Below are positions 1 through 64,000 of a stretch of DNA of 64,000 nucleotides, one piece after another. The translations under genes and the position numbers were made by a program. The notes beneath the pieces were generated by a model. That model was not told where the DNA came from, did not search any database, and saw only the letters and a program-made list of their open reading frames with translations. Source of the stretch: Amycolatopsis mongoliensis (GTDB taxonomy: Bacteria; Actinomycetota; Actinomycetes; Mycobacteriales; Pseudonocardiaceae); NCBI RefSeq assembly GCF_030285665.1, contig NZ_CP127295.1:10478001-10542000 (forward strand). The letters are read 5' to 3'. Within the stretch, counting starts at the first letter, position 1, and each line of letters begins with the position of its first letter.

Positions 1-243
1 CTGCGCGTGTTGCCGGACAAGAGCGGTTACCACCCCGGGCTCTACGGGCCCTTCGTCCTCTTCGACTTCGAGGACCTGCCGCCGATCGTCTACCTGGAGC
101 ACTATCGCGGCAACGGTTATGTCTACAATCGCGATCATGTGGCCGACTACCGTGCGGCCATCGAAAGCCTGTCGGCCCTGGCGCTGAGCGAGCCCGAATC
201 CGAACGGCTCATCCAGGGGGTGCTCGCCGAACTGGAGGCCTGA
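1..243 (+). CDS. DUF5753 (Scr1-family) helix-turn-helix regulator, C-terminal fragment
   Basis: The frame is open from the first base of the window, so this is the last 80 residues of a longer protein. The segment contains a GPFVLFDF stretch followed by a 'PPIVYLEH' strand and a closing helix. This is characteristic of the DUF5753 domain that follows an N-terminal Xre-type helix-turn-helix in a large actinobacterial regulator family. The stop codon is immediately followed by the ATG of a DUF397 gene, the usual partner of this family; such pairs have been described as antitoxin-like or developmental regulators. The DNA-binding half lies outside the window, so its target cannot be judged. Confidence 0.8.
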   Translation: MRVLPDKSGYHPGLYGPFVLFDFEDLPPIVYLEHYRGNGYVYNRDHVADYRAAIESLSALALSEPESERLIQGVLAELEA

Positions 244-459
244 ATGACCTGGCGGAAGTCCTCCTACAGCGGCGAGCAAGGCGAATGCGTCGAGGTGCGG
301 CTCGGCGGTCTGTCGCAGATCCGCGACAGCAAGGACCGCGCGGGCGGGACACTCTCCGTCACCACTCGATCGTGGGATGCCTTCGTGGCCCGCGTTGGCG
401 CGCGGAAGCCGCCGGGCCGCCCCCACGACGGCCCGGTGGCTTCCGCGCAACGTTTTTAA
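244..459 (+). CDS. DUF397 domain-containing protein
   Basis: This 71-residue protein opens with W-R-K-S-S-Y-S, has an E-C-V-E-V strand and a central 'IRDSKD', and ends its domain with 'W.AFVARV'. These are the hallmarks of DUF397, a small domain found almost only in actinobacteria. Its ATG directly abuts the stop of the DUF5753 regulator, so the two are translationally coupled. DUF397 proteins are thought to act with their Xre partner as small modulators; the biochemical role is not established. The last 17 or so residues are basic and proline-rich and lie outside the domain. It converges on the DUF4173 gene, 24 bases away. Confidence 0.85.
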   Translation: MTWRKSSYSGEQGECVEVRLGGLSQIRDSKDRAGGTLSVTTRSWDAFVARVGARKPPGRPHDGPVASAQRF

Positions 460-483
460 CTACGCACAGCCCACGCCGGTGGT

Positions 484-2268
484 TCAACAACTGCCGAGAG
501 TCACGTCGCGGGCGTTCGAGCGGCTGAGGTTCCAGGCGGGCCAGCCGTCCGGGGTGTCGCCGGCGAGGACTTCGCGCAGCACGCACGATCGCAGGGGTTC
601 GGGCAGCCGCGCCGACACCACCGGGACGACGTCGGTGGAGAACCCCGCCAGATACCGGTGGTCCAGGGGTTTCCCGGCGGCCGCTCGGTCGAGGTTGGCG
701 TCGGCGATGAGGCGTTCCGGGTCGAGGACGGCCAGCACCAGCAGCGCGGCGGCCGCGGTGCCGATCGCCGCGCGGGGCAGCCACGCCGAGCGGAGCTTGA
801 CCAGCGACGCCAGCACCAGCACGAACACCGCGCCGAACCACAGCTCGCAGACCTCGACCAGCAGCCGCAGGACGGTGAAGCCGTACGCCTCCTGGTAGGT
901 CCACATGCGACTCAACGCCGACCCGGCGAGCACCAGGCTCAGCGCGCTCAAGGCGCCCAGCAGGACGCGCTGGCGGAGCCGGTCGGCTTTCGTGACGTCC
1001 GGGGCCCAGCGCAGCGCCGCGCTGACGATGGCCAGCGTCAGCACGGTGACGGCGCACAACTGCCAGAAACCGCCGCGGGCGTACTCGGCGGCCGTCAGGC
1101 CGCTGGTGCGCAGGACGTACCCGGTGCCGCCGAACAACACGACCAGCCGGACGCCGACGAACACGCTGAACAGCAGGACGAGGACGGTGAGCGGGACCGT
1201 CCACTCCAGACCGTACTCGGTCCGGTGTGGACGTTGCCCGGCCGCGCGATGCGGTGGGGCGGCGAGGAAGTAGCAGGCCCCGGCGACGAGCAACGCGAAG
1301 ACGGCGAACACGCAACACCAGCGCACGAGGACGCCGACGCTGAGATCGGGGATGACGGCGTTGACGACGGCCGCGAAGGCGGCGTCGGCACTGGCGAGCA
1401 GCGGCACGAAGACGGCGACGAGCGCGGCGGTGGCCAGCACGGCGAGGCCGATCCGCCGGGCGACGCCGTCGCGGCGGGCGGCGAAACGTCCCAGCCCGCG
1501 TCCGGCCCAGGGAACGGCGCGAAGAGCCTCCAGCGGGACGGCGAGCATGTCGTAGAAGACGGAATTGACGGTCCGCTTGCCCACGACGGCAAGCGACCCG
1601 CAGACGACGGCGCCGAGCACGCAGAGCGCGAACAGCCACCCGGACGCCCGCACGGCCCCCATGCCGAGCAGGGCGAGGGCGAGGACGGCCCACCCGGCGT
1701 TGCCCCAGGTGAAGGGACTGGCACCGGCCCGCGACCGCCGATCGGCGAGGAAGACGGCGAAGGTGCCGGCCAGCCCGGCCAGCAGCCACCCGACCCCGGG
1801 GCGGTCGACGGGCAGCACGAGGGCAGCGACCACTCCGGCCAGCCCGGCGGCGGGCAGAACGGCGGGCGACAGCGGAACAACGGCGGACTTGGGCGGCGGA
1901 ACCGTCCGCAGGAGGACCGGAGGAGCGGCCACGGCGACCCCACCGGCCCGGCCCCGGTCCGGGAACGCTGCGTCGACCCCGCCAGCCCGAGCTTGACCCG
2001 GGGACGCTGCGTCGACCCCGCCGGCCCGGCCTCGGTCCGGGGACGCTGCGTCAACCCCAGCGGTCCGACCTCGATCCGGCGACGCTGCATCGATCCCCCT
2101 GGACCGGGCTCGGTCCGGGAACGCTGCGTCGACCCCGCCGACCCGAGCCCCAGCGGCTGCCGAGCCGGAAGCAACGGGAGCCGCACCGCCTCCCGCCGAT
2201 CGCTTGCCCCGCGGCATCCGCTTGTCCGCACCCGGGTCTCCGGGCTCACCGATCCTGCTCTTGGGCAT
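484..2268 (-). CDS. DUF4173 multi-pass membrane protein with N-terminal tandem repeats
   Basis: The protein of about 594 residues has a low-complexity Arg/Asp/Ala-rich N-terminus, then about 12 hydrophobic segments from residue ~130 onward. The late segment containing 'TYQEAYGFTVLRL' is typical of DUF4173 (related to DUF4153) membrane proteins. The C-terminus 'LDHRYLAGFSTDVVP' is the characteristic predicted extracytoplasmic tail of this family. The function of the family is unknown. The start is uncertain: ATG at 2268 has GGAG three bases upstream, and a TTG at 2277 is in frame. The first ~110 residues contain five near-identical 13-residue units (see the repeat entry), absent from the core domain and probably cytoplasmic. 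It is followed on the same strand by nothing and lies downstream of the histidine kinase gene. Confidence 0.75.
   Translation of the reverse strand: MPKSRIGEPGDPGADKRMPRGKRSAGGGAAPVASGSAAAGARVGGVDAAFPDRARSRGIDAASPDRGRTAGVDAASPDRGRAGGVDAASPGQARAGGVDAAFPDRGRAGGVAVAAPPVLLRTVPPPKSAVVPLSPAVLPAAGLAGVVAALVLPVDRPGVGWLLAGLAGTFAVFLADRRSRAGASPFTWGNAGWAVLALALLGMGAVRASGWLFALCVLGAVVCGSLAVVGKRTVNSVFYDMLAVPLEALRAVPWAGRGLGRFAARRDGVARRIGLAVLATAALVAVFVPLLASADAAFAAVVNAVIPDLSVGVLVRWCCVFAVFALLVAGACYFLAAPPHRAAGQRPHRTEYGLEWTVPLTVLVLLFSVFVGVRLVVLFGGTGYVLRTSGLTAAEYARGGFWQLCAVTVLTLAIVSAALRWAPDVTKADRLRQRVLLGALSALSLVLAGSALSRMWTYQEAYGFTVLRLLVEVCELWFGAVFVLVLASLVKLRSAWLPRAAIGTAAAALLVLAVLDPERLIADANLDRAAAGKPLDHRYLAGFSTDVVPVVSARLPEPLRSCVLREVLAGDTPDGWPAWNLSRSNARDVTLGSC
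1942..2136. repeat. Five 39-bp tandem repeats inside the DUF4173 gene
   Basis: On the minus strand five consecutive 39-bp units encode variants of G-V-D-A-A-S-P-D-R-G-R-A-G. The units are in frame, differ at only a few positions each (F for S, A or T for G, Q for R), and add 65 residues before the first membrane segment. A perfect multiple of three with few silent changes points to recent tandem duplication within a tolerated, probably disordered, cytoplasmic tail. Confidence 0.85.
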
Positions 2269-2358
2269 CGTCTCCAACTCTCGTTCACGTTCGCAAATGC
2301 CATCGCCCGCACCATCCGCCCCAGCAGCCCCGATCCCGAAGGTCGCCCGCCGAAGCGC

Positions 2359-3349
2359 TCAGCCCGTCGGCAGCGTCACCCGGATCCGGCTCCCGACCCC
2401 CGCCGAGGGCTCCACCACCCCGATCGTCCCGCCGTGCAGCTCCACCGCCCACCGCGCGATCGCCAGCCCCAGCCCCGTCCCCCGCCGGACGGCCGCTCCC
2501 CCGCGTGAACCGCTCGAACACCCGCTCCCGGTCGGCCGGCGCGATCCCCGGCCCCTCGTCGCACACGTCGATGCGCACCTCGCCCGGCCGCACCTCGGCG
2601 AGCACCCGCACCTCGCCGCCGGCCGGGCCGTGGCGGACCGCGTTCTCCAGCAGGTTCGCCACCACCTGGAACAACCGCCCGCGGTCGGCGACCACCACCG
2701 CGTCCGCAGGCGAAACCGACACCGAGAACGTCACCCCGCGCACCAGCGCCGCCTCCGACACCGCCTCCGTCAGCAGAGAAGCGAGCGAGAACGAAGTCTT
2801 GTGCAGCGGGATGGCCCCCGCGTCGAGCCGCGACAGGTCCAGCAGCTCGTCCACCAAGTTCGCCAGGCGCTCGGTCTGCTGCAGCGCCGTCTTCAGGGTG
2901 GCGGGATCGGGCTCCTCCACGCCGTCGACCAGGTTCTCCAGCACCCCGTTCAACGCCGTGATCGGCGTCCGCAGCTCGTGGGAGACGTTCGCGACCAGCT
3001 CCCGCCGCTGCCGGTCCGCGTCGCCGAGGTCGCCCGCCATCTGGTTGAACGCCTGGGCCAGCTCGCCCACCTCGTCGCGGGTCGTCGCGCGGATCCGGCG
3101 CGTGTAGTCGCCCTTCGCCATCGCCCGCGCCGCCGCCGTCATCTCCCGCAACGGCCGCGTCATCCCGTGGGCCAGGACCTGCGACAACACCAGCGCCAGC
3201 ACCATCGCCGTGATCGTCGTCTTCGGCGGCAGCCAGCCGATCTGCCAGTTGAAGAACGCGAACGCGACGCCGCCGGACGCCACCATCAGGATCGCCAGCT
3301 TCAGCTTGATCGACCGGATCCGGTCCAGCGGCCGCGGTACGAGGTTCAC
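2359..3349 (-). pseudogene. Sensor histidine kinase, frameshifted in the ATP-binding domain
   Basis: This is a transmembrane kinase of the HAMP/HisKA/HATPase type. It starts with GTG at 3349, sharing a GTGA overlap with the response regulator stop. Two hydrophobic segments lie at residues ~17-35 and ~45-60, followed by HAMP and a HisKA domain with phospho-acceptor His124 in V-S-H-E-L-R-T-P. The N box (LLENAVRHG) and G1 box (DEGPGIA) follow. After 'FERFTRGSGRPAG' the frame breaks. One base less in the C-run at 2479-2483 (or 2498-2502) restores G-T-G-L-G-L-A-I-A-R-W and a normal end at the TGA of 2359-2361, giving a 329-residue kinase. As written the G2 box is lost, so the protein would be inactive unless the extra base is a sequencing error. 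Confidence 0.8.
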
Positions 3350-4041
3350 GATCCCGCCTCCAGCGCGTATCCGACGCCGTGCACCGTCCGGATGAGGTCC
3401 GCGCCGAGCTTCCGGCGCAGCGCCTTGATGTGGCTGTCGACGGCCCGGGTGCCCGCCGACGTGCCGTGCACGTCCCAGTCCCACACCTCCGACAGCAGCC
3501 GTTCCCGCGGCTGCACGACCCGCGGCCGCCGCGCGAAGTGCACCAGCAGGTCGAATTCGATCGGCGTCAGCTGCGCCGCGACGCCGGCCCGGGCGACGCG
3601 CCGCTCGTCGACGTCGATCTCGAGGTCGCCGAGCACGATCCGCGCGTGCGAGTCGGACCGCGACGAGCGCTCCACCCGCCGCAGCAGCGCGTGCACCCGG
3701 GCCGTCAGCACCCGCATCGAGAACGGCTTCGTCAGGTAGTCGTCGGCGCCGACACCCAGCCCGACCAGCATGTCCGTCTCGTCGGCGCGCGCGGTCAGCA
3801 TGAGCACCGGCACCGGACGGCGGCCCTGGATCCGGCGGCAGACCTCCAGGCCGTCGAACCCCGGGAGCATGACGTCCAGCACGACCAGGTCCGGCTCCGA
3901 CGTGGCGTCCGCTTCGACCGCGGCCGGCCCGTCGTGGGCGACCTCGACGGTGAACCCCTCGGCCCGCAGCCGGGCCGCGATCGACGCGGCGATGGTGGCG
4001 TCGTCCTCGACGACGAGCACCCGCCGCACTCCTGGTTCCAT
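3346..4041 (-). CDS. OmpR/PhoB-family response regulator
   Basis: The 231-residue protein has an N-terminal receiver domain with the acid pair Asp13-Asp14, phospho-acceptor Asp56 in V-V-L-D-V-M-L-P-G, and the conserved Lys in 'YLTKPF'. A C-terminal winged-helix DNA-binding domain follows ('LTPIEFDLL', 'SHIKALRRKL', 'IRTVHGVGYALE'). The ATG at 4041 fits the family start (M-E-P-G-V-R-R-V-L-V-V-E-D-D); the frame is open further upstream but shows no conserved sequence there. It overlaps the kinase gene by four bases (GTGA), so the two form one transcriptional unit. The stimulus and target genes are not evident. Confidence 0.93.
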   Translation of the reverse strand: MEPGVRRVLVVEDDATIAASIAARLRAEGFTVEVAHDGPAAVEADATSEPDLVVLDVMLPGFDGLEVCRRIQGRRPVPVLMLTARADETDMLVGLGVGADDYLTKPFSMRVLTARVHALLRRVERSSRSDSHARIVLGDLEIDVDERRVARAGVAAQLTPIEFDLLVHFARRPRVVQPRERLLSEVWDWDVHGTSAGTRAVDSHIKALRRKLGADLIRTVHGVGYALEAGS

Positions 4042-4184
4042 GGCCACGACCTTAGGGATCGGCGGTGGAGAGGGTCCGCGCGAAGTGTGGAGATCCTGTG
4101 GAGACGTTTCTCCCGCTTTGCCGGTTCGTGACGGCAAGATGTGTGACGCAGGTCATGCACCCCGACGCCGGTTCGCGCAATCGA

Positions 4185-4224
4185 CAGTCTGCACTCCTGA
4201 TCAGGGAAGAGTGAACAGTCTGCC
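4185..4224. promoter_or_regulatory. Candidate regulatory site before the pyrimidine-catabolism operon
   Basis: Two exact direct copies of ACAGTCTGC lie at 4185-4193 and 4216-4224, 31 bp apart (three helical turns). They flank the perfect palindrome CCTGATCAGG at 4196-4205. The array sits 38 bp upstream of the permease ATG, in the 220-bp gap that separates it from the divergent response regulator. The bound protein is unknown; either the divergent two-component system or an unlinked pyrimidine regulator could use it. Confidence 0.4.
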
Positions 4225-4261
4225 GTTGCCCCGGTCACGACCCGGCGCGCAGGATTCCGCA

Positions 4262-5836
4262 ATGGCGCCGACACCCGCAGACCAGCGCGTGCACGACGAC
4301 GGCCGGGTCGAGCTCGACCCCGCCGACGTCCGGTCTCTCGAAGGCAGCCGGTTCTTCAACGAGGAACTGGCCCCCGTCCCCGTCGAAAAACGGACCTGGA
4401 CCACCTACAACTACTTCGCGCTCTGGATGGGGATGGCCCACAACATCCCCAGCTACGCCCTGGCCGCGTCGCTGATCGCGCTCGGCATGAACTGGGTGCA
4501 GGCGCTGCTCACGATCACGATCGGCAACCTCGTCGTGCTCGCGCCGATGCTGCTCAACAGCCACGCCGGCACGAAGTACGGCATCCCGTTCCCGGTGTTC
4601 GCCCGCGCGTTCTACGGCCTGCGCGGCGCCAACCTGGCTGCGCTGCTGCGCGCGTTCATCGCGTGCGGCTGGTTCGGCATCCAGACGTGGGTCGGCGGCG
4701 AGGCCATCTACGTCATCCTCGGGCGCCTGCTCGGCTCGGGGTGGCGGGACGCACCGGTGGTCGCCGGCCAGCACTGGACGCTGTGGCTGTCGTTCGTGGT
4801 GTTCTGGATCGGCCAGATGCTGATCATCTGGCGCGGCATGGAGGCGGTCCGCAAGTTCGAGAACTGGACGGCACCGCTGGTGTCGGTCGGCTTCCTGGTC
4901 ATGCTCGGCTACGTGCTGGTCAAGGCGGGCGGGCTCGGCCCGATCCTGTCCGACGGCGGCAAGCTCGGCTGGGGCCCGGACTTCTGGAAGGTGTTCGCGC
5001 CGGCCCTGATGGCGATGATCGCGTTCTGGTCGACGCTGTCGCTGAACATGCCGGACTTCACCCGCTTCGGCGGCAGCCAGCGCAAGCAGGTCCGCGGCCA
5101 GATCCTCGGCCTGCCGACCACGATGACGTTCATCGCGATCGTGGCCATCCTGACGACGTCGGGCGGGCACGTGCTCTACGGCGAGGACATCTGGGACCCG
5201 GCGCAGCTGGCCGACAAGTTCACCAGCCCGGTCGTGGTCGTCGTCGCGCTGGTCGCGCTGGTGCTGGCCACGATCTCGGCGAACCTCGCGGCCAACGTCG
5301 TCAGCCCGTCCTACGACTTCTCGAACGCGTTCCCGAAGAAGATCACGTTCGCGATCGGCGGCGGCATCACCGGGGTCATCGGCATCCTCATCCAGCCGTG
5401 GCGGCTGTACTCCGACCCGAACATCTACATCTTCGCGTGGCTCGGCTTCTACGGCGGCCTGCTCGGCGCGGTCGCCGGGGTGCTCGTCGCCGGCTACTGG
5501 GTCGTCAGCCGCACGAAGCTGAAGCTGAGGGACCTCTACACACCCGATGGGGTGTATTGGTTCAGCGGCGGCTGGAACTGGCGCGCGCTGGTCGCCACGC
5601 TGGTGGGGGCCGTGCTCGCGGTCGGCGGGGCGTACGGCGGGCCGTTCCCCGACGCCGGGCTCATCCCGTTCCTCAAGCCGCTTTACGACTACAACTGGGT
5701 GGTCGGCCTGGTCGGCGCGTTCGTGGTGTTTTCCGCCCTGGCGCTGCCGAATTCGAGGCAGTCCGCAACCTACGAGAAGGAGGAGATCAGTGAGCGTGGT
5801 TCGAGCCGGATTGATCCAGCAGCGGTGGACGGGTGA
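4262..5836 (+). CDS. NCS1-family nucleobase/hydantoin permease
   Basis: This is a cytoplasmic-membrane transporter of the nucleobase:cation symporter-1 family (Mhp1/PucI-like). About 12 hydrophobic segments follow an N-terminal cytoplasmic stretch whose 'W..YNYFALWMGMAHN' is the family signature in helix 1. A G-W-F-G-I-Q-T-W motif in helix 3 and 'S.NMPDFTRF' in helix 6 also fit the family. The ATG at 4262 has AGGA seven bases upstream. Its C-terminal coding sequence overlaps the amidohydrolase gene by 47 bases, so it is the first gene of a coupled catabolic operon. The likely substrate is uracil, thymine or a hydantoin, inferred from the downstream genes. Confidence 0.88.
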   Translation: MAPTPADQRVHDDGRVELDPADVRSLEGSRFFNEELAPVPVEKRTWTTYNYFALWMGMAHNIPSYALAASLIALGMNWVQALLTITIGNLVVLAPMLLNSHAGTKYGIPFPVFARAFYGLRGANLAALLRAFIACGWFGIQTWVGGEAIYVILGRLLGSGWRDAPVVAGQHWTLWLSFVVFWIGQMLIIWRGMEAVRKFENWTAPLVSVGFLVMLGYVLVKAGGLGPILSDGGKLGWGPDFWKVFAPALMAMIAFWSTLSLNMPDFTRFGGSQRKQVRGQILGLPTTMTFIAIVAILTTSGGHVLYGEDIWDPAQLADKFTSPVVVVVALVALVLATISANLAANVVSPSYDFSNAFPKKITFAIGGGITGVIGILIQPWRLYSDPNIYIFAWLGFYGGLLGAVAGVLVAGYWVVSRTKLKLRDLYTPDGVYWFSGGWNWRALVATLVGAVLAVGGAYGGPFPDAGLIPFLKPLYDYNWVVGLVGAFVVFSALALPNSRQSATYEKEEISERGSSRIDPAAVDG

Positions 5837-6629
5837 CAAGGAGTCCATGATCAAGGCGGCGGTCGACCACATCGCCACCGCCGCCTCGCAGGGCGCCCAG
5901 GTCGTCTGCCTGCAGGAGCTGTTCTACGGGCCGTACTTCTGCCAGGTGCAGGACACCGACTACTACTCCTACACCGAAGGCATCCCGGACGGCCCGACGA
6001 CCAAGCTCATGCAGGAGGTGGCCGAGCGCCACGGCGTCGTGCTGGTCGTGCCGATGTACGAGGTCGAGCAGCCGGGCGTCTACTACAACACCGCCGCCGT
6101 GATCGACGCCGACGGCACCTACCTCGGCAAGCACCGCAAGAACCACATCCCGCAGGTCAAGGGCTTCTGGGAAAAGTTCTACTTCCGGCCCGGGAACCTG
6201 GGCTACCCGGTGTTCGACACCGCCGTGGGCCGCATCGGCGTCTACATCTGCTACGAGCGGCACTTCCCCGAGGGCTGGCGCGCGCTGGGGCTGGCCGGGG
6301 CGAAGATCGTGTTCAACCCGTCGGCGACCAGCCGCGGCCTGTCGCAGTACCTGTGGCGGCTGGAGCAACCGGCGGCCGCGGTGGCGAACGAGTACTTCGT
6401 CGGCGCGATCAACCGCGTCGGCAAGGAACCGCTGGGCGACAACGACTTCTACGGCCAGACGTACTTCGCGGATCCCCGTGGCCAGCTCATCGGCGACGCC
6501 GCGTCCGACACCGACGACGAGGTCGTCGTGCGCGACCTCGACATGGCGCAGCTCGACGAGGTCCGGGACCTGTGGGCGTTCTACCGCGACCGCCGCCCGG
6601 ACACCTACGGCCCCCTCACGGAGGCCTGA
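5790..6629 (+). CDS. N-carbamoyl-beta-alanine amidohydrolase (beta-ureidopropionase), nitrilase family
   Basis: The enzyme hydrolyses N-carbamoyl-beta-alanine to beta-alanine, CO2 and ammonia, the last step of reductive pyrimidine degradation. The 279-residue protein shows the nitrilase triad Glu43 (L-Q-E-L-F), Lys117 (K-H-R-K-N-H-I-P) and Cys154 (I-C-Y-E-R-H-F). The GTG start at 5790 is fixed by a strong AAGGAGG Shine-Dalgarno at 5776-5784, inside the end of the permease gene. Its TGA overlaps the ATG of the dihydropyrimidinase gene. Specificity is inferred from this gene order; a related carbamoyl-amide substrate cannot be ruled out. Confidence 0.88.
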   Translation: MSVVRAGLIQQRWTGDKESMIKAAVDHIATAASQGAQVVCLQELFYGPYFCQVQDTDYYSYTEGIPDGPTTKLMQEVAERHGVVLVVPMYEVEQPGVYYNTAAVIDADGTYLGKHRKNHIPQVKGFWEKFYFRPGNLGYPVFDTAVGRIGVYICYERHFPEGWRALGLAGAKIVFNPSATSRGLSQYLWRLEQPAAAVANEYFVGAINRVGKEPLGDNDFYGQTYFADPRGQLIGDAASDTDDEVVVRDLDMAQLDEVRDLWAFYRDRRPDTYGPLTEA

Positions 6630-8011
6630 TGACCACGCTGATCAAGGGCGGCCAGGTCGTTTCGCCGTCGGGTGCGGTGACCGCGGACGTGCTCGTCGAC
6701 GGCGAGACCATCGCCGCCGTCGGCGTGCCCGGCACGCTCACCGGCGACGAGACGATCGACGCCACCGGCAAGTACGTGCTGCCCGGCGGCATCGACGCGC
6801 ACACGCACATGGAGATGCCGTTCGGCGGCACGCATTCGGTCGACACGTTCTCGACCGGCACCACGGCCGCGGCCTGGGGCGGCACGACGACGATCATCGA
6901 CTTCGCCGTGCAGGCCAAGGGCACATCCCTCTTGTCCACTTTGGACAAGTGGCACGGCAAGGCCGACGGCAACTGCGCGATCGACTACGGCTTCCACATG
7001 ATCGTCTCCGACGTCAACGACCAGTCGCTGAAGGAGATGGAAGCCTGCGTCGGCGCCGGGGTCGGCAGCTTCAAGATGTTCATGGCCTACCCGGGCGTGT
7101 TCTACTCCACGGACGGCGAAATCCTGCTGGCCATGCAGAAGGCGCGCGAGATCGGCGCCACGATCATGATGCACGCGGAGAACGGCATCGCGATCGACCA
7201 GCTCGCCGCGCAGGCGTTCGAGGCCGGGAACATCGACCCGGTGCAGCACGGCCTGACCCGGCCGCCGGAGCTGGAGGGCGAAGCGACGTCACGGGCGATC
7301 CAGCTCGCGAAGGTCACCGGCTCGCCGCTGTACATCGTGCACCTCTCGGCGTCGCAAGCGCTTGCGGCCGTGGCGGAGGCGCGCAACGACGGCCAGAACG
7401 TGTTCGCCGAGACGTGCCCGCAGTACCTCTACCTGTCCATCGAGGACCTGGCCAAGCCGGACTTCGAGGGCGCGAAGTACGTCGCGTCGCCGCCGCTGCG
7501 GGAGAAGTCGCACCAAGCCGACCTCTGGCGGGGCCTGCGGACGAACGACCTCTCCGTGGTGTCGACCGACCACTGCCCGTTCTGCTTCAAGGACCAGAAG
7601 GAGCTGGGCCGCGGCGACTTCCGGGCCATCCCGAACGGCATGCCGGGCGTCGAGCACCGGATGGACCTGCTGCACCAGGGCGTCGTCGCGGGCGAGCTGA
7701 CGCTCGGGCGCTGGGTCGAGACGTGCTCCGCGACGCCGGCGCGGATGTTCGGGCTGTACCCGCGCAAGGGCGTCATCGCGGCGGGTTCGGACGCGGACAT
7801 CGTGCTCTACGACCCGTCGGCGACCCAGACGCTGTCGGCCGAGACGCACCACATGAACGTGGACTACTCGGCGTACGAAGGGTTCGAGCTGACGGGCAAG
7901 GTGCACACCGTGCTTTCGCGCGGCCGGGTCGTCGTGTCGCCGGACGGGTTCACCGGGTCGACGTCGCACGGCAAGTTCCTGTCCCGCGAGCTGAACCAGT
8001 ACCTGAACTAG
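6629..8011 (+). CDS. hydA: Dihydropyrimidinase / D-hydantoinase
   Basis: This metal-dependent amidohydrolase opens the ring of 5,6-dihydrouracil or dihydrothymine. The 460-residue protein has the metal motif D-A-H-T-H (His58, His60) and carboxylated Lys149 in G-S-F-K-M-F-M-A-Y. It also has the later metal histidines (M-M-H-A-E-N; Y-I-V-H-L-S) and the catalytic Asp in S-T-D-H-C-P-F. The length is normal for the family. An ATGA overlap couples it to the upstream amidohydrolase, which takes its product. The NAD(P)H-dependent first step (dihydropyrimidine dehydrogenase) is not in the window. Confidence 0.93.
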   Translation: MTTLIKGGQVVSPSGAVTADVLVDGETIAAVGVPGTLTGDETIDATGKYVLPGGIDAHTHMEMPFGGTHSVDTFSTGTTAAAWGGTTTIIDFAVQAKGTSLLSTLDKWHGKADGNCAIDYGFHMIVSDVNDQSLKEMEACVGAGVGSFKMFMAYPGVFYSTDGEILLAMQKAREIGATIMMHAENGIAIDQLAAQAFEAGNIDPVQHGLTRPPELEGEATSRAIQLAKVTGSPLYIVHLSASQALAAVAEARNDGQNVFAETCPQYLYLSIEDLAKPDFEGAKYVASPPLREKSHQADLWRGLRTNDLSVVSTDHCPFCFKDQKELGRGDFRAIPNGMPGVEHRMDLLHQGVVAGELTLGRWVETCSATPARMFGLYPRKGVIAAGSDADIVLYDPSATQTLSAETHHMNVDYSAYEGFELTGKVHTVLSRGRVVVSPDGFTGSTSHGKFLSRELNQYLN

Positions 8012-8020
8012 GAGCGCGCG

Positions 8021-9019
8021 ATGGACTTCGGGATCGTGCTGCAGACGGACCCGCCCGCGCGGGACGTCGTGCGGCTGATGAAGGACGCCGAGGACGCCGG
8101 GTTCCGCTACGGCTGGACGTTCGACTCCTGCGTGCTGTGGCAGGAACCGTTCGTGATCTACTCGCAGATCCTCGCCGCGACCTCGGCGATGATCGTCGGG
8201 CCGATGGTCAGCAGCCCCGGCACCCGGGACTGGTCGGTGCTGGCGTCGACGTTCGCCACGCTCAACGACATGTACGGCAACCGGACCGTCTTCGGCATCG
8301 GCCGCGGCGACTCCGCGCACCGGGTCGTCGGGAAGCCACCGTCCACTTTGGCCACGTTGCGCGACTGCATGCGCGTGGTGAAGGACCTCGCCGAGGGCCG
8401 CGCGGTGACGATGAACGAGAAGACCGTGCAGATCCCGTGGATCCGCAACGGCCGGCTCGAGATGTGGATGGCCGGGTACGGGCCGAAGGCGCTGAAGACG
8501 GTCGGCGAGCACGCCGACGGCTTCATCCTCCAGTGCGCGGACCCGGCGATCGCGCGCTGGACGATCGGTGCGGTGCGTGACGCCGCGCGCGCGGCCGGCC
8601 GCGACCCGGGCGGCATCACGATCTGCGTCGCGGCCCCGGCGTACGTCGGCGACGACCTGGCACACCAGCGCGAGCAGCTGCGCTGGTTCGGCGGGATGGT
8701 CGGCAACCACGTCGCGGACCTGGTGGCACGCTACGGATCTTCCGGTGCGGTGCCGAAGGAGCTGACCGACTACATCCGCGAACGCGAGGGCTACGACTAC
8801 AGCCACCACGGCAAGGCGGGCAACCCGTCGACGGAGTTCGTCCCGGACGAGATCGTCGACCGGTTCTGCCTGCTGGGCCCGGCGTCGGCGCACGTGGAGC
8901 GGCTGCAGGAACTGGCGGAGCTGGGCGTGGACCAGTTCTCGCTGTACCTGATGCACGACGACCGCGAGGCGACCTTGGCGTCCTACGGCTCGCAGATCAT
9001 CCCGAAGCTGACAGCCTGA
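8021..9019 (+). CDS. TIGR03842-type luciferase-like F420-dependent oxidoreductase
   Basis: This TIM-barrel oxidoreductase belongs to the luciferase-like monooxygenase class and probably uses coenzyme F420. The 332-residue protein has the family N-terminus (M-D-F-G-I-V-L-Q-T-D-P-P), an 'FGIGRGDSAHR' phosphate/cofactor loop and 'MWMAGYGPKALK'. From memory, this subgroup recurs beside dihydropyrimidinase genes, matching its position nine bases after hydA. It may supply the reductive or an oxidative step missing from the cluster, which is inference. The spacer before it carries GGAGCGCG as a Shine-Dalgarno. No substrate has been shown from sequence. Confidence 0.85.
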   Translation: MDFGIVLQTDPPARDVVRLMKDAEDAGFRYGWTFDSCVLWQEPFVIYSQILAATSAMIVGPMVSSPGTRDWSVLASTFATLNDMYGNRTVFGIGRGDSAHRVVGKPPSTLATLRDCMRVVKDLAEGRAVTMNEKTVQIPWIRNGRLEMWMAGYGPKALKTVGEHADGFILQCADPAIARWTIGAVRDAARAAGRDPGGITICVAAPAYVGDDLAHQREQLRWFGGMVGNHVADLVARYGSSGAVPKELTDYIREREGYDYSHHGKAGNPSTEFVPDEIVDRFCLLGPASAHVERLQELAELGVDQFSLYLMHDDREATLASYGSQIIPKLTA

Positions 9020-9109
9020 CGCGAAAGCACCGCGTAGGGCCCGCCCTACCCCGGTTCCGGGGGTGCGCACCAGCGCGCCCCCGGTCCCGGCGGCGGGACG
9101 ATCGGGGCC

Positions 9110-10555
9110 ATGAATTCTCCGAAACTCCGTGCTGCGCTGGCTCTGGGGGCCGCCACGCTCGCGGTGGGCGCCCTCGCCCCCGCGGCCACGGCGAGCCCCG
9201 CCGGAATCGTCTGGGAATCCGCGTGCGCCGCCGGGTACGAGTGCGGTCACCTCGACGTCCCGCTGTCCTACCAGGACCCGTCCGCCGGCACCGTGTCGAT
9301 CGCCGTCGGCCGGTTGCCCGCCACCGACCAGGCCCGCAAGCTGGGCACGATCTTCTTCAACCCCGGCGGCCCCGGCTCGTCCGGCCGGTTCGCCCCCGCG
9401 TTGACACCCGAGCTGCACCGGCGCTTCGACATCGTCGGGTTCGATCCGCGCGGCGTCGGCGCGAGCTCGAAGATCCACTGCTTCACCGATCCTTCGCAGC
9501 TCGAGGTGCTCCAGCGCGCGCTGGGCACGTTCCCGCTGACCCGCGAGGCCGAACAGCGGCAGATCTCGGACACGAAGACGGTCACCGACCTCTGCGAACA
9601 GAACGCGGGCCCGCTGGCGAACCACCTCTCGACCGGCACGATCGCCCGCGACCTCGATCGCCTGCGGGCGGCGTTCGGCGAGCCGAAGCTGCGGTACTAC
9701 GGGAAGTCGTACGGCACCTACCTCGGCGAGACCTACGCGAACCTGTTCCCCGGCCGCGTCGGATCGCTCGCGCTCGACGCCGTCGACGATCCGGCGCGCT
9801 GGGCGAGTGGTTCCGGCCCCATGAGCTACCGGCTGCGCGGCTACGAAGACGGGCCCCGCGCGATCGAGTCCTTTTTGGACGCTTGCGCGGCGCGCTGCAC
9901 CTTCGGCTACGACGAGATCCTCGACCGGCTCGAGGCCGGCCCGATCACGGTGACCGACACGACCGGCCACCAGGTCGCCGTCACCTACCAGAGCGCGATC
10001 GCCACGATCCACGCCTACCTGACCGACGCCCAGGCCGCGCCGCAGCTGGCGGCTTTCCTGCAGGCGCTGGCGGATCCGGCGACGCGAGCTCCGGCTTCGG
10101 CGGGCGGCCCGCCGGACGTCGACTCCCTGCTGGGCGGTGGCGCGACGCTGTGCTCGGACGCGGCGAACCCGCGTGATCCGGCCGTCTGGTGGGATTTCGC
10201 CCGGCGCGCCGACCAGGTCGGACGCGGTTTCGGCCCGTACGACGTCTACAAGACGCTGCCGTGCGCCACCTGGGACGTCTCGGACACCGGCCGCTACGCC
10301 GGGCCGTGGAACCGCCCGACGGCGCCGATCCTGCTCCTCGCCAACCGCCAGGGTGACCTGGAGACGCCGTACGCCGGCGCCCAGCGGACCGAGAAGCTGC
10401 TGGCCAACGCGCACCTGCTGAGCCTCGACACGTACGGCCACGGTTCGCGCGGCAAGAGCGCGTGCGTGGACGCCTCCCTCGACAGCTACTTCGTCGCCGG
10501 TTCGGTGCCCGCCCGGGGCGCGCTCTGCGCTCCGGACCGGGGGCCCTTCGGCTGA
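9110..10555 (+). CDS. Secreted alpha/beta hydrolase, tripeptidyl aminopeptidase-like
   Basis: The 481-residue exported protein has a signal peptide (residues 1-28, A-T-A-S cleavage region). The mature part resembles Streptomyces tripeptidyl aminopeptidase and proline-iminopeptidase-type hydrolases. The oxyanion region is N-P-G-G-P-G-S-S-G; the nucleophile is Ser200 in Y-Y-G-K-S-Y-G-T. The acid is in 'ANRQGDLETP' and the His in 'DTYGHGS'. A C-terminal TAP-like cap region is present. It probably removes short peptides from protein N-termini outside the cell. It stands alone and ends at a strong bidirectional terminator shared with the convergent DUF4342 gene. Confidence 0.85.
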   Translation: MNSPKLRAALALGAATLAVGALAPAATASPAGIVWESACAAGYECGHLDVPLSYQDPSAGTVSIAVGRLPATDQARKLGTIFFNPGGPGSSGRFAPALTPELHRRFDIVGFDPRGVGASSKIHCFTDPSQLEVLQRALGTFPLTREAEQRQISDTKTVTDLCEQNAGPLANHLSTGTIARDLDRLRAAFGEPKLRYYGKSYGTYLGETYANLFPGRVGSLALDAVDDPARWASGSGPMSYRLRGYEDGPRAIESFLDACAARCTFGYDEILDRLEAGPITVTDTTGHQVAVTYQSAIATIHAYLTDAQAAPQLAAFLQALADPATRAPASAGGPPDVDSLLGGGATLCSDAANPRDPAVWWDFARRADQVGRGFGPYDVYKTLPCATWDVSDTGRYAGPWNRPTAPILLLANRQGDLETPYAGAQRTEKLLANAHLLSLDTYGHGSRGKSACVDASLDSYFVAGSVPARGALCAPDRGPFG

Positions 10556-10605
10556 AGGTCCTTCATCGCCGCTTCGGGGGTCACCCGGCCCGAAAGGACG
10601 GCAGC

Positions 10606-10634
10606 GGATGGCCGGGCCTCCGGCCCGGCCATCC
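10606..10634. terminator. Hairpin terminator between convergent genes
   Basis: A perfect 13-bp stem (GGATGGCCGGGCC with its complement) closes on a three-base TCC loop. It lies between the hydrolase gene and the convergent DUF4342 gene and can serve both. There is no U-tract, as is common at high G+C. Confidence 0.75.
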
Positions 10635-10639
10635 CCGGA

Positions 10640-10930
10640 TCACTCGCCGGTGTCCTCCCCGGCTTCCTTCTCGGAGGTCGGCACGTGGTCGACCTCGATG
10701 GTCCACTCCTTCGCCAGCGCGGCGATCGCGCCGATCGCGGTGACCACCGGCGCGGCGATCGCGGCCACGACGCCCGCCGTGACCGGGATCTCCATGACCG
10801 TGTGACCTTCGTCGTTCTTGACCCGGATCCGCCGCACGTTGCCCTGGTGGATGAGCTCCTTGACCCGCGTGACCAGCTCCTGGCCGCGGAACCGCTCGGT
10901 CTTCTTCGTCGTCCCGCTGTCGACCGTCAT
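10640..10930 (-). CDS. DUF4342 domain-containing protein
   Basis: This 96-residue protein starts with a charged segment containing 'ELVTRVKELIHQGNVRRIRVKN', then 'T.MEIPVTAGVVAAIAAPVVTAIGAIAALA', a single hydrophobic stretch at residues ~48-72. This arrangement defines DUF4342. The function is unknown; it is probably anchored to or associated with the membrane. The ATG at 10930 has AGGAGGAA a few bases upstream. It is monocistronic, divergent from the GNAT gene across a 162-bp gap in which no clear operator was seen. Confidence 0.85.
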   Translation of the reverse strand: MTVDSGTTKKTERFRGQELVTRVKELIHQGNVRRIRVKNDEGHTVMEIPVTAGVVAAIAAPVVTAIGAIAALAKEWTIEVDHVPTSEKEAGEDTGE

Positions 10931-11092
10931 AGTGCGTTCCTCCTCGATGTCGGGGGCTTACGCACCCAGTCTGCGCAGGTCGGAAGGGCCGCCAGAAGAG
11001 CTGATCGTCCCTGCTCGCAGGAGGAAAGTCCCCCGCTACGCTGACCTCGTCGTCGCCCGGAGCGGGCCCGAAGGTTCGGCGAGGAGTCGGTC

Positions 11093-11671
11093 ATGCGGAC
11101 AGAGGACCCGGTGGTGCCGACGGGGTTCGATCGCACCCTCACGCTCAAGGACGGACGTGTCGTGCACGTGCGGCCGCTCGTCCGGGCAGACGCCGCGGAG
11201 CTCGGGGAAGCGATCCGGAACGCGGATCCCGCGACGCTGTACCGGCGGTTCTGCGGCACCCCGCCGCGGGTCACCCCGCGGTTGCTGGAGCGCCTCACCG
11301 ACCTGGACTACCAACGCCGGTTCGCGCTGGTGGCGCGCGACACCGACGGCCACGGGGTCGCGATCGCCCGCTACGGGGCGACCACACAACCCGGGGTCGC
11401 CGAGATCGCGGTCGCCGTCGACCCGGCCTGGCGCCGGGTCGGGCTGGCCTCGGCGCTGGTACACATGCTCGGCGAAGCCGCGCTCGCGCGGGGGTTCGAC
11501 CGGTTCACCGCCCTCTACTTCGCCGACAACCTGCCGGTCTCCGAGCTCCTCGACGACGCCGGGGGCCGGCGCGTGATCGCGGCGGGCGTCGCCGAGGCCG
11601 AAGTCCAGCTCCGGCGGAAGGACCCGCTCGAGCCTCCGGCGGCCACTACGTCGCCACGCTCGAAAGCGTGA
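11093..11671 (+). CDS. GNAT-family N-acetyltransferase
   Basis: The 192-residue protein is an acyl-CoA-dependent acyltransferase of the GNAT fold. Residues ~20-60 match the start typical of actinobacterial GNAT proteins related to protein-lysine acetyltransferases ('V.VRPL...D'). The acetyl-CoA binding signature is in 'VAVDPAWRRVGLASALVHML' (the R/Q-x-x-G-x-G/A loop). The C-terminal tail is low complexity. The substrate cannot be predicted. It converges on the DUF2157-like membrane gene with a 53-bp gap. Confidence 0.85.
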   Translation: MRTEDPVVPTGFDRTLTLKDGRVVHVRPLVRADAAELGEAIRNADPATLYRRFCGTPPRVTPRLLERLTDLDYQRRFALVARDTDGHGVAIARYGATTQPGVAEIAVAVDPAWRRVGLASALVHMLGEAALARGFDRFTALYFADNLPVSELLDDAGGRRVIAAGVAEAEVQLRRKDPLEPPAATTSPRSKA

Positions 11672-11724
11672 ACGTGCTCGACAGGCCGATCAGGAGGTCG
11701 AGGACTGCGGAGGCCGGCAGCAGG

Positions 11725-12687
11725 TCACGAGCCCGGTGACGCAGGCGGTGGCTTTCTCCCGGTGGTGCGCCGCAGCCGGAACCCGGCGAAGCTGACGAGC
11801 AGCAGGACCAGTCCGGCGGTGAGGACGAGCAGGGCACCGCCCACCGCGCCACCGGTCAGGTCCCAGATGGCTTCGGGCACGGCCAGGGTCACGGCGACCA
11901 CGCCCGCGACGAGCAGCACCCAGGTGCGTTCGCGGCGAACCAGGGCGAGGCAGGCAACGCCCAGGCCGAACGTGAGCAGGTAGGCGACCCAGGCGGTCCC
12001 CTCCTCGCCGAGCGGCTGCTGGAACCCGAAGACCGCGAGCGCCAGGCCCGCCCCCAGCCCGAGCAGCCGGTGCGGCACCACGTGGCCGAGCGCCAGCGCG
12101 GCGACGAGCAAACCCCCGGTACCCACGCCGAGCCCGCCGTTGAGCGGGGTGACGCCGACGGTGGCGTCGATGCTGAGAAGAGTCGTCGCGGCCAGGAACC
12201 CGGCCGAAGCCAGCAACCCCGGCACCGACGGCACGAGAAGGTACCCCGCGACGGCCGTCAGCAGGCCGGCTCCGCAGGCGACGGCGCCGGTGACGATGTC
12301 ATCGGGAAGCGCGACGGCGATGGTGACGGCGACAGCACCGGCACCGAGCGCGAACAGCGCCCCGGCGACCCGCCCCCGCGCCGCCGACCGGCTGCGCGGC
12401 CCGGCGGCGACGGCCCCGGCGGTGAGCAGCACGACGGCCGTGGCACCGGTCACGAAGGTCCGGGCGAACTCACCCCAGTTCCGCCACGAGGCGGCGACCA
12501 GCAGCACGGCCCCGACGAGGACCAGGCCACCACCGAGGTAGGCGGCGACCTCCGCCCAGGGAATCCGCAGCCGGCGCGGCGCGGCCGCCTGCAGCGCGCG
12601 TTCGACCTCGCCGGCCTGGGCCGGGGACAGCACCGAATCCCCGACCAGCCGGTCGAGCACCTCGCGCACGGACGGTTCTCGCGCCAT
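11725..12687 (-). CDS. DUF2157-like integral membrane protein
   Basis: The 320-residue protein begins with a soluble helical region (residues 1-55, 'VREVLDRLVGDSVLSPAQAGEVERAL') of the type seen before DUF2157 membrane domains. About ten hydrophobic segments rich in Gly, Ala, Val and Leu follow. The ATG at 12687 is chosen because the conserved N-terminal region begins there; the frame stays open upstream without recognisable sequence. No catalytic motif is visible and the function is unknown. It is monocistronic; the upstream 277-bp gap to the nuclease gene shows no clear site. Confidence 0.7.
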   Translation of the reverse strand: MAREPSVREVLDRLVGDSVLSPAQAGEVERALQAAAPRRLRIPWAEVAAYLGGGLVLVGAVLLVAASWRNWGEFARTFVTGATAVVLLTAGAVAAGPRSRSAARGRVAGALFALGAGAVAVTIAVALPDDIVTGAVACGAGLLTAVAGYLLVPSVPGLLASAGFLAATTLLSIDATVGVTPLNGGLGVGTGGLLVAALALGHVVPHRLLGLGAGLALAVFGFQQPLGEEGTAWVAYLLTFGLGVACLALVRRERTWVLLVAGVVAVTLAVPEAIWDLTGGAVGGALLVLTAGLVLLLVSFAGFRLRRTTGRKPPPASPGS

Positions 12688-12964
12688 GCGGCCAGTTTCC
12701 GGCGCGGCGGGCGAGCCAGGACAGAGCCACAGGACCCCGGCGAAGGGACTTTCTTCCCGGTTTCCCAGTCGACGAGGGACTGCAGTCGCCGTCAAACCTT
12801 CGCCAGTACACCCACTTCCGCGTTTCTTGTTTCCTGATTCACCTTCGACCGAATTCCGTAACGGACGGAAGTGAGCCACCGACCCAGGCAGCGCACCCTC
12901 GTGACCGGACGGCGAATCTTCACTTTCGAGATCCGGACCAGTTCCCGCACAGAACGGCACCGGC

Positions 12965-14116
12965 ATGGACATCGCGGAGCGCGCGCAAGCACTCGCCCTG
13001 AAGATCCGCAAGCACAAGGACGGTATCGAGACCGAAGAGGCGACCAAGAACGCCTTCGTGATGCCGTTCATCAGCACTGTCCTCGGGTACGACGTGTTCA
13101 ACCCGGCCGAGGTGATCCCCGAGTTCACCGCCGACGTGGGCACCAAGCGGGGCGAGAAGATCGACTACGCGATCGTGCACGACGGTCAGGTGCAGGTTCT
13201 CGTCGAGGCCAAGAAGATCAACGATCCGCTCCGCATCGAGCACGCTTCCCAGCTTTTCCGCTATTTCGCCGTCACGAACGCCCGGATCGCCATCCTGACG
13301 AACGGCCAGGTGTACGAGTTCTACACCGACCTCGACGCACCCAACCGGATGGACGCCAAGCCGTTCCTCGTGCTGGACTTCGCCGACATCGACGACACCC
13401 TGCTGCCCGAACTGGCCAAGCTCACCAAGGAGTCCTTCGACCTCGACTCGGTCATCAGCGCCGCAGGGGAACTGAAGTACATCGGTCAGCTGAAGCGCAT
13501 CCTCGCGGCGCAGTTCAAGGAGCCCGAAGACGAGTGGGTGAAGTTCCTGACGACCCGGGTGTACGAAGGATCGTTCACCCAGCGAGTCCGTGAGCAGTTC
13601 GCCCCGCTGGTGAGCAAAGCGACCCGCCAGTTCCTGAACGAGCAGGTCAACGACCGGCTGAAGAACGCGCTCGGTGGGCCCGACTCCTACGTGAGCGTGT
13701 CGAGCGGCAGCGCTGCGCAACCCGAGCAGCCGCAGCCCGCCGCCGAGGCCAAGGTGACCGACGACAACGAACGAGTGGTCACGACCGAGGAAGAACTCGA
13801 GGGCTACCGGATCGTCCGTGCCATCGTCTGTGCCGAAGTCCCCGCCGCCCGGGTTGCCGCGCGCGACACCAAGACCTACTTCGGCGTCCTGCTGGACGAC
13901 AACAACCGCAAACCGATCGCCCGGCTCTGGTTCAACCGGTCGACGAAGTACCTGGGCGTGTTCGACGAGAACAAGGTCGAGACCCGGCTGCCGATCACCA
14001 CGGTCGAGGACATCTACCAGCACGCGGACCATCTGCGGCAGACGGTGGCGAGGTACCTCACGCGGGTCGCGACCCCCGAACCCGTGACGCCCGCTCAGTC
14101 CACCAGCGCCTGGTAG
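12965..14116 (+). CDS. Solitary type I restriction HsdR N-terminal-domain protein
   Basis: The 383-residue protein has an HSDR_N-type PD-(D/E)xK nuclease fold in its first ~150 residues. The predicted metal ligands are Asp67 (E-K-I-D-Y-A-I) and Glu81-x-Lys83 (V-L-V-E-A-K-K), followed by 'QLFRYFAVTNARIAILTNG'. The second half has no helicase motifs; it ends in a domain around 'TKTYFGVLLDDNNRKPIARLWFN' that recurs in related orphan proteins. No methylase or specificity subunit is nearby. It may be a phage-defence or repair nuclease, or a nuclease-derived regulator. Its last 22 bases overlap the convergent serine hydrolase gene. Confidence 0.82.
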   Translation: MDIAERAQALALKIRKHKDGIETEEATKNAFVMPFISTVLGYDVFNPAEVIPEFTADVGTKRGEKIDYAIVHDGQVQVLVEAKKINDPLRIEHASQLFRYFAVTNARIAILTNGQVYEFYTDLDAPNRMDAKPFLVLDFADIDDTLLPELAKLTKESFDLDSVISAAGELKYIGQLKRILAAQFKEPEDEWVKFLTTRVYEGSFTQRVREQFAPLVSKATRQFLNEQVNDRLKNALGGPDSYVSVSSGSAAQPEQPQPAAEAKVTDDNERVVTTEEELEGYRIVRAIVCAEVPAARVAARDTKTYFGVLLDDNNRKPIARLWFNRSTKYLGVFDENKVETRLPITTVEDIYQHADHLRQTVARYLTRVATPEPVTPAQSTSAW

Positions 14117-15324
14117 ACCAGCTGCCGCAGCTGCGACCGCAGCCGGTAGGTGCTCGACGGCAACAGCTGCGTGTAGAACCCCACCGTCACATCCTCGTCC
14201 GGATCCACCCAGAACGCCGTCGAAGCCGCCCCGCCCCAGGCGAACTCGCCCGCCGAGGACAACGTCCGTGCCTTGACCGGGTCCTCCAGTACCGAGAACC
14301 CCAGCCCGAACCCGTGCCCGTCGAAGGGCATCTCGGCGAACAGCGGGCGCCCGTACTCCTCCAGGTCCACGTGGCCCGGCAGGTGGTTGCTCGCCATCAG
14401 GGAAACCGTCCGCGGGGACAGCAGCCGCACGCCGTCGAGTTCGCCGCCGCGCAGGAGCATCTCCGTGAAACGCCAGTAGTCCGCGGCCGAGGACACCAGG
14501 CCGCCGCCGCCGGAAAGGCAGTCCGGGCGGGAGGTTCCCAGGCGGCCGAACGCCTCGTTCCTGACCGCCCGGCCCGAAGCCGGGTCCGGCACGTACAGCG
14601 AAGCCAGCCGGGACACCGAGGAAGCCACGAAACCCGTGTCCGTCATGCCCAGCGGCGAAAAGATCCGCGAGGCGAAGAACTCGTCGAGGGACTGGCCCGA
14701 AACCACTTCGACGACGCGCCCGAGGACGTCCGTGGCGATCGAGTAGTTCCACTCCGCGCCCGGCTGGAACAGCAGCGGCAGCGAAGCCCACTGCTCGCAG
14801 CAGGACGCCAGGTCCGCACCCGGCGGCGTCCCCCATTCGAACCCGGCCTTGCGGTAGATCGCGTCCACCGGGTGGCCGTGGTGGAAGCCGTAAGTCAGGC
14901 CCGCCGTGTGGGTCAGCAGGTGCCAGACGCGGATGGGCTCCGTCGCCGGCTCGGTGTACGGCTTCAGTGCCGACCCCTTGACGAACACCCGCGGCGAAGC
15001 GAACTCCGGCAGCCACTGCGAGATCGGGTCGTCCAGCTCCAGCAGGCCCTCTTCGGCGAGGATCATCGCGGCGACCGACGTGATCGGCTTGGTCATCGAG
15101 AAGATCCGCCACAGCGTGTCGGTCTCCACCGGCGTGCCCGCTTCGACGTCGCTGTGCCCACCGCGGCCGAGGTGCACGATCCGGCCGTGCCTGCTCACCA
15201 CCGCGAGCCAGCCCGGCAGCCGACCGTTCTCGACATACCGGTCGAAGTGCGCGTCGACCCGCTTGAGCCGGTCCGCGTCGAACCCGGCCTCGGCCGGCTC
15301 GACGTCCACCTTGAGGTTCGCCAT
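14095..15324 (-). CDS. Serine hydrolase, class C beta-lactamase/EstB-like
   Basis: This 409-residue protein has the penicillin-binding/beta-lactamase fold used by many esterases. The nucleophile is Ser76 in the S-M-T-K motif (SxxK), the Tyr is in 'EWNYSIATDVLG' (YxN-like), and the third motif is near 'FAWGGAASTAFW'. No signal peptide is seen, so it is probably cytoplasmic. It starts nine bases after the siderophore-interacting protein gene on the same strand, so the two are probably cotranscribed. A role in hydrolysing an ester siderophore is possible but unproven; such genes often are general esterases. Confidence 0.87.
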   Translation of the reverse strand: MANLKVDVEPAEAGFDADRLKRVDAHFDRYVENGRLPGWLAVVSRHGRIVHLGRGGHSDVEAGTPVETDTLWRIFSMTKPITSVAAMILAEEGLLELDDPISQWLPEFASPRVFVKGSALKPYTEPATEPIRVWHLLTHTAGLTYGFHHGHPVDAIYRKAGFEWGTPPGADLASCCEQWASLPLLFQPGAEWNYSIATDVLGRVVEVVSGQSLDEFFASRIFSPLGMTDTGFVASSVSRLASLYVPDPASGRAVRNEAFGRLGTSRPDCLSGGGGLVSSAADYWRFTEMLLRGGELDGVRLLSPRTVSLMASNHLPGHVDLEEYGRPLFAEMPFDGHGFGLGFSVLEDPVKARTLSSAGEFAWGGAASTAFWVDPDEDVTVGFYTQLLPSSTYRLRSQLRQLVYQALVD

Positions 15325-15333
15325 GCGGCGAGG

Positions 15334-16146
15334 TTACTTCTCGCGGGCCCGTTCGGCCGCCTTCTCCTCACGCCAGGCTTCGTCGTTCTTCCCGAGGCGC
15401 CAGTACCCCGAGATCGACAGCAGCTCGCGCCGCACCCCGCGCTCGTCGAGCAGGTACCGCCGCAGGTCGCGGACGAACCCCGCTTCGCCGTGCACGAACG
15501 CCTGGACGACGCCTTCGCGCCACGGCAGCTCCCGCACCGCCGCGGCGACGTCGCCCCCGGACGAGCGGTGCAGCCAGGTGATCTGCGCGTCGGCCTTCGT
15601 GGCCAGCGGCTGCTCCTCGTCGGCGTTCTCGACCAGGATCACCGCGTGCGCCGGGACGCCGGGCGGGAGCGCTTCGAGCGACGCCGCGATGGCCGGCAAC
15701 GCGCTTTCGTCCCCGGCCAGCAGGTGCCAGTCCGCCTCGGTGCCCGGCGCGTACGCGCCCCCGGGGCCGGACAGCAGCAGTTCGTCCCCCGGCTGCGCCG
15801 AGGCCGCCCACGGGCCGGCGATGCCCTCGTCACCGTGGTGGACGAAGTCGAGGACGAGCTCGCCGGCCTGCGGGTCGAACGCCCGGACGGTGTAGGACCG
15901 CATCCGCGGCCAGTGCTCTCGCGGCAGCGTGGCCCGGCACTCCTGGACGTCGAACGGCTCCGGGTACTCGACGTCCGGGACCTTGAACAGCACCTTCACG
16001 TAGGCGTCGGTGAACGCGTTGGGCGTGAAGCCGGCGATGCCCTCGCCGCCCGCCACGATCCGGATCATGTGCGGGGTCAGCCGCTCGGTGCGCAGCACCC
16101 GCAGCCGCACCGCGGGACGCCCGGACCGACGGGGTGCTTCAGCCAT
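15334..16146 (-). CDS. Siderophore-interacting protein (FAD-dependent ferric-siderophore reductase)
   Basis: This cytoplasmic flavoprotein releases iron from imported ferric siderophores. The 270-residue protein has a ferredoxin-reductase-like FAD domain with R-S-Y-T-V-R (residues 83-88) and 'GPWAA.AQPGDELLLSGPGG'. A C-terminal NAD(P)H-binding SIP domain follows, with 'LLAGDESALPAIA' and 'FVHGEAGFVRDLRRYL'. GGAG lies seven bases before the ATG at 16146. An iron-box-like sequence 24 bp upstream suggests control by an IdeR/DmdR-type repressor. It heads a two-gene unit with the serine hydrolase. Confidence 0.93.
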   Translation of the reverse strand: MAEAPRRSGRPAVRLRVLRTERLTPHMIRIVAGGEGIAGFTPNAFTDAYVKVLFKVPDVEYPEPFDVQECRATLPREHWPRMRSYTVRAFDPQAGELVLDFVHHGDEGIAGPWAASAQPGDELLLSGPGGAYAPGTEADWHLLAGDESALPAIAASLEALPPGVPAHAVILVENADEEQPLATKADAQITWLHRSSGGDVAAAVRELPWREGVVQAFVHGEAGFVRDLRRYLLDERGVRRELLSISGYWRLGKNDEAWREEKAAERAREK

Positions 16147-16169
16147 TCGACAACTCCAACGAGGGTTCC

Positions 16170-16188
16170 GGCACTAAGGCTTACCTAA
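16170..16188 (-). promoter_or_regulatory. Iron-box-like operator (IdeR/DmdR type)
   Basis: The 19 bases match the actinobacterial iron box (TTAGGTTAGGCTAACCTAA) at 12 positions. The half AGGCTTACCTAA is nearly intact and the other half weak. It lies 24-42 bp upstream of the siderophore-interacting protein start, a normal position for Fe2+-dependent repression. Confidence 0.55.
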
Positions 16189-16218
16189 CTCAGCCTACGC
16201 GCCGAAATGAGCCGTCGC

Positions 16219-16554
16219 CTACTCAGGTGTGGCCAGTTCTTCGAGCATCCGGGCGAAAGCGACAGCCGTCCGAGTGCGGAACCCGAGGAAGAACCGGTTG
16301 GCCAACGGGACTCCCCAGCGTCCCCGGGTCGCCGCGTTGACCACCCGGTGCTCGACCCGCGCGCCGCCCGGATCGGCCGTGACGCGGTACTCGCCGCGGT
16401 ACCACCAGCCGCCCTGCACCGCGAGGAACCCCCGCTCGCGGTCGACCTCCGTCCGCATCGGATAGCCACCCCCGGTCACCCGGCGCCGCACCGCCTCGAA
16501 CACCTCGGCCGGCGGCCGTGCGACGACCCCCGACGCCTCCGCAAGCGTTTTCAC
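16219..16554 (-). CDS. SRPBCC-like small protein
   Basis: A 111-residue protein starting with GTG at 16554, inside the stop of the SnoaL-like gene (GTGA overlap), so the two are translationally coupled. The sequence opens with 'A.GVVARPPAEVFEAVRRRV' and continues with alternating strands ('GEYRVTADPGGARVEHRVV') and a C-terminal helix. This fits the helix-grip (polyketide cyclase/START-like) fold used for hydrophobic ligands. The family is called from pattern only and specific function is unknown. Control is probably by the TetR gene upstream through the phased repeats. Confidence 0.6.
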   Translation of the reverse strand: MKTLAEASGVVARPPAEVFEAVRRRVTGGGYPMRTEVDRERGFLAVQGGWWYRGEYRVTADPGGARVEHRVVNAATRGRWGVPLANRFFLGFRTRTAVAFARMLEELATPE

Positions 16555-16967
16555 CCGCGCGGATCCGAGACGCGCGTGTTCTGGAACGCCGTGATCAGCC
16601 ACTCGCCGTCCTCCTGGACGAGCACGAAGCCGACGGTCGACTCGCGGCCCTCGTCCGTCGTGTCCGCCCCGGTGAGCGACGAACCGCCGCCGGCGACGAC
16701 CACGGCGACGTCCGGGCGGACGAACCGCACCTTCGCCGACGCGCCGAGCTGCCCGGTCAGCTTGGAACCCTTGAGCGGCCCCTCGAAGAGGGCGCGGTGC
16801 GAGCTCTCGATCGCCTCGCGACCGGGGAAGTTGAGCCCGAAGAACGTGACGTAGTCCGCGTCCTCGGTGAAGAGCCGCCCGTACGCGGCGGCATCTCCGG
16901 AGTTCCAGGCCTCGGCGAGGCGGTCGAGCACGGCGCGGACGTCGGCTTCGGCGGTGGTGGTGGTCAT
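16551..16967 (-). CDS. SgcJ/EcaC-family SnoaL-like protein
   Basis: A 138-residue cone-shaped alpha+beta (NTF2/DUF4440) protein. 'V.AVLDRLAEAWNSGDAAAYGRLFTEDADYVTFFG' at the N-terminus and 'EWLITAFQNTRV' at the C-terminus are the signature of the SgcJ/EcaC subgroup (TIGR02246). Members occur near antibiotic genes but also alone, and most are uncharacterised small-molecule binders or isomerases. The ATG at 16967 is preceded by AGGGGA. It is divergent from a TetR gene, with four 18-bp phased repeats between them. Confidence 0.85.
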   Translation of the reverse strand: MTTTTAEADVRAVLDRLAEAWNSGDAAAYGRLFTEDADYVTFFGLNFPGREAIESSHRALFEGPLKGSKLTGQLGASAKVRFVRPDVAVVVAGGGSSLTGADTTDEGRESTVGFVLVQEDGEWLITAFQNTRVSDPRG

Positions 16968-16979
16968 GAGGTCCCCTTC

Positions 16980-17051
16980 ACGAACGCTGTTCGTTTGACG
17001 AACACCGTTCTACATACGAACAATGTTCGCGTCAAGTACAGTGTTCGCGTG
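16980..17051. promoter_or_regulatory. Four tandem 18-bp operator repeats between SnoaL-like and TetR genes
   Basis: Units at 16980, 16998, 17016 and 17034 have exactly 18-bp phasing and follow ACGAAC-N3-GTTCG. Unit 1 is a perfect palindrome (ACGAACGCTGTTCGT), units 2 and 3 carry one or two changes, and unit 4 keeps mainly the right half. Unit 4 overlaps the GTG start codon of the TetR gene; unit 1 lies 13 bp upstream of the SnoaL-like ATG. This is a strong candidate for cooperative autoregulation and control of the divergent genes. Confidence 0.8.
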
Positions 17052-17753
17052 ACCGTTCCCCCACCGCCGTGGCGCAGCACCCCGCGCCGCCGTGCCGCGA
17101 AGCCCGCGCTCTCGCAGGAGCTCGTCGTGAAGACGGCGCTGGCGATCCTGGCCGAGGAAGGCCTGGACGCGGTCACCATGCGGCGGGTCGCGCAGGAGCT
17201 GGAAACGGGACCGGCGTCGCTCTACGCGCACGTGGCCAACAAGGACGAGCTGGCGGAGCTGATGCTCGACGCCGTGCTCGCCGAAGCGCCGATCCCGGAG
17301 CCGGACCCGGCGCGCTGGGACGAGCAGGTCAAGGAGCTCGTCCGCGGCCAGATCCGGGTGATGGTCGCCCATCCCGGCATCGCCCGGGTGGCGTGGGACA
17401 TCGCCGTGCCCGTGACGCCGAGCTCGCTGCGGCAGGGCGAGGCGATGCTCGCCCTGCTGCGCGCGGGCGGCCTGACCCTCAAGCAGGCGACGTTCGCCGG
17501 CGACGCCTTGGCCCTCTACGCCAAGGCGTACGCCTACGAAGCGAGCGGCTGGACGTGGGGCGACATCGACGAAGCCGAGACGGCGAAACGCGGCGAGCAG
17601 ATGGTGGCGTACATGCGGTCACTGCCCCCGGACGCGTTCCCGAACATGCTGCACATCGGCGAGTTCTTCTCGGCCGAGACCGCGACCGAACGCCTCGAGT
17701 TCGCCCTCGACGTCTACCTCGCCGGCCTGAAGGTCCTGGCAGCGAAGAACTAG
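17049..17753 (+). CDS. TetR/AcrR-family transcriptional regulator
   Basis: The 234-residue repressor has an N-terminal helix-turn-helix: 'LVVKTALAILAEEGLDAVTMRRVAQELETGPASLYAHVANKDEL' in outline, with recognition helix near residues 45-55. The C-terminal half is the TetR_C ligand domain of the subgroup containing 'AHPGIARVAWDIAVP'. The GTG at 17049 is the last of several in-frame GTG codons; it places the protein start within the fourth operator unit. It probably represses itself and the divergent SnoaL/SRPBCC genes, with an unknown ligand releasing it. It converges with the oxidoreductase gene, sharing a CTAG at the stops. Confidence 0.88.
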   Translation: MTVPPPPWRSTPRRRAAKPALSQELVVKTALAILAEEGLDAVTMRRVAQELETGPASLYAHVANKDELAELMLDAVLAEAPIPEPDPARWDEQVKELVRGQIRVMVAHPGIARVAWDIAVPVTPSSLRQGEAMLALLRAGGLTLKQATFAGDALALYAKAYAYEASGWTWGDIDEAETAKRGEQMVAYMRSLPPDAFPNMLHIGEFFSAETATERLEFALDVYLAGLKVLAAKN

Positions 17754-18670
17754 GGGCGCAGGACGATCTTGCCGCGCGTGTGCCGCTTCTCCAGCTCGCG
17801 GTAGGCCTCGCGCACTTCGTCCAGCGGGTAGACGCGCGCGATCGGCACGTCCAGGAGTCCCTTGCCCACCAGCAGGCTCAGCTCCCGCAGCACCTCGGCC
17901 GACGCTCCCGCCATGTTGCCATCGGTCTTCACGTTGTACTTGGCCGCCGCCTCGTAGTCGATGATCGTGTCGATCCGCCCGGGGTGGATCCCCAGGTGCA
18001 GCGCCAGGTCCACGTAGCCGGAGCCGAAGGTGTCGACGAACGCGTGCACACCGTCCGGCGCCGCTTCCTTGATCCGGTCGAGAACGCCGTCGCCGTAGGA
18101 CACCGGGATGACGCCGAACTCGCGCAGCCAGTCGTGGTTCGCTTCCCCGGCCAGGCCGATCACCGTGGCCCCGGCCAGCTTCGCGAGCTGGACCGCCAGC
18201 GATCCGACGCCGCCGGCGGCGCCCGAGACGACGACCGTGTCGCCCTCACGCGGGCACACCGCGGCCACCGCGGCGTAGGCGGTGGTGCCGGCGACGAACA
18301 GCGCACCGGCGGCCTCCCACGACACCCCGTCCGGCCGCGGAGTGAGGTCCGAAGCCTCCGCCACGACGTGGTCCGCGTGGCTCGAGCGCGTGTGCACGAA
18401 GCCGATCACCTCGTCGCCGACCGCGATCTCCTCGACGCCGTCGCCGAGTTCCGCGACGACGCCGGCGAAGTCGCTGCCCTGCCCGGACGGGAACGTCGCC
18501 GGCCAGCGCTCGTGCAGGAACCCCCGCCGGATGGCGGCCTCGCCCGGGTTGATCCCGGCGGCGCGGACCTCGACGAGCACCTGCCCCCGTCCCGGTGCCG
18601 GCCGCGGGACGCTCTCCACCCGGAGGACGTCCACGTCGCCGTACTCGTCGAACCTGATCGCGCGCGCCAT
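17750..18670 (-). CDS. NADP-dependent medium-chain oxidoreductase (quinone reductase-like)
   Basis: A 306-residue zinc-independent MDR protein with an N-terminal GroES-like domain ('VLVEVRAAGINPGEAAIRRG') and a Rossmann domain with V-V-V-S-G-A-A-G-G-V-G-S (residues ~148-159). The structural-zinc cysteines of alcohol dehydrogenases are missing, as in quinone oxidoreductases. It ends 'YRELEKRHTRGKIVLRP', the common MDR C-terminus. It has its own upstream inverted repeat and is probably expressed separately from hemW. The substrate is unknown. Confidence 0.87.
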   Translation of the reverse strand: MARAIRFDEYGDVDVLRVESVPRPAPGRGQVLVEVRAAGINPGEAAIRRGFLHERWPATFPSGQGSDFAGVVAELGDGVEEIAVGDEVIGFVHTRSSHADHVVAEASDLTPRPDGVSWEAAGALFVAGTTAYAAVAAVCPREGDTVVVSGAAGGVGSLAVQLAKLAGATVIGLAGEANHDWLREFGVIPVSYGDGVLDRIKEAAPDGVHAFVDTFGSGYVDLALHLGIHPGRIDTIIDYEAAAKYNVKTDGNMAGASAEVLRELSLLVGKGLLDVPIARVYPLDEVREAYRELEKRHTRGKIVLRP

Positions 18671-18684
18671 GGGCCCTCCTCGAA

Positions 18685-18709
18685 GTCGTTGCTCGATACA
18701 AGCAACGAC
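18685..18709. promoter_or_regulatory. Inverted repeat upstream of the oxidoreductase gene
   Basis: Perfect 9-bp arms (GTCGTTGCT and AGCAACGAC) around seven bases lie 15 bp upstream of the oxidoreductase ATG. The position and the AT-containing centre suggest an operator, for instance for a MarR- or HxlR-type repressor encoded elsewhere, rather than a terminator for hemW. Confidence 0.5.
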
Positions 18710-18731
18710 CGGGTCCGGCGATTTAATCCCG

Positions 18732-19949
18732 TCAGCCCGCCAGGCGCCGGACGACGCCGTCGGCCAGCAGCCGCCCGCGGTCGGTGAGCACCGCGCGGCC
18801 CCGCGAGTCCAAAGCGGACGGATCGAGCAGGCCTTCGGCCGCCGCCGCCCTGGCCTCCGCGAGGCCCGGCTCGTCCAGCACGTCCAGCGGAAGTCCTTCG
18901 GCGACGCGCAGTTCGAGCATGATCCGCTCGAGGTGCTGGTCGTCGTCGGTGAGCACCTCGCGCCCGCCCGCGGGCGAGTCGCCGGCGGCCAGCAGCGCGG
19001 CGTAGCGCGCCGGGTGCTTGACGTTCCACCAGCGCACGCCGCCGACGTGACTGTGAGCGCCCGGCCCGGCGCCCCACCAGTCGTCGCCGCGCCAGTAGCC
19101 GAGGTTGTGGCGGCAGCGGGCGGCGTCGGAGGCCGCCCAGTTCGACACCTCGTACCAGCGCAGCCCCGCCGCCGACAGCGTGGCGTCGATCATCTCGTAG
19201 TCCGCGGCCAGCACGTCGTCGTCCGGCGCGGGCAGCTCGCCGCGGCGCACCCGGCGGGCCAGCGCCGTGCCCTCCTCGACGATCAGCGCGTACGCCGACA
19301 CGTGGTCGACGCCCGCGGCCAGCACGGCGTCGAGCGTCGCGAGCAGGTCGTCCGGGCGCTCGCCGGGCGTGCCGTAGATCACGTCGAGGTTCACGTGCTC
19401 GAACCCGGCCGCGCGCGCCTCGGCGGCGGCCTTGCCCGGCCGGCCCGGGGTGTGCACGCGGTCGAGGATCTTCAGCACGTGCTGCGCGGCCGACTGCATG
19501 CCGAGCGAGACGCGCGTGTACCCGGCTTCGCGGATCCCGGCGAAGAACTCCGGCGACGTCGACTCCGGGTTCGACTCCGTCGTCACCTCCGCGCCGGGAG
19601 CGAGCCCGAAGACGTCGCGGACGGCGCCGAGCACCGAGGCGAGACCGTCGGCGCCGAGCAGCGACGGCGTCCCGCCGCCGACGAACACCGTGTCGGCGGC
19701 GGGCGGCACGACCAGCACGCGTGCGGCGAGCTCCAGCTCGCGCCGCAGCCCTTCGAGCCACGACTGCGGCGACGAGCCGGAGTCGAGCTCGCCCGCGGTG
19801 TAGGTGTTGAAGTCGCAGTAGCCGCAGCGCGTCGCGCAGAACGGGACGTGCACGTAGACCCCGAACGTTCTGCTGCCGAGCCCCTTCAGCGCGCTGTCGG
19901 GCAGCGCCGGGTCGATCGGGGTGGCGGGGTCGGAACGCAGCACGGGCAC
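18732..19949 (-). CDS. hemW: Radical SAM haem chaperone HemW (coproporphyrinogen oxidase-like)
   Basis: A 405-residue radical-SAM protein, formerly annotated as oxygen-independent coproporphyrinogen III oxidase. The [4Fe-4S] motif C-x3-C-x2-C is at Cys38, Cys42 and Cys45 (F-C-A-T-R-C-G-Y-C-D-F). The SAM-binding G-G-G-T-P-S follows, and the C-terminal HemW domain contains 'CRHNLGYWRGDDWWGAGPGAHS'. HemW proteins insert or traffic haem rather than oxidise the porphyrinogen. In many actinobacteria hemW lies beside lepA; here lepA is about 19 kb away. The start is a GTG; a second GTG lies two codons later. Confidence 0.93.
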   Translation of the reverse strand: MPVLRSDPATPIDPALPDSALKGLGSRTFGVYVHVPFCATRCGYCDFNTYTAGELDSGSSPQSWLEGLRRELELAARVLVVPPAADTVFVGGGTPSLLGADGLASVLGAVRDVFGLAPGAEVTTESNPESTSPEFFAGIREAGYTRVSLGMQSAAQHVLKILDRVHTPGRPGKAAAEARAAGFEHVNLDVIYGTPGERPDDLLATLDAVLAAGVDHVSAYALIVEEGTALARRVRRGELPAPDDDVLAADYEMIDATLSAAGLRWYEVSNWAASDAARCRHNLGYWRGDDWWGAGPGAHSHVGGVRWWNVKHPARYAALLAAGDSPAGGREVLTDDDQHLERIMLELRVAEGLPLDVLDEPGLAEARAAAAEGLLDPSALDSRGRAVLTDRGRLLADGVVRRLAG

Positions 19950-19963
19950 CCCCCGATTGTCCC

Positions 19964-20380
19964 TTACGACGCCGGGAGGTTCGCCGCCGCCCAGTCCGGG
20001 TCGGGCGCGATCATCTCGATGACGTCGAGCAGCACACCGTTGGGATCCGCGAGGTAGAAGTGCCGCTGTCCGTACAGCTCGTCGACGACCGGCGTGACCA
20101 GCTCCACACCCGCCGCCACCAGTCGCTTCGCCTCGGCCGCGGCGTCGTCGACGACGAGCCCGAACATCAGCCCCGACGTCTCCGGCGCGCGGTAGGCCGG
20201 CGGGACCGACTCGTGCCCGCGCTGCACGAAGCTGATTTCGTAGCCGGGCGCACCCGCGTTGATGCTGGCGAACCAGTCCAGCTCGACCGTGACCGGCAGC
20301 CCGATCACGTCCCGGTAGAAGCGGGTGGTCGCGGCGACGTCGTCGACCAGGTACCCCGCCCCGAAACCCTTGACCTGCAT
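19964..20380 (-). CDS. VOC-family (glyoxalase/bleomycin-resistance fold) protein
   Basis: The 138-residue protein has two beta-alpha-beta-beta-beta modules. 'GYLVDDVAATTRFYRDVIGLPV' opens the first, and 'YGQRHFYLADPNGVLLDVIE' closes the second with the metal-ligand Glu. The ATG at 20380 is preceded by GAGGAAC. It is divergent from a TetR gene with an 11-bp perfect inverted repeat between them, so the TetR protein probably controls it. The substrate could be an electrophile or an antibiotic-like molecule, but is not known. Confidence 0.85.
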   Translation of the reverse strand: MQVKGFGAGYLVDDVAATTRFYRDVIGLPVTVELDWFASINAGAPGYEISFVQRGHESVPPAYRAPETSGLMFGLVVDDAAAEAKRLVAAGVELVTPVVDELYGQRHFYLADPNGVLLDVIEMIAPDPDWAAANLPAS

Positions 20381-20395
20381 CCCCAGTTCCTCTCG

Positions 20396-20439
20396 TTCAA
20401 ACCACTCTATCTGTAGTACTCTAACCATAGTGGTTTGAA
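20396..20439. promoter_or_regulatory. Inverted-repeat operator between VOC and TetR genes
   Basis: Perfect 11-bp arms TTCAAACCACT (20396-20406) and AGTGGTTTGAA (20429-20439) flank a 22-bp AT-rich centre. The centre contains a possible start region for both genes. The palindrome covers the whole divergent promoter, consistent with repression by the adjacent TetR protein. Confidence 0.7.
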
Positions 20440-20457
20440 GCGGGCAAGGAGGAACGG

Positions 20458-21033
20458 GTGCGGCAGAACACCGAACGGCGGACCGCCCTGACGGACGCGG
20501 CCATCGAGGTCCTCGCCCGGGACGGCGCGCGCGGGCTGACCTACCGCGCGGTGGACACCGAAGCCGGCGTGCCGCCGGGGACGACGTCGAACTACTTCCG
20601 CGACCGCGACCAGCTGCTGGCCGAAGCCGGTGAGCGCGTGCACGTCCGGCTGTCCGCGCCGGAGGAGGTGGTGGCCGATCCGCGGGCCGAAGAGCCCTCG
20701 ACCGGCCGGGTCGCCGCGCTGCTCGGCGACCTGATGACCCGGCTGACCACCCGCCGAAGCTCCTACCTCGCCCTGCTCGAACTGCGCCTGGAAGCGAACC
20801 GGCGCCCCGGGCTGGCGGCGGCGCTGACCTCGACCGTCCGGGAGAGCTTCGAGCTCAGCGCGGGCTTCCACGAAGCCGCGGGACTGCCCGGCGGGCGGGA
20901 CGAGGTCCTGCTGCTCTATCTGGCCCTGACCGGCCTGACCGTCGAGCGGTTGACATTGCCGGAAGCTTTCGCCGAGTACTCGGACGCGCAGGTCGTGGGC
21001 CTGCTGGTCGACCGCATTCTCCCAGGCGGGTGA
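20458..21033 (+). CDS. TetR/AcrR-family transcriptional regulator
   Basis: The 191-residue protein has an N-terminal helix-turn-helix: 'ALTDAAIEVLARDGARGLTYRAVD' then 'GVPPGTTSNYFRDRDQLL', with recognition helix ~residues 38-48. A TetR_C-type ligand domain follows. The GTG at 20458 has AAGGAGGAA directly upstream. A long inverted repeat separates it from the divergent VOC gene, the usual arrangement for an autorepressor controlling one neighbouring enzyme. The ligand is unknown. Confidence 0.88.
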   Translation: MRQNTERRTALTDAAIEVLARDGARGLTYRAVDTEAGVPPGTTSNYFRDRDQLLAEAGERVHVRLSAPEEVVADPRAEEPSTGRVAALLGDLMTRLTTRRSSYLALLELRLEANRRPGLAAALTSTVRESFELSAGFHEAAGLPGGRDEVLLLYLALTGLTVERLTLPEAFAEYSDAQVVGLLVDRILPGG

Positions 21034-21094
21034 CCCTGCTCCCAGTATTCGGGCAAGCTTGGATCACATCGTGGACGCGTGGCACGCTGACGCC

Positions 21095-21181
21095 GTGACT
21101 CGTGCCGGTGTTCTCCTCGTGGCCCGCCGCCACGTCGACCTCCTGCGGGTCGCCAGCGCCCTCTGCGTACCCGTTCGCTGA
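21095..21181 (+). CDS. Leader peptide of the sulfate-assimilation operon
   Basis: A 28-residue open frame (GTG start) contains R-R-H-V-D-L-L-R-V-A-S-A-L-C, matching the 'HVDL..R..S..C' short leader peptides found upstream of sulfur genes across actinobacteria. The single Cys near the end and a location 106 bases before sirA suggest cysteine-responsive control. Translation of the leader would affect downstream expression when Cys-tRNA is limiting. The mechanism here (attenuation or translational coupling) is inference. Confidence 0.8.
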   Translation: MTRAGVLLVARRHVDLLRVASALCVPVR

Positions 21182-21287
21182 CTCACCGATCGCCACCACC
21201 TGCCACGAACCTGGACAGCCGGCGTCGGAGGAAACCCGCGAGCCGGTGGTCCTCCGCTGCCACGAAAGCCTCTCGGAGGACGCCGCC

Positions 21288-22982
21288 ATGGCCACGCCCA
21301 CGCGCCAGACCCCCGCCCGCCCAGCGCGCGCCAAGCAGAAGCGCGGCGAGGGGCAGTGGGCGCTCGGTTACCGGGAGCCGCTGAACCCGAACGAGCGGTC
21401 GAAGAAGGACGACCACCCGCTCAACGTGCGGGCGCGGATCGAGAACATCTACGCCCACCGCGGGTTCGACGCGATCGACCCGGGTGACCTGCGTGGCCGG
21501 TTCCGCTGGTTCGGCCTCTACACCCAGCGCAAGCCGGGCATCGACGGCGGCCGCACCGCGACGCTGGAGCCCGAAGAGCTCGACGACCGCTACTTCATGC
21601 TGCGCGTCCGGCTCGACGGCGGCGTGCTGAGCACCGAGCAGCTCACCGTGCTCGGCGAGATCTCGCAGGCGTACGCGCGCGACACCGCCGACATCACCGA
21701 CCGGCAGAACATCCAGTACCACTGGATCCGCATCGAGGACGTCCCGACGATCTGGGCGAAGCTCGAGAACGCCGGCATGACCACGATGGAGGCCTGCGGC
21801 GACAGCCCGCGCGTCATCCTCGGCTCGCCGGTCGCGGGCATCGCGGCGGACGAGGTCATCGACGGCACCCCGGCGATCGACGAGATCAAGCGCCGCTACA
21901 TCGGCAAGCCCGAGTTCGCGAACCTGCCGCGCAAGTTCAAGACCGCCGTCTCCGGCCAGCCCGACGTCGCGCACGAGATCCACGACGTCGCCTTCGTCGG
22001 CGTGGACCACCCGGAGCACGGCCCCGGCTTCGACGTCTGGGTCGGCGGCGGCCTGTCCACCAACCCGATGCTCGGGCAGCGCCTCGGCGCCTGGGTCCCG
22101 CTCGACGAGGTGCCCGACGTCTGGGAAGGCGTCATTTCGATCTTCCGCGACTACGGCTACCGCCGGCTGCGCTCGCGGGCCCGGATCAAGTTCCTGGTCA
22201 AGGACTGGGGCGCGGAGAAGTTCCGCCAGGTGCTGCAGGACGAGTACCTCGAGCGTGAGCTGATCGACGGCCCGCCGCCGGCCGACCCGGCCGTCCCGAT
22301 CGACCACGTCGGCGTGCACCCGCAGGTCGACGGCAAGTTCTACCTCGGCGCGGCACCGATCGCCGGCCGCGTCTCCGGGGGCACCCTGGTCGCCGTCGCC
22401 AAAGCCGCCGAGCGGGCCGGGTCCGGCCGCGTCCGGCTCACCCCGCAGCAGAAGCTGGTCGTGCTCGACGTCGCGAAGGAGCAGGTCGAGACGCTCCAGG
22501 CGGAGCTGGCCGAGATCGGGCTGGAGACGAAGCCGTCGCCGTGGCGGCGCAGCGTGATGGCCTGCACCGGCCTGGAGTTCTGCAAGCTCGCGATCGTCGA
22601 GACGAAGGCCCGCGCGCAGCAGCTCGTCGCGGACCTGGAGAAGTCGCTCGCGGACATCCAGGACGGCCTCGACACGCCGGTCACCGTGCACCTCAACGGC
22701 TGCCCCAACTCCTGCGCGCGGATCCAGACCGCGGACATCGGCCTCAAGGGCCAGATCGTCACCGACGCCGACGGCAACCAGGTCGAGGGTTTCCAGGTGC
22801 ACCTCGGCGGCGGGCTCGGCCTCGACGCCGGGTTCGGCCGGAAACTGCGTGGCCACAAGGTGACTTCGGGCGAGCTGACCGGGTACGTCGAGCGCGTCGT
22901 GCGCAACTACGTCGCCGGGCGCGAACCCGGCGAACGGTTCCCGCAGTGGGCCGCGCGCGCCGAGGAAAGCGCCCTGCAGTGA
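21288..22982 (+). CDS. sirA: Ferredoxin-dependent sulfite reductase (SirA/NirA type)
   Basis: This cytoplasmic enzyme reduces sulfite to sulfide with six electrons from ferredoxin, using a sirohaem coupled to a [4Fe-4S] cluster. The 564-residue protein has two ferredoxin-like half-domains and two sirohaem domains. Cluster cysteines lie in 'MACTGLEFCKLA' and 'NGCPNSCAR' about 40 residues apart. A basic N-terminal tail precedes the conserved 'W..GYREPLN.NER.K'. The ATG at 21288 has CGGAGGA upstream. It starts an operon of six overlapping genes; nitrite reductase is an alternative, but the cys genes downstream favour sulfite. Confidence 0.94.
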   Translation: MATPTRQTPARPARAKQKRGEGQWALGYREPLNPNERSKKDDHPLNVRARIENIYAHRGFDAIDPGDLRGRFRWFGLYTQRKPGIDGGRTATLEPEELDDRYFMLRVRLDGGVLSTEQLTVLGEISQAYARDTADITDRQNIQYHWIRIEDVPTIWAKLENAGMTTMEACGDSPRVILGSPVAGIAADEVIDGTPAIDEIKRRYIGKPEFANLPRKFKTAVSGQPDVAHEIHDVAFVGVDHPEHGPGFDVWVGGGLSTNPMLGQRLGAWVPLDEVPDVWEGVISIFRDYGYRRLRSRARIKFLVKDWGAEKFRQVLQDEYLERELIDGPPPADPAVPIDHVGVHPQVDGKFYLGAAPIAGRVSGGTLVAVAKAAERAGSGRVRLTPQQKLVVLDVAKEQVETLQAELAEIGLETKPSPWRRSVMACTGLEFCKLAIVETKARAQQLVADLEKSLADIQDGLDTPVTVHLNGCPNSCARIQTADIGLKGQIVTDADGNQVEGFQVHLGGGLGLDAGFGRKLRGHKVTSGELTGYVERVVRNYVAGREPGERFPQWAARAEESALQ

Positions 22983-23134
22983 CTTCCCCCGAACGCGCGG
23001 TGCCCTACCACTGCCCGTACTGCGGCGACGAGGACCTGCGGCCGGAAGAGAACGGCGGCTGGCTGTGTTCGGCCTGTCGCCGGGTTTTCTCGGTCAAGTT
23101 CCTCGGCCTGTCCCTTCCGGAGGTTTCCCGATGA
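22979..23134 (+). CDS. Small zinc-ribbon protein of the sulfate-assimilation operon
   Basis: A 51-residue protein with two C-x2-C pairs (Y-H-C-P-Y-C-G and W-L-C-S-A-C-R-R), a probable zinc ribbon. The GTG start overlaps the sirA stop (GTGA) and its TGA overlaps the cysH ATG, so it is translated as part of the operon. A similarly placed small gene is known between the sulfite reductase and cysH genes of Streptomyces. Its function is unknown; a role in assembly or regulation of the iron-sulfur enzymes would fit. Confidence 0.8.
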   Translation: MTSPERAVPYHCPYCGDEDLRPEENGGWLCSACRRVFSVKFLGLSLPEVSR

Positions 23135-23826
23135 CCGCCACCGCCGACTACAAGACCCTCGCCGAGCGCGCTTCGAAAGAACTCGCCGACGCCACCGCGG
23201 ACGAAGCGATCCGCTGGACCGTCGAGACGTTCGGCGACGACTTCATCGTGGCGTCCAACATGCAGGACGCCGTGCTGATCGACCTCGCCACGAAGGTGAA
23301 GTCCGATGTGGACGTTCTCTTCCTGGAGACCGGCTACCACTTCCCGGAGACCATCGGCACGCGGGACGCCGTCCAGACGGTCTACCCGGGCGTGAAGATC
23401 GTCAACGCCCAGGCCGGGCAGAGCGTCGCCGAGCAGGACGCGGAGTACGGCGAGAAGCTGCACGACCGCGACCCGGCGCTGTGCTGCAACCTCCGCAAGG
23501 TCGTGCCGCTGCGCAAGACCCTGGCGAACTACTCGGCGTGGGTGACCGGCGTCCGCCGCGTCGACGCGCCGACCCGCGCGAACACCCCGATCGTCACCTG
23601 GGACGACCGCAACGGCCTGGTGAAGGTCAACCCGATCGCCGCGTGGACCGACGACGAGTTCAACGGCTACATCCGCGAGCACGGGATCCTCGAGAACCCG
23701 CTGGTGTCGATCGGCTACCTGTCGATCGGCTGCGCGCCCTGCACGGCCCGCGTGGAGCCGGGCCAGGACCCGCGCAGCGGCCGGTGGGCGGGTCAGTCGA
23801 AGACCGAGTGCGGACTGCACGGCTGA
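23131..23826 (+). CDS. cysH: Adenylyl-sulfate (APS) reductase, thioredoxin-dependent
   Basis: The enzyme reduces APS to sulfite and AMP. The 231-residue protein has the Cys pairs Cys118-Cys119 and Cys201/Cys204 (C-A-P-C) that bind a [4Fe-4S] cluster. These mark it as an APS rather than a PAPS reductase and fit the lack of an APS kinase gene (cysC) nearby. The catalytic Cys227 is in the C-terminal K-T-E-C-G-L-H motif. ATGA overlaps couple it to the genes on both sides. Confidence 0.95.
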   Translation: MTATADYKTLAERASKELADATADEAIRWTVETFGDDFIVASNMQDAVLIDLATKVKSDVDVLFLETGYHFPETIGTRDAVQTVYPGVKIVNAQAGQSVAEQDAEYGEKLHDRDPALCCNLRKVVPLRKTLANYSAWVTGVRRVDAPTRANTPIVTWDDRNGLVKVNPIAAWTDDEFNGYIREHGILENPLVSIGYLSIGCAPCTARVEPGQDPRSGRWAGQSKTECGLHG

Positions 23827-24767
23827 TGTCAGACACCGAGGGACGCATGACAACACTGGAACCCGCTACCGATGCGGCACAGGACAACTTGGCCGCGCTC
23901 GAATCCGAGGCCATCCACATCTTCCGCGAAGTGGCAGGCGAGTTCGACCGGCCGGTGATCCTCTTCTCCGGCGGCAAGGACTCGACGCTGCTGCTGCACC
24001 TGGCGATCAAGGCGTTCTGGCCGGCGCCGGTGCCGTTCCCGCTGCTGCACGTCGACACCGGGCACAACTTCGACGAGGTCATCGAGTTCCGCGACCGGGT
24101 CGTCGAGCGCCACGGCCTGCGCCTGGTCGTCGCGAAGGTCCAGGACTGGATCGACGACGGACGGCTCGAGGAGCGCGCGGACGGGATGCGCAACCCGCTG
24201 CAGACCACGCCGTTGCTCGACACCATCTCGGAGAACAAGTTCGACGCCGTGTTCGGCGGCGGCCGCCGCGACGAGGAGCGCGCCCGGGCGAAGGAGCGGA
24301 TCTTCAGCCTCCGCAACGCCTTCGGCCAGTGGGAACCGCGCCGGCAGCGGCCCGAGCTGTGGAACCTCTACAACGGCCGGCACCGCCCGGGCGAACAGGT
24401 CCGCGTCTTCCCGCTGTCCAACTGGACCGAGGCCGACGTCTGGAACTACATCGCCCGCGAGAAGGTCGAGCTGCCGTCGATCTACTACGCGCACCAGCGC
24501 GAGGTGTACCTGCGCGACGGGATGCTGCTGGCCGAAGGCCCGTGGGGCGGCTCGCGCCCCGGCGAAGAGGTCCGCGAGCTGACCGTCCGCTACCGGACCG
24601 TCGGCGACGGGTCGTGCACCGGGGCGATCGAGTCCACCGCGACCACCGTCGAAGACGTCATCGCCGAGGTGTCGGCGTCGCGGCTCACCGAACGCGGCGC
24701 CACCCGCGCCGACGACCGGATGTCCGAGGCGGCCATGGAAGACCGCAAGCGTGAGGGGTACTTCTGA
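23826..24767 (+). CDS. cysD: Sulfate adenylyltransferase subunit 2
   Basis: The small, catalytic subunit of ATP sulfurylase makes APS from ATP and sulfate. The 313-residue protein has the PP-loop S-G-G-K-D-S-T at residues ~50-56, and the family features 'FDAVFGGGRRDEE.ARAKER' and 'RVFPLSNWTE.DVW.YI'. The ATG at 23826 overlaps the cysH stop; an ATG seven codons later with GAGGGACGC upstream is also possible. It pairs with cysN, which follows with another ATGA overlap. Confidence 0.96.
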   Translation: MSDTEGRMTTLEPATDAAQDNLAALESEAIHIFREVAGEFDRPVILFSGGKDSTLLLHLAIKAFWPAPVPFPLLHVDTGHNFDEVIEFRDRVVERHGLRLVVAKVQDWIDDGRLEERADGMRNPLQTTPLLDTISENKFDAVFGGGRRDEERARAKERIFSLRNAFGQWEPRRQRPELWNLYNGRHRPGEQVRVFPLSNWTEADVWNYIAREKVELPSIYYAHQREVYLRDGMLLAEGPWGGSRPGEEVRELTVRYRTVGDGSCTGAIESTATTVEDVIAEVSASRLTERGATRADDRMSEAAMEDRKREGYF

Positions 24768-26029
24768 TGAGCTCGCTGCTTCGCCTGGCCACGGCCGGGA
24801 GCGTCGACGACGGCAAGTCCACTTTGGTCGGCCGGCTGCTCTACGACACCAAGTCGGTGCTCGCCGACCAGCTCGACGCGGTCACCCGCGCGTCCGTCGA
24901 CAAGGGACTGTCCACTCCGGACCTGTCCCTGCTCGTCGACGGCCTGCGCTCGGAACGCGAGCAGGGCATCACCATCGACGTCGCGTACCGGTACTTCGCC
25001 ACGCCGAAGCGGTCGTTCGTGCTGGCGGACACGCCCGGGCACGTGCAGTACACGCGCAACACGGTGACCGGCGCGTCGACCGCGCAGCTGGCCGTGCTGC
25101 TGGTCGACGCGCGCAAGGGCGTCATCGAGCAGACCCGGCGACACGCGGCGGTGCTGGCCCTGCTGGGCGTGCCGCAGCTGGTGCTCGCGGTGAACAAGAT
25201 CGACCTGGTCGACTACGACGAGGCGACGTTCACCGTGATCGCGAAGGAGTTCGCTTCGCACGCCGAAACGCTGGGGTACCCCCAGGGCTCGGTGCTCGCG
25301 ATCCCCGTGTCGGCGCTTGAGGGCGACAACGTCGCGACGCGCTCGGAGCGGACACCGTGGTACAGCGGCCCGAGCCTGCTGGAGCACCTGGAGGACGTGC
25401 CGGTCGCGCCCGACCCGCACGACTCGGCGCTGCGCTTCCCGGTGCAGTACGTGATCCGCCCGCGCACCCCGGAGTACCCGGACTACCGCGGCTACGCGGG
25501 CCAGATCGCCGCGGGCACGGTCCGCCCGGGCGACGAGATCGTCGTGCTGCCGCAGGGCATCCGCAGCCGCGTCGAGCGCATCGACACCGCCGACGGACCG
25601 CTCGAAGAGGCCGGCGCCGGGACTTCGGTGACGCTGCTGCTCGCCGACGACATCGACATCTCCCGCGGCGACCTGATCGCCGCCGCGGACGCGCCGCCGC
25701 GGATCACCGACGAGATCACCGGCACGCTGTGCTGGCTGTCGTCGAAGCCGCTCAAGGCGGGTGCGCGCGTGCTCGTCAAGCACGGCGCCCGCACGGTGCA
25801 GGCGCTGGCCGGCGAGCTGCACGCGCGGTTCGACGAGCAGGCACTGTCCAGTGTGGACGCTCCGGCCACGCTGGAGCTCAACGACATCGGGCTCGTCACG
25901 CTGCGGCTGGCCGAGGAGCTGGGCGTCGACGACTACGGCGTCAGCCCGCGCACCGGCGCGTTCCTCGTGATCGACCCGAAGGACGGCGACACCCTCGCCG
26001 CGGGCCTGGTGGGTGAGCGCTTCTCGTGA
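24767..26029 (+). CDS. cysN: Sulfate adenylyltransferase subunit 1 (GTPase)
   Basis: This EF-Tu-like GTPase couples GTP hydrolysis to APS formation by CysD. The 420-residue protein has the P-loop G-S-V-D-D-G-K-S-T at residues ~11-19, the 'DTPGH' G3 motif and the 'NKID' G4 motif. Two beta-barrel domains follow. No C-terminal APS kinase domain is fused, unlike mycobacterial CysNC, consistent with the APS reductase route. Its stop overlaps the GTG of the chelatase gene. Confidence 0.96.
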   Translation: MSSLLRLATAGSVDDGKSTLVGRLLYDTKSVLADQLDAVTRASVDKGLSTPDLSLLVDGLRSEREQGITIDVAYRYFATPKRSFVLADTPGHVQYTRNTVTGASTAQLAVLLVDARKGVIEQTRRHAAVLALLGVPQLVLAVNKIDLVDYDEATFTVIAKEFASHAETLGYPQGSVLAIPVSALEGDNVATRSERTPWYSGPSLLEHLEDVPVAPDPHDSALRFPVQYVIRPRTPEYPDYRGYAGQIAAGTVRPGDEIVVLPQGIRSRVERIDTADGPLEEAGAGTSVTLLLADDIDISRGDLIAAADAPPRITDEITGTLCWLSSKPLKAGARVLVKHGARTVQALAGELHARFDEQALSSVDAPATLELNDIGLVTLRLAEELGVDDYGVSPRTGAFLVIDPKDGDTLAAGLVGERFS

Positions 26030-26763
26030 CGCCACCCCTGGTCGCCGTCGCGCACGGCAGTCGTGATCCCCGCTCGGCCGCGACCGTGCGGGCGCTCGTC
26101 GACGTCGTGCGCGCGCAGGCGCCGGGGCTTTCGGTGCACGAGTCCTTTCTGGACCTGTCCTCACCCCGCGTCACGGACGTGCTGCGCTCGTTGTACGCGT
26201 CGGGCCACCGGACGGCGATCGTGGTGCCGCTGCTGCTCGGCAGCGCGTTCCACGCGCGGGTGGATCTGCCGGCGCTGATCGACTCGGTGACGGCGGAGTG
26301 CCCGGGCTTCCGCGTCCAGGTGTCGGACGTGCTGGGTGCCGACCCCGCGCTGCAAGCGGTGGCCCTTGACCGGTTGGCTTCCGCGCCTCGCCGGCGCGGG
26401 ACGGGCGTGCTGCTGAGCGCGGTGGGCTCGTCGAACGCGTCGGCCAACGCTGTTGTCGCTTCCCTGGCCGCACGCTGGGAAGAGCGGCTGGGCTTTCCGG
26501 TGAGCGAGACGTTCGCTTCCGCGGCCCAGCCGGACATCCCCGCGGCCGCCGCCCGGTTGCGCGCCCGCGGCGTGCGGCACCTGGTCGTGGCGTCGTGGTT
26601 CCTCGCGCCGGGCCTGCTGCCCGACCGGATCGCCCGGCTGGCCCTCGAGGCCGACCCCCGGGCGTTCATCGCGGAGCCCCTGGCCGACGACCCGCGCGTC
26701 GCCGACGTCGTCATCAGCCGGTACGCCACCGCGGTGAGCGGACTGCTCCGCCAGCGCGTCTAG
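26026..26763 (+). CDS. Sirohydrochlorin chelatase (CbiX/SirB-like)
   Basis: A 245-residue protein of two CbiX-type halves: 'VAVAHGSRDPRS' with the metal His at the start and 'GVLLSAVGSSNASANA' in the second half. It inserts Fe2+ into sirohydrochlorin to make the sirohaem used by the sulfite reductase of the same operon; a cobalt role in B12 synthesis is the alternative. A GTGA overlap with cysN places it last in the operon. In the second half the usual His is replaced ('SAVGSS'), so only the first half may be catalytic. Confidence 0.85.
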   Translation: MTPPLVAVAHGSRDPRSAATVRALVDVVRAQAPGLSVHESFLDLSSPRVTDVLRSLYASGHRTAIVVPLLLGSAFHARVDLPALIDSVTAECPGFRVQVSDVLGADPALQAVALDRLASAPRRRGTGVLLSAVGSSNASANAVVASLAARWEERLGFPVSETFASAAQPDIPAAAARLRARGVRHLVVASWFLAPGLLPDRIARLALEADPRAFIAEPLADDPRVADVVISRYATAVSGLLRQRV

Positions 26764-26838
26764 CTGCCGGCAACACCGCCAAAAGGCGAGTCTTATTCAC
26801 ATTTGCGGTCACCCTGCGCGCATGGCAACGGTAAATCC

Positions 26839-26867
26839 TTGACGCGCTAGTTAACTTGCCGGTAACT
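26839..26867 (+). promoter_or_regulatory. Putative promoter of the secreted-protein gene
   Basis: TTGACG at 26839-26844 and GTAACT at 26862-26867 are separated by 17 bp, about 60 bp before the ATG of the secreted-protein gene. The -35 match is good, the -10 only moderate. This is an AT-richer stretch than its surroundings. Confidence 0.35.
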
Positions 26868-26926
26868 CTCTAAGCGCTGCGCGGCTTTCTTTCCTCCCCT
26901 CCAAAACCGCAGGTAGGTGGATACAG

Positions 26927-27556
26927 ATGAAAGCGCTTCACTTTTCCTGGCTGGCTGCCCTGACGGCGGCCGCGGTCCTTCCGATCGCCCTCGCCGCCCC
27001 GGCTTCGGCGGCCACCACCATCGCCTTCGACTGCCAGGCCAACGCACCGATCGTCGGGCCGCAGCAGGTGTCGCTCAACCAGGACGCCGACGTCACCGCG
27101 CCCGCCACGGTCGCGCCCGGTGGCGCGTTCGACGTCGTCATCGACCCGGCACCGAACACGGTGCCGAGCCAGGTCAGCGGGAACACCGTCAAGAACATCA
27201 ACACCTTCGCGCTGAAGTTCCCGATCCCGGCGAACTCGACCTACGTCGGCGCCGACCTCACCGGCGGCTCCGGCCTCGGCTCGACCGCACCCACGATCGC
27301 CGTCGCGAACGGGGTCGCCACCTTGAGCTTCCCCGGCCCGATCGCCGGGGGTGCCACCTTCGAACTGCCCACCGTCACCGCCCACCTGACCGCCGGCCAG
27401 TCGGGCACCATCGAGACGAAGCTGTCCGGCACCAGCTACAGCGACCCAGGCCTGACCTTCAAGGCCGTGGCGGGCACCATCATCGGCGACATCACCGCGC
27501 CGACGGCCTGCTTCCCCAACCCCAGCCCGGTCTTCACCACGACGACGATCGGCTGA
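26927..27556 (+). CDS. Secreted beta-rich protein of unknown function
   Basis: The 209-residue exported protein has a classical signal peptide (residues 1-28, cleavage near A-P-A-S-A-A). The mature part contains 'FDCQANAPIVGPQ' with one Cys and a second Cys at 'TACFPNPSP' near the end, likely forming a disulfide. The body is Thr/Gly/Val-rich, suggesting an all-beta fold. I do not recognise a named family with confidence; it resembles small exported actinobacterial proteins of unknown role. AGGTGG precedes the ATG and a hairpin terminator follows the stop. Confidence 0.8.
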   Translation: MKALHFSWLAALTAAAVLPIALAAPASAATTIAFDCQANAPIVGPQQVSLNQDADVTAPATVAPGGAFDVVIDPAPNTVPSQVSGNTVKNINTFALKFPIPANSTYVGADLTGGSGLGSTAPTIAVANGVATLSFPGPIAGGATFELPTVTAHLTAGQSGTIETKLSGTSYSDPGLTFKAVAGTIIGDITAPTACFPNPSPVFTTTTIG

Positions 27557-27562
27557 CCGTCC

Positions 27563-27599
27563 GGGCCACCCCGTGGGGCCCACACCCACGGGGTGGCCC
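27563..27599 (+). terminator. Hairpin terminator after the secreted-protein gene
   Basis: A perfect 15-bp stem (GGGCCACCCCGTGGG and complement) with a seven-base loop begins seven bases after the stop codon. There is no U-tract. Confidence 0.75.
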
Positions 27600-27643
27600 G
27601 CGTAACAGCGGCGGCGCGCGGCGAGTGTGCAAGGGTGTCGGTC

Positions 27644-28411
27644 ATGGCTGACGAACTGGTGCACTACGACGTGGTGGGCGGCACCGCCACGATCACCCTG
27701 GACTCCCCGCACAACCGCAACGCGCTTTCGGCGCAGCTGCGCCGCGAACTGTCTTCCTCGCTGGCCGCCGCGGCGGCCGACGATGCCGTGCGGGTGATCG
27801 TGCTGACCCACACGGGCCCGGTGTTCTGCGCGGGGATGGACCTCAAGGAGGCTCGCGGCGCCGGCGCGGGCGACCAGGGCGTGAACGAGTTCCCGAAGAT
27901 CCTCGAGCAGCTGTGGACCAGCCCGAAGCCGGTGGTCGCCCGCCTGGCCGGCCCCGCCCGGGCAGGCGGCATCGGCATGGTGGCGGCGTGCGACATCGCG
28001 GTGGCCGTGCCGGAAGCGACGTTCGCCTTCTCGGAGGTCCGCATCGGCGTGGTCCCGGCGGTCATCTCGCTGACGGTCCTCCCCCGGCTGAACACCCGCG
28101 CGGCGCACGAACTGTTCCTGACGGGCGACACGTTCGACGCGCGCCGCGCGGTGGAGATCGGCCTGCTGAACTCCGCGACCTCCGATCTCGACGCCGAAGT
28201 GGCCCGGTTCGTCAAGGCGCTGGCGGCGGGCGGGCCGAAGGCGCTGGCCGAGACGAAGGCACTGCTGAGCCGCCCCCGCCCGGCGACGCCGTCGGAGGGG
28301 TTCGAGGAGATGCTCGGGCTGTCGGCGAAGTTCTTCGCGAGCGAAGAAGGCCAGGAGGGCATCCTGGCCTTCGCCCAGAAGCGCAAGCCGAACTGGGTCC
28401 CCCAGGACTGA
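27644..28411 (+). CDS. Enoyl-CoA hydratase/isomerase family protein
   Basis: A 255-residue crotonase-fold protein. The oxyanion-hole motifs are 'FCAGMDLKEARG' (residues ~62-73) and 'ARAGGIGMVAACDIAVA' (~105-121). The usual catalytic Glu region is 'FAFSEVRIGVVPAVIS'. It is likely to act on unsaturated acyl-CoA, but family members also do isomerase and hydrolase chemistry. The ATG at 27644 was chosen over an upstream in-frame start because conserved sequence begins there. It is monocistronic, bounded by hairpins. Confidence 0.88.
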   Translation: MADELVHYDVVGGTATITLDSPHNRNALSAQLRRELSSSLAAAAADDAVRVIVLTHTGPVFCAGMDLKEARGAGAGDQGVNEFPKILEQLWTSPKPVVARLAGPARAGGIGMVAACDIAVAVPEATFAFSEVRIGVVPAVISLTVLPRLNTRAAHELFLTGDTFDARRAVEIGLLNSATSDLDAEVARFVKALAAGGPKALAETKALLSRPRPATPSEGFEEMLGLSAKFFASEEGQEGILAFAQKRKPNWVPQD

Positions 28412-28413
28412 AC

Positions 28414-28496
28414 CGCCCCAATGTGGCGTTGGTTGCGTCCCACGCACCCAATGTGGCGTTCGGTGCGCCCCACGCACCCAACGCCACATTGGGGCG
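28414..28496. repeat. Long hairpin / intergenic repeat between convergent genes
   Basis: The 25-nt arms (28414-28438 and 28472-28496) pair with one mismatch. The centre contains another copy of the arm core, CCCAATGTGGCGTT, in direct orientation (28448-28461), so the unit occurs three times (two direct, one inverted). It starts three bases after the enoyl-CoA hydratase stop and lies before the convergent barstar gene, so it can act as a two-way terminator. The remaining ~75 bases to the barstar stop show nothing. Confidence 0.75.
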
Positions 28497-28571
28497 CTGC
28501 TGCCGAAGGCCACTGCCGAGCGCGACCGCCCCCGGCCGGTCATCCGCACGGTCAAGCCCGCGGGACGCCGC

Positions 28572-28940
28572 TCAGGCGTCCGGCAGCACGACGGTGAGCC
28601 GCCACGAACCGGCGCTGCGCCCGCTCGGGCCGAGCGCGCGCTGCGCGTCGGAGAGCACGCTGCGGATCGCCAGGTACGTCTTGGGTTCGGCCTTGCGCAG
28701 CGCGTCCGAGCCCGGCCAGATCAGCACGTGCTCCCCCGGCGGCAGCCAGGAAAGGTCGGTCAGGCAGTCGTACAGCGCGTCGAGGTTGTGGCCGAAGTAG
28801 TCCGGAAAGGACAGTGCGGCGGCGAACGCGCTCAGCGTGCTGGCCTTGTCCACGGTCGGGTGCGAGTTCACCAGGTGCGGGTACGCGCCCCGGCCGAAGG
28901 CCTCTTCCGCGGCGGCCTTCGCCTGCTCCGAGGCGCTCAT
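28572..28940 (-). CDS. Barstar-family ribonuclease inhibitor
   Basis: A 122-residue cytoplasmic protein of the barstar fold: 'FAAALSFPDYFGHNLDALYDCLTDLSWLPPGEHVLIW' carries the typical nuclease-contacting F-P-x-Y-F-G-x-N-L-D-A motif. It binds and blocks guanyl-specific RNases. Its ATG overlaps the stop of the RNase gene upstream (ATGA), so toxin and inhibitor are made together. This protects the cell from RNase that folds before export. Confidence 0.92.
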   Translation of the reverse strand: MSASEQAKAAAEEAFGRGAYPHLVNSHPTVDKASTLSAFAAALSFPDYFGHNLDALYDCLTDLSWLPPGEHVLIWPGSDALRKAEPKTYLAIRSVLSDAQRALGPSGRSAGSWRLTVVLPDA

Positions 28941-29407
28941 CGGGCCGGGTCCACGACGACGAACGACGCGTAGTGGTCGCCGGTGTAGTACAGCTCGTGC
29001 GCCTGCCCCGTGATCAGCCGCCGCGCGCCGCGGTCGGCACTGCCCGGGGTCTTCACGGTGTACTCGTGGTAATAGCCGGACTTCTTGCCGGGCAACCGCT
29101 TCTCGCGGTTCTCGAACACGACGTCGTCGTTGCGCGGGTACGGGTACGGCCCGCCCTTTTCGATCAGCTTCCACGTGTCCCCGGCCTGCGGGGGCAACGC
29201 CGAGAGCGCCTTGACCGGCAGCCCGGAGTCCGCGCCCGGCACGGCCGCACCGCCCTTGGCCGGCGCGCTCGCCGACGTGCCCGGCGTGCCGCTCGGGGCA
29301 GGGGTCGCCGGGGAGCCGTCGCTGACGACGTCCTTGACCAGCCAGCCCCCGAGAACCAGCACGAGGAGCCCGATCAGGGCGGCGGTGATCCGCCTTCGGT
29401 TGAACAT
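28937..29407 (-). CDS. Secreted guanyl-specific ribonuclease (RNase Sa/barnase family)
   Basis: A 156-residue protein with an N-terminal membrane segment (residues 8-25) and a Ser/Thr/Pro-rich linker, then the ribonuclease domain from ~residue 63. The domain shows 'PYPYPRNDDVVFENRE..LP', catalytic Glu115 (H-E-Y-T-V), Arg130 (R-G-A-R-R) and His145 (T-G-D-H-Y). It cleaves RNA 3' to G. The N-terminus may be a signal anchor, leaving the enzyme tethered outside the membrane, or be cleaved. It is coupled to the barstar gene downstream and follows a small membrane-protein gene by 11 bases. Confidence 0.92.
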   Translation of the reverse strand: MFNRRRITAALIGLLVLVLGGWLVKDVVSDGSPATPAPSGTPGTSASAPAKGGAAVPGADSGLPVKALSALPPQAGDTWKLIEKGGPYPYPRNDDVVFENREKRLPGKKSGYYHEYTVKTPGSADRGARRLITGQAHELYYTGDHYASFVVVDPAR

Positions 29408-29418
29408 GGTGCGCCAGC

Positions 29419-29622
29419 CTAGGACGGGGTGTCGGAGCGGTCGTCGTCACGCCCGGGCGCGAGCCGGCGGGCGAACAGCCCGACGAGCTTGTCGAGAACC
29501 CACGCGGCGGCCAGGCACAGCGGCACGACGACCACCATGACCAGCACGAACTGGACCGGGAACCAGGCCTGGGCGAGCCACAGCTCGACCCCGTCCCACC
29601 AGTCGGCAAGCCCGTTGAACAC
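29419..29622 (-). CDS. Small membrane protein of the RNase-barstar operon
   Basis: A 67-residue protein with two adjoining hydrophobic stretches (about residues 14-52, 'WFPVQFVLVMVVVVPLCLAAAWVLDKLVGLF'), a basic R-R-L-A-P-G-R turn and an acidic end. The GTG start at 29622 precedes 'MFNGLADWWDG'. It begins the unit that continues with the RNase and barstar genes (11-base gap). It could be a partner for export or anchoring of the RNase, but no homology is recognised. Confidence 0.7.
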   Translation of the reverse strand: MFNGLADWWDGVELWLAQAWFPVQFVLVMVVVVPLCLAAAWVLDKLVGLFARRLAPGRDDDRSDTPS

Positions 29623-29681
29623 GGTGTGAGCCTACGCGCGCTCTGCTGCCCCCGCGTGCCAGGGGCGGTACGTTGCAGGAC

Positions 29682-30647
29682 ATGTTCGCCGTGTACGCGC
29701 AGGAACCCAACGCCGACAGCCCCCTGGACTCGCTCGTCGTCGGCGAGCGACCCGAACCCGATGTGCCGGACGGCTGGGTCCGCGTGCACGTCAAGGCGGC
29801 CAGCCTCAACATGCACGACCTCTGGACGCTGCGGGGTGTGGGGATCAAGCCCGAGCAGTTCCCGATGATCCTCGGCTGCGACGGCGCCGGGACCCTCGAC
29901 GACGGCTCCGAGGTCGTGCTCCACTCCGTGATCAACGCGCCGGGCTGGCAGGGCGACGACACCCTCGACCCGAAGCGGACGCTGCTCACCGAGAAGCACC
30001 AGGGCACCTTCGCCGACCAGGTCGTCGTGCCGGCCCGCAACGTCGTCCCGAAGCCCGCCGCGCTCAGCTTCGCCGAGGCCGCCACGATGGGCACGGCGTG
30101 GCTGACCGCCTACCGGATGCTCTTCGTGAAGTCGGGGCTGCGGCCGGGCCAGACGATGCTGGTGCAGGGCGCCTCCGGCGGCGTCTCGACGGCGCTGGTG
30201 CAGCTCGGCCGCGCGGCCGGGTTCCGGGTCTGGGTGACCGGCCGCAGCGAGGAGAAGCGCGCGCTCGCTTCGAGCCTCGGCGCCCACCAGACGTTCGAAT
30301 CGGGCGCCCGGCTGCCCGAGCGCGTCGACGCCGTGTTCGAGACCGTCGGCAAGGCGACCTGGTCACATTCGGTCAAATCGCTCAAACCGGGCGGGATCAT
30401 CGTGGTCTCCGGCTCGACCAGCGGCCCCGACGCGAACGCGGAGCTGCAGCGCGTGTTCTTCCTCCAGCTGCGCGTCGCCGGGTCGACCATGGGCACCCGC
30501 GACGAGCTCACGGACCTGCTCGCCTACCTCGACCTGACCGGGGTGCGACCCCAGATCGGCGCCGAACTGCCCTTCACCGAGGCCCCTAAGGGGTTCCGGG
30601 CGATGCTCGACGGCGACACCGCCGGCAAGATCGTCTTCACCCGCTAG
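29682..30647 (+). CDS. Zinc-binding alcohol dehydrogenase-family oxidoreductase
   Basis: A ~321-residue MDR protein: GroES-like domain with 'VRVHVKAASLNMHDLWTLRGVG' and 'MILGCDGAGTL', and a Rossmann fold with 'MLVQGASGGVSTALVQLGRAAG'. The C-terminus 'GKIVFTR' is typical. Metal-ligand residues are incomplete, so zinc dependence is doubtful. An in-frame TTG at 29673 with AGGGGCGG upstream is an alternative start. It is divergent from the RNase cassette and followed by a hairpin. The substrate is unknown. Confidence 0.86.
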   Translation: MFAVYAQEPNADSPLDSLVVGERPEPDVPDGWVRVHVKAASLNMHDLWTLRGVGIKPEQFPMILGCDGAGTLDDGSEVVLHSVINAPGWQGDDTLDPKRTLLTEKHQGTFADQVVVPARNVVPKPAALSFAEAATMGTAWLTAYRMLFVKSGLRPGQTMLVQGASGGVSTALVQLGRAAGFRVWVTGRSEEKRALASSLGAHQTFESGARLPERVDAVFETVGKATWSHSVKSLKPGGIIVVSGSTSGPDANAELQRVFFLQLRVAGSTMGTRDELTDLLAYLDLTGVRPQIGAELPFTEAPKGFRAMLDGDTAGKIVFTR

Positions 30648-30657
30648 AGGGCCGCTG

Positions 30658-30688
30658 AGCTGGGCGGATCACCTTGTTCCGCCCGGCT
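30658..30688 (+). terminator. Hairpin terminator after the oxidoreductase gene
   Basis: 11-bp arms (AGCTGGGCGGA and TCCGCCCGGCT, one mismatch) with a nine-base loop start ten bases after the stop codon. Confidence 0.6.
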
Positions 30689-30784
30689 CGCCATCTGGTG
30701 AATCTCTAACGTACTCAGTTCGAGATCTGGTCGTTAGCACCTAAAATCGACCAAAACCCAATGCCCGCAAGCTAATCTGTAGTC

Positions 30785-31828
30785 ATGACCGCAACGAAGC
30801 GGCCCGCCTCGGCTGGACCGGGCGGCCGGTCCAGCAGCGACCCGGACCCGATCCGGGTCTCCTTCCGGCGTTACGCCGGCGTCCGCACCCGCGTCCTGGA
30901 GGTCGGAGACCTCACCCCGGACCCGGAACTCCCCCGTCGCTCGCTGCGCCGCCGCGCGGCCACGCCCCACGTCCGGCCGAGCGCGCCGCGCCTGGTGCTG
31001 CTGCACGGCTACTGCGACAGCGCCGACACCTGGCGCCCCGCCCTGGAGCAGCTCGCGGCCGCCGGGATCCCCGCCGTCGCGGTCGATCTGCCCGGGTTCG
31101 GGGACGCGCAGCCACTGCGACCCGGCCCGATGCTGCCCCAGCTCGACGCGTTCGCCACCGCCGTCGTCCGCGAGCAGGCCGTGCTCGGCTCGGTCGTGCT
31201 GGCCGGCAACTCCCTCGGCGGCACCATGAGCCTGCGCGCGGCGCAGAACGGCCGCCTGCCGATCTCCGGCGTCGTCTCGATCGCCGCGCCCGGCTTCGTC
31301 GACTCGTGGCTGATCCGGACCGTCGCGCGCTACCCGCTGCCGCTGCGGCTGTACTCGGCGCTGCCGGTCCCGGTGCCGGGCTTCCTGGTGCGCAAGGTCG
31401 CCGAGCAGGTCGTCCCGCGGCTGCTCTACGCCGACTCCGCCGCGGCCGACGCGCTGCAGGTGCAGCGCTTCACCGCGCTCTTCCCGGACTACCGTGCGAC
31501 CAAGAGCCGGCTGGAGCAGGCCCGGCAGCTCGTCGCGGAGCTGGCCGACGCCTACCGGCTCGAGTCGGTGAAGGTGCCGCTGCTGGTCGTCGCGTGCGGC
31601 AAGGACAAGCTCGTCACCGCCGCGTCCGGGCGTCAGCTGCACACGCTGGTGCCGCACAGCAGGCTGCTGGTCCGCGAGGACTGGGGGCACTGCCCGCAGC
31701 TGGACGACCCGGTGGAGATCTCGGAGCTGCTCACCTACTTCGCGGCGAGCGCGGTCCGGACCACCCAGGCCAAGCGGGCCGCGGCGACGGCGTCGGAGAC
31801 CGTGAGCGAGGACACCGCGGCGGGCTGA
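30785..31828 (+). CDS. Alpha/beta hydrolase
   Basis: A 347-residue alpha/beta-hydrolase fold protein. The oxyanion strand is 'LVLLHGYCDSADTW', the nucleophile Ser is in 'VLAGNSLGGTMSLRAA' (G-N-S-L-G, residue ~143), the acid is in 'VVACGKDKLVT' and the His in 'REDWGHCPQLDDP'. The first ~55 residues are a basic extension and the last ~30 are Ala/Thr-rich, both probably disordered. No signal peptide is evident. It is likely an esterase or lipase-like enzyme. It precedes an amino-acid permease gene by 90 bases, with no clear shared function. Confidence 0.86.
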   Translation: MTATKRPASAGPGGRSSSDPDPIRVSFRRYAGVRTRVLEVGDLTPDPELPRRSLRRRAATPHVRPSAPRLVLLHGYCDSADTWRPALEQLAAAGIPAVAVDLPGFGDAQPLRPGPMLPQLDAFATAVVREQAVLGSVVLAGNSLGGTMSLRAAQNGRLPISGVVSIAAPGFVDSWLIRTVARYPLPLRLYSALPVPVPGFLVRKVAEQVVPRLLYADSAAADALQVQRFTALFPDYRATKSRLEQARQLVAELADAYRLESVKVPLLVVACGKDKLVTAASGRQLHTLVPHSRLLVREDWGHCPQLDDPVEISELLTYFAASAVRTTQAKRAAATASETVSEDTAAG

Positions 31829-31918
31829 CGCGCTCAGGCTGTACCCGCGCGGAGTTGGCGGTAGGTTCCCGCGTTGGGTCCGTGATCCGGGCCCGTCCAC
31901 CGCGACGTTCGGGAGACG

Positions 31919-33382
31919 ATGACGTCCGCTCCAGGAGGCTTGGGTTCCAGCTCCGGCATCTTCCGGCGCAAGCCGATCGACCAGATCCAGGACACTTCGG
32001 AAAGCGGTGGCCTGAAACGCACCCTGGGCCTGTGGCAGCTGACCGCCATCGGCATCGGCGGCATCATCGGCGCCGGGATCTTCGCCCTCGCCGGCAGCGT
32101 CGCGCACGGCGACGACTCGGCCGGCATCGCCGGCGTCGGCCCGGCCGTGCTGATCTCGTTCCTCATCGCCGGCGTCGCGAGCGCCGCGGCCGCGTTCTCC
32201 TACGCCGAGTTCGCCGGCCTGATCCCCAAGGCCGGTTCGGCCTACACGTACGGGTACGCGGTGCTCGGCGAGGTCGTCGGCTGGTTCATCGGCTGGGACC
32301 TGCTGCTGGAGTACACGGCGATCGTCTCGGTGGTGGCGATCGGCATCTCCGGCTACTTCAGCTTCCTGCTCGGCCAGCTCGGCCTCGACCTGCCCGCCTG
32401 GATGCTCGGCGCGCCCGGCACCGGGCCGGGCCACAAGGTCGACCTGTTCGCCGCGCTGCTGTGCCTGCTGATCGCATACCTGCTCAACCGCGGCATCCGC
32501 AGCGCCGCCCGGGTCGAGACGGTGATGGTCGGGATCAAGGTCCTGATCGTGCTGGTGGTCATCCTGGTCGGCTTCTTCTACGTCAAGACGGGCAACTACA
32601 CGCCCTTCGCCCCGGCCGGCTTCGGCGGCGCGGTGACCGGCGCGGCCACGGTGTTCTTCGCCGTCTTCGGCTACGACGCGATGTCGACCGCGGCCGAGGA
32701 GTCCAAGGACGCGCAGCGGCACATGCCCAAGGCGATCCTCTACTCGCTGGCCATTTCGATGGTGCTGTACGTGCTGGCCTGCCTGGTGCTGACCGGCATG
32801 CAGAAGTACACCGAGATCGACCCGAAGAGCGGCTTCTCGACGGCGTTCAAGTCGGTCGGCCTCTCCGGGCTGGCCACGGTGATCGCGATCGGCGCCATCG
32901 TCGGCATCCTCACCGTGCTGTTCACGTTCCTGATGGGCGCCACCCGCGTCGGCTACTCGATGAGCCGCGACGGCCTGCTCCCGGCGTGGTTCGGCAAGAC
33001 GAACCAGAAGCGCCAGGTGCCGAGCCGGATGACGTGGATCCTGGGTGGCGCGTCCGCGATCATCGCCGGGGTGCTGCCGATCGGCGAGGCCGCGGAGCTG
33101 ACGAACATCGGCATCCTGCTCGCGTTCGTCGTCGTGTGCGTCGCGGTGATCGTGCTGCGCTACAAGCAGCCGAACCTGCCGCGGACGTTCAAGACGCCGG
33201 GCATGCCGGTGGTCCCCGCGATCGGCGTCGTGTTCTCGATCTGGCTGATCACGTTCCTGCAGCCGGCGACCTGGATCCGGTTCGCCGTCTGGTTCGCCAT
33301 CGGCATGGTCATCTACTTCCTCTACAGCCGGCGGCACTCGCTGCTGAACCGCACCGGCGTCCAGGTCGAGAAGACGGACTAG
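31919..33382 (+). CDS. APC-family amino acid permease (cationic amino acid transporter type)
   Basis: A 487-residue membrane protein with about 12 hydrophobic segments. The first has the substrate-binding 'AIGIGGIIGAGIFALAG' (G-I-G-x-I-I-G-x-G-I-F). It also has 'AGLIPKAGSAYTYGYAVLGEVVGWFIGWDLLLEY', features of the CAT/YfnA branch. It imports amino acids by cation coupling; the exact substrate is not predictable. Its TAG stop lies within the left end of a MITE-like element, the last coding triplet directly abutting it. Confidence 0.9.
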   Translation: MTSAPGGLGSSSGIFRRKPIDQIQDTSESGGLKRTLGLWQLTAIGIGGIIGAGIFALAGSVAHGDDSAGIAGVGPAVLISFLIAGVASAAAAFSYAEFAGLIPKAGSAYTYGYAVLGEVVGWFIGWDLLLEYTAIVSVVAIGISGYFSFLLGQLGLDLPAWMLGAPGTGPGHKVDLFAALLCLLIAYLLNRGIRSAARVETVMVGIKVLIVLVVILVGFFYVKTGNYTPFAPAGFGGAVTGAATVFFAVFGYDAMSTAAEESKDAQRHMPKAILYSLAISMVLYVLACLVLTGMQKYTEIDPKSGFSTAFKSVGLSGLATVIAIGAIVGILTVLFTFLMGATRVGYSMSRDGLLPAWFGKTNQKRQVPSRMTWILGGASAIIAGVLPIGEAAELTNIGILLAFVVVCVAVIVLRYKQPNLPRTFKTPGMPVVPAIGVVFSIWLITFLQPATWIRFAVWFAIGMVIYFLYSRRHSLLNRTGVQVEKTD

Positions 33383-33541
33383 TGGCGCGCGGCTGAGGGT
33401 CGTCGACACCGGCCCGGCCCTGGTCCGGCGACATGAATGAGTCATTCATGTCGCCGGACGAGGTGAATGGGTCATTCACTGCATCGCGGCCGGAGCCTGC
33501 ACGGGCCGGGGCTCTCACGGGCGCAGCAACGCGCGACACTA
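33380..33541. mobile_element. MITE-like element, copy 1
   Basis: This 162-bp element is bounded by an 11-bp terminal inverted repeat, TAGTGTCGCGC (one mismatch at the left end). It contains a perfect 37-nt palindrome (33423-33459, arms GTCCGGCGACATGAATGA) and a second hairpin GTGAATG-G-G-TCATTCAC (33463-33479). Both TIR ends supply TAG stop codons, for the permease on the plus strand and the nitronate monooxygenase on the minus strand. A longer relative lies at 49633-49880. It codes for nothing and no transposase is present. Confidence 0.7.
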
Positions 33542-34588
33542 ACGGAGCCGGTCGAGGCGGGCGGCGGCGTCGCGCGCCTCGACCTTCAGCCGTTCGAGGA
33601 TGACCGCGGCCGACGCGTCGTAGGCGAGCGGATAGGTCTGGCCGGCCCACAGCGAGATCGCCTCCGGGTCGCCGGCCTTCGCCGACGCCTTGCGCACCGG
33701 GCCCGCGAGGTGGTTGAGCTGCGGGTAGGCCGCGGGCGCGCCCTCGGACAGCGCGTCCATGAACTTGTTGACCAGCCCGCGCGCCGGGCGGCCGCTGAAG
33801 GCGCGTGTGAACGCCGTCTCGCGCTCGGCGAGCGCCAGCGCCTTGCGGTGGGCCTCGGAGGTCCCGGCTTCGTCGGCGCGCAGGAAGACCGTGCCCAGCT
33901 GGGCGGCGACGGCTCCGGCGGCGAGCACGGCGGCGACGTCCGCGCCGTGCACCAGGCCCCCGGCCGCGATCAGCGGCAGGTCGACGCGGGCGGCGACGAG
34001 CCGCAGCAACGCGAGGACGCCGTACTCGGCGCCGCCGCCGGGCAGGTTCGCGTCGTCGGTGAACAGGGAGCGGTGCCCGCCCGCTTCGAAGCCCTGGAGG
34101 ACGAGGGCGTCGGCGCCGAGGTCCGCGGCCCGCCGCGCGGCCTCCGGGGTGGTCACGGTGACGACGACCGTGCTGCCGGCCTCCTTCAGCCGCAGCACGT
34201 CCGACGGCGAAGGCGGCCCGAAGGTGAACGACACCACGGGAACGCGCTTTTCGAGCACGACGTCCAGCTTCGCGGGGTACGCGTCGTCGTCCCACTTCGC
34301 TTCGCCGAGTTCGACGTCGTACTCGCGGGCGAAGGCCTGCAGGCGCTCGCGGTGCGCGGAGACGTCGGCGCCGGTGTCGGGCTGCGGGACGAACAGGTTG
34401 ACGCCGAACTCTCGGCCGGTCAGCTCCCGCGTGCGGTCGAACTGCGCGGCGAGCGCCGCGGGCGTGAGCATGCCGGCCGAGAGGAAGCCGAAGCCGCCGG
34501 CCTCGGTGACCGCGGCGACCAGCTCGGGCGTGGTCGGCCCGCCCGCCATCGGGGCGGCGATGACGGGGAACGTCAGCTCGTCGAACAT
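33539..34588 (-). CDS. Nitronate monooxygenase (2-nitropropane dioxygenase family)
   Basis: An FMN-dependent TIM-barrel flavoprotein of 349 residues. 'PVIAAPMAGGPTTPELVAAVTEAGGFGFL' is the class N-terminus. Further on are 'LQGFEAGGHRS' (the G-G-H-R/x motif with catalytic His) and the phosphate-binding 'IAAGGLVHGADVAAVLAAGA'. It oxidises nitronates such as propionate-3-nitronate, a detoxification reaction. Its TAG stop is formed by the end of the MITE-like element. It follows the NTF2-like gene by 18 bases and is probably in the same MarR-controlled unit. Confidence 0.92.
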   Translation of the reverse strand: MFDELTFPVIAAPMAGGPTTPELVAAVTEAGGFGFLSAGMLTPAALAAQFDRTRELTGREFGVNLFVPQPDTGADVSAHRERLQAFAREYDVELGEAKWDDDAYPAKLDVVLEKRVPVVSFTFGPPSPSDVLRLKEAGSTVVVTVTTPEAARRAADLGADALVLQGFEAGGHRSLFTDDANLPGGGAEYGVLALLRLVAARVDLPLIAAGGLVHGADVAAVLAAGAVAAQLGTVFLRADEAGTSEAHRKALALAERETAFTRAFSGRPARGLVNKFMDALSEGAPAAYPQLNHLAGPVRKASAKAGDPEAISLWAGQTYPLAYDASAAVILERLKVEARDAAARLDRLR

Positions 34589-34606
34589 GCCCCGACCCTA
34601 ACGGTC

Positions 34607-34963
34607 TCAGTCCGGCAGCAGCATGGTGTAGAGCTTCTTGATGCGTCCGTCCTCGACGAGGGCGACGTCGATCCCGCGCACGACCGGCGGCGCGCCCTCC
34701 GGGCCGAAAGCCCAGGCCAGGTGGCCCAGGTCGTGGTTGACCAGCACCGGGCCGGCCGCGGAGAACACGAATCCCGGCGACTGGTCCAGCAGGCCCTTGG
34801 CCTTGGCGTCCAGCTCGTCGTGCCCGGCCGCCACCCCTTCGGGATCGGCGAACGTGACGTCGGCCGCATAGGTCGCGGCGATCGCCTTCGCGCGGCGGCC
34901 CTCGTCACGTTCGTTGAAGACCTGGAGCAGGTTGGCTTCCATCAGCTCGGCCACCGTCGCCAT
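34607..34963 (-). CDS. NTF2/SnoaL-like protein
   Basis: A 118-residue alpha+beta-barrel protein, with 'ELMEANLLQVFNERDEGRRAKAIAATYAADVTFADPEGVAAGHDEL' at the N-terminus and 'RIKKLYTMLLPD' at the end. This is the SnoaL-like polyketide-cyclase/NTF2 fold. Its role is not known; homologues are often found in MarR- or TetR-regulated stress or detoxification units. An inverted repeat that could bind the neighbouring MarR protein lies 37 bp upstream of its ATG. Confidence 0.8.
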   Translation of the reverse strand: MATVAELMEANLLQVFNERDEGRRAKAIAATYAADVTFADPEGVAAGHDELDAKAKGLLDQSPGFVFSAAGPVLVNHDLGHLAWAFGPEGAPPVVRGIDVALVEDGRIKKLYTMLLPD

Positions 34964-34999
34964 CGCGCACCCCTTTTCTCGAGCGGACCGGCCGCCATA

Positions 35000-35019
35000 T
35001 TACGTGAAATGTCACGCAA
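35000..35019. promoter_or_regulatory. Inverted-repeat operator upstream of the NTF2-like gene
   Basis: TTACGTGA-AATG-TCACGCAA has 8-bp arms with one mismatch and an AT-rich centre. It lies between the MarR stop (35026) and the NTF2-like start (34963), so a MarR protein bound here would control the two downstream genes. Confidence 0.55.
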
Positions 35020-35025
35020 CCGGGG

Positions 35026-35535
35026 TCAGGGGTGGTCGTTCGGCCGGGGAAGGCTGCCGTGCTCGACCAGCGCGTCGTAGACGCGCTCGAGCGAAGCGGC
35101 CAGCCGAGGCATCTCGCCGGGCTCGAGCGCGTCCAGGAAAGCCCTGCGCACGAACTCGACGTGGTCCGGTGCGGCTCGGCGCAGCGCCGCCCAGCCGGCC
35201 TCGGACAGCACCACGTCGACGACCCGGCGGTCCTCGGAGTTGGCACCGGTTTCCACCAGACCGCGCTCACGCATCCGCTTCAGGTGGTGCGAGAGCCGGC
35301 TGCGCTCCCAGCCGATCCGGATCGCGAGGCCGGTGATCCGCATCCGGCCGCCGGGCTCGCTCGTCAGGGCGACCAGCACGTGGTAGTCGGCGAGCGAGAG
35401 ACCGCTGTCCTCGCGCAACTGCCGGTTCAGCTCGTACTCCAGCCGGAGATGCACCTTCATGTACGCGTACCAGACGGCCGTCTCGTCGCCCGAAAGCAGC
35501 GCGAACGGCGATCCCGGCTCGAAATCCCGCGTCAC
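35026..35535 (-). CDS. MarR-family transcriptional regulator
   Basis: A 169-residue winged-helix regulator with 'LSLADYHVLVALTSEPGGRMRITGLA' then 'WERSRLSHHLKRMRERGLV', where the recognition helix lies at residues ~75-88. The wing is 'EDRRVVDVVLSEAG'. Its ATG is 22 bp from a perfect DasR-type palindrome, so its expression may follow aminosugar availability. Downstream are the NTF2-like and nitronate monooxygenase genes, with a candidate operator between. The ligand is unknown. Confidence 0.9.
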   Translation of the reverse strand: MTRDFEPGSPFALLSGDETAVWYAYMKVHLRLEYELNRQLREDSGLSLADYHVLVALTSEPGGRMRITGLAIRIGWERSRLSHHLKRMRERGLVETGANSEDRRVVDVVLSEAGWAALRRAAPDHVEFVRRAFLDALEPGEMPRLAASLERVYDALVEHGSLPRPNDHP

Positions 35536-35556
35536 GGCGCGAGCTTAACCACCCAC

Positions 35557-35572
35557 TCTGGTCTAGACCATC
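35557..35572. promoter_or_regulatory. DasR-responsive element (dre)
   Basis: TGGTCTAGACCA at 35559-35570 is a perfect 12-bp palindrome identical to the core of the dre consensus ACTGGTCTAGACCACT; 13 of 16 bases match in all. It lies 70 bp before the hexosaminidase start and 22 bp before the divergent MarR start. DasR is the GntR-family repressor of N-acetylglucosamine and chitin use, relieved by glucosamine-6-phosphate. Confidence 0.8.
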
Positions 35573-35641
35573 ACGGGCGGAAATGCGACGATCCGGGCAG
35601 GCGCGACGGCGATGTCGCGCCCTTCCCGCCAGGAGGTCCCG

Positions 35642-37414
35642 GTGAAGACTCCCTTCGCGCGGCGGCTCGGCCGCGCGCTCGCCGTGCTGGCTTTGATCGG
35701 CGCCAGTACGACCGCCGCCCAGCTCACCCCGGCCGCGGCGGCGACGCCGGCGCTGCAGTCGATCGTGCCCGTGCCGGCTTCGGTGACCCCGGCGGCCGGA
35801 GTCGCCTTCCCGCTGGTTTCGACGACGAAGATCGTCACCGAGGCCGGCTCGGCGCCGGCCAAGGACGTCGGCACCTACCTGGCCGGCGTGCTGCGGCCGT
35901 CGACCGGCTTCGCGCTGCCGGTGTCCGACGCCCCGGCGTCCGTGCCGTCCGACAGCATCGCGCTGCTGCTGAGCGGCGCGCCCGCCTCCGTCGGCGCGCA
36001 GGGCTACCAGCTCGTGTCGACGGCGTCCTCGGTCACCGTGCGCGCCCAGACGGCCGACGGGCTCTTCGCCGGCGTCCAGACGCTGCGGCAACTGCTGCCG
36101 GGCCGCATTGAAAGCCCTTCGCTTCAGACGGGCCCGTGGACCGTCCCGGGCGCGACGATCGTGGACTACCCGCGCTTCGGCTACCGCGGCGCGATGCTCG
36201 ACGTCGCCCGGCACTTCCACCCGGTGTCGACGGTGAAGCGGTACATCGACGAGCTCGCCCAGTACAAGATCAACAACCTGCACCTGCACCTGGCCGACGA
36301 CCAGGGCTGGCGCATCCAGATCGACAGCTGGCCCCGCCTGACGACGTACGGCGGCAGCACGCAGGTCGGCGGCGGCGCGGGCGGCTACTACACGAAGGCG
36401 CAGTACACGGACATCGTGAACTACGCGGCTTCGCGGCACATCACGGTCATCCCGGAGATCGACATGCCGGGCCACGTGAACGCGGCGCTGGCGTCGTACG
36501 CGGAGCTGAACTGCAATGGGGTCGCGCCTGCTCTGCGCACCGACACGGCGGTCGGCTACAGCTCGCTGTGCATCTCGAAGGACATCACGTACACGTTCAT
36601 CGCCGACGTCCTGCGCGAACTGGCGGCCCTGACCCCGGGCCCGTACATCCACATCGGCGGCGACGAAGCCCAGTCGACGTCGGCGGCGGACTACGTGACG
36701 TTCGTGAACAAGGTGCTCCCCCTGGTGGCGGCCACGGGCAAGTCGGTGGTGGGCTGGCACGACATCGCGAAGGCTTCCCTGCCGGCTTCGGCCAGCCCGC
36801 AGTTCTGGGGGACTTCCACTTCGGACTCGGGGGTGTCGACGGCGGTTTCGCGCGGCAGCAAGGTGATCCTGTCGCCGGCGAACAAGGCGTACCTGGACAT
36901 GAAGTACAACAGCTCGACCCCGATCGGCCTGTCGTGGGCCGGGTACATCGAGGTCCAGGACGCGTACGGCTGGAACCCGGGGTCGTACCTGTCGGGGGTC
37001 GGCGAGTCCGCGGTCCGCGGGGTGGAGTCACCGATGTGGACGGAAACGGTGGTGACGCCGTCGGACATCGACTACCTGGCGTTCCCGCGGCTGGCCGCGC
37101 ATGCCGAACTGGGCTGGTCACCCTGGTCGACGCACGACTGGACGGCGTTCCGGACCCGCTTGGGCGCGCAGGCCCCGCGCTGGGTCGCGCAGGGAATCAC
37201 CTTCTACCGGTCGTCGCAGGTTTCGTGGGACCCGGGCGGGACGACGAACCCCGGCACGTGCACGGACCCGGCTTGGAGCGCCTCGCAGGTGTACACGGGC
37301 GGGAACGTGGTGTCGCACAACGGTCACAAGTGGACGGCGCAGTGGTGGACGCAGGGCGAGGAGCCGGGCACGACGGGCCAGTGGGGAGTGTGGACCGACA
37401 ACGGCGCCTGCTGA
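35642..37414 (+). CDS. Secreted beta-N-acetylhexosaminidase (GH20) with C-terminal chitin-binding module
   Basis: A 590-residue exported enzyme that releases N-acetylglucosamine from chitin oligomers. It has a signal peptide (residues 1-34), an N-terminal GH20b domain, and the catalytic (beta/alpha)8 barrel from ~residue 175. The catalytic acid pair is Asp341-Glu342 in H-I-G-G-D-E-A. A linker (T-T-N-P-G-T) leads to a C-terminal CBM5/12-type module with 'AWSASQVYTGGNVVSHNGHKW' and Cys at each end. The GTG at 35642 has AGGAGG five bases upstream. The DasR site ahead fits its substrate. Confidence 0.94.
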   Translation: MKTPFARRLGRALAVLALIGASTTAAQLTPAAAATPALQSIVPVPASVTPAAGVAFPLVSTTKIVTEAGSAPAKDVGTYLAGVLRPSTGFALPVSDAPASVPSDSIALLLSGAPASVGAQGYQLVSTASSVTVRAQTADGLFAGVQTLRQLLPGRIESPSLQTGPWTVPGATIVDYPRFGYRGAMLDVARHFHPVSTVKRYIDELAQYKINNLHLHLADDQGWRIQIDSWPRLTTYGGSTQVGGGAGGYYTKAQYTDIVNYAASRHITVIPEIDMPGHVNAALASYAELNCNGVAPALRTDTAVGYSSLCISKDITYTFIADVLRELAALTPGPYIHIGGDEAQSTSAADYVTFVNKVLPLVAATGKSVVGWHDIAKASLPASASPQFWGTSTSDSGVSTAVSRGSKVILSPANKAYLDMKYNSSTPIGLSWAGYIEVQDAYGWNPGSYLSGVGESAVRGVESPMWTETVVTPSDIDYLAFPRLAAHAELGWSPWSTHDWTAFRTRLGAQAPRWVAQGITFYRSSQVSWDPGGTTNPGTCTDPAWSASQVYTGGNVVSHNGHKWTAQWWTQGEEPGTTGQWGVWTDNGAC

Positions 37415-37421
37415 GCCGGTC

Positions 37422-37449
37422 GCCGGGCCCGCCACGCGGTGGGCCCGGC
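37422..37449 (+). terminator. Hairpin terminator after the hexosaminidase gene
   Basis: 12-nt arms (GCCGGGCCCGCC and GGTGGGCCCGGC, one G-T type mismatch) close on an ACGC loop, eight bases after the stop codon. Confidence 0.7.
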
Positions 37450-37531
37450 TCCGGCTGTGCGGACGGTCAGCACCGCACTGCACCCGGTGAAACCGGACCA
37501 CCCGGCGACCCCGGCGGGCTAGGTTTGGGGC

Positions 37532-37978
37532 ATGAGCGTTGATCTCGAGCAGGTGCGCAGCCTGTCACTGCAGGAGAACGGCCTGGCCACCGTCGCCACG
37601 ACCCGGGCCGACGGCACCGTCCACTCCTCCGTCGTCAACGCCGGCGTCTTGGCGGACCCGGTGACCGGGGCCCCGGGTGTCGCGTACGTCGCCGTCGGGC
37701 GAGCGCACAAGCTCGAACTGCTGCGGCGGGCCGGGCACGCCACCGTGACCTTCCGCCGCGGCTGGAACTGGGCCTCCGTCACCGGCGCCACGCACCTCAT
37801 CGGACCGGACGACCGCGACCCCGCCTTCGATGCCGCGGGCCTGCCGAAGCTCCTGCGCGACGTCTTCATCGCCGCCACCGGCACCCACGACGACTGGGAC
37901 GAGTACGACCGCGTGATGGCCGAAGAGCGGCGGGTCGCGGTGTTCGTGACCGCCGACCGGATAATCGGCAACCCCTGA
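37532..37978 (+). CDS. PPOX-class F420-dependent oxidoreductase
   Basis: A 148-residue split-barrel protein of the pyridoxamine-5'-phosphate-oxidase-like superfamily: 'NGLATVATTRADGTVHSSVVNAGVL' and 'VGRAHKLELLRRAGHATVTF' are typical of actinobacterial F420- or flavin-binding members. Reactions are unknown for most; some reduce biliverdin or xenobiotics. It is followed after 26 bases by a small membrane-protein gene on the same strand and may be cotranscribed with it. Confidence 0.83.
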   Translation: MSVDLEQVRSLSLQENGLATVATTRADGTVHSSVVNAGVLADPVTGAPGVAYVAVGRAHKLELLRRAGHATVTFRRGWNWASVTGATHLIGPDDRDPAFDAAGLPKLLRDVFIAATGTHDDWDEYDRVMAEERRVAVFVTADRIIGNP

Positions 37979-38004
37979 CCCGCCCCGCCCCAGGAGTCGT
38001 ACCG

Positions 38005-38580
38005 TTGCCCGAGTCCCCCACCCGCGTCACCACGCCGGTCAAGGTGCTGATCGGCGTCCTTCTCGTCGCCGACGCCGGCTTCGGCGCGGCTCTCGCCACC
38101 GGCCTGGTGCGCGGCCTCCCGCCGTGGCTGGTCGGCGGCGCCTACGCGGCGACCGTGCTCCTCGCCGTCGTGGCGTTCCGCGTCTCTCGCGCCCTCAGGC
38201 TCAAGCGCGGCCTCGAGGGCCTGCAGGATCTCACCTTCGGCGAGGACGGCCTCCGCGTGCCCGCGGGCACGCTCAGCACACGGCTGGTCCCGTGGTCGCA
38301 GATCGCCGACATCTCCACGCGCCGATCGGCCCGCTTCGGCGACGGCTACCTGCGCGACGCGCTCTGGGTCGACCTGGTGACCGGCGAAGGCGTCGAGAGC
38401 TCGGTGCAGCGCTACACACCCCGCGGCCGGCTCGCGCCGGCGCCACCGCAGCGACGGCAGTTCGAGCAAACGGCCATCCTCGACCCTGCGCTGTTCGACG
38501 CGGTGGTCGACCGGGTCCGGAAGGAGCTGCGCCACCGGCAGCTGCACGCCCAGCTCCGCGGCACGCCCCGCATCCGCTGA
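38005..38580 (+). CDS. Membrane protein with PH-like domain
   Basis: The 191-residue protein starts at a TTG with AGGAG eight bases upstream. Two transmembrane segments (about residues 13-33 and 40-62) are followed by a soluble domain: 'LTFGEDGLRVPAGTLSTRLVPWSQIADI', strands and a turn as in the bacterial PH_6/bPH2-type domain. The C-terminal part is basic. No catalytic residues are recognisable and the function is unknown. It converges on the Uma2 gene with only seven bases between. Confidence 0.65.
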   Translation: MPESPTRVTTPVKVLIGVLLVADAGFGAALATGLVRGLPPWLVGGAYAATVLLAVVAFRVSRALRLKRGLEGLQDLTFGEDGLRVPAGTLSTRLVPWSQIADISTRRSARFGDGYLRDALWVDLVTGEGVESSVQRYTPRGRLAPAPPQRRQFEQTAILDPALFDAVVDRVRKELRHRQLHAQLRGTPRIR

Positions 38581-38587
38581 GCGGCGG

Positions 38588-39157
38588 TCAGCCGAGTCGA
38601 CCCAGCAGCTCCTTCGGCACGATCCGCACCGGGAACGGCCGCTCAGCCTCGAACGGTTCGTCACCGGCCGCCTTGCCGACCTGCTGGTAGTGGCCGTCTT
38701 CGTCCAGCTCGAACACGGTGAGCGCGGGCTCGACCGGATCGATCACCCAGTAGCTGGGAGTGCCGAGCCGCTCGTAGACCGCCTTCTTGGTGTTGAGGTC
38801 ATGGATCGCCGTGCTCGGCGACAGCACTTCGACCGCGAGAACCGGCGGTACCGGGAGGTCCTTGTCGGTGAAGTCTTCGTCCCGGCCGACCACGACGTCC
38901 GGCTGCAGCTCGATCTTGTCACCGTGATGCACCGCGAACGGCGCGACGACTACGTCGAACTCAGGCGGGCAAGAGTCGACGAGCGTTCTCCAGAGCCATA
39001 CCGCGATCGTCTGGTGTCGTCTTCCCGGAGCAGGGGTCACCAGGAGCACGCCGTCGATGAGCTCGTAACGTCGGCTGTCATACGGCATCCCCCCGAGGTC
39101 GTGCACCGTCAGGGAGCCCGAATCGGCGGGAGGCTCGATGTCTGCCATGACCGTCAT
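38588..39157 (-). CDS. Uma2-family (PD-(D/E)xK) endonuclease-fold protein
   Basis: A 189-residue protein of the DUF820/Uma2 family. It has 'RRYELIDGVLLVTPAPGRRHQTI' with the conserved E-L-I-D-G-x-L start, 'LQPDVVVGRDEDF' (metal-ligand Asp), and 'VLAVEVLSPSTAIHDLNTKKAVYERLGTPSYWVID' (E-V-x-S-P-S with a Lys downstream). The fold is that of restriction-type nucleases, but most members lack a shown activity. The ATG at 39157 has GGAGAG upstream. It is a stand-alone gene downstream of the lepA terminator. Confidence 0.88.
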   Translation of the reverse strand: MTVMADIEPPADSGSLTVHDLGGMPYDSRRYELIDGVLLVTPAPGRRHQTIAVWLWRTLVDSCPPEFDVVVAPFAVHHGDKIELQPDVVVGRDEDFTDKDLPVPPVLAVEVLSPSTAIHDLNTKKAVYERLGTPSYWVIDPVEPALTVFELDEDGHYQQVGKAAGDEPFEAERPFPVRIVPKELLGRLG

Positions 39158-39230
39158 GGTGCTCTCCTTTCGCTCTTCGCACCAGAGCACACCAGAGGGC
39201 ACCGACAGAAACCGCATCGAACACGGGTTC

Positions 39231-39268
39231 GGCGCCCACATTCACGCGGAGGCGTGAATATGGGCGCC
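39231..39268 (-). terminator. Terminator hairpin downstream of lepA
   Basis: 17-nt arms with one mismatch (GGCGCCCACATTCACGC and partner) and a GGAG loop follow the lepA stop by 21 bases. Together with the sequence just after the stop (GTGTCGC...) it resembles a dispersed intergenic repeat; no U-tract follows. Confidence 0.7.
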
Positions 39269-39289
39269 ACTGTCACATCACTGCGACAC

Positions 39290-41131
<1,842 letters not shown>

Positions 41132-41246
41132 TCGAATGAGTCCTCGGAAAGTCGGGGATGGCCACCTCTATGCTCCCATGGCGCTCCGGGTGCGGGTGGG
41201 GGTCATCCCCGATGCGGGCTCCCGGGATCCGTGGTGCCCTCGAAGT

Positions 41247-41867
41247 ATGAGCACTTCGCACCAGCCGGCACCCCCTCCCCAGCCGGATCCAGGCGGCTTC
41301 GGCCGCGTCCTCGACCGTGCCTTCGGTCACCCTTCGGGAGCGCTCGGGCGCCTCGGCGGCTGGGTGATGGCGCGGGGCAACGCCGCCACCGAGCAGCGCA
41401 TCGTCGACCTGGCCCGGATCGAACCGGACGAGACCGTCCTGGTCGTCGGTCCCGGCCCCGGCGTCGGCCTGGACGCCGCCGCGCGGCTGGCCGGGCGCAC
41501 CATCGGCGTCGATCCCTCCCCCGAGATGCTCGGCCTCTGCCACGAGCGCTGCGGCGACCGCGCCGAGCTGCGCGAGGGGTCGGCGGCGCACACCGGCGAG
41601 CCCGACGGGTCCATCGACGTCGTCCTGACCGTCAACAACGTGATGCTCTGGGACGATCGCGCGGCCGGGTTCGCCGAGCTGGTCCGGGTGCTGCGCCCCG
41701 GCGGGCGCCTGCTGCTGTCCGCGCACGAGAAGTGGCTGCCCGTGAGCAGGCACGTCCTGGCCGACGAAGCCGCCGAAGCGGGCTTCGCCGACCTGCAGAC
41801 CTGGACCTGGGACCCGCCCGGCTTCGCCGCGCTGGCCGCGCAGCTGCGGGCCGTCAAGCCCGCCTAG
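41247..41867 (+). CDS. Class I SAM-dependent methyltransferase
   Basis: A 206-residue Rossmann-fold methyltransferase. Motif I is 'VLVVGPGPGVGLDAAARLAG' (residues ~63-82), motif II 'IGVDPSPEML', motif III 'GSIDVVLTVNNVMLW' and motif IV 'LRPGGRLLLSAHEK'. The first ~20 residues are Pro-rich. The substrate is not predictable from sequence. It is divergent from lepA and its end overlaps the convergent VOC gene by four bases. Confidence 0.85.
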   Translation: MSTSHQPAPPPQPDPGGFGRVLDRAFGHPSGALGRLGGWVMARGNAATEQRIVDLARIEPDETVLVVGPGPGVGLDAAARLAGRTIGVDPSPEMLGLCHERCGDRAELREGSAAHTGEPDGSIDVVLTVNNVMLWDDRAAGFAELVRVLRPGGRLLLSAHEKWLPVSRHVLADEAAEAGFADLQTWTWDPPGFAALAAQLRAVKPA

Positions 41868-42238
41868 CGGGTGTCCGTGCGGATCGGGTGGCCCTCGGGC
41901 ACCTCGACCAGCACGATCCGCGTGCCGTCCGGGTCGGCGATCCAGGCCTCGTCGAGGCCCCAGGGCTCGCGCTGCCCGTCCCGCACCGGCTCCAGGCCCT
42001 TCGCCTTCAGCTCGGCCAGGGTGCCGGCGAGGTCCCGGACCTGCATCCAGAGCACCAGATCGGGCGACGAGCCCGTCTCGCCCCGGCCGGAGACCTCCAG
42101 GGAGCCGTGGCCGAGGAAGAACACCGTGCCGCCGGGGAACTCACGCTCCACGGCCAGGCCGAGGGTGTCGCGGTAGAACGCCGTCGTCGCGTCGACGTCG
42201 CGCGGGCGGATCAGCAGCCGGCTCTTCAGGACTTCCAT
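41864..42238 (-). CDS. VOC-family protein
   Basis: The 124-residue protein has the glyoxalase/bleomycin-resistance fold: 'SRLLIRPRDVDATTAFYRDTLGLAV' and, near the end, 'AWIADPDGTRIVLVEVPE' with a metal-ligand Glu. A single VOC pair like this usually dimerises. It follows the EamA transporter gene by 23 bases on the same strand and is probably in its transcript. The substrate is unknown. Confidence 0.84.
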   Translation of the reverse strand: MEVLKSRLLIRPRDVDATTAFYRDTLGLAVEREFPGGTVFFLGHGSLEVSGRGETGSSPDLVLWMQVRDLAGTLAELKAKGLEPVRDGQREPWGLDEAWIADPDGTRIVLVEVPEGHPIRTDTR

Positions 42239-42261
42239 CCGACCATCCCTACCGGACGCGC

Positions 42262-43125
42262 TCAGGCGGCCGCAATCGCGGCGATCCCGGACAGGACGAT
42301 CACCGACCCCGCGAGCCGCCGCACGGCGTCGCGCTCGCCCAGCACCAGCCAGGCGGCGAGGCCGCCGAGCACGATGCTCAGCTCCCGGGCGGGCGCGACC
42401 AGGCTGACCGGCGCCATCGTGAGGGCGAACAGCACGAGGATGTAGGCGATCGGCGAAAGCAGCCCGACGACCAGCACCTCGCGGCGTTGCTCACGCCAGA
42501 TCCGCGTCACCTCGGCGCGGCCGGCCAGGGCACCGGGGGCGAGCAGCACGCTCTGCAGGACCGAGCCGAGGCCGAAGTAGACGACGGGTGGCACGCCCAG
42601 GCCGGTCACCGAGTGCGCGTCCCAGAGGGTGTAGCCGGCGATGACGGCACCGGTCAGGAGGCCGTAGCGGATGCCGGCCTTGACCGCATGCGGGTCACCC
42701 GTCTTGCGGCCCGTGCTGATCACCAGCACCCCGGCGATGACCAGGAAGGCGCCGAGCAGCCCGAGCCAGCCGGGGCGTTCGCCGAGCACGAGGACGGCGG
42801 CCAGCACCGACAGCAGCGGCCCGGTGCCCCGCGCGACGGGGTAGACGACGGAGAGGTCGCCGACGCGGTACCCGCGTTGCAGCACGATGCCGTAGGCGAT
42901 GTGCAGCACCGACGTCACCACCGCGGCCACCAGCCAGCTCCACTGTGGACGCTGCGGCTCGACGACCAGCAGCACGACCGTCACCGGCAGGAGCACGACC
43001 GCGGAAGCCGTGTAATAGAGCCAGACGAACTGGGTGCCGCCGGAGGAGATCCGCTTCGCGGCCAGGTTCCACGCGGCGTGCACGACGGCGGCGACGAGGA
43101 CGAAGGACAGGGCGGTGGCGTTCAT
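42262..43125 (-). CDS. EamA/DMT-superfamily transporter
   Basis: A 287-residue membrane protein with ten hydrophobic segments arranged as two five-helix EamA repeats, the second starting near residue 145. Such proteins export or import small metabolites; the substrate is not predictable. Its 5' leader folds into a strong hairpin whose outer pairing covers the likely Shine-Dalgarno (AAGGG), just before the ATG at 43125. The VOC gene follows on the same strand. Confidence 0.85.
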   Translation of the reverse strand: MNATALSFVLVAAVVHAAWNLAAKRISSGGTQFVWLYYTASAVVLLPVTVVLLVVEPQRPQWSWLVAAVVTSVLHIAYGIVLQRGYRVGDLSVVYPVARGTGPLLSVLAAVLVLGERPGWLGLLGAFLVIAGVLVISTGRKTGDPHAVKAGIRYGLLTGAVIAGYTLWDAHSVTGLGVPPVVYFGLGSVLQSVLLAPGALAGRAEVTRIWREQRREVLVVGLLSPIAYILVLFALTMAPVSLVAPARELSIVLGGLAAWLVLGERDAVRRLAGSVIVLSGIAAIAAA

Positions 43126-43126
43126 G

Positions 43127-43164
43127 GGACCCTTCGGGTTTTCGCGCGCGCGAAAACCGGGTCC
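43127..43164 (-). promoter_or_regulatory. Leader hairpin covering the start of the EamA-transporter gene
   Basis: A perfect 22-nt palindrome GGTTTTCGCG-CG-CGCGAAAACC (43137-43158) sits inside an outer pairing of GGACCC with GGGTCC. On the minus-strand transcript the outer arm includes the AAGGG just before the ATG, so the fold would hide the ribosome binding site. It could equally be a repressor operator (TTTTCGCG/CGCGAAAA). Confidence 0.5.
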
Positions 43165-43410
43165 TCCAGGCTTTTGCCCCGTCAGATGAACGGCCGGCCG
43201 TCCGGGCCCGCCGACGGTGCCGCTCGGACCAGTCCCGCCGGTCCTGGTTGTGCGGTGCTGGGTGCGCGGACCGGCGACGGAACCCTAGGCACTACCGCCG
43301 CCCACCGTACTCCTGGTGATCGAGACGGCGCAGGTCCCGCCGGAGGCCGCCGCGAGCCCGGCTGTTAAGGTTGTCGCTCGTTGCCGTGCGGCATTCCGTC
43401 ATGGAGGAAG

Positions 43411-43428
43411 CCCGCTCTCGCGAGCGGG
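43411..43428 (+). other. Hairpin in the rpsT leader
   Basis: A perfect 7-bp stem (CCCGCTC/GAGCGGG, TCGC loop) lies 51 bases upstream of the rpsT ATG. The 353-bp gap between the EamA gene and rpsT otherwise holds the transporter leader hairpin and a TTAAGGT sequence near 43364 that could be a -10 region for rpsT. No known riboswitch or S20-binding motif was recognised. Confidence 0.4.
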
Positions 43429-43478
43429 GCCACTCGAGCGCGGCGGCGAATCTCACCGAGTGAAACAGGAGTTGCCCT

Positions 43479-43739
43479 ATGGCCAACATCAAGTCGCAGA
43501 TCAAGCGCATCACGACGAACGAGAAGGCGCGTCAGCGCAACCAGGCGATCCGGTCCTCGGTGAAGACCGCGATCCGCAAGGTCCGCGAAGCCGCCGAGGC
43601 CGGCGACAAGGCCAAGGCCGTCGAGCTGCAGCGCGACGCCGCCCAGAAGCTGGACAAGGCCGTCTCGAAGGGCGTTCTGCACGCCAACCAGGCCGCCAAC
43701 AAGAAGTCGGCGCTGGCGAAGCGCGTCAACGCGCTCTGA
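43479..43739 (+). CDS. rpsT: 30S ribosomal protein S20
   Basis: The 86-residue basic, helical protein binds 16S rRNA early in 30S assembly. '[21 protein letters not shown]' is the canonical actinobacterial start, and length and the ending 'LAKRVNAL' match. GGAG lies before the ATG ('CAGGAGTTGCCCT'). It is monocistronic with a strong terminator and converges with holA, the usual arrangement in this group. Confidence 0.98.
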
Positions 43740-43756
43740 GCTGGTTGATTTCTGGG

Positions 43757-43782
43757 AAAGCCCCGGCTTCGGCCGGGGCTTT
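43757..43782 (+). terminator. Intrinsic terminator of rpsT
   Basis: An 11-bp perfect stem AAAGCCCCGGC/GCCGGGGCTTT with a TTCG tetraloop and a pyrimidine-rich tail, 17 bases after the rpsT stop. It ends just before the convergent holA stop and may serve both. Confidence 0.9.
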
Positions 43783-43795
43783 CTTCATGCCCGGG

Positions 43796-44776
43796 TCAGC
43801 GGTCGCCCTTGGCGGCCGCCACCTGGAGGACCGCACGTTCCAATGCGTAGCCCGGGTCGGCCGCCACGCCCTTGACCTCGGCGTTCAGCCTCGCCACGAC
43901 CCGCATCGCGGTCGCGAGGCCGTCCTGGTTCCAGCCCCGGGACTGGCCCTGGGCCTTGCGGATCTTCCACGGCGGCATGCCCAGCTCGCCGGCCAGCTGG
44001 TTCGGGTTGCCCCGGCCCGCACCCGAGACCCGGGCGATCGTGCGGACCGCGTCGGCCAGCGCGTCCGCGACCAGGACGTGCGGGACGCCCAGCTGCATCG
44101 CCCAGCGCAGCGACTCCAGCGCCGCCGAGCGGTCGCCGCTCACGGCCTTCTCCGCGACCGCGAACCCGGTGACGTCCGCGCGGCCGCGGTGGTAGCGGCG
44201 GACCGCTTCGGCGTCGACGGTCCCGCCGGCGTCCGCCACCAGCTGCGTCGCCGCAGACGAGAGTTCTCGCAGGTCGGAGCCCACGGCGTCGATCAGCGCG
44301 GCCACCCCCGCGGGGTCGATCTTGCCGCCCGCCCGGCGCACCTCGTGCCGCACGAACTGCTCGCGCTCGGCCGGCTTGGTCAGCTTCGGGCACTCGGTGA
44401 CCTCGGCGCCCGCCTTCTTCAACACCGCCGGGAGCGTCTTGCCCGCCTTGCTGCGGCCGCCGCCGGTGTGCACGACGACCAGCACGATGCCGTCCGCCGG
44501 GTCCTTCAGGTAGGAAGCCACGGCGTCGGCCAGTTCCTGCGAGATGTCCTGCGCCGACTCCAGGACGATCACGCGGCCTTCGCTGAACAGCGACGGGCTG
44601 ACGAGTTCGGCCAGCTCGGGGGCTGTGAGATCCGACACCCGGACCCGGGTCAGCTCGGCCGTGGCGTCGATCGCCCGGGCCGCGGCGAGCGCCTCGCGGA
44701 CGGCGCGCTCGATCAGCAGTTCTTCCTCGCCCAGGACCAGGAGCAGCGGGGCCGGGGCGGTGGCTTGCGCGGTCAC
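43796..44776 (-). CDS. holA: DNA polymerase III subunit delta
   Basis: A 326-residue clamp-loader subunit that opens the beta clamp. The N-terminal AAA+-like domain has 'LLLVLGEEELLIERAVREAL', and later regions 'LVVVHTGGGRSKAGKTLPAVLKKAG' and 'MPPWKIRKAQGQSRGW' are typical of actinobacterial HolA. The degenerate P-loop is expected, since the delta subunit does not bind ATP. It converges on rpsT; upstream lies the riboswitch of the divergent thrC-like gene. Confidence 0.93.
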   Translation of the reverse strand: MTAQATAPAPLLLVLGEEELLIERAVREALAAARAIDATAELTRVRVSDLTAPELAELVSPSLFSEGRVIVLESAQDISQELADAVASYLKDPADGIVLVVVHTGGGRSKAGKTLPAVLKKAGAEVTECPKLTKPAEREQFVRHEVRRAGGKIDPAGVAALIDAVGSDLRELSSAATQLVADAGGTVDAEAVRRYHRGRADVTGFAVAEKAVSGDRSAALESLRWAMQLGVPHVLVADALADAVRTIARVSGAGRGNPNQLAGELGMPPWKIRKAQGQSRGWNQDGLATAMRVVARLNAEVKGVAADPGYALERAVLQVAAAKGDR

Positions 44777-44924
44777 GGAAGGATCCTCTCACTTGCGGTG
44801 TCGTGCGCCCGCTCCGGTGATGTCGAGCGGCCGGCGTGGCACGGCGTGAGCGCCATGTCGTACGGTGTAGCCGAGGCAGCCGCCCCGGATCATCCGGCGA
44901 GCGCGCGCCGACAATCGAATACCG

Positions 44925-45054
44925 CTCATCCAGAGGGGCAGAGGGAACGGCCCGACGAAGCCCCGGCAACCGGCGTACAGCCCGTCATCCCGCGATCGCG
45001 GGGTAGCTGACGACCACGGTGCCAATTCCGGCCCGCTTCGGCGGGGCAGATGAG
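44925..45054 (+). ncRNA. SAM-I (S-box) riboswitch
   Basis: The P1 arms CTCATC (44925-44930) and GATGAG (45049-45054) enclose the conserved core. This core has AGAGGGGCAGAGGGAACGG then CCCGACGAAGCCCCGGCAACC (44931-44961), and GGTGCCAATTCC (45018-45029) in J3/4-P4. These are the S-box invariants for S-adenosylmethionine binding. P1 ends 15 bases before the thrC-like ATG, with the Shine-Dalgarno GGAAAGG overlapping the P1 end, so control of translation initiation is likely. Confidence 0.92.
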
Positions 45055-45069
45055 GAAAGGAACCTCGCG

Positions 45070-46335
45070 ATGACCGCCACCCTCGGAACGACCTCCACCA
45101 CGAAGACCCCGGATCTCGGTCCGGCCGTCGAACTGGTGTCGAAGGAAGAGGGACACCGGCAGCCGCTCGCCCCCGAGTTCGTCTCCGCCGAGGACTTCTC
45201 GCCGCTCGAAGTCGCCTACGACTTCGGCCGCGTCCGCCGCGAAGACATCGAGGCCGGCCCCAAGAACATCTGGCGCTACAAGAAGCTCCTCCCGGTTCCG
45301 TCCAATGTCGAGGAGATCCCGAACACCGAGCCCGGCGCCACCCGGCTGATCCGCGCCGACCGCCTCGCCAAGGAGCTCGGCCTCAAGCGCGTGTGGGTCA
45401 AGGACGACACCGGCAACCCGACGCACTCGTTCAAGGACCGCGTCGTCGCCGTCGCGCTGGCCGCGGCCCGCGAGTTCGGGTTCGAGGTGCTCGCGTGTCC
45501 GTCGACCGGCAACCTGGCCAACGCGACGGCCGCCGCCGCGGCCCGCGCGGGCTGGCGGTCGGTCGTGCTGATCCCGAAGACCCTCGAGCGCGCCAAGATC
45601 CTCACCACCGCGGTCTACGACGGCGACCTGATCGCCGTCGACGGCAACTACGACGACGTCAACCGCCTCGCCACCGAGCTCGCCGGTGAGCACCCGAAGT
45701 GGGCGTTCGTGAACGTGAACGTCCGGCCGTACTACTCCGAAGGCTCGAAGACGCTGGCCTTCGAGGTCGCCGAGCAGCTCGGCTGGCGCATCCCGCCGCA
45801 GGTCGTCGTGCCGATCGCCTCCGGTTCGCAGCTGACCAAGGTGGACAAGGGTTTCCGCGAGCTGGGCCAGCTCGGTCTCGTGGACGCCAGCCCGTACAAG
45901 GTGTTCGGCGCTCAGGCCACCGGCTGCTCGCCGGTGTCGGCCGCGTTCCGCGCCGGCCAGGACGTGGTCCAGCCGGTCAAGCCGGACACGATCGCCCGCT
46001 CGCTGGCGATCGGCAACCCGGCCGACGGCCCGTACGTGCTCGACATCGTCAACCGCACCGGCGGCGCGATCGAGGACGTCAGCGACGAAGAGGTCGTCGA
46101 AGGCATCCGGTTGCTCGCCCGCACCGAGGGCATCTTCACCGAGACCGCGGGCGGGGTCACCGTCGCGACGGCGAAGAAGCTGGTCGAGACGGGCAAACTG
46201 GACCCGGACGCCGAGACGGTGCTCCTGATCACCGGTGACGGCCTCAAGACCCTCGACGCGATCGAGAACCACGTCGGCCCGAAGGCGACCGTGCCGCCGT
46301 CCGCCAAGGCCGTGAACGAGGCGCTCGGCTACTGA
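45070..46335 (+). CDS. thrC: Threonine synthase-family PLP enzyme under SAM control (possible OPH-dependent homocysteine synthase)
   Basis: A 421-residue fold-type II PLP enzyme. The Schiff-base Lys is Lys122 in H-S-F-K-D-R, the PLP phosphate region is 'PSTGNLANA', and the C-terminal end is 'LITGDGLKTLDAI'. By family this is threonine synthase (O-phosphohomoserine to threonine). However, a SAM-I riboswitch directly upstream puts it under methionine control. From memory, a threonine-synthase-like enzyme (MetM) in Streptomyces makes homocysteine from O-phosphohomoserine, a closer fit. The ATG at 45070 is preceded by GGAAAGGAA. No hom or thrB gene is adjacent. Confidence 0.9.
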   Translation: MTATLGTTSTTKTPDLGPAVELVSKEEGHRQPLAPEFVSAEDFSPLEVAYDFGRVRREDIEAGPKNIWRYKKLLPVPSNVEEIPNTEPGATRLIRADRLAKELGLKRVWVKDDTGNPTHSFKDRVVAVALAAAREFGFEVLACPSTGNLANATAAAAARAGWRSVVLIPKTLERAKILTTAVYDGDLIAVDGNYDDVNRLATELAGEHPKWAFVNVNVRPYYSEGSKTLAFEVAEQLGWRIPPQVVVPIASGSQLTKVDKGFRELGQLGLVDASPYKVFGAQATGCSPVSAAFRAGQDVVQPVKPDTIARSLAIGNPADGPYVLDIVNRTGGAIEDVSDEEVVEGIRLLARTEGIFTETAGGVTVATAKKLVETGKLDPDAETVLLITGDGLKTLDAIENHVGPKATVPPSAKAVNEALGY

Positions 46336-46343
46336 CCTCCACC

Positions 46344-46373
46344 GCCGGGGCGGGCTCTGCCGCCCGCCCCGGC
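46344..46373 (+). terminator. Hairpin terminator between thrC and comEC
   Basis: A 12-bp perfect stem GCCGGGGCGGGC/GCCCGCCCCGGC with a six-base loop, nine bases after the thrC stop and just before the convergent comEC stop. Confidence 0.85.
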
Positions 46374-46375
46374 CT

Positions 46376-48757
46376 TCAGCGCTTCGGCGGGCCACGCGGC
46401 TCGCCCCGGCGCGCTACCGTCGGGCCTGCCGGGTCGCCGACCACCGCGGTGTCGCCGTCCAGGTCGGTTCGGGTGACCAGGGCACCCAGCGCCGCCAGAG
46501 TGTCCATTGTGGACTTACTGGGGTGCCCGTAGGTGTTTCCCGCGCCGACGCTGACCAACGCCACCCTCGGCGCCACTGCCGCGAGGAACGACGGCAGCGA
46601 GTAGCGCGAGCCGTGATGGGGCACTTTCAGCACCTCCGCCTTCAGATTTCCGATGTCCGCCAAGAGATCCGCCTGTGCCGCCAGCTCGACGTCGCCGGTC
46701 AGGAGCACCCGGCCGGCCGGCGTCTGCGCTCGCAGGACCACCGAACTGTTGTTGATCGTCGTGCCGTCCTGCTGCCCGGCCGAGCGAGCCGGTACGTAGC
46801 GCGGGCCGAGCACGTCGAGCGACAGCCCGGCCCACGCCAGCCGCTCCCCCGGATTCAGCTCCACCAGCGGCACCCCCTGCTGCCTTGCCTCCTCCGCGAC
46901 CTGGCGCCACGCCCACTCCGGCGCCCGCCCCGGGCCGACGGCGATCCCGCCGACCGCCCGGCCGTCGAAGACCGACGCCAGCCCGCCGATGTGGTCGGCG
47001 TGCAGGTGGCTCAGCACCAGCAGCGGGATCCGGTCGACCGCCAGCCGGTGCAGGCACTCGTCCACCGGCCCCGGCTCGGGTCCGGTGTCCACGACGACCG
47101 CCCGGCCCGGCTCGGCCGTCGCCAGCACGACCGCGTCACCCTGCCCGACGTCGCACTCGACCATCGCCCAGTCCCGCGGTGGCCATGCCGGTGCGAACAC
47201 CCGGACCGGCACGAACACCAGCAGTACGCCGACGACCAGCACCGCCATCACCAGCCGCACGCGCCGGTGCCGGGCGGCCAGCACCAGCACCCCGAGCACA
47301 GCCGCGGCGAGCAGCCCGCCCGTCCAGCCGCCGGGCCACGCGACGACCGCACCGGGGGCCCGCGCGCCGTGGCGCGCCACGGTGATCAGCCACCGCGCCT
47401 CCGGGTCGGCCAGGTGCACCAGGAGCTTCCCGGCGCCCGGCCACCAGGCGCCGATCACCGTCGCCAGCACGCCGAGCACCGTCGCCGGAGCCACCACGGG
47501 CGCGGCGAGGACGTTGGTCAGCACCGAAACCAGGCTCACCGAACCCGCCATGCCCGCGAGGACCGGCGCCGTCACCAGGAAGGCGGCCGCCGGGATCGCC
47601 AGCCCTTCGGCGAACCCCGGCGGGACACCGCGACGAGCCAGCGCGGCGGCCCAGCGGGGCGCGATCAGGACCAGCCCGGCCGTGGCGAACACCGACAGCG
47701 CGAACCCGAAGTCCGTCGCCATCGCCGGATCCGTCACCACGAGCACGCACACCGCGAACGCCAGCGCGGGCAACGCCGAGCCTCGCCGGCCCAATGCCAG
47801 GGCCAGCAGCGCGACCCCCGCCATCACCCCGGCCCGCAGCACGCTCGGCTCCGGGCCGACCAGGACGAGGAACCCGGCCAGGCACGCGCCCGCGGCCACC
47901 GCCGACAGCCGCGGCCCGAGCCGCAGCAGACGCAGCAGGAGCAGGACCGCGCCGCACGCGACGGCGAGGTTTCCCCCGCTGACCGCCGTCAGGTGGGTGA
48001 GCCCGGCGGTGACGAACTCCTGCTCGACCCGCGGCGACAACCCGCTCGTGTCGCCCAGGACCAGACCCGGCAGCAGGCCGGCGGGTTCGTCCGGCAGGAC
48101 CTGGCACAGGTCGTGGAGTCCGGCGCGCAGCCCGGCCGCGGTCCGCTGCCACCACGGCGCCGGCCCGGGCTCCCCCGGCGGGCCGCGCACGGACAACACC
48201 GCGGCCGTCAGGTCCGAGCCGCGCGGCGGCATCAGCAAACCGGTCGCCGTCACGTCCTGGCCCGGCAGCAGCGAACCCCAGTGCGCGACCGGCGCCAGCA
48301 GCAGCACGCGTCCGGACGACGTGACCGGCCTGCCGTCGACCGACGCCGTGCGGACCTCGGCCGTCAGCACCACCGACCGGGCTCCGGCCTGCTGATCGGC
48401 ATACCCCGCGCTGCGCACGGGCTTCGGGCGCTCGGCGACGACGACCCGCATCGACGCGGGGAGCCCGTCGGCCGAGGCCGCACGAAGATCGTCACGCTGC
48501 GCGTCCCGGATCCGCCAGGCGACCGGGCCCGCGGCGACGAGTCCCAGCACCAGCAGGGCCGCTGCCACGCCGAGCAACCGGGGACGCCCACGCGCCCGCC
48601 AGAGCACCAGTCCGGCGAGCACCGCCGAGGCGAGCCCGGCGGCGACGGCCGTCCACCAACCCAACAGCAGGCCGCCGAGTGCGGCGAGCCAGCACGCGAG
48701 CGCCGCCGGGACCAGCCGCATGTCCTGCCGGGTGTCGGTCGCGGGAAGGGTGCTCAT
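46376..48757 (-). CDS. comEC: ComEC/Rec2 DNA-uptake channel protein
   Basis: A 793-residue membrane protein of the DNA internalisation family. It has N-terminal membrane segments, a DUF4131/OB-like extracellular region, the Competence domain (from ~residue 235, 'LPGLVLGDTSGLS'), and a C-terminal metallo-beta-lactamase domain. That domain has 'DVGQGDAVVL', 'LVLSHLHADHIGGL' (HxHxDH) and 'LLTGDVE'. Together with comEA it suggests a DNA-uptake or related export machine, though competence is not shown for most actinobacteria. An ATGA overlap couples it to comEA. Confidence 0.92.
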   Translation of the reverse strand: MSTLPATDTRQDMRLVPAALACWLAALGGLLLGWWTAVAAGLASAVLAGLVLWRARGRPRLLGVAAALLVLGLVAAGPVAWRIRDAQRDDLRAASADGLPASMRVVVAERPKPVRSAGYADQQAGARSVVLTAEVRTASVDGRPVTSSGRVLLLAPVAHWGSLLPGQDVTATGLLMPPRGSDLTAAVLSVRGPPGEPGPAPWWQRTAAGLRAGLHDLCQVLPDEPAGLLPGLVLGDTSGLSPRVEQEFVTAGLTHLTAVSGGNLAVACGAVLLLLRLLRLGPRLSAVAAGACLAGFLVLVGPEPSVLRAGVMAGVALLALALGRRGSALPALAFAVCVLVVTDPAMATDFGFALSVFATAGLVLIAPRWAAALARRGVPPGFAEGLAIPAAAFLVTAPVLAGMAGSVSLVSVLTNVLAAPVVAPATVLGVLATVIGAWWPGAGKLLVHLADPEARWLITVARHGARAPGAVVAWPGGWTGGLLAAAVLGVLVLAARHRRVRLVMAVLVVGVLLVFVPVRVFAPAWPPRDWAMVECDVGQGDAVVLATAEPGRAVVVDTGPEPGPVDECLHRLAVDRIPLLVLSHLHADHIGGLASVFDGRAVGGIAVGPGRAPEWAWRQVAEEARQQGVPLVELNPGERLAWAGLSLDVLGPRYVPARSAGQQDGTTINNSSVVLRAQTPAGRVLLTGDVELAAQADLLADIGNLKAEVLKVPHHGSRYSLPSFLAAVAPRVALVSVGAGNTYGHPSKSTMDTLAALGALVTRTDLDGDTAVVGDPAGPTVARRGEPRGPPKR

Positions 48758-49473
48758 CCGACCGTCACCTGCTCTCGCAGCTTCTCGAACTTGCTTTCCC
48801 CGATGCCCGGGACGTCGCGCAGCTGCTCGACCTTCGTGAAGCCGCCGTGCTCGGTGCGCCACTGGACGATCCGCTGGGCCGTCACCTCGCCGACGCCGGG
48901 CAGCGTGTCCAGCTGGTCGGTACTCGCCGAGTTGAGATCGACCTCGGCGCCCGCCGCCGCTCCGGCCGCCGCGGCGGCGGGCGCCGGGATCCCGACCGCC
49001 AGCTGCTCCCCGTCGGTCACCCGGCGGGCGAGGTTCAGCGCGCTCAGGTCCGCGCCGGGATCGGCGCCGCCCGCGGCCCGCAGCACGTCCGCGACGCGGG
49101 CGCCCTGGACCACGGTGACCAGGCCGGGTGACCGGACGCGGCCGATCACGCTGACGACGAGGCCGGACTGGGGTGTGGCCCGGGCCGAGGCCTCGCTCGC
49201 CGGTTTCGCGCTCGGCAAGGCGGGCGGTGGCTCGGGGGTCGGCGGGCCGCCGAAGAGCGCGACCGAGCCGAGGACGATCACCACGACGGAAACGAGGACA
49301 CCGGCGAACGCCCACCGGCGGCGGCCGGCACCGGCCGGTCCGCCCGGCAGCCAGCGCCGGACCAGCCGGCCGCCGGGCCCGACCGTGCTCGCGTCGGGCG
49401 AGAGCTGGTCGGCCAGCCAGGCGAGCCGGTCGTTGACGGGAGGGCCCGGATCCCGGGCGGGCTGCTCGAACAC
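48754..49473 (-). CDS. comEA: ComEA-family helix-hairpin-helix DNA-binding protein
   Basis: A membrane-anchored DNA receptor of ~239 residues. A cytoplasmic N-terminus is followed by a transmembrane segment near residue 60 and a Pro/Ala-rich linker. An SLBB-type domain ('VSVIGRVRSPGLVTVVQGARVADVLRAAGG') and two helix-hairpin-helix motifs ('LNSASTDQLDTLPGVGEVTAQRIVQWR', 'LRDVPGIGESKFEKLREQV') complete it. The start is uncertain: GTG at 49473 lacks a Shine-Dalgarno but has TAACGT six bases upstream, as in leaderless genes; a GTG at 49560 is also in frame. It is coupled to comEC. Confidence 0.87.
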   Translation of the reverse strand: MFEQPARDPGPPVNDRLAWLADQLSPDASTVGPGGRLVRRWLPGGPAGAGRRRWAFAGVLVSVVVIVLGSVALFGGPPTPEPPPALPSAKPASEASARATPQSGLVVSVIGRVRSPGLVTVVQGARVADVLRAAGGADPGADLSALNLARRVTDGEQLAVGIPAPAAAAAGAAAGAEVDLNSASTDQLDTLPGVGEVTAQRIVQWRTEHGGFTKVEQLRDVPGIGESKFEKLREQVTVG

Positions 49474-49632
49474 ACGATCGACGTTAGGGCTCGCGGGGAG
49501 GCGTCCGACAGGGGTGCCGCCGCGTCCTGTGGACAACCGGGGTGATGTGGACGGATCCACCCCGCACGGGCCGGGAACGGCCGTTTCCGTCGTACCCGGG
49601 TGGCATGCTGGAGGGTTCGGCGCGCCGGCGGC

Positions 49633-49880
49633 TGGTGTCGCGCATCTGAGGTTCGCCGACAGCGGCCCGGCCCTGCGCGCCGAAGTGGCGTCGGGTGCAT
49701 CGGACCTGGATCTGCCGAGGGTCGCGGCGGCTGGTCCGGCGACATGAATGAGTCATTCATGTCGCCGGACGAGGTGAATGAGTCATTCACTGCGTCGCGG
49801 GAGGGGCTGCACGAGTCGGGCTCTCATGGTGCAGGTTCCAGCCGCCCCGAACGGCAAACACCTTGCAACGCGCGACACTA
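49633..49880. mobile_element. MITE-like element, copy 2
   Basis: This 248-bp element has ends TGGTGTCGCGC and GCGCGACACTA, i.e. the TAGTGTCGCGC inverted repeat with one mismatch on the left. It carries the same perfect 37-nt palindrome (49734-49770) and a GTGAATGAG-TCATTCAC hairpin (49774-49790). Compared with copy 1 it has extra sequence on both sides of the palindromes. The right end supplies the TAG stop of degV. The 404-bp gap from the comEA start to the degV stop is almost filled by it; 49474-49632 shows no other feature. Confidence 0.7.
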
Positions 49881-50735
49881 GCCGCGGAGCGGAACCGTCC
49901 GCTGGACGACCACCCCGAGCACCCCGGGCCCGGTGTGCGCCCCGATCACCGCGCCCAGCTCGGAGACCACGCAACCCGCCGACCGGGGCACGGCCTCTTC
50001 CAGCCGGTTCGCCAGCTCGACCGCCCGTTCCGGCGACGCGAGGTGGTGGACGGCCAGCTCGACGTCGTCGTCCCGCGCGGCTTGGGCGGCGAGCTCGACC
50101 AGCCGCGCGAGCGCCCGGTTCATGGTGCGGACCTTCTCCAGCGGCAGGATCCGGCCTTCGGACATGTGCAGCACCGGCTTCACCGCCAGCGCCGTGCCGA
50201 GCAGCGCCGCCGCCGGGCCGATCCGGCCGCCGCGGCGCAGGTGGTCGAGCGTCTCCACGACGAACAGCGTCGACGAGCAGCCGGCCGCGGTCACCGCGGC
50301 GGCTTCGACCTCGGCCGCGTCCGCTCCGGCGGCCGCCGCGGCGGCGGCGTGCAGGGCGGCGAACCCGAGCCCCATCGCGGTGGTGCGCGAGTCGACCACG
50401 CGGACCCGGTCCGGCCCGACCTCCTGCGCCGCCAGCACCGCGGCTTCCCAGGTGCCCGACAGCTCGCGCGAGAGGTGCACCGAAACGATCGAGTCGGCGC
50501 CGTCGGCGAGCGCCGCGCGGTACTCCTTGACGAACTCCGTGGGTGTCGGCCGGGACGTCGTGACGATCTTGCGCTGGCCCATCGCTTCGGCGACCGCCGC
50601 CGGCCCGGTCTCGACGCCGTCGAGGGAGACCACGCCGTCGACCAGGACGTGCAGCGGCACCACCCGGACCGCGTGCCGTTCGGCGAAGCCCTCCGGCAGG
50701 TGGGCGGTGGAATCCGTGACTACGGCGACCGACAC
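49878..50735 (-). CDS. DegV-family fatty acid-binding protein
   Basis: The 285-residue protein binds fatty acids (FakB-like fold) and may present them to a fatty acid kinase. It has 'VAVVTDSTAHLPEGFAERHAVRVVPL' at the N-terminus, 'TTSRPTPTEFVKEYRAAL' with the fatty acid carboxylate-contacting T-S-x-P, and 'VHLSRELSGTWEAA'. Its TAG stop is formed by the MITE-like element end. It follows octT by four bases in the order also found in mycobacteria. Confidence 0.93.
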   Translation of the reverse strand: MSVAVVTDSTAHLPEGFAERHAVRVVPLHVLVDGVVSLDGVETGPAAVAEAMGQRKIVTTSRPTPTEFVKEYRAALADGADSIVSVHLSRELSGTWEAAVLAAQEVGPDRVRVVDSRTTAMGLGFAALHAAAAAAAGADAAEVEAAAVTAAGCSSTLFVVETLDHLRRGGRIGPAAALLGTALAVKPVLHMSEGRILPLEKVRTMNRALARLVELAAQAARDDDVELAVHHLASPERAVELANRLEEAVPRSAGCVVSELGAVIGAHTGPGVLGVVVQRTVPLRG

Positions 50736-50739
50736 GCCG

Positions 50740-51468
50740 TCAGCCTACGTGGCCGGGGGCCAGCACCGGCGCCATCAACACGGACATCGCCTCGCCCACC
50801 GCGGCGTGCCCCGGCCAGCCCCAGTGCATGCCGTCGGGGTTGCCCGCGCCGCTGAGGACGTGCTCCCCGACGACGGCTTCGAGGTCCAGCAACGGAACCC
50901 CCGCCCGCGCGCTCCACGCCGCCATCGCGGCCGCCGCGGCGGGGCGCGCGGTGTGCACGTTGCCGTAGGCCGCAGCCCGGTGCACCGACGGCAGCATGCC
51001 GAAGATCGGCAGCTCGGGCCGCAGGACGCGCAGCGCGCCCACGGCGGTGTCGAGGTACTGCACGGTGAGCTTCGCCGGCAGCACCGTGGGCCGGCCGCGG
51101 AACGCGACGGAAAGCCGAGGCTGCGCGGCGAGGTAGTACTTGCGGACCACGCGACGCACCGGGTCGGGCCGCAGGTACTTGAGTCCGGTGCGCAGGTAGG
51201 TCGGCAGCGGCGAGGGCAGCGTGTCCATGCTGCCGACCGCCAGCACGACCGCGTCGACGTGGTGGAGGTCGGCCCAGACACGCGGGTCGCCGGTCAGCGA
51301 CCACCAGGCGTCCCGCGCCGTCCAGCCGATCCCGGCGACCAGGTCGGCGGTGCCGCCCAACGCGGCAGCCGCCACGTTGGGCCACAGCCGCGGCTCGTCC
51401 GCGGCGCAGGGTCCTTCGGGACCGTGGAAGCTCAGCGAATCGCCGAACACGAGCAGGCGCGGCCCCAT
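50740..51468 (-). CDS. octT: Diglucosylglycerate octanoyltransferase (OctT-like, SGNH fold)
   Basis: A 242-residue SGNH/GDSL protein: the catalytic Ser lies in 'LLVFGDSLSFHG' (residue ~11) and Asp/His in 'NPDGMHWGWPGHAAVG'. In mycobacteria this gene, between gpgP and degV, makes octanoyl-diglucosylglycerate, an intermediate of methylglucose lipopolysaccharide. The same order here (nadD-rsfS-gpgP-octT-degV) supports that role. The gene is called by context and family; the acceptor in this organism is not proven. Confidence 0.8.
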   Translation of the reverse strand: MGPRLLVFGDSLSFHGPEGPCAADEPRLWPNVAAAALGGTADLVAGIGWTARDAWWSLTGDPRVWADLHHVDAVVLAVGSMDTLPSPLPTYLRTGLKYLRPDPVRRVVRKYYLAAQPRLSVAFRGRPTVLPAKLTVQYLDTAVGALRVLRPELPIFGMLPSVHRAAAYGNVHTARPAAAAAMAAWSARAGVPLLDLEAVVGEHVLSGAGNPDGMHWGWPGHAAVGEAMSVLMAPVLAPGHVG

Positions 51469-51471
51469 CGG

Positions 51472-52086
51472 CTAGCCGTGCATCCCCGCGTTGTAGGCGT
51501 GCAGCCGCCACTTCCCATCGCGCAGGCCCAGCTCGACCCAGTGGCAGTTCGAGATCCCGCCGAGCGACGGCCAGATCTCCACCGGCAGGTTCACCAGCCG
51601 CGCGGTGAGCGCGGTGATCAGCCCGCCGTGCGCGGCCAGCAGCACGGTGTCGCCCACCGAGGAGTTGGCCTGCTGCAGGTCGGTGACCACCTCGCTCGCG
51701 CGGTCGGCGACGTCGAGGCGGTTCTCCCCGCCGGGCGGCGCCCAGGTCGCGTCCTTGCGCCAGCGGTCGCGCTCACCGGGGTAGGCCTCGTCGACCTCCG
51801 CGCCGGTGAGCCCCTGCCACTCGCCAAGGTGCGTCTCGCGCAGGCGCTTGTCGATCCGCAGCGGGACGCCGATCGCGTCGGTGAGCACGGTGGCCGTGTC
51901 GGTGGCGCGGCGCAGGTCGGACGCGATGACGAGGTCCGGGGAGAACCGGGCCAGCGCGGGGACCGCGAACCGGGCCTGGTTCCAGCCGACCGGGGTCAGC
52001 GCCGAGTCGAGGTGCCCCTGCATCCGCCCGGCGGCGTTGTAGTCCGTCTCGCCGTGGCGCCAGAGCACGAGCCGCCGCGGGCTCAC
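51472..52086 (-). CDS. gpgP: Glucosyl-3-phosphoglycerate phosphatase (histidine phosphatase family)
   Basis: A 204-residue phosphoglycerate-mutase-fold phosphatase. The phospho-His is in 'LWRHGETDYNAAGRMQGHLD' (R-H-G), with the second His in 'VLLAAHGGLITAL'. It dephosphorylates glucosyl-3-phosphoglycerate on the route to methylglucose lipopolysaccharides. The GTG at 52086 overlaps the rsfS stop (GTGA). Older annotations call it a phosphoglycerate mutase; context between rsfS and octT supports gpgP. Confidence 0.85.
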   Translation of the reverse strand: MSPRRLVLWRHGETDYNAAGRMQGHLDSALTPVGWNQARFAVPALARFSPDLVIASDLRRATDTATVLTDAIGVPLRIDKRLRETHLGEWQGLTGAEVDEAYPGERDRWRKDATWAPPGGENRLDVADRASEVVTDLQQANSSVGDTVLLAAHGGLITALTARLVNLPVEIWPSLGGISNCHWVELGLRDGKWRLHAYNAGMHG

Positions 52087-52478
52087 GGGACGTCCGGGTC
52101 CTCGTCGGCGGTCGACTCCTCGAGACCGGCCACCTCGATGCGCGGGCAGTCCTTCCACAGCCTTTCGAGGCCGTAGAACGTGCGCTCCTCGACGTGCTGG
52201 ACGTGCACCACGACGTCGACGTAGTCCAGCAGGACCCAGCGGCCCTCGCGGGCGCCTTCGCGGCGGACCGGCTTGTGCCCGCTCTCCCGCAGCTTCTCTT
52301 CGACGTTGTCGACGATCGCGCCGACCAGGCGCTCGTTGGACGCGGAGGCGATGACGAAGGCGTCGGTGATGACGAGCTGCTCGGACACGTCCAGCACGAC
52401 TACGTCGCTGGCCTTCTTGTCCGCCGCCGCGTGTGCGGCCGCTACGGCCAGCTCTCGTGCCTCGGACGTGGCTGCCAC
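52083..52478 (-). CDS. rsfS: Ribosomal silencing factor RsfS
   Basis: The 131-residue RsfS/Iojap protein binds ribosomal protein L14 and blocks 50S-30S joining when nutrients are scarce. 'VVLDVSEQLVITDAFVIASASNERLVGAIVDNVEEKLRE' and 'WVLLDYVDVVVHVQHVEERTFYGLERLWKD' are the family core. It follows nadD and overlaps gpgP, the normal order. Confidence 0.95.
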   Translation of the reverse strand: MAATSEARELAVAAAHAAADKKASDVVVLDVSEQLVITDAFVIASASNERLVGAIVDNVEEKLRESGHKPVRREGAREGRWVLLDYVDVVVHVQHVEERTFYGLERLWKDCPRIEVAGLEESTADEDPDVP

Positions 52479-52537
52479 GGTGCTCCTTCACAGATCGGGT
52501 TCGCCCGAGAAGGGTACCCGCCGCGACCAGGGGCGCT

Positions 52538-53131
52538 TCAGTCGCGCTTCCGGTAGAGATCCTTCTTCGCGATGTAGCGGACGACGCCGTCGGGAACGAG
52601 GTACCAGACCGGCTCCCCGCGTTCGACGCGGTCGCGGCAGCCGGTCGAGGAGATCGCCATCGCGGTGACCTCGACGAGGCTCACCTTGCCACTGGGCAGG
52701 TGGTGCGAATTGAGCCGGTAGCCGGGCCGCGTGACCCCGATGAAATGGGCGAAGTCGAACAGCTCGTCGGCCTTGTGCCAGGTGAGGATCTGCTCGAGCG
52801 CGTCGGCGCCGGTGATGAAGTAGAGCTGGTCGTCGGGGTACTCGGCGTGGAGGTCGCGCAGGGTGTCGACGGTGTAGGTCTGGCCGCCGCGGTCGATGTC
52901 GACGCGGCTGACCGAGAAGACCGGGTTGGACGCGGTCGCGATGACCGTCATCAGGTAGCGGTCCTCGGCCCTGGTCACCTTACGGCTGGTCTTCTGCCAG
53001 GGCTGGCCGGTGGGGACGAAGATCACTTCGTCGAGCCCGAACCGGGACTGGACCTCGCTGGCCGCGACGAGGTGGCCGTGGTGCACGGGGTCGAACGTGC
53101 CGCCCATGACCCCGATCCGCCGTGGTGACAT
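52538..53131 (-). CDS. nadD: Nicotinate-nucleotide adenylyltransferase
   Basis: The enzyme converts NaMN and ATP to NaAD in NAD synthesis. The 197-residue nucleotidyltransferase-fold protein has '[21 protein letters not shown]' (the HxGH motif), 'PTGQPWQK' and '[10 protein letters not shown]' (in place of the usual ISSTxIR). The ATG at 53131 follows a 173-bp gap with a perfect Crp-type site. It heads the nadD-rsfS-gpgP-octT-degV unit. Confidence 0.95.
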
Positions 53132-53205
53132 GACTCGGGAGCCTATACATCGCGCGCGCGGTACGTCGGGTGCTGTTCACCACCTCGCCCGACCCGGGCA
53201 ACGAA

Positions 53206-53221
53206 TGTGATTCAGATCACA
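53206..53221. promoter_or_regulatory. Crp-type binding site
   Basis: TGTGATTCAGATCACA is an exact match to the Crp/cAMP-receptor consensus TGTGA-N6-TCACA. It extends one base each side (A...T) in a local AT-rich island. It lies 75 bp before the nadD start and 84 bp before the divergent recQ start, so it could control either. Confidence 0.7.
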
Positions 53222-53240
53222 TAACCACCCGTATTCGACA

Positions 53241-53255
53241 CGAACGGTCCGTTCG
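53241..53255. promoter_or_regulatory. Palindrome upstream of the recQ-like gene
   Basis: CGAACGG-T-CCGTTCG is a perfect 7-bp inverted repeat, 50 bp before the recQ-like start. It resembles but does not match an actinobacterial LexA box, since the central spacing is five rather than four bases. Confidence 0.4.
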
Positions 53256-53304
53256 CGCCGCCGCCGATTCCCGGTTCGTCGGTGCCATGGGGTAGACGTG
53301 GGGC

Positions 53305-55416
53305 GTGGACACGACCAGCACCACCCCAGCACTCCGCGACCGCGCCGAGACCCTCCTCCGGGCCCTGGCCGGCGATTCGGCGAAGCTGCGCGAAGACCAG
53401 TGGACCGCCATCGAGGCCCTGGTCGCGCAGCGGCGTCGCGCGCTGGTCGTGCAGCGCACCGGCTGGGGCAAGTCGGCGGTGTACTTCCTGGCCACGGCCC
53501 TGCTGCGGGAACAGGGCAGCGGGCCGACGGTCATCGTCTCGCCCCTGCTCGCCCTGATGCGCAACCAGATCTCGGCCGCGGCCCGCGCCGGGATCCACGC
53601 GGCGACCATGAACTCCGCGAACCCCCAGGAGTGGGACCAGGTCCAGGCCTCGGTCGCGGCCGGCGAGATCGACGTCCTGCTGGTCAGCCCCGAACGGCTG
53701 AACAACCCGGACTTCCGCGACAACGTGCTGCCGAAACTGACCGCGAGCACCGGGCTGCTGGTGGTCGACGAGGCGCACTGCATCTCCGACTGGGGGCACG
53801 ACTTCCGGCCGGACTACCGGCGGCTGCGCACGCTGCTGGGCGACCTGCCCGACGGCGTGCCGGTGCTGGCGACCACGGCCACGGCGAACGACCGCGTCGT
53901 CACCGACGTCGCCGAGCAGCTGGGCCTCGGCACGGGCACCGACACGCTCGTGCTGCGCGGCAGCCTCGACCGCGAGAGCCTGCGGTTGTCGGTGTGCCGG
54001 CTGCCGACGTCGCAGGCGCGGCTGGCCTGGCTCGCCGAGCACCTGGCCGAGCTGCCCGGCTCGGGAATCATCTACACGCTGACGGTGGCGGCGGCGCACG
54101 ACGTCGCGTCGCTGCTGAAGGACCGCGGTTACCCGGTGGCGGCCTACACCGGCAAGACCGACCCGGCCGACCGGCAGGCGGCCGAGGACGACCTGCTCGG
54201 CAACCGCGTCAAGGCCCTGGTCGCGACGTCCGCGCTGGGCATGGGGTTCGACAAGCCGGACCTCGGGTTCGTCGTGCACCTCGGCGCGCCGTCGTCGCCG
54301 ATCGCGTACTACCAGCAGGTCGGCCGTGCCGGACGTGGCGTGGAGCGCGCCGAGGTCGTGCTGCTGCCGGGCGAAGAGGACCGCGCGATCTGGGCGTACT
54401 TCGGGTCGCTCGCCTTCCCCGACGAGCTGCGGGTGACCCAGGTGCTGAACACGCTTTCCTACGCCGACCGTCCCCTTTCGACGGCCGCACTCGAGCCGTC
54501 GGTGGAGCTTTCCCGGTCCCGGCTGGAAATGGTGCTCAAGGTCCTGGACGTCGACGGCGCGGTGCGGCGCGTGAAGGGCGGCTGGACGAGCACGGGCGAA
54601 GACTGGGAGTACGACCGCGGGCGGTACCGGCGGGTCGCGGAAGCCCGGGAACGCGAGCAGGACGCGATGCTCGGCTACCTGGGGACCGACGGCTGCCGGA
54701 TGGAGTACCTGCGGCGCCAGCTCGACGACCCCGAAGCGGCGCCGTGCGGCCGGTGCGACAACTGCACCGGCAACCACTGGGACACGACGGTGGCCGACGA
54801 CGTCGCCGAAGCGACCCGGGAAAGGCTGCAGCGGCCGGGCGTCGAGGTCGCGCCCCGGAAGCAGTGGCCCACCGGGATGTCCTCTTTGGACGTCCCGGTC
54901 TCGGGCCGGATCAGCGCCGACGACCAGGCCGAGCCGGGCCAGGTGCTCGGGCGGCTCACCGACGTCGGCTGGGGCAACCGGCTGCGAGAACTCGTCGGGC
55001 CCGCCGCGCAGGACACCGACGTCCCCGATTCGGTGTTCAAGGCCTGCGTCCAGGTGCTCGCCGGGTGGCAGTGGGCGGAGCGGCCGGTGGCGGTGGTGGC
55101 GGTGCCCTCGGAAACGCGGCCGCGGCTCGTCTACAGCCTGGCGACCCGGCTGGCCGAGATCGGGAAGCTGGACTTCCTCGGGGCGCTCGACGCGGACGGC
55201 CCGCCCCCGCGCCAGGCGAACAGCGCGCAACGGCTGGCCGACCTGTGGAAACGGCTGAGCATGCCGTCGGATCTGGCCGGGACTTTGCCGTCGGGGCCGA
55301 TTCTGCTGGTGGACGACGTCATCGACACCGGCTGGACGATGACGCTGGCCGCGCGCCTGCTGCGGCGGGCCGGGGCGCCCGCGGTGCTGCCGTTCGCGCT
55401 GGCCAGCACGGCGTAG
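53305..55416 (+). CDS. RecQ-family ATP-dependent DNA helicase with C-terminal phosphoribosyltransferase-like domain
   Basis: A 703-residue superfamily 2 helicase. Motif I (T-G-W-G-K-S, Lys56), DEAH box at 155-158 and motif VI 'QQVGRAGRG' form the helicase core. 'GCRMEYLRRQLDDPEAAPCGRCDNC' is the RecQ zinc-binding site around residue 460. The last ~200 residues have no HRDC domain. Instead they end with 'LLVDDVIDTGWTM', the PRPP-binding signature of type I phosphoribosyltransferases (around residue 668-680). The GTG start at 53305 is chosen by conservation. It is not a canonical RecQ; possible roles are repair or nucleic-acid base metabolism. Confidence 0.85.
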   Translation: MDTTSTTPALRDRAETLLRALAGDSAKLREDQWTAIEALVAQRRRALVVQRTGWGKSAVYFLATALLREQGSGPTVIVSPLLALMRNQISAAARAGIHAATMNSANPQEWDQVQASVAAGEIDVLLVSPERLNNPDFRDNVLPKLTASTGLLVVDEAHCISDWGHDFRPDYRRLRTLLGDLPDGVPVLATTATANDRVVTDVAEQLGLGTGTDTLVLRGSLDRESLRLSVCRLPTSQARLAWLAEHLAELPGSGIIYTLTVAAAHDVASLLKDRGYPVAAYTGKTDPADRQAAEDDLLGNRVKALVATSALGMGFDKPDLGFVVHLGAPSSPIAYYQQVGRAGRGVERAEVVLLPGEEDRAIWAYFGSLAFPDELRVTQVLNTLSYADRPLSTAALEPSVELSRSRLEMVLKVLDVDGAVRRVKGGWTSTGEDWEYDRGRYRRVAEAREREQDAMLGYLGTDGCRMEYLRRQLDDPEAAPCGRCDNCTGNHWDTTVADDVAEATRERLQRPGVEVAPRKQWPTGMSSLDVPVSGRISADDQAEPGQVLGRLTDVGWGNRLRELVGPAAQDTDVPDSVFKACVQVLAGWQWAERPVAVVAVPSETRPRLVYSLATRLAEIGKLDFLGALDADGPPPRQANSAQRLADLWKRLSMPSDLAGTLPSGPILLVDDVIDTGWTMTLAARLLRRAGAPAVLPFALASTA

Positions 55417-55510
55417 GAAGGAGGGCCGGACTCCGGACGGTGGGAACCTTTCGCACCGCGAACGAATGTGGCAAAGTCCCGTTGCACCTTCGGGTGACAT
55501 GGAGGCCGCC

Positions 55511-56797
55511 ATGACCGAGTCCGCCGTGCAGGTGACCCACCGTCACCGGATGCCGGTGCGCAAGCTGTTCGCGGCGAGCGCGGGCAATGCGCTGGAGTGG
55601 TTCGACTGGACGATCTACGCGACGTTCAGCATCTACTTCGCCAGTGCGTTCTTCCCGGCCGGCAACGACACGCTCGCGCTGATCAACACGTTCGCCACCT
55701 ACGCACTCGCGTTCTTCTTCCGCCCGCTCGGCGGAATCCTGCTCGGGCGCTTCGCGGACACGCGCGGCCGCAAGCCCGCCATGATCCTCACCATCTTGCT
55801 CATGGCCGGCGGCTCGGTGGCGATCGGGCTGCTGCCGACGTTCTCGCAGGTGGGCTGGCTGGCGCCGATCCTGCTGCTGCTCGCCCGCGTCGCACAGGGA
55901 CTGTCGCTCGGCGGTGAGGTGTCGAACGCGTCGGCCTACCTGGGCGAGATCGCGCCGCCGGAGCGTCGTGGCCGGTACTCGGCGTTCTTCTACATCTCGA
56001 CCGGGACGGCCGTGCTGATCGCGACCGTGCTCGGGTTCCTCCTCTCCCGCGGGCTGGACAAGGCGCAGCTCGCGTCCTGGGGCTGGCGGCTGCCGTTCCT
56101 GCTGGGCGGCGTCTTCGGCCTGGTCGGGCTGTGGCTTCGCCGCAGCATCGCCGAGACCGAGCTGTTCGAGCAGACGAAGACCAAGGCGCGGAAGCTCGAG
56201 CGGCCGCTGCTGACGACGCTGACGCACCACCCCAAGGCCGTCGGCAGGCTCGTCGGCTTCACGATGCTCTCGACCCTCTGCTACTACACGTTCTTCAGCG
56301 CGCTGACGTCGTTCGCGGTGAAGAACCGGCACGCCGACGCGGACGCCGTGTTCCTCGCGCTGTCCGTCGGCACGGCGTTGTTCATTGCCCTGCAGTACCC
56401 GATGGGCGCGCTCGCGGACCGGGTCGGGCGGAAGCCGCAGCTGCTCGTCTGGTCGGGGGTGACCGCGCTCGTCGTCGTGCCGCTGTCCACCTTGATCGGC
56501 CCGAACATCGGCGGCCTGCTCGTCGTGTTCTGCGTCGGGCTCGGGCTGTACACGGCGATGACGTCGATCGCGCCGGCCATCATGAGCGAGCTGTTCCCGA
56601 CCGAGCTGCGCGGGCTGGGGATCGGCGCCTGGTACAACCTGACCGTCGCGATCTTCGGCGGCACCGCACCGCTGCTCATCACCGTCTTCGGCGCGGTTTC
56701 GCAGACGCTCTACTTCTGGTACGTCGCGGCCGGCGCGGCGATCGCGTTCGCCGTCATCCTCACGCTGCCCGAGACCAAGGGCAGCGAGCTGCGGTAA
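55511..56797 (+). CDS. MFS transporter, metabolite:H+ symporter (MHS) type
   Basis: A 428-residue 12-helix transporter. Helix 1 has 'AGNALEWFDWTIYATFSIYFA' and the loop after helix 2 is 'LGRFADTRGRKPAMI' (G-R-x-x-D-x-x-G-R-K). Helix 5-6 has 'APPERRGRYSAFFYIS'. These mark the MHS branch (alpha-ketoglutarate, proline/betaine or aromatic acid symporters). The ATG at 55511 has GGAGG five bases before. It is monocistronic; the substrate is unknown. Confidence 0.87.
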   Translation: MTESAVQVTHRHRMPVRKLFAASAGNALEWFDWTIYATFSIYFASAFFPAGNDTLALINTFATYALAFFFRPLGGILLGRFADTRGRKPAMILTILLMAGGSVAIGLLPTFSQVGWLAPILLLLARVAQGLSLGGEVSNASAYLGEIAPPERRGRYSAFFYISTGTAVLIATVLGFLLSRGLDKAQLASWGWRLPFLLGGVFGLVGLWLRRSIAETELFEQTKTKARKLERPLLTTLTHHPKAVGRLVGFTMLSTLCYYTFFSALTSFAVKNRHADADAVFLALSVGTALFIALQYPMGALADRVGRKPQLLVWSGVTALVVVPLSTLIGPNIGGLLVVFCVGLGLYTAMTSIAPAIMSELFPTELRGLGIGAWYNLTVAIFGGTAPLLITVFGAVSQTLYFWYVAAGAAIAFAVILTLPETKGSELR

Positions 56798-56866
56798 ACC
56801 CTTCGTCACCGGCCGGTCACGCTCGCTACGCTGCGGGCTCCAAGACCGAGCCGAGGGAGGGACACC

Positions 56867-58589
<1,723 letters not shown>

Positions 58590-58601
58590 CGGGAGACCAC
58601 T

Positions 58602-58991
58602 GTGGAACTACCCGGCGATCTGCTCGCTCTGCTGCGCGAGCCCAGCCTCTGTTTCCTGTCGACGGTGATGCCCGACGGCTCGCCGCAGCTCACCCAGACC
58701 TGGGTGGACACCGACGGCACGCACATCCTCGTCAACACCGTGCTGGGACACCAGAAGCAGCGCAACATCGAGCGTGACCCGCGGGTGGCGCTCAACGTCG
58801 CCGACCGCGACCGGCCGTCGCGCTACTACGCGATCCGCGGGCGCGTGCTGGAGATGACCGAGGACGGCGCGGCCGAGCACATCGAGAAGCTGGCGCAGCG
58901 CTACCTCGGCGGCCCGTACCCGTGGTGGGGCGGCCGGGACCAGACGCGGCTGCTGCTCACGATCAAGCCGGATCGGATCACCCCGGCGTGA
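58602..58991 (+). CDS. PPOX-class F420-dependent oxidoreductase
   Basis: A 129-residue split-barrel protein. 'LREPSLCFLSTVMPDGSPQLTQTWVDTDGTHILVNTVLGHQKQRNI' is the N-terminal signature of PPOX-class F420-binding proteins, and the end has 'WWGGRDQTRLLLTIKPDRI'. The GTG start at 58602 lies 12 bases after the argS stop, so it is likely cotranscribed; its stop overlaps the next gene (GTGA). Activity unknown; F420-dependent reductions are the expected chemistry. Confidence 0.88.
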   Translation: MELPGDLLALLREPSLCFLSTVMPDGSPQLTQTWVDTDGTHILVNTVLGHQKQRNIERDPRVALNVADRDRPSRYYAIRGRVLEMTEDGAAEHIEKLAQRYLGGPYPWWGGRDQTRLLLTIKPDRITPA

Positions 58992-59272
58992 TCATCGTGG
59001 CCGGCTGGCTCGCGGTCGCGCCCGAGGACCGGGACGCCTACCTCGAGAGTTGCGTCGAGGCCGTCCGTCTCGCGCGGGAAGCCCCCGGCTGCCTGGAGTA
59101 CGCGCTGGGTGCCAACCTGCTCGACCCCGGCCGGGTGACCGTGTACGAGCGCTGGGAGTCCGATGAGGACCTCGAGCGCTTCCGCGGCGCCGAGCCGTCG
59201 GACGAGCAGGCGGCGCGGATCCTCGACGCGTCGGTGGCGCGCTACCGGATCTCGGCGGTCGAGGCGCCGTGA
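58988..59272 (+). CDS. Antibiotic biosynthesis monooxygenase (ABM) domain protein
   Basis: A 94-residue dimeric alpha+beta-barrel protein. 'VAGWLAVAPEDRDAYLESCVEAVRLAREAPGCLEYALGANLLDPGRVTVYERWES' is the ABM domain with the conserved Y-E-x-W. Family members oxidise quinone-like compounds without metal, or bind haem. The GTG start overlaps the PPOX stop. It converges on a TetR gene, overlapping it by 31 bases. Nothing else suggests an antibiotic cluster here. Confidence 0.87.
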   Translation: MIIVAGWLAVAPEDRDAYLESCVEAVRLAREAPGCLEYALGANLLDPGRVTVYERWESDEDLERFRGAEPSDEQAARILDASVARYRISAVEAP

Positions 59273-59841
59273 TCGGCTAGCAGCGCCACCAGTTCATCGG
59301 CCAGGCCGCGGCCGACCGGCTCCCGCGTCGCGAGGAGCCGGTACCAGAGCGTGCCGAACACGACGTCGATCACCGTGCCGGCGTTGACTCCCGCGGGCAG
59401 TTCCCCGCGCTCGCGGGCGCGGTCGACGATGACGCCGAGCGCCTCACGGCGGCGGTTGAGGAAGTCTTCGCGGAACCGCTTGCCGAACTCGGGATCGATC
59501 TGCGCCTGCGCCATCAGCGCGCGCAACGTGTCCGCGACCTGCGCTTTCTCGCCCAGCTCGAACGTGCTGTCCAGGAACCCGCCGAGGTCGGCGCGGAAGG
59601 TCCCCTCGTCGGGGATCGGCACGTACAGGTCCGCCTTCGTCGCGAGCGCGTCGAGCAGGACGTCGGCCTTCGACGGCCACCAGCGGTAGATCGTCTGCTT
59701 GCCGACGCCGGAGCGCGCGGCGATGCCCTCGACGGTCAGCGCGCCGTAGCCCGCCTCCGCGACCAGGTCGAGCGTGGCGGCGAGGATCGCCAGCCGGCTC
59801 TGTTCGCTGCGCTTGCGGCCGGGACGGGACTGGTCGGTCAT
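59242..59841 (-). CDS. TetR/AcrR-family transcriptional regulator
   Basis: A 199-residue repressor. 'AILAATLDLVAEAGYGALTVEGIAARSGVGKQTIYRWWPSKADVLLDAL' is a typical TetR helix-turn-helix (recognition helix around residues 40-50). The C-terminal TetR_C_33-like part ends 'LVALLADHG'. The ATG at 59841 is chosen because the conserved sequence starts there. It is divergent from the SDR gene with an inverted repeat between and probably represses it. Confidence 0.9.
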   Translation of the reverse strand: MTDQSRPGRKRSEQSRLAILAATLDLVAEAGYGALTVEGIAARSGVGKQTIYRWWPSKADVLLDALATKADLYVPIPDEGTFRADLGGFLDSTFELGEKAQVADTLRALMAQAQIDPEFGKRFREDFLNRRREALGVIVDRARERGELPAGVNAGTVIDVVFGTLWYRLLATREPVGRGLADELVALLADHGASTAEIR

Positions 59842-59861
59842 GGGATCCGATGGTAGCGTCA

Positions 59862-59891
59862 ATTTCGAAACGAGACGTACCGGTTCGAAAT
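59862..59891. promoter_or_regulatory. Inverted-repeat operator between TetR and SDR genes
   Basis: ATTTCGAA (59862-59869) and TTCGAAAT (59884-59891) are perfect 8-bp arms 14 bp apart, in the 61-bp divergent gap. This is a likely TetR binding site that covers both promoters. Confidence 0.6.
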
Positions 59892-59902
59892 GGGGAACGA
59901 GC

Positions 59903-60616
59903 ATGAGCATCGCACTTGTCGCCGGCGGCACCTCGGGCATCGGCCTGGCGACCGCGCGACGGCTGCAGCGCCAGGGTTACGACGTCCACGTCACCGGGCG
60001 CGGCAAGGAGCGCCTCGACGACGTCGCGGCGAGCGACCCGCAGCTCACCGGGCACCAGGCCGACGGCGGCGACGCCACGGCGATGGCCGCGCTGGCCGAG
60101 ACGCTCGGCACGGTCGACGTGCTGGTGGTGAGCCTGTCCGGCGCCGAAGGGATGGGGCCGATCGCGGAGCTGGACCTGGCGATGCTGCGCCGGGCCTTCG
60201 ACGCGAAGTTCTGGGCGCACCTGACGACGATCCAGGCGGTGCTGCCGCACCTGGCCGAGGCCGGGTCGATCACACTGCTGGGCGCGATCAGCGCGCACGC
60301 GGCCATGCCGGGAACGGCGGGCATCGGCGCGCTCAACGCGGCGGTGGAAGCGCTGGTCAAGCCGCTGGCGGTCGAGCTGGCGCCGCGGCGGGTGAACGCG
60401 GTTTCGCCGGGGGTCGTCGACACGGCCTGGTGGAGCGGCTTCCCGGCGGAGATGCGCGAGGGATTCTTCGCGCAGACGGCCGCTTCGATCCCGTCGCGCC
60501 GCGTGGCGACGGCGGACGACGTGGCCGAGGTGGTGGCACTGGCGGCGACGAACCGCAACCTGAGCGGCACGGTCCTGGAAGCCGACGGCGGCGCTCGCCT
60601 GGTCTCGGTCGGCTGA
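59903..60616 (+). CDS. Short-chain dehydrogenase/reductase
   Basis: A 237-residue NAD(P)-dependent oxidoreductase. The cofactor loop is 'VAGGTSGIGLAT' (G-x3-G-x-G, residues ~7-18), with 'DVLVVSLSG' in place of the usual NNAG. The Ser is in 'ITLLGAISAHAAM', but the Y-x3-K is altered ('TAGIGALNAAVEALVK'): the Tyr is missing at the usual place while the Lys region is changed too. Activity is therefore doubtful, or the family is atypical. It is controlled by the divergent TetR gene and ends just before a long hairpin array. Confidence 0.85.
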   Translation: MSIALVAGGTSGIGLATARRLQRQGYDVHVTGRGKERLDDVAASDPQLTGHQADGGDATAMAALAETLGTVDVLVVSLSGAEGMGPIAELDLAMLRRAFDAKFWAHLTTIQAVLPHLAEAGSITLLGAISAHAAMPGTAGIGALNAAVEALVKPLAVELAPRRVNAVSPGVVDTAWWSGFPAEMREGFFAQTAASIPSRRVATADDVAEVVALAATNRNLSGTVLEADGGARLVSVG

Positions 60617-60625
60617 CGCGAATCG

Positions 60626-60750
60626 CGTGATCAGAGAGGCATCACGCGTGTCCGGAAGGGCATCGCGCGTGATTGGGAGGGCATCACGGTGATGCCCGCT
60701 CAGTCACGCGAGATGCCCGCCGGATCACGCGAGACGCCTCTCGGATCACG
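60626..60750. repeat. Long hairpin built of 21-bp units
   Basis: The 62-nt arms (60626-60687 and 60689-60750) are imperfect reverse complements around a single central base. Each arm consists of three ~21-bp units of the form CGTGAT-N8-GGCATCACG, and a fourth inverted unit follows to about 60770. The whole 162-bp gap between the SDR gene and the convergent proB is this array, which should terminate transcription both ways. Confidence 0.8.
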
Positions 60751-60778
60751 GGTGATGCCCGCTGGATCACGGGCGGGG

Positions 60779-61888
60779 TCAGCGGCGGAGGGGGACCAGG
60801 TCGTCGGCGTGGACCACTTCGCGGCGCTGCTCCTCCGGGAGCTCGTGCGTCGACCGGCCGACCAGCTCCGGCAGCTCGGTCGCGTCGAACGCCACCACTC
60901 CGCGGGCCACCGCGCGGTCCTTCGCGTCCACCAGGTCGACCACGTCGCCGGCCTGGAACTCGCCCTCCACGCCCGTGATCCCCGCGGCCAGCAGGGATCG
61001 GCGGCGGCGGACCACCGCCGTCACCGCGCCGTCGTCCAGGCGGAGCTTGCCCGTCGTGTCCGCCGCGTAGCCCAGCCAGAACCGGCGGGCCGACAGGCGC
61101 GTGTCCGCCGGGGCGAACGCCGTTCCCGGGGACGCCGTCGTCAAGGCCGCGGAGGCTTCCGAAGCCGCCGCCAGCAGGACCGGGATGCCCGCGCCCGCCG
61201 CGGTGCGGGCCGCCGCGAGCTTCGACACCATGCCGCCCGTGCCGAGGCCGGAGCTGGACATGCCGACCGAGATTCCGTCCACATCGGACTCCGAGAGGAC
61301 CTCGGTGAGCTTGCGGGTGGCGCCGTCGCGGGGGTCGCCGTCGTAGAGACCGTCCACATCGGACAGCAGGATCAGCGCGTCCGCGCCGATCAGGTGGGCC
61401 ACCAAGGCGGCCAGGCGGTCGTTGTCGCCGAACCGGATCTCTTCCGTGGCCACCGTGTCGTTCTCGTTGACCACCGGGACCGCGCCCAGCGCCAGCAGCC
61501 GCGAGAACGTCCGCTGCGCGTTGCGGTAGTGCGACCGGCGGACGACGTCGTCGGACGTCAGCAGCACCTGGCCGACCGTCAGCGAAAACCGCCCGAACGA
61601 CTCCGCGTACGCGTGCGCCAGCGCCAGCTGGCCGACGCTCGCCGCCGCCTGCTGCGTGGCGAGGTCGCGAGGTCGCTTGCCGAGGGACAGCGGGGCCAGC
61701 CCGGCCCCGATCGCGCCCGATGAGACGAGCACGATCTGGGTGTCCCGGGCGACGCGGTCCGCGATCGCGTCGACCAGCGCGTCCAGCCGGGCCACGTCGA
61801 GCCCGCTGCCCGCGGTGGTCAGCGCCGACGAACCGACCTTGACGACCAGACGGCGGGCGGACGCGATGGCTTTCCGCGTGCCGCTCAC
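60779..61888 (-). CDS. proB: Glutamate 5-kinase
   Basis: The first enzyme of proline synthesis, phosphorylating glutamate. The 369-residue protein has an amino acid kinase domain ('[11 protein letters not shown]', '[15 protein letters not shown]', '[24 protein letters not shown]') and a C-terminal PUA domain (~residues 275-369). The GTG at 61888 overlaps the obgE stop (GTGA). proA is not adjacent in this window. Confidence 0.96.
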
Positions 61889-63345
61889 GCGTCGAGGTCC
61901 AGGTCGTCGCCTTCCGGCTCGTCCGGGCCGTCGCGCCGGATCCGGCGGGCTTCCTTGCGCTCGGCCGCGCCGACCCGGTCGTGGTTCTCGAGGCGGACGT
62001 CGGTGCCGCGGCCGGACAGGTGCATCGCGACGCTGGGCGTCGACGGCTCCCACTCGAACTGGACGTCCCCGATCGTGACCGGGCTGCCCGGCCGCGCGCC
62101 GAGCTTCGCCAGCTTGTCCTCGACGCCGAGGCGGTTGAGCCGGTCGGCCAGGTAGCCGACGGCCTCGTCGTTGCCGAAGTTGGTCTGGCGGATCCACCGC
62201 TCCGGGCGGGCGCCGCGCACGATGAACGCGCCCTCCTCCTCGGGGTCGACCTCGACGGTGAACCCGGTGTCGTCGACGGCGAGCGGCCGCAGGACGATCT
62301 TCTCCGGCTCCAGCACCGGCTGCATTTCGCGGTACTGCTCGACCACCTTGGCGAGCGCGAAAGTCAGCTCCCGCAGGCCCTTGCGCGACGCCGTGGAGAC
62401 CTCGAACACCTGCAGGCCACGGGCTTCGAACTCCGGCCGGACGAACTCGGCGAGCTCGGCGGCCTCCGGGACGTCGATCTTGTTGAGCACGACCACGCGC
62501 GGGCGCTCCTCGAGCTTCCCGCCGAGACCCGGCGTGTACTTGGCGAGCTCGGCCTCAAGAGCGTCCACATCGGACACCGGGTCGCGGCCCGGCTCCAGCG
62601 TGGCGCAGTCGACGACGTGCACCAGCACCGCGCAGCGCTCGATGTGGCGCAGGAAGTCGAGCCCCAGGCCCTTGCCCTCGGACGCGCCGGGGATCAGGCC
62701 GGGCACGTCGGCCATCGTGAACACCGTCTCGCCGCCGGTGATGACGCCGAGGTTCGGCACCAGCGTGGTGAACGGGTAGTCGGCGATCTTCGGCTTGGCC
62801 GCGGACAGCACCGAGATCAGCGACGACTTGCCGGCGGACGGGAAGCCGAGCAGGCCGACGTCGGCGACCGAGCGCAGCTCCAGCACGAGGTTGCGGGCCT
62901 CACCCGGCTCGCCCAGCAGCGCGAACCCGGGAGCCTTGCGCGCCTTCGACGACAGCGCAGCGTTGCCGAGCCCGCCGCGGCCGCCCTGGGCGGCGACGAA
63001 CGTGGTGCCCGGGCCGATCAGGTCGGCGACCATCTCGCCGTCCTCGGTGAACACGACGGTGCCGGACGGCACCTTCATCACCAGGGTCTCCCCCGCCGCG
63101 CCCGCGCGGTTGCCGCCCTGGCCCATCTTGCCGCTGCCCGCCTTGGCGTGCGGGCGGAAGTGGAAGTCGAGCAGGGTGTGCACGTTCGGGTCGACGACCA
63201 GCAGGACGTCGCCGCCGTTGCCGCCGTTGCCGCCGTCCGGGCCGCCGAGCGGCTTGAACTTCTCGCGGTGCACCGAGGCGCAGCCGTTGCCCCCGTCACC
63301 GGCGGTCAGGTGGATGACCGCTCGGTCCACGAACCGGGACGCCAT
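61885..63345 (-). CDS. obgE: GTPase Obg (ObgE/CgtA)
   Basis: This ribosome-associated GTPase (50S assembly, stress and growth control) has 486 residues. It has the N-terminal Gly-rich Obg fold ('[19 protein letters not shown]'), the G domain with '[11 protein letters not shown]' and 'DVPGLI', and an actinobacterial C-terminal extension (OCT domain, acidic end 'DDLDLDA'). The ATG at 63345 starts '[21 protein letters not shown]'. It lies downstream of an rpmA terminator and is coupled to proB. Confidence 0.97.
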
Positions 63346-63389
63346 GACTTGCCTCACTTCACTCAACGAAAGGGTACGAACAAAACAAA

Positions 63390-63426
63390 CGAGGGGTGGC
63401 ACCGGATATTCCGGCCCCACCCCTCG
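63390..63426 (-). terminator. Intrinsic terminator between rpmA and obgE
   Basis: Perfect 10-bp arms CGAGGGGTGG/CCACCCCTCG with an inner CCGGA/TCCGG pairing. On the minus strand they are followed by the U-rich tail TTTGTTTTGTTCG. This is a true rho-independent terminator 27 bases after the rpmA stop, so obgE needs readthrough or its own promoter. Confidence 0.85.
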
Positions 63427-63452
63427 TCAGAGGTCTAACGACGACCGAAGGC

Positions 63453-63710
63453 TCAGGCCTCGGCCGGCACGATGTTGACCGTCTTGCGGCCACGCTTCTC
63501 GCCGAACTGGACCGCACCGGTGGCCAGCGCGAACAGCGTGTCGTCGCCGCCACGGCCGACGTTCACGCCGGGGTGGAACTTGGTGCCACGCTGGCGGATG
63601 AGGATCTCGCCCGCGTTGACCTGCTGGCCGCCGAAGCGCTTGACGCCGAGGCGCTGCGCGTTCGAGTCACGACCGTTGCGGGAGCTGGACGCACCCTTCT
63701 TGTGAGCCAT
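63453..63710 (-). CDS. rpmA: 50S ribosomal protein L27
   Basis: The 85-residue peptidyl-transferase-region protein starts [16 protein letters not shown]. No N-terminal extension needing cleavage (as in Firmicutes) is present. The order rplU-rpmA-obgE is universal in this group; the gene follows rplU by 38 bases. Confidence 0.98.
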
Positions 63711-63748
63711 AGCTCAATCCTCTTTCTTGCGAAGATCCGGAGAAGTTC

Positions 63749-64000
63749 TTACAGGGAGATGGCGGTGACCTCGACGCGGGTCAGCTTCTGCCGGTGACCC
63801 TGACGCTTGTGGTAGCCCGTCTTGTTCTTGAACTTGTGGATCCGGATCTTCGGACCCTTGGTCTGCTCGACGACCTTGCCGGTGACCGAGACCTTCGCCA
63901 GCGCGTCGGCGTCCGTGGTGACCTCGCCACCGTCGACGTACAAAACGGCGGGGAGGATGTGCTCGGTGCCCGGCTCGCCCTCGAGCTTCTCGACCTCGAC
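63749..64000 (-). CDS. rplU: 50S ribosomal protein L21, C-terminal part
   Basis: Codes for the last 83 residues of L21 (family length ~102), so only about 20 N-terminal residues are missing beyond the window end. '[29 protein letters not shown]' contains the L21 signature. It binds 23S rRNA and L20 and leads the rplU-rpmA unit. Confidence 0.97.

Follow-up and report, generated by a model that had tools for sequence, protein, structure and literature searches.

MetM was identified as a homocysteine synthase of Streptomyces by Hasebe et al. (2024), as cited in the excerpted text of a 2025 paper (PMC12172450). According to these excerpts, metM of Streptomyces albulus has a SAM riboswitch upstream, and a cyanobacterial relative of MetM, 51.6% identical to its Streptomyces counterpart, is adjoined by a metO-like carrier gene. 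The same excerpts report threonine synthase and threonine deaminase activities of this relative in vitro and give no sign that it raises cellular methionine, two points that argue against crediting all members with MetM activity. Another close system is canonical threonine synthase (ThrC; TIGR00260; PDB 2d1f, 1uim, 2zsj and 6cgq), with which the enzyme described here shares the fold, the SFKDR motif and the likely substrate. For S. albulus, the combination of MetM and a SAM riboswitch has been published before; what is new here is a variant that lacks both a neighboring metO and the N-terminal cysteines, together with its predicted sharing of the carrier CysO.

The stretch of DNA analyzed (the window) is 64,000 nt of Amycolatopsis mongoliensis (NZ_CP127295.1, positions 10,478,001-10,542,000 of the forward strand, GCF_030285665.1), from a genome of 10.8 Mb in one contig. 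The features of the locus, in window coordinates, are as follows.

43796..44776, minus strand: DNA polymerase III delta subunit (holA-like), divergent, upstream and unrelated (Pfam DNA_pol3_delta_C, 31.2 bits; DNA_pol3_delta, 21.0 bits, at its cut-off)
44923..45056, plus strand: SAM-I (S-box) riboswitch aptamer (Rfam RF00162, 76.3 bits, cut-off 44.4, E 3.8e-16, full model 1-108)
44925..44930, plus strand: 5' strand of helix P1, CTCATC, read from the sequence (partner at 45049-45054 in the Rfam alignment)
45049..45054, plus strand: 3' strand of helix P1, GATGAG, containing the first bases of the Shine-Dalgarno stretch (sequence and Rfam alignment)
45051..45061, plus strand: predicted Shine-Dalgarno stretch, TGAGGAAAGGA (duplex prediction, -6.1 kcal/mol)
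45063..45066, plus strand: CCTC, predicted anti-P1 element, complementary to GAGG at 45052-45055 (complement counts; also paired in the predicted MFE fold)
45070..46335, plus strand: PLP enzyme of the metM clade, 421 aa, annotated as threonine synthase (ORF, profile scores and clade placement)
45139..45195, plus strand: site of the four-cysteine zinc-ribbon-like motif, codons 24-42, which here reads S, E, S and D at 24, 27, 39 and 42
46376..49315, minus strand: ComEC/Rec2-like competence protein, convergent, downstream and unrelated (Pfam Competence and metallo-beta-lactamase domains)

ATG 45070 was taken as the start of the enzyme because the start of the alternative ORF, GTG 45019, falls within the aptamer. 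The nearest named relatives among the matches listed are from Amycolatopsis (98-99% identity). The upstream neighbor also scores above the cut-off of NCBIfam NF005918, a model named hypothetical protein. The ComEC-like gene occupies the downstream side of metM, the position of metO in other families, and no MoaD/ThiS gene lies beside the enzyme gene, just as the sequence-only reading of this locus had noted.

The enzyme is a fold-type-II PLP protein (Pfam PALP, 236 bits) and passes the NCBIfam thrC model TIGR00260 (283.1 bits, cut-off 167.1). Two metO-bearing members of the MetM clade also pass it, so the model accepts both clades and does not separate ThrC from MetM, which accounts for the name 'threonine synthase' on the named relatives among the 120 listed. 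The best 25 NCBIfam matches contain no MetM model. Three clear paralogues of the enzyme, at 32-36% identity, are encoded in the same genome. The sequence-only reading had proposed a search for a second thrC beside hom/thrB; one is indeed present, in the order lysA-hom-thrC-thrB-rho (ThrC at L019:7765-8826, 35% identical to the enzyme), and all five genes of this cluster pass their NCBIfam models, so that the enzyme is not the sole thrC of the genome.

To place the enzyme more widely, we used a class sample of 148 genomes, in which an orthologue was called at E ≤ 1e-60. Among the 107 matches obtained, that of G007 (39% identity, internal stop) was moved to the genomes without metM, leaving 106 clade-bearing genomes (~72% of the sample) and 42 without the clade; G004 and G060 hold fragments at contig ends. 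In the genome searches, candidates were ranked in a first step and the top ones were scored, for instance 12 per genome for MetX and 150 of 530 for SAM-I, and the absences given here hold within that limit. Canonical ThrC (E ≤ 1e-70) was found in 106/106 clade-bearing genomes, and the three genomes lacking ThrC all lack the clade. In a tree of 39 MetM-clade proteins, 12 canonical ThrC proteins and two other paralogues, the clades are split with supports of 100/99 and 98/95; as the earlier reading had anticipated, the enzyme falls outside canonical ThrC (100/99) and into the clade that contains the metM-metO pairs of Streptomyces. Fixed changes distinguish the clade from ThrC as well: STGNT becomes STGNL (residue 149 of the enzyme), GNA becomes ASG (250-252), and the ThrC stretch NSVNPxRIxGQKT reads NVNVRPYYxEGSKT. 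Compared with canonical ThrC, the enzyme therefore belongs to a separate clade and has an N-terminal extension, fixed changes at STGN(T/L) and in the NSVNPxRIxGQKT region, and SAM-I control. That it is the housekeeping ThrC is ruled out by the separate ThrC cluster, the co-presence of ThrC in 106/106 genomes and the tree split.

A carrier gene lies directly downstream in 8/8 clade loci of named Streptomyces genomes, whose enzymes are 62-65% identical to the one studied here, and the five of these loci that were scanned with Rfam all carry SAM-I. The presence of these metM-metO pairs with SAM-I suggests that the clade is most likely the MetM family, an identity that rests on the Streptomyces loci, the trees having been built without the S. 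albulus sequence itself. By this comparison, the enzyme of A. mongoliensis is most likely a SAM-I-controlled, MetM-type homocysteine synthase, so the interpretation given in the sequence-only reading is well supported. With the S. albulus MetM-MetO system (Hasebe et al. 2024, as cited in PMC12172450), it shares the clade of Streptomyces metM-metO pairs, the upstream SAM riboswitch and a separate ThrC; the two differ in that the A. mongoliensis enzyme has no adjacent metO and no set of four N-terminal cysteines, in that none of the four carriers found in its genome is clearly orthologous to MetO, and in that a MetX/MetY route coexists with it.

The distribution of the usual acylating enzymes was then compared with that of the clade, in raw counts that ignore kinship. 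MetX and MetA are both absent from 58/106 clade-bearing genomes and one or the other is present in 48/106, while 39/42 genomes without the clade have MetX or MetA. Since the NCBIfam MetX cut-off of 500 bits was passed by no genome, controls included, matches at E ≤ 1e-40 were used; weak MetX matches in G017, G046 and G119 (148-164 bits, against at least 313 for the others) were dropped, and if they are counted, 55 rather than 58 genomes lack MetX/MetA. The genome of A. mongoliensis has metY and metX together (C1:4059183-4061566), so metM is probably not essential there, and methionine auxotrophy is not expected on its deletion. MetM is probably one of two methionine routes in this genome, namely the one behind SAM-I.

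The aptamer is the sole RNA family match at gathering level that Rfam gives in the 64 kb window. A complete S-box core 15 bases before the start codon had been read from the letters of the sequence, and the Rfam alignment agrees with this: ATG 45070 lies 15 nt past the last P1 pair and 13 nt past the Rfam match. SAM-I is present in 96/96 clade loci scanned with Rfam (1 own, 40 class, 20 family, 15 named and 20 further family loci, with one record, L110 = L250, counted twice), implying that the arrangement of SAM-I and enzyme is not due to chance. In 19 of the 20 further family loci, all but L209, SAM-I was placed by coordinate comparison. The leader statistics cover 75 loci (74 distinct), the scanned set less L117 and 20 further family loci. 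By script, the start codon lies 6-18 nt past the aptamer in 75/75 of them, a gap that leaves no room for a terminator hairpin.

The P1 3' strand carries GATGA at the same position in all 75 aptamers analyzed. The first four bases of the predicted Shine-Dalgarno stretch are part of P1, and its AAGGA ends 8 nt before the ATG (the 16S tail used in the duplex prediction was typed from recall). Across the leaders, the best Shine-Dalgarno stretch begins within the P1 3' strand in 71/75 loci and at most 2 nt after P1 in the other four. This overlap points to translational control, and direct translational control is the simplest reading of the metM leader, in which SAM would be expected to switch translation off. 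Between P1 and the start, four bases perfectly complementary to the end of P1, in most cases CCTC, are present in 53/75 loci (2.2 after shuffling) and in 31/52 different sequences (1.3 after shuffling). Folding of the leader alone with ViennaRNA misses the aptamer fold (z -0.81). The ATG within the P1 strand GATGAG was considered as the true start and rejected, being in frame in 20/60 loci, the chance level. Like described SAM-I elements with translational control, the leader has a full RF00162 aptamer ahead of a methionine-supply gene; the metM leaders differ from them in having no room for a separate terminator platform and in the overlap of Shine-Dalgarno and P1.

One further SAM-I element was found in the genome among the best 150 of 530 candidates (C1:3720484). 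It precedes a gene for a MetN-like ATPase with a NIL domain, so that both SAM-I elements found precede likely methionine-supply genes. At this second locus (L021:8485-9795; C1:3720484-3721794), the lone ATPase gene is followed by ispE, with neither a permease gene nor a binding-protein gene seen alongside. Some leaders elsewhere have an unusual layout. The SAM-I of L117:4246-4582 contains an insert exceeding 150 nt in P3, for which Rfam joins a wrong 3' end, the true 3' half being directly upstream of the gene. Genome G193 has two metM copies, L208 (79% identical to the enzyme) and L209 (64%), neither with an adjacent metO, and SAM-I lies ~730 nt away from L209. A c-di-AMP riboswitch (L089:1785-1961) lies near the metM locus of genome G013.

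We then examined the distribution of metO and of the cysteine motif. With family codes assigned by tree neighbors (f1, Pseudonocardiaceae with Actinopolyspora; f18, Streptomycetaceae), metO was found beside metM in 0/49 f1 loci (29 and 20 in two sets) and in 0/14 loci of named Pseudonocardiaceae. In the best tree obtained for 116 clade members, the metO label changes seven times, four of these changes being forced by starred branches, which suggests that the metM-metO pair was broken or formed repeatedly. The outgroup rows of this tree sit on very long branches, and the split of ThrC and MetM rests on the 39 + 12 tree described above. At the N-terminus, MetM orthologues carry four cysteines spaced as CxxC...CxxC. 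Among the 199 loci compared, all four are kept in 108/108 metO-bearing loci and in 51/91 metO-less loci, so the loss of the motif does not simply track the loss of metO. In the other 40 loci, three or four of the cysteines are gone; these loci comprise P0001, f1 or named Pseudonocardiaceae, one unclassified MAG and one Actinopolyspora locus, and all lie in one part of the tree, where a single change accounts for them. L077, L080 and L221 each retain a single cysteine, and the last two encode the same protein.

The earlier suggestion that a carrier gene may lie elsewhere in the genome can be refined: four ThiS-family carriers were found, none of them is a clear MetO orthologue, and CysO is the nearest. 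The four carrier genes are listed below.

CysO: flanked by a JAB-domain (mec-like) gene and a cysM-like gene
MoaD: beside moaA
ThiS: between thiO and thiG
Fourth ThiS-family carrier: L018:15228-15539, behind a BNR-repeat protein

The BNR-repeat gene and the orphan ThiS-family carrier gene form a pair at L018:14170-15539 (C1:128169-129538). In a tree of 77 carriers, from which 18 of 95 matches were left out (12 ThiS loci, five metO-locus duplicates and L163), 30 proteins from metO-neighbor genes and 21 CysO proteins form one group (93/98). CysO is a supported subgroup (100/98) lying among the MetO rows; the two are not cleanly split, as one MetO row lies with CysO and MetO needs two changes, and the tree is too short to date their split. 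CysO of A. mongoliensis, which is 46-59% identical to six aligned MetO sequences, groups with all other CysO proteins, suggesting that its genome probably has no separate MetO.

A CysO/MetO-type carrier (E ≤ 1e-7) is present in 106/106 metM genomes. The 18 genomes without such a carrier all lack metM, that is, 18/42 in raw counts that ignore kinship; carrier numbers per genome refer to the matches listed, and the carrier-less genomes were listed completely. Among the matches listed, a single CysO/MetO-type carrier is found in eight metM genomes that lack MetX, MetA and an adjacent metO. In the seven of these whose carrier locus was covered (G008, G019, G029, G044, G046, G072 and G082; the eighth genome is G015), the carrier gene lies between mec and cysM, and the single carrier of these genomes is therefore taken to be CysO. 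These seven become six if the weak MetX match of G046 is respected; G082 is in one contig, whereas the rest of the seven are draft assemblies.

One ThiF-family enzyme was found in the A. mongoliensis genome, a MoeZ with a rhodanese domain. In Amycolatopsis, a 2014 paper is said to describe a fourth carrier called MoaD2, and MoeZ reportedly charges all carriers. The CysO-CysM-Mec system is a cysteine route of actinobacteria, and the genome encodes CysO, a CysM-like enzyme, a Mec-like JAB protein and MoeZ. The route resembles the predicted one in combining a fold-type-II PLP enzyme, a carrier and MoeZ; the two differ in that CysM and the MetM-clade enzyme are distant relatives and the acceptor of the latter is predicted to be phosphohomoserine, not phosphoserine. 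Together, the metO-less genomes with CysO only, the position of CysO as the nearest relative of MetO and the one MoeZ lead us to predict that CysM and MetM both draw on CysO. Finding CysO in a genome is not discriminating by itself, since this carrier is common; given the carrier comparisons, it is the best candidate partner of a metO-less MetM. Separately, MetO of L093, L100, L111, L112 and L113 has one residue past the terminal Gly-Gly (a Cys in four of them and an Ala in the fifth), suggesting that a protease step such as that of Mec may be needed before these proteins are charged.

Three other explanations were considered. MetM could be a homocysteine synthase that, in metO-less lineages, works without a carrier protein and takes its sulfur from free sulfide or some other small donor. 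Such a donor would fit a metO neighbor that changes seven times (four forced) while metM and its riboswitch stay, as well as the Pseudonocardiaceae subclade without the four-cysteine motif, and the excerpted text of PMC12172450 mentions a test of sulfide to mimic MetM activity. However, no metM genome of the 106 lacks a CysO/MetO-type carrier, against 18/42 of the non-metM genomes, and 51/91 metO-less loci retain the four cysteines, which makes a carrier-free reaction unlikely. We regard it as less likely still that MetM of Pseudonocardiaceae and family f14 is served by the BNR-linked ThiS-family protein (L018:15228-15539). This protein lies outside the group of CysO and MetO (93/98), though on long branches, its gene is not linked to metM, and no BNR gene lies beside the fetched carriers of the metO-less genomes G034, G049, G085, G082, G008 and G073 (one G073 match and four below the cut-off were left out of this search). 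On the other hand, the BNR pair is encoded in A. mongoliensis and in every inventoried genome of f1 (three) and f14 (two), none of which has metO next to metM, and it was not seen in the nine inventoried genomes that bear metO (one match of G039 and one below-cut-off match of G100 being left out).

It is very unlikely, in our estimate, that the enzyme is a second threonine synthase, or a threonine synthase/deaminase, whose control by SAM is incidental. A canonical ThrC accompanies the clade in 106/106 genomes, residues conserved in ThrC are replaced by other fixed residues in the clade, there would be little sense in SAM repressing the supply of threonine, and the clade anticorrelates with MetX/MetA (kinship ignored); these points stand against the score of 283.1 with TIGR00260 (cut-off 167.1) and against the threonine synthase activity in vitro of the cyanobacterial relative, as given in the excerpts of PMC12172450.

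Our main reading, to which we assign a probability of roughly 0.8, is that the locus encodes a MetM-type homocysteine synthase whose translation would be repressed by SAM and whose most likely carrier is CysO. The proposed mechanism is as follows. The PLP enzyme with the threonine synthase fold would take O-phosphohomoserine and add sulfur from the thiocarboxylate of a carrier protein, in place of water, yielding homocysteine and then methionine. High SAM would close P1, which would hide or crowd the Shine-Dalgarno stretch and turn translation off; at low SAM, CCTC before the start would compete with P1 and help to open it. In the metO-less lineage, CysO, charged by the single MoeZ found, would deliver the sulfur to MetM. 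A broader scenario, which we put forward tentatively and at somewhat less than even odds, is that in several actinobacterial lineages including Amycolatopsis, MoeZ-charged CysO feeds both CysM and a riboswitch-controlled MetM, that MetO was lost repeatedly, and that a Pseudonocardiaceae subclade also shed the zinc-ribbon-like motif.

The naming of this clade, present in ~72% of the sampled class genomes, as threonine synthase by the thrC model hides a likely methionine route, and the 58 of the 106 genomes without MetX and MetA would appear to lack the usual means of forming homocysteine. With P1 and the Shine-Dalgarno stretch overlapping, the leader is a compact design of SAM-I control that can be tested by simple reporters. 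In the metO-less branch, the carrier choice of MetM and the sharing of a carrier are testable with four carriers and one activating enzyme in one genome. If CysO is indeed shared, the riboswitch would set the amount of carrier-bound sulfur that goes to methionine.
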